NCBI GenBank assembly: GCA_012962595.1 | Contig: DTXE01000453.1 | Location: 1 to 11,188 of the forward strand | Direction: 5' to 3' | Origin: Syntrophaceae bacterium | Lineage (GTDB): Bacteria; Desulfobacterota; DTXE01 | DNA: 11,188 bases | Shown: positions 1 through 11,188 of the stretch, piece after piece | Layout of the letters: each line of letters opens with the position of its first letter | How positions within the stretch are numbered: position 1 is the stretch's first letter | The notes under the pieces: model-generated | What the model saw: only the letters and a program-made list of their open reading frames with translations | The model's database searches: none | Told to the model about the DNA's origin: nothing | Position numbers and translations under genes: made by a program

Positions 1-151
1 CATTTTTTAAAACTTCTTTCAATTTAGTTTTATTAGCATACTTATCACCTGGCTCGTAACTTTCATCACCTATCACAATCCTTAAATCCTCTTTCTTATC
101 ATAAAAGATTCTCCCCTGCCATTCCCTCCTAATTTCATGTGAAACCCTCAT
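1..151 (-). CDS. Partial hypothetical protein, N-terminal 50 codons, runs off the left edge
   Basis: A minus-strand frame stays open from an ATG at 151 to the window edge, and upstream to a TAA near 255. The visible 50 residues begin MRVSHEIRREWQGRIFYD and continue as a charged, soluble-looking stretch that includes DLRIVIGDESYEPGDKYA. No family is recognised. The composition (many Lys, Glu, Asp, aromatics in sensible places) looks protein-like rather than random. The start has no good Shine-Dalgarno; the bases just before it form a 6-bp GC-rich hairpin. A GTG five codons upstream is an alternative start. It could also be the remnant of a broken gene, because only 151 bases are visible. Confidence 0.5.
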   Translation of the reverse strand, partial: MRVSHEIRREWQGRIFYDKKEDLRIVIGDESYEPGDKYANKTKLKEVLKN

Positions 152-165
152 GGCCCTTCGGGCCA
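151..165 (-). promoter_or_regulatory. GC-rich hairpin abutting the start codon of the left-edge gene
   Basis: On the minus strand TGGCCC-GAA-GGGCCA forms a perfect 6-bp stem with a 3-nt loop. Its last base is the A of the proposed ATG. It would bury the only SD-like bases (GAAGGG) before this start, so it may restrain translation. Whether it is functional is inference. Confidence 0.3.
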
Positions 166-201
166 CAAACAAATATGAAAATGCAATATAGGCAGAGATT
201 A

Positions 202-254
202 AAATTCCAAATTCCAAACAATGTTTGGTATTTGATGCTTGGGATTTGGAATTT
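202..254. repeat. Intergenic inverted repeat of TTTGGAATTT type
   Basis: Arms AAATTCCAAATTCC (202-215) and GGGATTTGGAATTT (241-254) are complementary over 14 positions with one T/G pair. Inside, CCAAAC (214-219) and GTTTGG (223-228) form a second small hairpin around a 3-nt loop. The TTTGGAATTT word also recurs in tandem within the left arm. It lies between two minus-strand genes and encodes nothing visible. It resembles the AT-rich dispersed intergenic repeats seen in many environmental bacterial genomes; dispersal in this genome cannot be seen from one copy. Confidence 0.45.
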
Positions 255-271
255 AAACAAGAGGAGCTAGC

Positions 272-308
272 AAAAAAGAAATCCTCCTGCCTCCAAATTG
301 GAGGAGCT
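272..308 (-). terminator. Rho-independent terminator of the mtaB operon
   Basis: About 40 bases past the mtaB stop, the minus strand shows CCTCC-AATTT-GGAGG (304 to 290), or the alternative outer pairing TCCTCC/GGAGGA, followed by TTTCTTTTTT (281 to 272). The stem plus T tract on the transcribed strand fits an intrinsic terminator for the five-gene operon. GAGGAGCTA occurs as a direct repeat at 261-269 and 301-309. Confidence 0.6.
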
Positions 309-350
309 ATTTTCACATGAATAATCATTTGGTAGAGATTGGATAGATGA

Positions 351-1694
351 TTAAGCTGATGTCCTGATTCCCCGCACTTTCATATTGTAGGTAGAATCTT
401 CAATAATGTCCTTAAGCTCCACTTCCACAATCTGGTTTTTGAGGTCATCATCTCCTTCGATCAGCACCGGGATGTAATTTTTGGTAAATCCTTTAAGCAG
501 TCCAGTATGGGTATCTCTTTTACACTCCACCAATACTTGGGCCATTTTCCTTAAGTTTTTCTGGTAAAAGGCCCTCCTTTTCCTATTTCCTAACTCTCTC
601 AACTTCTTGGCCCGCGCAGTAACCGTGGCAGATGCCACATGATGTGGGAACCTAAAGGCCTGCGTTCCCTTTCTCCTTGAATAGGGGAAGACATGTAGAT
701 AGCCAATGGGAAGGCTCTCTATCAAGGTATAGGTATTTATGAATTCTCTTTCTTCCTCCCCAGGAAATCCAGCCATCACATCTACCCCTATACAGATATC
801 TGGAATATTCTCAATTATTTCATGGATAAGGTCCTTAAAGTAAGAAATACTATAGGTTCTATTCATCCTTTTCAGTATATTATCGTCACCGCTCTGCAAG
901 GGTATATGGAGATGGGGACACATGATTTTTGATGCCGCCATATGTCTAATGAAGGAAAGGGATAATTCAGTAGGTTCTAGAGAACTCAATCGTATGCGGC
1001 AATGTGTGATTTCCTCTAAGGTTCTTAACAGATCTAGGATGTTGGTTTGAGGTGATAAATCTAGGCCATAATGGCCCAAATGGATACCAGTTAGCACTAT
1101 CTCTTTATATCCATTTTGGGTCAAAAGTTTAATATGCTTAAAGACTCTGTGCGGAAGGAGACTTCTGCTCCTTCCTCTGGCATAAGGGACTATACAGTAG
1201 GTGCAGTAGGCATCACATCCATCTTGGATTTTAAGAAATGCCCTTGTTTTATCCATAAACCCTTCAACGCACATATCTTGAATCTTATCATGCACCGTAA
1301 ATGGGCTTACATAGATTTTGGGAGAGATTTGCTTGGAGGCATTTTTGATGATGTGTAAGATGCCTGCCTTCTCCTTATTCCCTATTATATAATCCACACC
1401 AGGAATGGAGGCAATCTCACCAGCGGCTATCTGGGCACAGCATCCGGTTACAATAATTGACGCCTCTGGATTTTCTTTAATCACCCTTCGTATAAGCTGG
1501 CGAGACTGGTAATCGGCTCTTTGGGTAACGGTACAGGTATTTACAATACAGATATCAGCCTTCCCCTCTAGGGCCGGTGAAAATCCATACCTGCTCAGAA
1601 CCTCACCCATGTATGCGGATTCACACTGATTTACCTTACAGCCTAAAGTATGGATTAGTACCGTCTTCAATTTTCCAATCCCGATTCTATCCAC
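351..1694 (-). CDS. mtaB: tRNA N6-threonylcarbamoyladenosine(37) methylthiotransferase MtaB
   Basis: Radical-SAM methylthiotransferase that adds a methylthio group to t6A37 of ANN-decoding tRNAs, giving ms2t6A. Seen: an N-terminal MTTase domain with HTLGCKVNQ (Cys19), NTCTVT (Cys54) and TGCCAQ (Cys85), which bind the auxiliary [4Fe-4S] cluster; the radical-SAM motif C160-x3-C164-x2-C167; and a C-terminal TRAM-like region from about residue 375. GCKVNQ and the length of about 440 residues favour MtaB over MiaB or RimO. The longest frame starts at GTG 1694, overlapping mnmA by 28 bp. A TTG at 1670-1668 sits in a TTGA start/stop overlap with mnmA and gives the family-typical N-terminus MKTVLIHTLGC, so it is probably the real start. 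Last gene of the operon, followed by a terminator. Confidence 0.93.
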   Translation of the reverse strand: MDRIGIGKLKTVLIHTLGCKVNQCESAYMGEVLSRYGFSPALEGKADICIVNTCTVTQRADYQSRQLIRRVIKENPEASIIVTGCCAQIAAGEIASIPGVDYIIGNKEKAGILHIIKNASKQISPKIYVSPFTVHDKIQDMCVEGFMDKTRAFLKIQDGCDAYCTYCIVPYARGRSRSLLPHRVFKHIKLLTQNGYKEIVLTGIHLGHYGLDLSPQTNILDLLRTLEEITHCRIRLSSLEPTELSLSFIRHMAASKIMCPHLHIPLQSGDDNILKRMNRTYSISYFKDLIHEIIENIPDICIGVDVMAGFPGEEEREFINTYTLIESLPIGYLHVFPYSRRKGTQAFRFPHHVASATVTARAKKLRELGNRKRRAFYQKNLRKMAQVLVECKRDTHTGLLKGFTKNYIPVLIEGDDDLKNQIVEVELKDIIEDSTYNMKVRGIRTSA

Positions 1695-2734
1695 CCACCA
1701 CCTATTACCTTAGGGCCCTGGTAAAATACTGCAGCTTGGCCTGGGGTAACTGCCTTTTGGGGCTCCTTAAATATCACGCGAACCCGGTTATCATCTTCTC
1801 TTGTGATTACAGAATCTGCCTCTTTATGTTTGTATCGGATCTTGGTTTTAACCTTAAGCTCGCCATCAAGTCTGGATATGGCAATCCAATTGACATCCTT
1901 TGCTATAAGTCCTTTTGTATATAAATCCTCTCTCCTTCCCACAATGACCCTATTATACTTGACGTCAAAAGCCCTTACATAATAGGGGGCAGTGGATGGA
2001 ATCTTTAATCCTCTTCTCTGTCCGATAGTAAAGCCGTAGATACCAGAGTGCCTACCGATAATATTACCTTTGGTGTCTATAATGTCCCCTGTTTTGAGTA
2101 TATGAGGTCCTACTTGCTCAGTAAGGAATGCCTTATAGTCAGAATGGGGTATGAAGCATATCTCTCTGCTTTCTGGCTTGAGAGCCCCTGTTAAGCCCAT
2201 ATCCTGAGCAATGGCCCTTACCTTATCTTTTTTTATGTCCCCTAAAGGAAAAAGGACTGAAGATAACTGCTCCTGATTCAGTCTATACAAAAAATAGGAC
2301 TGATCCCTTGATGTATCCTCAGCCTTAAGCAGTAAGTAACGGTGCTGCCCTTTTGTAATTTTGGCATAGTGACCTGTGGCCAAAAAATCTGCTCCTATTT
2401 CTCTCATTCTGTGTAATAAAAGGCCAAACTTTATCCTCTCATTGCAAACGATGCAAGGATTGGGGGTATGTCCACATAGGTATTCTTTAGCAAAATAATC
2501 AATAACTTCCTTTTTAAACGCTGATACCAGGCTTAACCGAGTAAAGGGTATCCCCAGCCGTTCGGTAATATTTTTTACAGCGGGGGTCTCAATATGGGCG
2601 TAAGGATCTATTTCCATGTGGACGCCGATGACCCTATATCCTTTCTGCAAGAGAAGAGCAGCAGCCACCGAGCTGTCCACGCCCCCACTCATTGCTACTG
2701 CAACAGTTTTTCTCTTCAATTTGTTAAAGCACAT
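1667..2734 (-). CDS. mnmA: tRNA-specific 2-thiouridylase MnmA
   Basis: ATP-dependent thiolation of wobble U34 (s2U34) in tRNAs for Lys, Glu and Gln. Seen: PP-loop SGGVDS (16-21) in VAVAMSGGVDSSVAA, GIPFTRL and ATGHYAK motifs, KAEDTSRDQSYFLY, the second catalytic cysteine in ESREICFIPHSDY (Cys193), and a C-terminal beta-barrel part ending GGGWIES. Length 355 is normal. Where E. coli MnmA has NPDILC, this protein has NPCIVC (Cys94 and Cys97), giving C-x2-C plus Cys193, a potential three-cysteine [4Fe-4S] site. It starts at an ATG inside the end of the ferredoxin gene (11-bp overlap), with AAGG three bases upstream, so translation is likely coupled. The adjacent ferredoxin suggests a specific cluster or sulfur supply; no cysteine desulfurase gene is in the window. 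Confidence 0.96.
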   Translation of the reverse strand: MCFNKLKRKTVAVAMSGGVDSSVAAALLLQKGYRVIGVHMEIDPYAHIETPAVKNITERLGIPFTRLSLVSAFKKEVIDYFAKEYLCGHTPNPCIVCNERIKFGLLLHRMREIGADFLATGHYAKITKGQHRYLLLKAEDTSRDQSYFLYRLNQEQLSSVLFPLGDIKKDKVRAIAQDMGLTGALKPESREICFIPHSDYKAFLTEQVGPHILKTGDIIDTKGNIIGRHSGIYGFTIGQRRGLKIPSTAPYYVRAFDVKYNRVIVGRREDLYTKGLIAKDVNWIAISRLDGELKVKTKIRYKHKEADSVITREDDNRVRVIFKEPQKAVTPGQAAVFYQGPKVIGGGWIESGLEN

Positions 2735-3149
2735 GTACCTTATCTAAACTTACTTCCATGGCCCTGGCTGGACATACTGCCACGCACATTTCACAAGCAC
2801 TACACCTTTCAGAATCGAACATTACCTCCATGTCAGGTCTTATAATATAGAGGGCCCCTGTGGGGCAAACGGCTGTGCAGGTGCCACAATGGTAGCACTT
2901 CTCCTGGTTTCTCCTCACATCCTGTCCAGTGATAGAGATTGAAATGCCAAGACTTCTCAGATATTCAATGCCTTTATTGAAGTTCTTTCTGTGGCCACGT
3001 AGTTCCATTACCAGAATACCCTCTTTTCTGGGGAAAATGGTGGCCTTTAGGATATTGAAGGTAAGATCAAACTTTTTAACCAGATTTACCACAATAGGCT
3101 TATCCACGATTTCCTTAGGAAAGCGTAAGGCAATTATCTTAGAATACAT
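2724..3149 (-). CDS. NIL domain-containing 2x[4Fe-4S] ferredoxin
   Basis: 141 residues in two parts. Residues 1-75 fit a NIL domain (a ferredoxin-like fold also found at the C-terminus of MetN transporters): YSKIIALRFPKEIVDKPIV through GISISITGQDV. Residues 80-130 hold two classical cluster motifs, C85-x2-C88-x2-C91-x3-C95-P and C116-x2-C119-x2-C122-x3-C126-P. In methanogens, NIL/ferredoxin proteins take part in sulfide-dependent homocysteine synthesis (established for the family). Here the position directly before mnmA points to a role with tRNA thiolation, which is inference. The start is firm: GGGGAGG with a 6-nt spacer before ATG. It lies 3 bp after the aminotransferase stop and overlaps mnmA by 11 bp. 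Two intact cluster sites suit an anaerobic cytoplasm. Confidence 0.9.
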   Translation of the reverse strand: MYSKIIALRFPKEIVDKPIVVNLVKKFDLTFNILKATIFPRKEGILVMELRGHRKNFNKGIEYLRSLGISISITGQDVRRNQEKCYHCGTCTAVCPTGALYIIRPDMEVMFDSERCSACEMCVAVCPARAMEVSLDKVHVL

Positions 3150-3152
3150 GTA

Positions 3153-4343
3153 TTACCTCCCCAAACCAAACCTTTGAGCCACCCTTTTAAATCCTGGAAG
3201 GGCCCCTTTAATAGTGGAATCGTCCACGCAAAAGGCGATTCGAAAATGGCCTGGTTTGCCAAAGCCACTTCCTGGAACCGTGAGAATATTCTCTCCCTGA
3301 AGAGCCTTTACAAAGGCAAGATCGTCTGGAATAGGTGAGCGTGGAAAAATATAAAATGCCCCTTTGGGATAGATAAAATCATAGCCATATTCTGAGAGAT
3401 TTTGGCACAGAACATCCCTCTTTTTACGATAGAGTTCAATATCCACATGCTTACCCTGGATGTACTTAACAACACGCTGCATAAGGGCAGGGGCATTTAC
3501 AAAGCCTAAGATACGATTAGCCCATATCATGGCAGAAATAAGCTCCTCTTTGAATTGTGTTTCAGGATGCAAAGCCAGATATCCAATCCTTTCCCCAGCT
3601 AGTGAGAGATCTTTAGAGTAAGAGGTGGCTACTATGCTATTTTTGTAAGTTCTAAAAACACTAGGGACACATGTTCCATCATACACGATCTTTCGATAGG
3701 GTTCATCGGAAATGAGGTATATTACATGATTTTGCTTACGGCTGGCTGCGGTCAAAATCCTACCTAACTCTCTAAGGGTTTCCTCAGAATATACCTGTCC
3801 CGTGGGGTTGTTTGGTGAATTTATAAGTACCGCCTTTGTCTTTTCAGTTATGCTTTGGTCTATGGCCTCTAAATCAAGTGTAAAGTCACTGCGGGTTTCA
3901 GCAAATCTTGCAATCCCACCATGGTTGTCCACATAAAAGCAGTATTCTGGAAAGTAGGGGGAGGGAACCACCACTTCATCTCCGGGGTCAAGAATGGCCT
4001 TGAAGATGACATTCAAGGCCCCGGCAGCACCGCAGGTCATAACCACATCATCACAGGTTATGGGTAGTCCATGTTCTTGAGAAAGATAATGTGCGACTGA
4101 ATCACGGGTGGTATGATAGCCGGCATTGGACATATACATATGGTGTCCAAAGCCTTTCTCTTCCAACACATGGGTCAAAGCCTGGTAGAACGAACTAGGG
4201 GGCTCAAGATTGGGATTCCCCAAGCTAAAGTCAAACACATGATTAGCACCGTATTTCTCCTTTAATTTGGTCCCTTCCTCAAACATCTTTCGGATCCAGG
4301 ATGACTGTTGCATGAATTTTTGTATCTTTCTGGCAACTGTCAA
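3153..4343 (-). CDS. Pyridoxal-phosphate-dependent class I/II aminotransferase
   Basis: Fold-type I PLP enzyme of 396 residues. Seen: SLGNPNLEPP near 40-49, the cofactor-phosphate region GAAGALN (105-111), NSPNNPTG (175-182), SDEPYRKIVYDG with Asp213 for the pyridine nitrogen, the Schiff-base lysine Lys244 in SYSKDLSLAGERIGY, and Arg368 in GHFRIAF for the substrate carboxylate. The amino-acid substrate cannot be told from sequence. It is not a cysteine desulfurase: there is no HK motif or mobile-loop cysteine. The start is TTG at 4343, the first start after an in-frame TAG. It keeps the N-terminal ARKIQKFMQQSSWIRKMFEEG stretch expected for the family. It lies 13 bp after the PPC gene and 3 bp before the ferredoxin gene, inside the operon; its link to tRNA modification is unclear. 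Confidence 0.92.
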   Translation of the reverse strand: MTVARKIQKFMQQSSWIRKMFEEGTKLKEKYGANHVFDFSLGNPNLEPPSSFYQALTHVLEEKGFGHHMYMSNAGYHTTRDSVAHYLSQEHGLPITCDDVVMTCGAAGALNVIFKAILDPGDEVVVPSPYFPEYCFYVDNHGGIARFAETRSDFTLDLEAIDQSITEKTKAVLINSPNNPTGQVYSEETLRELGRILTAASRKQNHVIYLISDEPYRKIVYDGTCVPSVFRTYKNSIVATSYSKDLSLAGERIGYLALHPETQFKEELISAMIWANRILGFVNAPALMQRVVKYIQGKHVDIELYRKKRDVLCQNLSEYGYDFIYPKGAFYIFPRSPIPDDLAFVKALQGENILTVPGSGFGKPGHFRIAFCVDDSTIKGALPGFKRVAQRFGLGR

Positions 4344-4356
4344 CTATCCCATCCCT

Positions 4357-4824
4357 TCACTTGAAGGCTAATACACTCACACCTTTTGAGTTATCGAATC
4401 TTTTTATGGCATCTATGCCTTTTAATTCCAGAATCATGGCCTCTATAAACAGATACACTTGCATTCTCTCTCTCAAACACCCCATCAAAGTCTCACCAGC
4501 TCTACCAGCAACCCCATGGAGGTGAATTTTAGGCATATTCCCTTCCCAAAATATACTTCCCAGGGCTAAAATCTCTCGTCCATCTGAAAATCTATCCCAG
4601 AGAGGATTAGGAGGAATGACGGGGCTTTCAGGTCCTGTGACTAGTTCTGCCGATTCTAATCCCCCTAAAATGAAGAGCCAGCCTGTCTTAATAACCTTCT
4701 CCTTCACAAAGGCAGATAGTGCATCAAGGAGGTCATCCCCATGATCAAATCTTATGACGAAAACTCGTCCTATGGTTCCTTCCTGATATTCCATTTGTCC
4801 TAATTTTGCTTCAGGATAACCCAT
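4357..4824 (-). CDS. PPC/DUF296 domain protein
   Basis: Single PPC (DUF296) domain, the small trimeric fold found alone in bacteria and attached to AT-hooks in plants. Seen: GRVFVIRFDHGDDLLDAL near 19-36, GWLFILGGLESAEL, LALGSIFW, and the HLHG metal-site motif (His101, His103). The downstream position that is often histidine (GGHL-like) is cysteine here (MGCLRE, Cys116). Cellular role unknown; DNA binding is annotated for the family but not shown for stand-alone bacterial members. The frame is given from ATG 4824. A second ATG at 4794 (residue 11, MEYQEGTIGR) has AGGA just before it. It sits downstream of a TTGACA-N17-TATCCT promoter whose -10 box falls inside the longer frame, so 4794 is the more likely start. 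First gene of the operon. Confidence 0.85.
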   Translation of the reverse strand: MGYPEAKLGQMEYQEGTIGRVFVIRFDHGDDLLDALSAFVKEKVIKTGWLFILGGLESAELVTGPESPVIPPNPLWDRFSDGREILALGSIFWEGNMPKIHLHGVAGRAGETLMGCLRERMQVYLFIEAMILELKGIDAIKRFDNSKGVSVLAFK

Positions 4825-4841
4825 TCCTCTATCTATGTCAA
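4813..4841 (-). promoter_or_regulatory. Candidate sigma-70 promoter of the PPC-mtaB operon
   Basis: On the minus strand, TTGACA (4841 to 4836) is separated by exactly 17 bases from TATCCT (4818 to 4813). Transcription would start near 4806, about 12 bases before the ATG at 4794, with AGGA in that leader. The -35 is perfect and the -10 matches 4 of 6. Confidence 0.5.
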
Positions 4842-4869
4842 TTCTGGGACTTTACAGGACTTTCCCCAT

Positions 4870-5009
4870 TTTTCGTGGAACCCATTGTTCCTGAGCGAAA
4901 ATTATATGTGTGCAGTGGGGATACCCATCGAGGTGAGCAGGAAGGGGAAAGGGCAGATAGGCGACTATCGAAAGCCTCTGAGCGAAGGAATAATGGGTTC
5001 CACTGAAAA
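4870..5009 (+). ncRNA. Unrecognised ~140-nt structured element (candidate RNA or MITE-like repeat)
   Basis: Arms 4875-4892 and 4986-5003 pair over 18 consecutive positions on the plus-strand RNA, with a single G-U (4887/4991). Past a bulged T5004, five more pairs (4870-4874 with 5005-5009) extend the helix. Inside are a TGGG-GATA-CCCA hairpin (4916-4927), a GAGG/CCTC helix (4930-4933 with 4975-4978), and a GATAG-GCGA-CTATC hairpin with a GNRA loop (4956-4969). A purine-rich stretch lies between them. TGAGC occurs three times (4892, 4934, 4979); the first and last copies are TGAGCGAA at the junction of the outer helix. The wobble favours the plus strand as the RNA. I do not recognise a known riboswitch or RNA class. 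The long terminal arms would also fit a small non-autonomous mobile element. Confidence 0.5.
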
Positions 5010-5030
5010 CTCATGAAACCCTAGTACTTG

Positions 5031-5060
5031 GGAGGGGGATTGATTATTGCCTCCTTTTTT
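5031..5060 (+). terminator. Possible intrinsic terminator after the structured element
   Basis: GGAGG (5031-5035) and CCTCC (5050-5054) form a 5-bp stem with a 14-nt loop, followed directly by six T (5055-5060). It lies 22 bases past the structured element and overlaps the candidate PAC2 promoter. The loop is long, so this is tentative. Confidence 0.4.
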
Positions 5061-5068
5061 GCTAATAT
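5040..5068 (+). promoter_or_regulatory. Candidate promoter of the PAC2 gene, near-leaderless
   Basis: TTGATT (5040-5045), 17 bases, then TAATAT (5063-5068). Transcription would begin near 5075, about three bases before the ATG at 5078, which has no Shine-Dalgarno. The same -10 hexamer and spacing recur before the phosphoesterase gene. Confidence 0.45.
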
Positions 5069-5077
5069 CAAAAAATT

Positions 5078-5866
5078 ATGAGATCCTTGTTCAAGGTGAT
5101 TAAAAAACCTTCTCTTCGATTACCCTACTTGATGGCCGCCTGGCCTGGGATGGGTAATGTAGCCCTAAATGCGGTCAACCATCTTCGATTGCAATTAAAA
5201 GCAGAATTCTTTGCCGAGATAGACCCAGCTGATCTTTTCCATATTCCAGGTATTTTCATCCATGAGGGTCTTATTGTTCCCACTCAACTCCCTGAAAACA
5301 AATTTTATTATTGGAAAAACAGAGAGTCGGAGCATGATTTGATCCTTTTTATTGGAACCAATCAGCCTATCCCTGGAAAAGAGCTGATATTAGCCAATCA
5401 GATTTTTCTTGCTCTGGAGGCGTTTCAAATTTTTAGAGTTATTACCTTTGCGGCCATGCCTACCCCTATTCACCACCGTCAGAAGCCTAAAGTTTGGGCA
5501 ACTGCTACCCATTTTGAACTGATAACAGAGATAAAATATTATTGTGATAATCTAATGAAAGAGGGTCACGTTTCAGGTATGAATGGATTTATCTTGGGTG
5601 CAGCCCAAAAAAGGGGGATAGAAGGGTGTTGTTTTTTGGGTGAGATTCCCCACTATACTACCCAGGTGGAAAATCCCAGATCATCAAAGGCTGTCCTGCA
5701 AGTAGCAACAAACCTACTCAAAATTTCAGTAGACATGACAGAATTAGACCACTTGGCTGATTACATGGAAACCCAGATTGATCAATATTTGCGTCAGTTG
5801 AAACAAGAAATGAAATCGGAGAGGGACATAAGCGGTGAAGATAAAGGTTCCGGTTATGTCCACTGA
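5078..5866 (+). CDS. PAC2 family protein
   Basis: 262 residues of the PAC2 family (related to eukaryotic proteasome assembly chaperone 2; archaeal and bacterial members are of unknown function). Seen: PSLRLPYLMAAWPGMGNVAL at the N-terminus with a G-x-GNV turn (24-28), DLILFIGTNQPIPG near 87-100, ITFAAMPTP, NGFILGAA, CFLGEIPHY (185-193) and NPRSSKAVLQVATNLL near 199-213. The C-terminal 40 residues are charged and helical. A bacterial proteasome is not implied by this gene alone. The start ATG lacks an SD, but the N-terminus matches the family and a promoter lies just upstream. Its TGA overlaps the ATG of a 50-codon ORF (ATGA-type overlap), so the two are probably co-translated. It diverges from the PPC operon. 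Confidence 0.85.
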   Translation: MRSLFKVIKKPSLRLPYLMAAWPGMGNVALNAVNHLRLQLKAEFFAEIDPADLFHIPGIFIHEGLIVPTQLPENKFYYWKNRESEHDLILFIGTNQPIPGKELILANQIFLALEAFQIFRVITFAAMPTPIHHRQKPKVWATATHFELITEIKYYCDNLMKEGHVSGMNGFILGAAQKRGIEGCCFLGEIPHYTTQVENPRSSKAVLQVATNLLKISVDMTELDHLADYMETQIDQYLRQLKQEMKSERDISGEDKGSGYVH

Positions 5867-6018
5867 TGTATGTAAGAGATCTGAAAAAATCCCTCCATAA
5901 AGTTACTTACAAAAAATACCCCCGTTTGATCACAAAGGTCTTTGTCCTCAACATGTGGACATTGTCTGTGATCACCTTTCTGGTGATAGAAGGAGCCTGC
6001 ATTGATAAATGGGGCTAG
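5866..6018 (+). CDS. Small single-span membrane protein coupled to the PAC2 gene
   Basis: A 50-codon ORF whose ATG shares its A with the PAC2 stop (TGATG), the usual sign of translational coupling. The N-terminus is strongly basic (MYVRDLKKSLHKVTYKKYPR). It is followed by a hydrophobic stretch from about residue 25 to 45 (VFVLNMWTLSVITFLVIEGA), then CIDKWG and TAG. This is the layout of a one-helix protein with a cytoplasmic basic N-terminus. No family recognised. An 8-bp hairpin spans its stop codon. The reading frame could be chance, but the exact overlap, composition and terminal hairpin argue for a real gene. Confidence 0.5.
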   Translation: MYVRDLKKSLHKVTYKKYPRLITKVFVLNMWTLSVITFLVIEGACIDKWG

Positions 6019-6032
6019 AGTTGACCCCATTT
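6007..6032 (+). terminator. Hairpin across the stop codon of the small membrane ORF
   Basis: AAATGGGG (6007-6014) and CCCCATTT (6025-6032) form a perfect 8-bp stem with a 10-nt loop that contains the TAG stop. There is no T tract after it, so it may stabilise the 3' end or act as a weak or factor-assisted terminator of the PAC2 transcript. The remaining bases to 6148 show no gene. Confidence 0.35.
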
Positions 6033-6148
6033 CACTGATTCAACAAACGAGTTCCTTTGGATGGTAATTGATTATTCAAGGGAAGGAATGTCTTGATTAA
6101 TTGGGGATAGAAAATGGAAACTGATAAATCAAGCTCCCTATTTGCCCA

Positions 6149-6358
6149 TTAAGGCACCTTTATCAAGACAGAATAATGGACCCTGTCTGGCCATGCCCAT
6201 ATTCCCCAATCCACAATCACATATGGAGGCTCGATGCGCACCACACGACCTAGTTTTTCAGAAGGCTTCATCTTGAAAAGAGGTTCTGTACTATGGAACC
6301 TAGCTAGGGCATCAAAGTCGAGCCTCACTCTGTCACCTATCCTGAGGTTGAAGTTCAT
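6149..6358 (-). CDS. Hypothetical protein, 69 residues, small beta-barrel-like
   Basis: No family recognised with certainty. The sequence begins MNFNLRIGDRVRLDFDALARF and continues with LGRVVRIEPPYVIVDWG and WPDRVHYSVLIKVP. The pattern GDRVR ... GRVVRI ... VIVDW looks like a short SH3/KOW-like barrel that could bind nucleic acid or protein; this is inference from pattern only. No signal peptide or membrane segment. AAGGAG lies two bases before the ATG. The gene overlaps the end of the phosphoesterase gene by 26 bp, so the two are very likely expressed together. The good ribosome site and tight overlap make it a credible gene despite its size. Confidence 0.7.
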   Translation of the reverse strand: MNFNLRIGDRVRLDFDALARFHSTEPLFKMKPSEKLGRVVRIEPPYVIVDWGIWAWPDRVHYSVLIKVP

Positions 6359-7133
6359 AACTCCTTTTACTTTCTGAGAGATTTTTGAGTTTGAGGAAGG
6401 TGACCTCTGGTGGGCAGCGAAATCGGGCTCGGGGGTAAAAGGTTCCTAAACCACGATTGGTATAAATGAGGAAGTCATTGAAGGAATTTAGCCCTGCATA
6501 GTAACGTTTTTCCAATTGTATAAATCGCAAAGCAGGGCCCCGAAGGGGGAGACGGATTTGTCCCCCATGTGTATGTCCACATAAGAGGAGGTGTGGCTTA
6601 TAAGGTATGGCCTTTAAGGCTATATCAGGGTTATGGGCTAAAAGGATTCTGGGTACCTTATTATCCACATACCGAAAGGCTTTGGGAATATCATCCCGTT
6701 TCATCCAGAGAGAAGAAACTCCCACGAGATTTATTTTGCTACCATTATATTCTAAAGCTAAACTCTCATTGTCCAGAAAATGGATGCCTTTTACCTCCAT
6801 CTTTGCCCTCAGTTTGTAAAATGGCACCCAGTAGTCATGGTTTCCTGTTACGGAAAAGATACCTATTTTAGGCTTCATTCCTTCCAGGATTTTGGCGCAA
6901 TCATTTAGATATTTGGATAAATTTTTGGGCAACGAGAAGTAATCGCCGGTAATAGCAACTATGTGACAGGCTTCCTGGTTAACAATCTCAACTGCCTTTT
7001 CCAATCTTTCTAAATCCTCATACCTATCACAATGAAGATCGCTGATATGGACAATAGTGAAATTTTGAAAACCAGGGGGGAGGTTTCTTATGGGGACCAA
7101 TACCTTCTCTTTTTTGACCGTGATCCAATTCAT
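6333..7133 (-). CDS. Metallophosphoesterase, YkuE/YaeI type
   Basis: Calcineurin-like dinuclear metal phosphoesterase of 266 residues. All metal-site motifs are intact: SDLHCD (Asp32, His34), TGDYF (Asp64), TGNHDYW (Asn98, His99), LLAHNPD (His167) and CGHTHGGQ (His187, His189). Relatives include YkuE/YaeI, membrane-associated phosphodiesterases linked to lipids or lipid-A intermediates; the substrate here is unknown. This copy lacks the N-terminal membrane anchor that some relatives have: it begins MNWITVKKEKVLVPIRNLPPG. The ATG is the only start after an in-frame TAA. It has no SD and sits in the loop of a CCAATT/AATTGG hairpin. A promoter directly upstream would make the message almost leaderless. 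TTG at codon 12, preceded by GAGAAGG, is an alternative. It overlaps the following 69-codon gene. Confidence 0.9.
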   Translation of the reverse strand: MNWITVKKEKVLVPIRNLPPGFQNFTIVHISDLHCDRYEDLERLEKAVEIVNQEACHIVAITGDYFSLPKNLSKYLNDCAKILEGMKPKIGIFSVTGNHDYWVPFYKLRAKMEVKGIHFLDNESLALEYNGSKINLVGVSSLWMKRDDIPKAFRYVDNKVPRILLAHNPDIALKAIPYKPHLLLCGHTHGGQIRLPLRGPALRFIQLEKRYYAGLNSFNDFLIYTNRGLGTFYPRARFRCPPEVTFLKLKNLSESKRSYELQPQDR

Positions 7134-7140
7134 AAATTGG
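7125..7140 (-). promoter_or_regulatory. Palindrome with the phosphoesterase start codon in its loop
   Basis: CCAATT-CATA-AATTGG on the plus strand is a perfect 6-bp inverted repeat. On the transcribed strand the ATG lies in the 4-base loop. It could be an mRNA hairpin presenting the start codon or an operator overlapping the transcription start. The function is inference. Confidence 0.35.
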
Positions 7141-7145
7141 TATCC

Positions 7146-7174
7146 ATATTACTGGAATAGAGGTTAGGTGTCAA
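7146..7174 (-). promoter_or_regulatory. Candidate sigma-70 promoter of the phosphoesterase gene
   Basis: TTGACA (7174 to 7169), 17 bases, TAATAT (7151 to 7146) on the minus strand, in the 60-bp gap after the protease gene. Predicted transcription start is about 5-6 bases before the ATG at 7133, matching the lack of an SD. Confidence 0.5.
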
Positions 7175-7193
7175 ACAGTGTTGCCAAATTCCC

Positions 7194-7991
7194 TCACTCC
7201 TTAGTGACCAGTTCACTCATAATGGCAAACTTAGGACCAGTTAATTTGCAATCCTTTGTTTCTATCATGGAGGCGTGATCTTCGATCCATCTATTCAAAG
7301 TCTTTATCCTCTCTTCTGTTAGGGGGTGACTCATGAATACCCTGCTTATGAGACCAGGCCTTTTCTCATGTATTTCCTGAAGTTTCTTAAGAAAATCCAC
7401 CATAGCCCTGGGCTCATAGCCTGCCCGCGTCATATACTCCACTCCTTTCAAGTCAGCTTCCCTTTCTTGAACCCTGCTGTACTTTAAAAATCCTAGGATT
7501 TGCGCGAGCTCTATGGCAGGACGCGCTAAGGCAGGCGCTCCCAGAATTATGGCACCAAGGTTTGTGAGGAAGCTAGTTCCCTGCATAGCAGATATTCTCT
7601 CTGTACTATGCCGTGCTTCCACATGACCAATCTCATGTGCCAGCACTCCTGCCAACTGAGCCTCGGTGTCTATATTTTCCAAAAGCCCCCTATAGACGAA
7701 TATGTACCCTGCCGGGAGGGCAAAGGCATTTATCTCATCCTCATCTATCACTTTGAAAGAATAGGCATAGGGGGTCTCGCCTACATTTTGAACCAGTTTC
7801 TGGCCTATATGATTTACATATTGCTCGAGGGCAGTAATATGGAGAATTTTCTTTTCCTTTTCTACCTCTTTAGCATAATACTTACCCAGGACTTTTTCAT
7901 CCTTAACACTGTAAAGGTTAATGGCACATGATGGGACAAGAATCATAATGGTGAGAATGGCCCAAATTTTAAGGCCCCTCTTTATTCTCAT
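7194..7991 (-). CDS. M48 family zinc metalloprotease, lipoprotein
   Basis: Membrane-anchored peptidase of the M48 (BepA/LoiP/Oma1-like) group, likely in envelope protein quality control. From ATG 7991 it has 265 residues. The N-terminus has basic RIKRG, a hydrophobic segment and the lipobox LVPSC (Cys22), indicating lipoprotein processing. The catalytic motif is HEIGH (119-123) in VLAHEIGHVEARHS, with the third zinc ligand at the Glu of READ (residue 178) and a conserved HPLTEERI toward the C-terminus. No TPR domain is seen. The frame is open back to an ATG at 8060, but the start at 7991 has a very strong GGAGGAGG five bases upstream and yields the signal peptide directly. It diverges from a SpoIIM-like gene. 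Confidence 0.9.
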   Translation of the reverse strand: MRIKRGLKIWAILTIMILVPSCAINLYSVKDEKVLGKYYAKEVEKEKKILHITALEQYVNHIGQKLVQNVGETPYAYSFKVIDEDEINAFALPAGYIFVYRGLLENIDTEAQLAGVLAHEIGHVEARHSTERISAMQGTSFLTNLGAIILGAPALARPAIELAQILGFLKYSRVQEREADLKGVEYMTRAGYEPRAMVDFLKKLQEIHEKRPGLISRVFMSHPLTEERIKTLNRWIEDHASMIETKDCKLTGPKFAIMSELVTKE

Positions 7992-7993
7992 TG

Positions 7994-8004
7994 CCTCCTC
8001 CTCC
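7994..8004 (-). promoter_or_regulatory. Strong ribosome binding site that decides the M48 start
   Basis: GGAGGAGGAGG on the minus strand ends two bases before ATG 7991, with one register placing GGAGG five bases away. No such site exists before the upstream ATG at 8060. This makes the lipoprotein signal the true N-terminus. Confidence 0.75.
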
Positions 8005-8045
8005 AAGGCGAGGTAAAGTGACTTCACCAGTTTTTGATATCCATG

Positions 8046-8065
8046 CTGAAATAAGCACATTTCAG
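8046..8065. promoter_or_regulatory. Dyad in the divergent M48/SpoIIM-like intergenic region
   Basis: CTGAAAT (8046-8052) and ATTTCAG (8059-8065) are perfect 7-bp arms separated by 6 bases. This 20-bp dyad sits between two divergent genes and has the size of a dimeric regulator's operator. No clear promoter hexamers were found around it. Confidence 0.3.
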
Positions 8066-8083
8066 GAGAGCTGAGTACTTAAC

Positions 8084-8656
8084 ATGTCTCTAAGCCAAGA
8101 ATACCTTAATATTGTAACACTGATCAATTTGAAATTGTTTCTATTATCATGTTTTTTATTTTCAGTAGGGGTTGTCCTATCTCCTTTGGTGGTAAAGAAG
8201 AATCTAAAGATATTCCTCTTTTATCCTCTGTGGATGTGGAATTTGCTCAAAAAATATCTAAATCCTCAGGACCATTTTCTCAAGCTATTTCTCTTTATAT
8301 TTCTTCTGAATTCCGGATCCCTATTTTGCAATTTGGTTTCTGGATTTTTGATGATATTCCCCTTTATATTCTCAGTACTTTTAGGGATGCATGTAGGGAT
8401 CATAATGTTTAAGGAAACAGGGGGTTGGGGTTTGATGGCAATCTTCTTAAATCCTGTCTCTCTTCTGGAACTTCCTGCTGCCTGGATTAGCCTCTCCATG
8501 GGGATGGAAATAGGTATATCACTGTATCCTGATTTTGTTTTTTCTCACGTAGTGGACTCATTTTGGGAGGGGTTGTCAGTCTACATTTTTGTAGTGATTC
8601 CCCTTCTGGCCATTTCAGGTATTATCGAGGTTACCATGATTAAAATTCATAGGTGA
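8084..8656 (+). CDS. SpoIIM-like (DUF95/COG1300) integral membrane protein
   Basis: 190 residues with about five hydrophobic segments (roughly 16-36, 66-82, 84-107, 117-147, 164-185). The pattern FLLNSGSLFCNLVSGF ... LLGMHVGII ... FLNPVSLLELPAAWISLSMGMEIG matches the SpoIIM family signature (asparagine-containing helix, then ELPA and a Gly-rich helix). The usual HG before the ELPA block is replaced by NP here. Outside sporulating bacteria, these proteins are broadly distributed and of unknown function; nothing else suggests sporulation. The ATG lacks a nearby SD (GGAG lies about 15 bases upstream). It diverges from the M48 protease gene and ends facing the BY-kinase gene. Family assignment is by pattern and moderately certain; that it is a membrane protein is clear. 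Confidence 0.68.
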   Translation: MSLSQEYLNIVTLINLKLFLLSCFLFSVGVVLSPLVVKKNLKIFLFYPLWMWNLLKKYLNPQDHFLKLFLFIFLLNSGSLFCNLVSGFLMIFPFIFSVLLGMHVGIIMFKETGGWGLMAIFLNPVSLLELPAAWISLSMGMEIGISLYPDFVFSHVVDSFWEGLSVYIFVVIPLLAISGIIEVTMIKIHR

Positions 8657-8674
8657 CCCACGGATGTAGTGGAG

Positions 8675-8699
8675 CTCTCACTTTCTAGTTGGGTGAGAG
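8675..8699. terminator. Hairpin between convergent genes
   Basis: CTCTCAC (8675-8681) and GTGAGAG (8693-8699) form a 7-bp stem with an 11-nt loop in the 142-bp gap between the convergent SpoIIM-like and BY-kinase genes. No T tract follows on either strand, so a terminator role is suggested mainly by position. Nothing else is visible in this gap. Confidence 0.3.
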
Positions 8700-8798
8700 T
8701 ATAATTGAACAGGAAAGAGAAATCAATGCTCTGTCACAAATTTATTTTGACCAGAAATCTTCCCTGGATTATTGAAAAGCGGTAATGGGAAAGTAATA

Positions 8799-10643
8799 TC
8801 ACAGTCGTTTATAGATATTTTCCGGGATGAAATATCTTCTTTTATTTAAAACCACACCTAGGATTTTTGCCCCTGCGTGCTCTAGTTCCTCCTTAGCCCT
8901 GGCTGCTTGCTCCCAACGTGTCTTCCCGGTTTGAACCACCAATATAACCCCATCAAATTGGGAGGCTATGCTTACTGAATCGGAATAAAGGTTAACAGGA
9001 GGGGCATCAAAAATGAGGTAATCATACATATCACTGAAGGCCTTTATCCATACAGGCAGGGTCTTGGATAAAAAGATGCTAGAAGGGTGATTATGGTATG
9101 TCCCACTGGTGATAACCCATAGATTGGAGATGCCGGTCTTTTTCTGGACGGCCGCATGATCAGCTAAACCAGCCACCAAGTCGCACAAACCCCTTTCTTT
9201 CTCCAAACCAAAGGCATTATGGAGCATAGGATGTCGTAAGTTTCCATCGATTAACAGTATCTTCAATTTGATGTCTTTGGCTAAGGTAACAGCGAACTCC
9301 ACCACAATTGATGTGGTACCCTCCTTTGGGTTTGAACTGAGGACTATTAGTCTCTTTAGAGGATCTTTTAGGCCGGCGGTGAATATCTTACTTTTTAATC
9401 TCTGATACTGATTAATAACATCCTGTGATAGACCAAGTTGTTTTTCTAGGTCATAATTTTCTTTTCCACCTGAAATACCTTTCTTCTTTTCTGGAATTGA
9501 GGCCAGGACTGGTAGATTCAGATATCGGTTTACATCTTCTTCATCCCTGAATGAGTGGTCCAGGTATTCTGAGATAAAGGCTACTCCCATACTGGCTGTC
9601 AAACCTACAATAATTGCTAATACCAGGTTTAAATCCCATCTAGGCTTAATGGGTTTGTAGGGTATGGAAGCGGATTCGATTATGCCTGCATTTATTATGT
9701 TTCTTTCATCCATATCCTTAGCGGCCCTTGCTTCCTCTATTCTTTCTGTGTACCTTGAGAGGATTTCCTTATCTGCCTCTACCTTTTTGGTCAACCTATA
9801 AAACTCAGCCCTCTTTTTATCTAATGTCTGTAACCTATCTGTGAGTGATTTGATGTGGGTTACCAGGGAATCTTTCTTGACCTTGAGTGCCGAGAGATCT
9901 ATCTGAGCAACCAGGAGCTCTCCAGGAACAAGGTCACCAGGTGATCCCGATGCTGGATGGGAGGTATTAAGTCCGGAGATGGTTGTTTCTATCTTTGTTA
10001 TCTCTGTATTGGTATCCTGCAAAGATTCCTTCAACTTTCTAAGGGTCTTTAAGGCATAAGCCCTATGAGTATCAATGGAATCAATATCCCATTTCTGTTT
10101 AAACCGGTCCAATGTCCTTTCTGACTCCTGGAGCCTTTTCTTATAAAACTCCACTTGTTCCCATAAGTTGTTAAATTCGCCAGAATTGAGAAATTGTATA
10201 TAGAGGTTTGCCAGGGTATTTAGCACTTCGGCACAGATGACCGGATCTTTCCATCGAAATCCTATATCAATAATGTTAGAATGGCCTATAACATCCAATG
10301 ACAAATTTTCTTGAACACTTCTAACCGCTTCCTTAAAAGACATACCGGATGAGAGTTTATCTAATCCAATATGGTCTATAAGCTTTTTAACAGAAAACTG
10401 GCTTCTTAGAATTTCAACCTGTGAAGTGATAAACCTCTGTTGGTTGATGTTAGGCGGGAGTTGCATCCCTTCTTTTTCCACACTTATCAATACCTTACAA
10501 TGGGCCTCATAAATATGGACGGTAAAATATGTCCATATGGCTGCTGCTAGCAGAATAATTGAAAATACAAATATAATCTTCCTTTGATGTCTGAAGATTA
10601 TATAGAATACATCTCGAAGGGATAATTTTTTGACCTTAGACAT
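8799..10643 (-). CDS. Wzz/BY-kinase fusion: polysaccharide chain-length and tyrosine autokinase-like protein
   Basis: 614 residues of the polysaccharide co-polymerase 2a type. Order: Wzz-type N-terminus with transmembrane helix 1 (about 23-40), a long periplasmic coiled-coil region (about 160-315), helix 2 (about 338-358) preceded by PYKPIKP, the linker EYLDHSFRDEEDVNRYLNLPVL, then a cytoplasmic BY-kinase-like domain from about 410. Walker A' is ILLIDGNLRHP (462-472) and Walker B is LIFDAPPV (Asp546). The Walker A segment reads SSNPKEGTTS (436-445): the usual G-E-G-K-T/S lysine is replaced by threonine. The C-terminus has only two tyrosines (604, 611), not a Tyr cluster. It may therefore be a weak or non-catalytic kinase that still controls chain length. 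It starts inside the end of the sigma-54 activator gene (8-bp overlap). Confidence 0.88.
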   Translation of the reverse strand: MSKVKKLSLRDVFYIIFRHQRKIIFVFSIILLAAAIWTYFTVHIYEAHCKVLISVEKEGMQLPPNINQQRFITSQVEILRSQFSVKKLIDHIGLDKLSSGMSFKEAVRSVQENLSLDVIGHSNIIDIGFRWKDPVICAEVLNTLANLYIQFLNSGEFNNLWEQVEFYKKRLQESERTLDRFKQKWDIDSIDTHRAYALKTLRKLKESLQDTNTEITKIETTISGLNTSHPASGSPGDLVPGELLVAQIDLSALKVKKDSLVTHIKSLTDRLQTLDKKRAEFYRLTKKVEADKEILSRYTERIEEARAAKDMDERNIINAGIIESASIPYKPIKPRWDLNLVLAIIVGLTASMGVAFISEYLDHSFRDEEDVNRYLNLPVLASIPEKKKGISGGKENYDLEKQLGLSQDVINQYQRLKSKIFTAGLKDPLKRLIVLSSNPKEGTTSIVVEFAVTLAKDIKLKILLIDGNLRHPMLHNAFGLEKERGLCDLVAGLADHAAVQKKTGISNLWVITSGTYHNHPSSIFLSKTLPVWIKAFSDMYDYLIFDAPPVNLYSDSVSIASQFDGVILVVQTGKTRWEQAARAKEELEHAGAKILGVVLNKRRYFIPENIYKRL

Positions 10644-11188
10644 TTGCCCTGATGTTAGCTGAATCCGATCTCTCCTGTTCCGGTTTGATACCCAATCTGT
10701 CCATCTTGTATTTGAGTATTCTCCTGCTGATTCCTAAAAGATCAGCCGCCCGGCTTTGGACATAATTGCACTTTTCTAGGGCCCTTAAGATAATATTCCT
10801 CTCAAATGCCTCTTCTGCCTCCTCCAAAGATAACCTACCCTCCAACACAGCATCTTCTTCTGCAACCAATTCCGCCCCCTCCCTGATATTTTGAGGTAAA
10901 TCGCTGGGAGAGATTATACCTTTGGAACATAAGGCCACAGCCCGCTCCACCACATTCTCTAATTCCCTTACATTACCAGGCCAGTGGTAGTTGATCAAAA
11001 TTTCCAATGCCTCATGAGAAATCCCTTTGACATCTTTCCCTTGTGGGGTAGATTTTCTTATAAAGTGATTTACTAGGAGGGGTATATCTTCCTTTCTTCG
11101 CCTCAAGGGGGGAATGAGGATGGGAAAGACATTCATCCGGTAATAGAGATCCTCTCTAAATGACCCATCTCTTATAGATTTTTCTAAA
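10636..11188 (-). CDS. Sigma-54-dependent transcriptional activator, C-terminal part (cut by the window edge)
   Basis: The frame stays open to the right edge. Before the internal ATG at 11136 it reads LEKSIRDGSFREDLYYR, a conserved AAA+ stretch of NtrC-type activators, so that ATG is not the start. Seen downstream: LNVFPI-like MNVFPILIPPLRRRKEDIP, YHWPGNVRELENVVERAV with the sensor 2 arginine, a linker, then a Fis-type helix-turn-helix (NYVQSRAADLLGISRRILKYKMDRLGI). 184 codons are visible; Walker A, Walker B and the GAFTGA loop lie outside. It could be a response regulator of the kind paired with exopolysaccharide loci. Its TAA lies in ATGTCTAA, so the BY-kinase gene begins before it ends and the two are co-translated. 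Confidence 0.92.
   Translation of the reverse strand, partial: LEKSIRDGSFREDLYYRMNVFPILIPPLRRRKEDIPLLVNHFIRKSTPQGKDVKGISHEALEILINYHWPGNVRELENVVERAVALCSKGIISPSDLPQNIREGAELVAEEDAVLEGRLSLEEAEEAFERNIILRALEKCNYVQSRAADLLGISRRILKYKMDRLGIKPEQERSDSANIRANV

What the first reader, a model, noticed from the sequence alone, without database searches (positions are those of the whole stretch)
4870..5009. Compact 140-nt element with a 23-bp outer helix and internal GNRA hairpin
Two arms about 95 bases apart pair over 18 positions, plus 5 more past a bulge. The only non-Watson-Crick pair is G-U on the plus strand, which points to an RNA. Inside are two tetraloop hairpins, a GAGG/CCTC helix, a purine-rich unpaired strand and three TGAGC copies. 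A T-tract hairpin follows 22 bases later, giving the layout of an independent small RNA or a riboswitch-like leader. I cannot match it to a known class. A MITE-like mobile repeat is the main alternative.
Basis: partly seen in the sequence, partly recalled or inferred. Interest (0 to 1): 0.72.

Follow-up and report, generated by a model that had tools for sequence, protein, structure and literature searches.

The report
Mobile RNA-bearing repeat beside bacterial promoters
A short jumping DNA element that carries a conserved folded-RNA sequence is scattered through uncultured bacteria and repeatedly sits a fixed few bases upstream of the promoter box where transcription starts, a habit for which I found no earlier report.

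Summary
The structure is real (z −5.45), but it is neither a lone small RNA nor a riboswitch leader. It is a shortened copy of a dispersed element of about 266 bp: 19-bp terminal inverted repeats, a conserved hairpin of about 183 nt, an IHF-like site, and mostly 8–10-bp target-site duplications. A covariance model finds it in 14 of 395 genomes of the phylum; one genome has 228 end matches. The interior shows strong compensatory change and a G·U excess on one strand (209 against 64 A·C), so folded RNA, not only DNA symmetry, appears selected. Unexpected is the targeting: 46 of 64 complete elements have TTGACA (≥5/6) 10–14 bp outside an end. In 29 of 38 with clean duplications the box lies 3 bp (28) or 4 bp (1) beyond the duplication, whether that is 8, 9 or 10 bp long. 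A −10-like hexamer is enriched at a 17-bp spacer. The window copy sits alike, 13 bp from TTGACA-N17-TATCCT of the neighbouring gene, though its own duplication is not recognisable. The transposase was not found; transcription and RNA function are untested.

The parts
4855..4873 (+). left terminal inverted repeat CAGGACTTTCCCCATTTTT, 15/19 to CTGGAGTTTCCTCAGTTTT
   Evidence: consensus
4869..5007 (+). structured RNA-like core (covariance-model match, 76.7 bits, E 4.6e-15; this copy is itself one of the 22 in the model, as L001); shortened relative to full-length ~183-nt relatives
4875..4892 (+). 5' arm of outer helix P1
   Evidence: covariation
4986..5003 (+). 3' arm of outer helix P1
4951..4952 (.). 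approximate junction where most relatives carry helices P6/P7, absent here and in copy L002 of the same genome
   Evidence: read
4956..4969 (+). GATAG-GCGA-CTATC GNRA hairpin, also in copies L002 and L004 of this genome; most other genomes' copies have a CCC-GAAA-GGG-like hairpin
5006..5024 (+). right terminal inverted repeat AAAACTCATGAAACCCTAG, 16/19 to consensus; the ~60-nt tail of full-length relatives is missing
4836..4841 (-). -35 box TTGACA, 13 bp outside the left end
4813..4818 (-). -10 box TATCCT, 17-bp spacer; by inference the promoter of the PCC-domain gene (whose true start would then be ATG at 4794)
4357..4824 (-). PCC (PF03479) domain protein gene, the promoter-proximal neighbour
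5078..5866 (+). PAC2 family protein gene, divergent neighbour

Best explanation
It is a deletion derivative of a non-autonomous transposable element (MITE) of Desulfobacterota. An unidentified transposase acts on the inverted repeats in trans and inserts the element at a fixed place just upstream of -35 boxes (TTGAC[A]): the promoter-proximal cut is 3 bp from the box and the other cut 8-10 bp further out, so the core promoter stays intact and only the upstream (UP-element) region is displaced. The interior is a conserved hairpin of about 183 nt kept by selection on one strand as RNA; I infer that its transcript folds and stabilises, insulates or is processed, making the insertion tolerable, or serves mobility. 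Shown here: copies, inverted repeats, duplications, -35 anchoring, covariation, strand asymmetry. Inferred: the transposase, how the target is recognised (direct reading of the box, or docking on sigma/RNA polymerase), transcription, and RNA function.
For: Copies: 11 places besides the window's own in its genome, some being two pieces of one copy; 14 of 395 phylum genomes, own included, by covariance model; 228 end matches in genome G354 with 0 for the reversed control pattern. Ends and duplications: 64 distinct paired elements, window copy included, 38 with a duplication of at least 8 bp and at most 1 mismatch (8 bp 24, 9 bp 10, 10 bp 3, 11 bp 1). Targeting: TTGACA >=5/6 at outward offset 11-13 in 63 of 176 distinct ends against 0 of 176 at 21-23, in 9 of 16 labelled genomes (35 of the 63 from G354); per element 46 of 64 at 10-14 against 1-5 in every other 5-bp window, one of the 46 on both sides; 29 of 38 clean elements, gap 3 bp in 28 and 4 in 1 where 0-6 could have been found. 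-10-like hexamer (>=4/6) at exactly 17 bp in 18 of 47, other spacers 0-8. A second end type (21 ends) gave 7 hits at offsets 11-14 and 3 elsewhere; one of the 7 is also in the first set and two are the same site in two genomes. RNA: 94.0% of cells paired against 82.4% shuffled, 27 of 47 pairs with double changes, covariation 0.373 against 0.173; G·U 209, A·C 64.
Against: No transposase with these ends was found. 18 of 64 paired and 9 of 38 clean elements lack the -35 box at the expected place. The window copy has no recognisable duplication. Copies are related, so cell counts are not independent events; A2 was fitted to the model and does not include the window copy, which fell below its threshold. 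G·U counts may lean to the model. Other mismatches are also present (154 cells). No transcription data.
Confidence: 0.77

Rival explanations
1. A host non-coding RNA gene or riboswitch-like leader conserved by vertical descent.
For: Strong compensatory change and conserved internal-loop motifs; strand-specific G·U.
Against: Patchy (14 of 395 genomes), many copies in several genomes, inverted repeats and target-site duplications, mostly upstream of promoters, no Rfam match, no terminator found in the window.
Confidence: 0.04
2. A MITE whose hairpin matters only as DNA (cruciform or single-strand hairpin at transposition), with no RNA role.
For: The outermost pairs of the window fold lie in the inverted repeats themselves; bacterial MITEs commonly have long palindromic stems (PMC2229807 passages).
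Against: G·U 209 against A·C 64 on one strand; covariation deep in the interior, far from the ends (helices 2, 3 and 5).
Confidence: 0.2
3. Insertion is random; promoter-adjacent copies survive because that spot is harmless or useful.
For: MITEs are normally intergenic (PMC10969869 passages); 9 of 38 clean copies lack the box.
Against: The gap from duplication to box is constant at 3 bp while duplications vary 8-10 bp, so the cut, not the element-to-promoter distance, is anchored. Selection on spacing would fix the latter.
Confidence: 0.07
4. The RNA is a guide (seekRNA, bridge-RNA or omega-RNA like) that directs insertion to TTGACA.
For: A conserved structured RNA inside an element with strict target choice is the IS110/IS1111 theme (abstract starts in the listings).
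Against: TGTCAA and TTGACA occur in 0 of 78 distinct RNAs; the shorter GTCAA occurs in 21 of 78 against 8 expected, in related copies. Duplications of 8-10 bp. No Rfam HEARO match. DEDD transposases, IscB and TnpB were not searched.
Confidence: 0.04

Closest known systems
Correia/NEMIS elements of Neisseria (MITE)
   Same: Short, inverted repeats, an IHF site inside the longer form, transcript folds into a long stem-loop, near genes (passages of PMC2229807, and PMC10969869)
   Different: Passages describe promoters inside the element; here the promoter lies outside at a fixed distance. TA-type duplication of Correia is partly recalled; here duplications are 8-10 bp
ERIC / RU-1 and other enterobacterial intergenic repeats
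   Same: Dispersed, palindromic, RNA-level effects on neighbouring messages reported (passages)
   Different: Different sequence and length; no -35 anchoring in the passages read
IS families with 8-10-bp duplications and IHF-assisted ends (for example IS10, IS1; recalled)
   Same: Inverted-repeat ends, duplication length, subterminal IHF-like site
   Different: No matching transposase found; I recall no family with these tips and a -35 target; IS1-type transposases were not searched
IS110/IS1111 with bridge RNA or seekRNA (abstract starts in listings)
   Same: Structured non-coding RNA in a mobile element with specific target choice
   Different: Inverted repeats plus 8-10-bp duplications here; no fixed guide to TTGACA
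Ty1/Ty3 retrotransposons upstream of Pol III promoters (recalled)
   Same: Works alike: insertion at a set place upstream of promoters, sparing the gene
   Different: Eukaryotic retroelements with an integrase; unrelated

Membership tests
MITE | terminal inverted repeats | tested here: met
   window ends 15/19 and 16/19 to consensus, 11/19 to each other
MITE | target-site duplication | tested here: met
   38 of 64 elements clean; not recognisable at the window copy itself
MITE | short, multi-copy, no transposase gene inside | tested here: met
   about 266 bp
MITE | autonomous partner sharing the ends | tested here: inconclusive
   PF01609 and PF01610 (3 genomes each), PF00872 and PF12762 (5 each), PF03050 (6): 3, 1, 4, 0 and 1 matches, none with these ends; genomes incomplete, other families not searched
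Riboswitch / structured leader | lies between promoter and start codon of the regulated gene, on its strand | tested here: not met
   46 of 64 elements lie upstream of a -35 box; of 24 oriented clean ones the RNA 5' end faces that promoter in 18, the 3' end in 6
Known Rfam RNA family | match to a curated covariance model | tested here: not met
   0 at gathering score in the window; on 14 other loci only a tRNA outside the element passed its gathering score; one search likewise none
IscB/TnpB omega-RNA (HEARO and kin) | HEARO-type RNA beside an IscB/TnpB gene | tested here: inconclusive
   RNA not matched by Rfam; IscB/TnpB genes were not searched
IS110/IS1111 bridge RNA | loops complementary to target DNA | tested here: not met
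   0 of 78 distinct RNAs hold TGTCAA or TTGACA; only a fixed guide to the box was tested

The most novel reading that the evidence does not exclude
A bacterial transposition system that finds promoters as such: the transposase, alone or through sigma region 4 or the RNA polymerase alpha C-terminal domain, measures 3 bp from the -35 box and cuts where the UP element would be, and the element's conserved RNA acts in trans in the same process or in re-wiring the promoter it lands beside.
Probability: 0.3. Interest if true: 0.88.

Novelty: new variant of a known kind. Interest (0 to 1): 0.72.

Why it matters
Bacterial small repeats are usually said to prefer intergenic DNA loosely. A family anchored to within one base of the -35 box would be a natural promoter-finding insertion system, with clear tests of how a transposase reads a promoter or polymerase, and its copies would mark promoters in uncultured bacteria. 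It also gives an unclassified, covarying RNA family inside a mobile element.

Tried and rejected
Rfam at gathering and loose thresholds: nothing near its gathering score on the element (a tRNA beside one copy passed). Viral contigs: 0 matches to one strict pattern. Autonomous partner: PF01609 3 matches and PF01610 1 match, all in G278; PF00872 4 fragmentary matches in G354, G278 and G166; PF12762 none; PF03050 1 fragment in G016. None had these ends beyond scattered 15-mers with up to 4 mismatches. Ten ORFs chosen from those beside unpaired ends were ordinary genes or unmatched. IS1, IS6, IS3/IS21-type, DEDD, IscB and TnpB proteins were not searched. Weak model matches in G197 had no telling partner gene. 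RNA as a fixed guide to TTGACA: rejected. Downstream-gene test: ORF with RBS-like start after the box in 29 of 43, opposite direction 25 of 43, so uninformative. Literature: seven searches answered listed no paper on -35-anchored insertion; only CC-licensed papers are held and only listings were seen, so this is weak.

Against or unexplained: the reverse motif TGTCAA reached 3, 3 and 6 of 132 ends at offsets 11, 12 and 13 (0-4 elsewhere). One element, L115, has a box on both sides. Choices: A1 holds 22 copies picked from the 37 loci then fetched; L018 was dropped as my pattern found no 3' end. A2 holds 83 matches from 84 sources; the window copy fell below the threshold. One search used 66 tails picked from those matches, three copies being in twice; one search repeats it on the 63 distinct tails.

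Full report
Observation. The outer helix pairs 18 uninterrupted positions, 4875-4892 with 4986-5003, with one G-U; 4 more pairs follow a bulge. It is the longest stem found in the window, while five mononucleotide shuffles reached 13-17. The 140 nt fold at -55.5 kcal/mol, z -5.45. The inner hairpins and three TGAGC copies are present. No Rfam family reaches its gathering score. The terminator-like hairpin is not supported (0 sites).

It is a repeat. DNA search of the own genome gave 12 places, the window's included, several near contig ends and some being two pieces of one copy. Of 148 genomes, own included, 8 had matches. A covariance model from 22 copies hit 14 of 395 genomes of the phylum, own included, in 8 family labels; 8 of the 14 reached the limit of 6 scored candidates, so copy numbers there are lower bounds. 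A 36-base pattern over the collection of 84,980 species genomes gave 49 stretches from 12 assemblies, titled as Desulfobacterales, Desulfobacteraceae, Syntrophobacterales, Deltaproteobacteria, or only Proteobacteria/Pseudomonadota; 0 in viral contigs. The window copy lacks helices P6 and P7 and the tail that full-length relatives have.

RNA-like core. On 83 aligned copies (78 distinct; window copy not among them), 94.0% of pair cells are standard against 82.4% after shuffling; 27 of 47 pairs show double changes; the covariation score is 0.373 against 0.173, and slid versions fall to 36-51% paired. The smaller MAFFT alignment, which includes the window copy, agrees: 91.7% against 84.8%, 0.263 against 0.152, with 13 of 500 shuffles reaching one of five measures. 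On the window's plus strand G·U cells number 209, A·C 64, other mismatches 154; the G·U excess is what an RNA of this strand would show. Caveats: copies are related, and the large alignment is fitted to the model.

Mobile element anatomy. Flanks of many full-length copies show ends CTGGAGTTTCCTCAGTTTT ... AAAACTCAGGAAACTCCAG about 266 bp apart. In genome G354 the 19-base end (up to 2 mismatches) occurs 228 times, its reversed control 0 times. Some elements with the same ends carry other interiors. Of 64 distinct paired elements, 38 have a duplication of 8-11 bp with at most one mismatch. The tail often holds an IHF-like site WATCAANNNNTTR: on 63 distinct tails exact in 7 (0.35 expected from shuffles), at least 12/13 in 29 (6.2 expected), 21 of the 29 at positions 20-22 after the hairpin (repeating without duplicates).

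Targeting of -35 boxes. Reading outward from 132 distinct ends, TTGACA (at least 5/6) peaks at offsets 11, 12 and 13 (20, 20, 8) with 0-3 elsewhere. With more copies: 63 of 176 ends at 11-13, 0 of 176 at 21-23; G354 gives 35 of the 63, eight other genomes the rest. 46 of 64 elements have the box at 10-14 on a side, one of them on both. In the 29 of 38 clean elements with a box the gap from duplication to box is 3 bp in 28 and 4 bp in 1, while duplications vary from 8 to 10 bp; none of the 38 has it on both sides. The box was sought at offsets 10-14, so gaps of 0-6 could have appeared. The nine without it are L076, L084, L105 (second), L120, L135, L141, L152, L162 and L168. A -10-like hexamer is enriched at a 17-bp spacer: 18 of 47, other spacers 0-8. 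The anchored composition reads C at -1 in 0.60, TTGAC nearly invariant (partly because rows were chosen by the box), final A 0.68, T and A at +23/+24 in 0.55 and 0.57. In genomes of family label f17, ends with a changed tip (GTGGACTTTCCCC) show 7 hits at offsets 11-14 among 21 ends and 3 elsewhere; one of the 7 is shared with the first set and two are one site in two genomes. Of 24 clean, oriented elements the RNA's 5' end faces the promoter in 18.

The window copy. Ends 4855-4873 and 5006-5024; 13 bp outside the left end the minus strand reads TTGACA-N17-TATCCT (4841-4813), found also by the promoter scan. It serves, by inference, the PCC-domain gene; a PAC2 gene diverges on the other side. 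No duplication is recognisable, so the right junction has probably decayed or been rearranged.

Mechanism. The fixed 3-bp gap with a variable duplication says that the promoter-proximal cut is set by the -35 box, not the distance between element and promoter; this argues for recognition at insertion rather than later selection. The duplicated stretch lies where an UP element would sit (recalled), hence the reading that the core promoter is spared. Whether the transposase reads the box or docks on the polymerase is open, and the transposase is unidentified.

Literature. Passages of a MITE review (PMC10969869) and of PMC2229807 describe intergenic preference, IHF sites, stem-loop transcripts and promoters inside MITEs; the passages I saw say nothing on a fixed distance from -35 boxes. 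Seven paper searches listed no such report (listings and abstract starts only).

Verdict. A MITE family with a conserved RNA-like interior and -35-anchored insertion: a known kind with, as far as found, two unusual features.

Noticed in passing
L103 1756-2450, L110 2105-2603, L141 1501-2007, L105 6396-6954: Elements with the same ends share a different interior of roughly 350 bp in place of part of the hairpin, as if a second repeat had entered or replaced it (read).
   Followed up: no
L019, L033, L036, L042, L055, L066 (genome G009): Copies of the same RNA core sit between unlike tips (GTAATNCCTCAGT); L033/L066 and L055 have TTGACA about 20 bp outside, not 11-13, so end type and spacing may vary together (read by eye).
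   Followed up: partly
   Followed up: no
window 4794-4824: If the -10 box at 4818-4813 is real, the PCC gene's start is probably 4794 rather than 4824; the Pfam domain starts at residue 20 of the longer form.
   Followed up: no
L050 1454-1630, L063 1462-1683, L051 1501-1674: Weak model matches in genomes G197 and G187 with diverged interiors may be remote relatives.
   Followed up: partly
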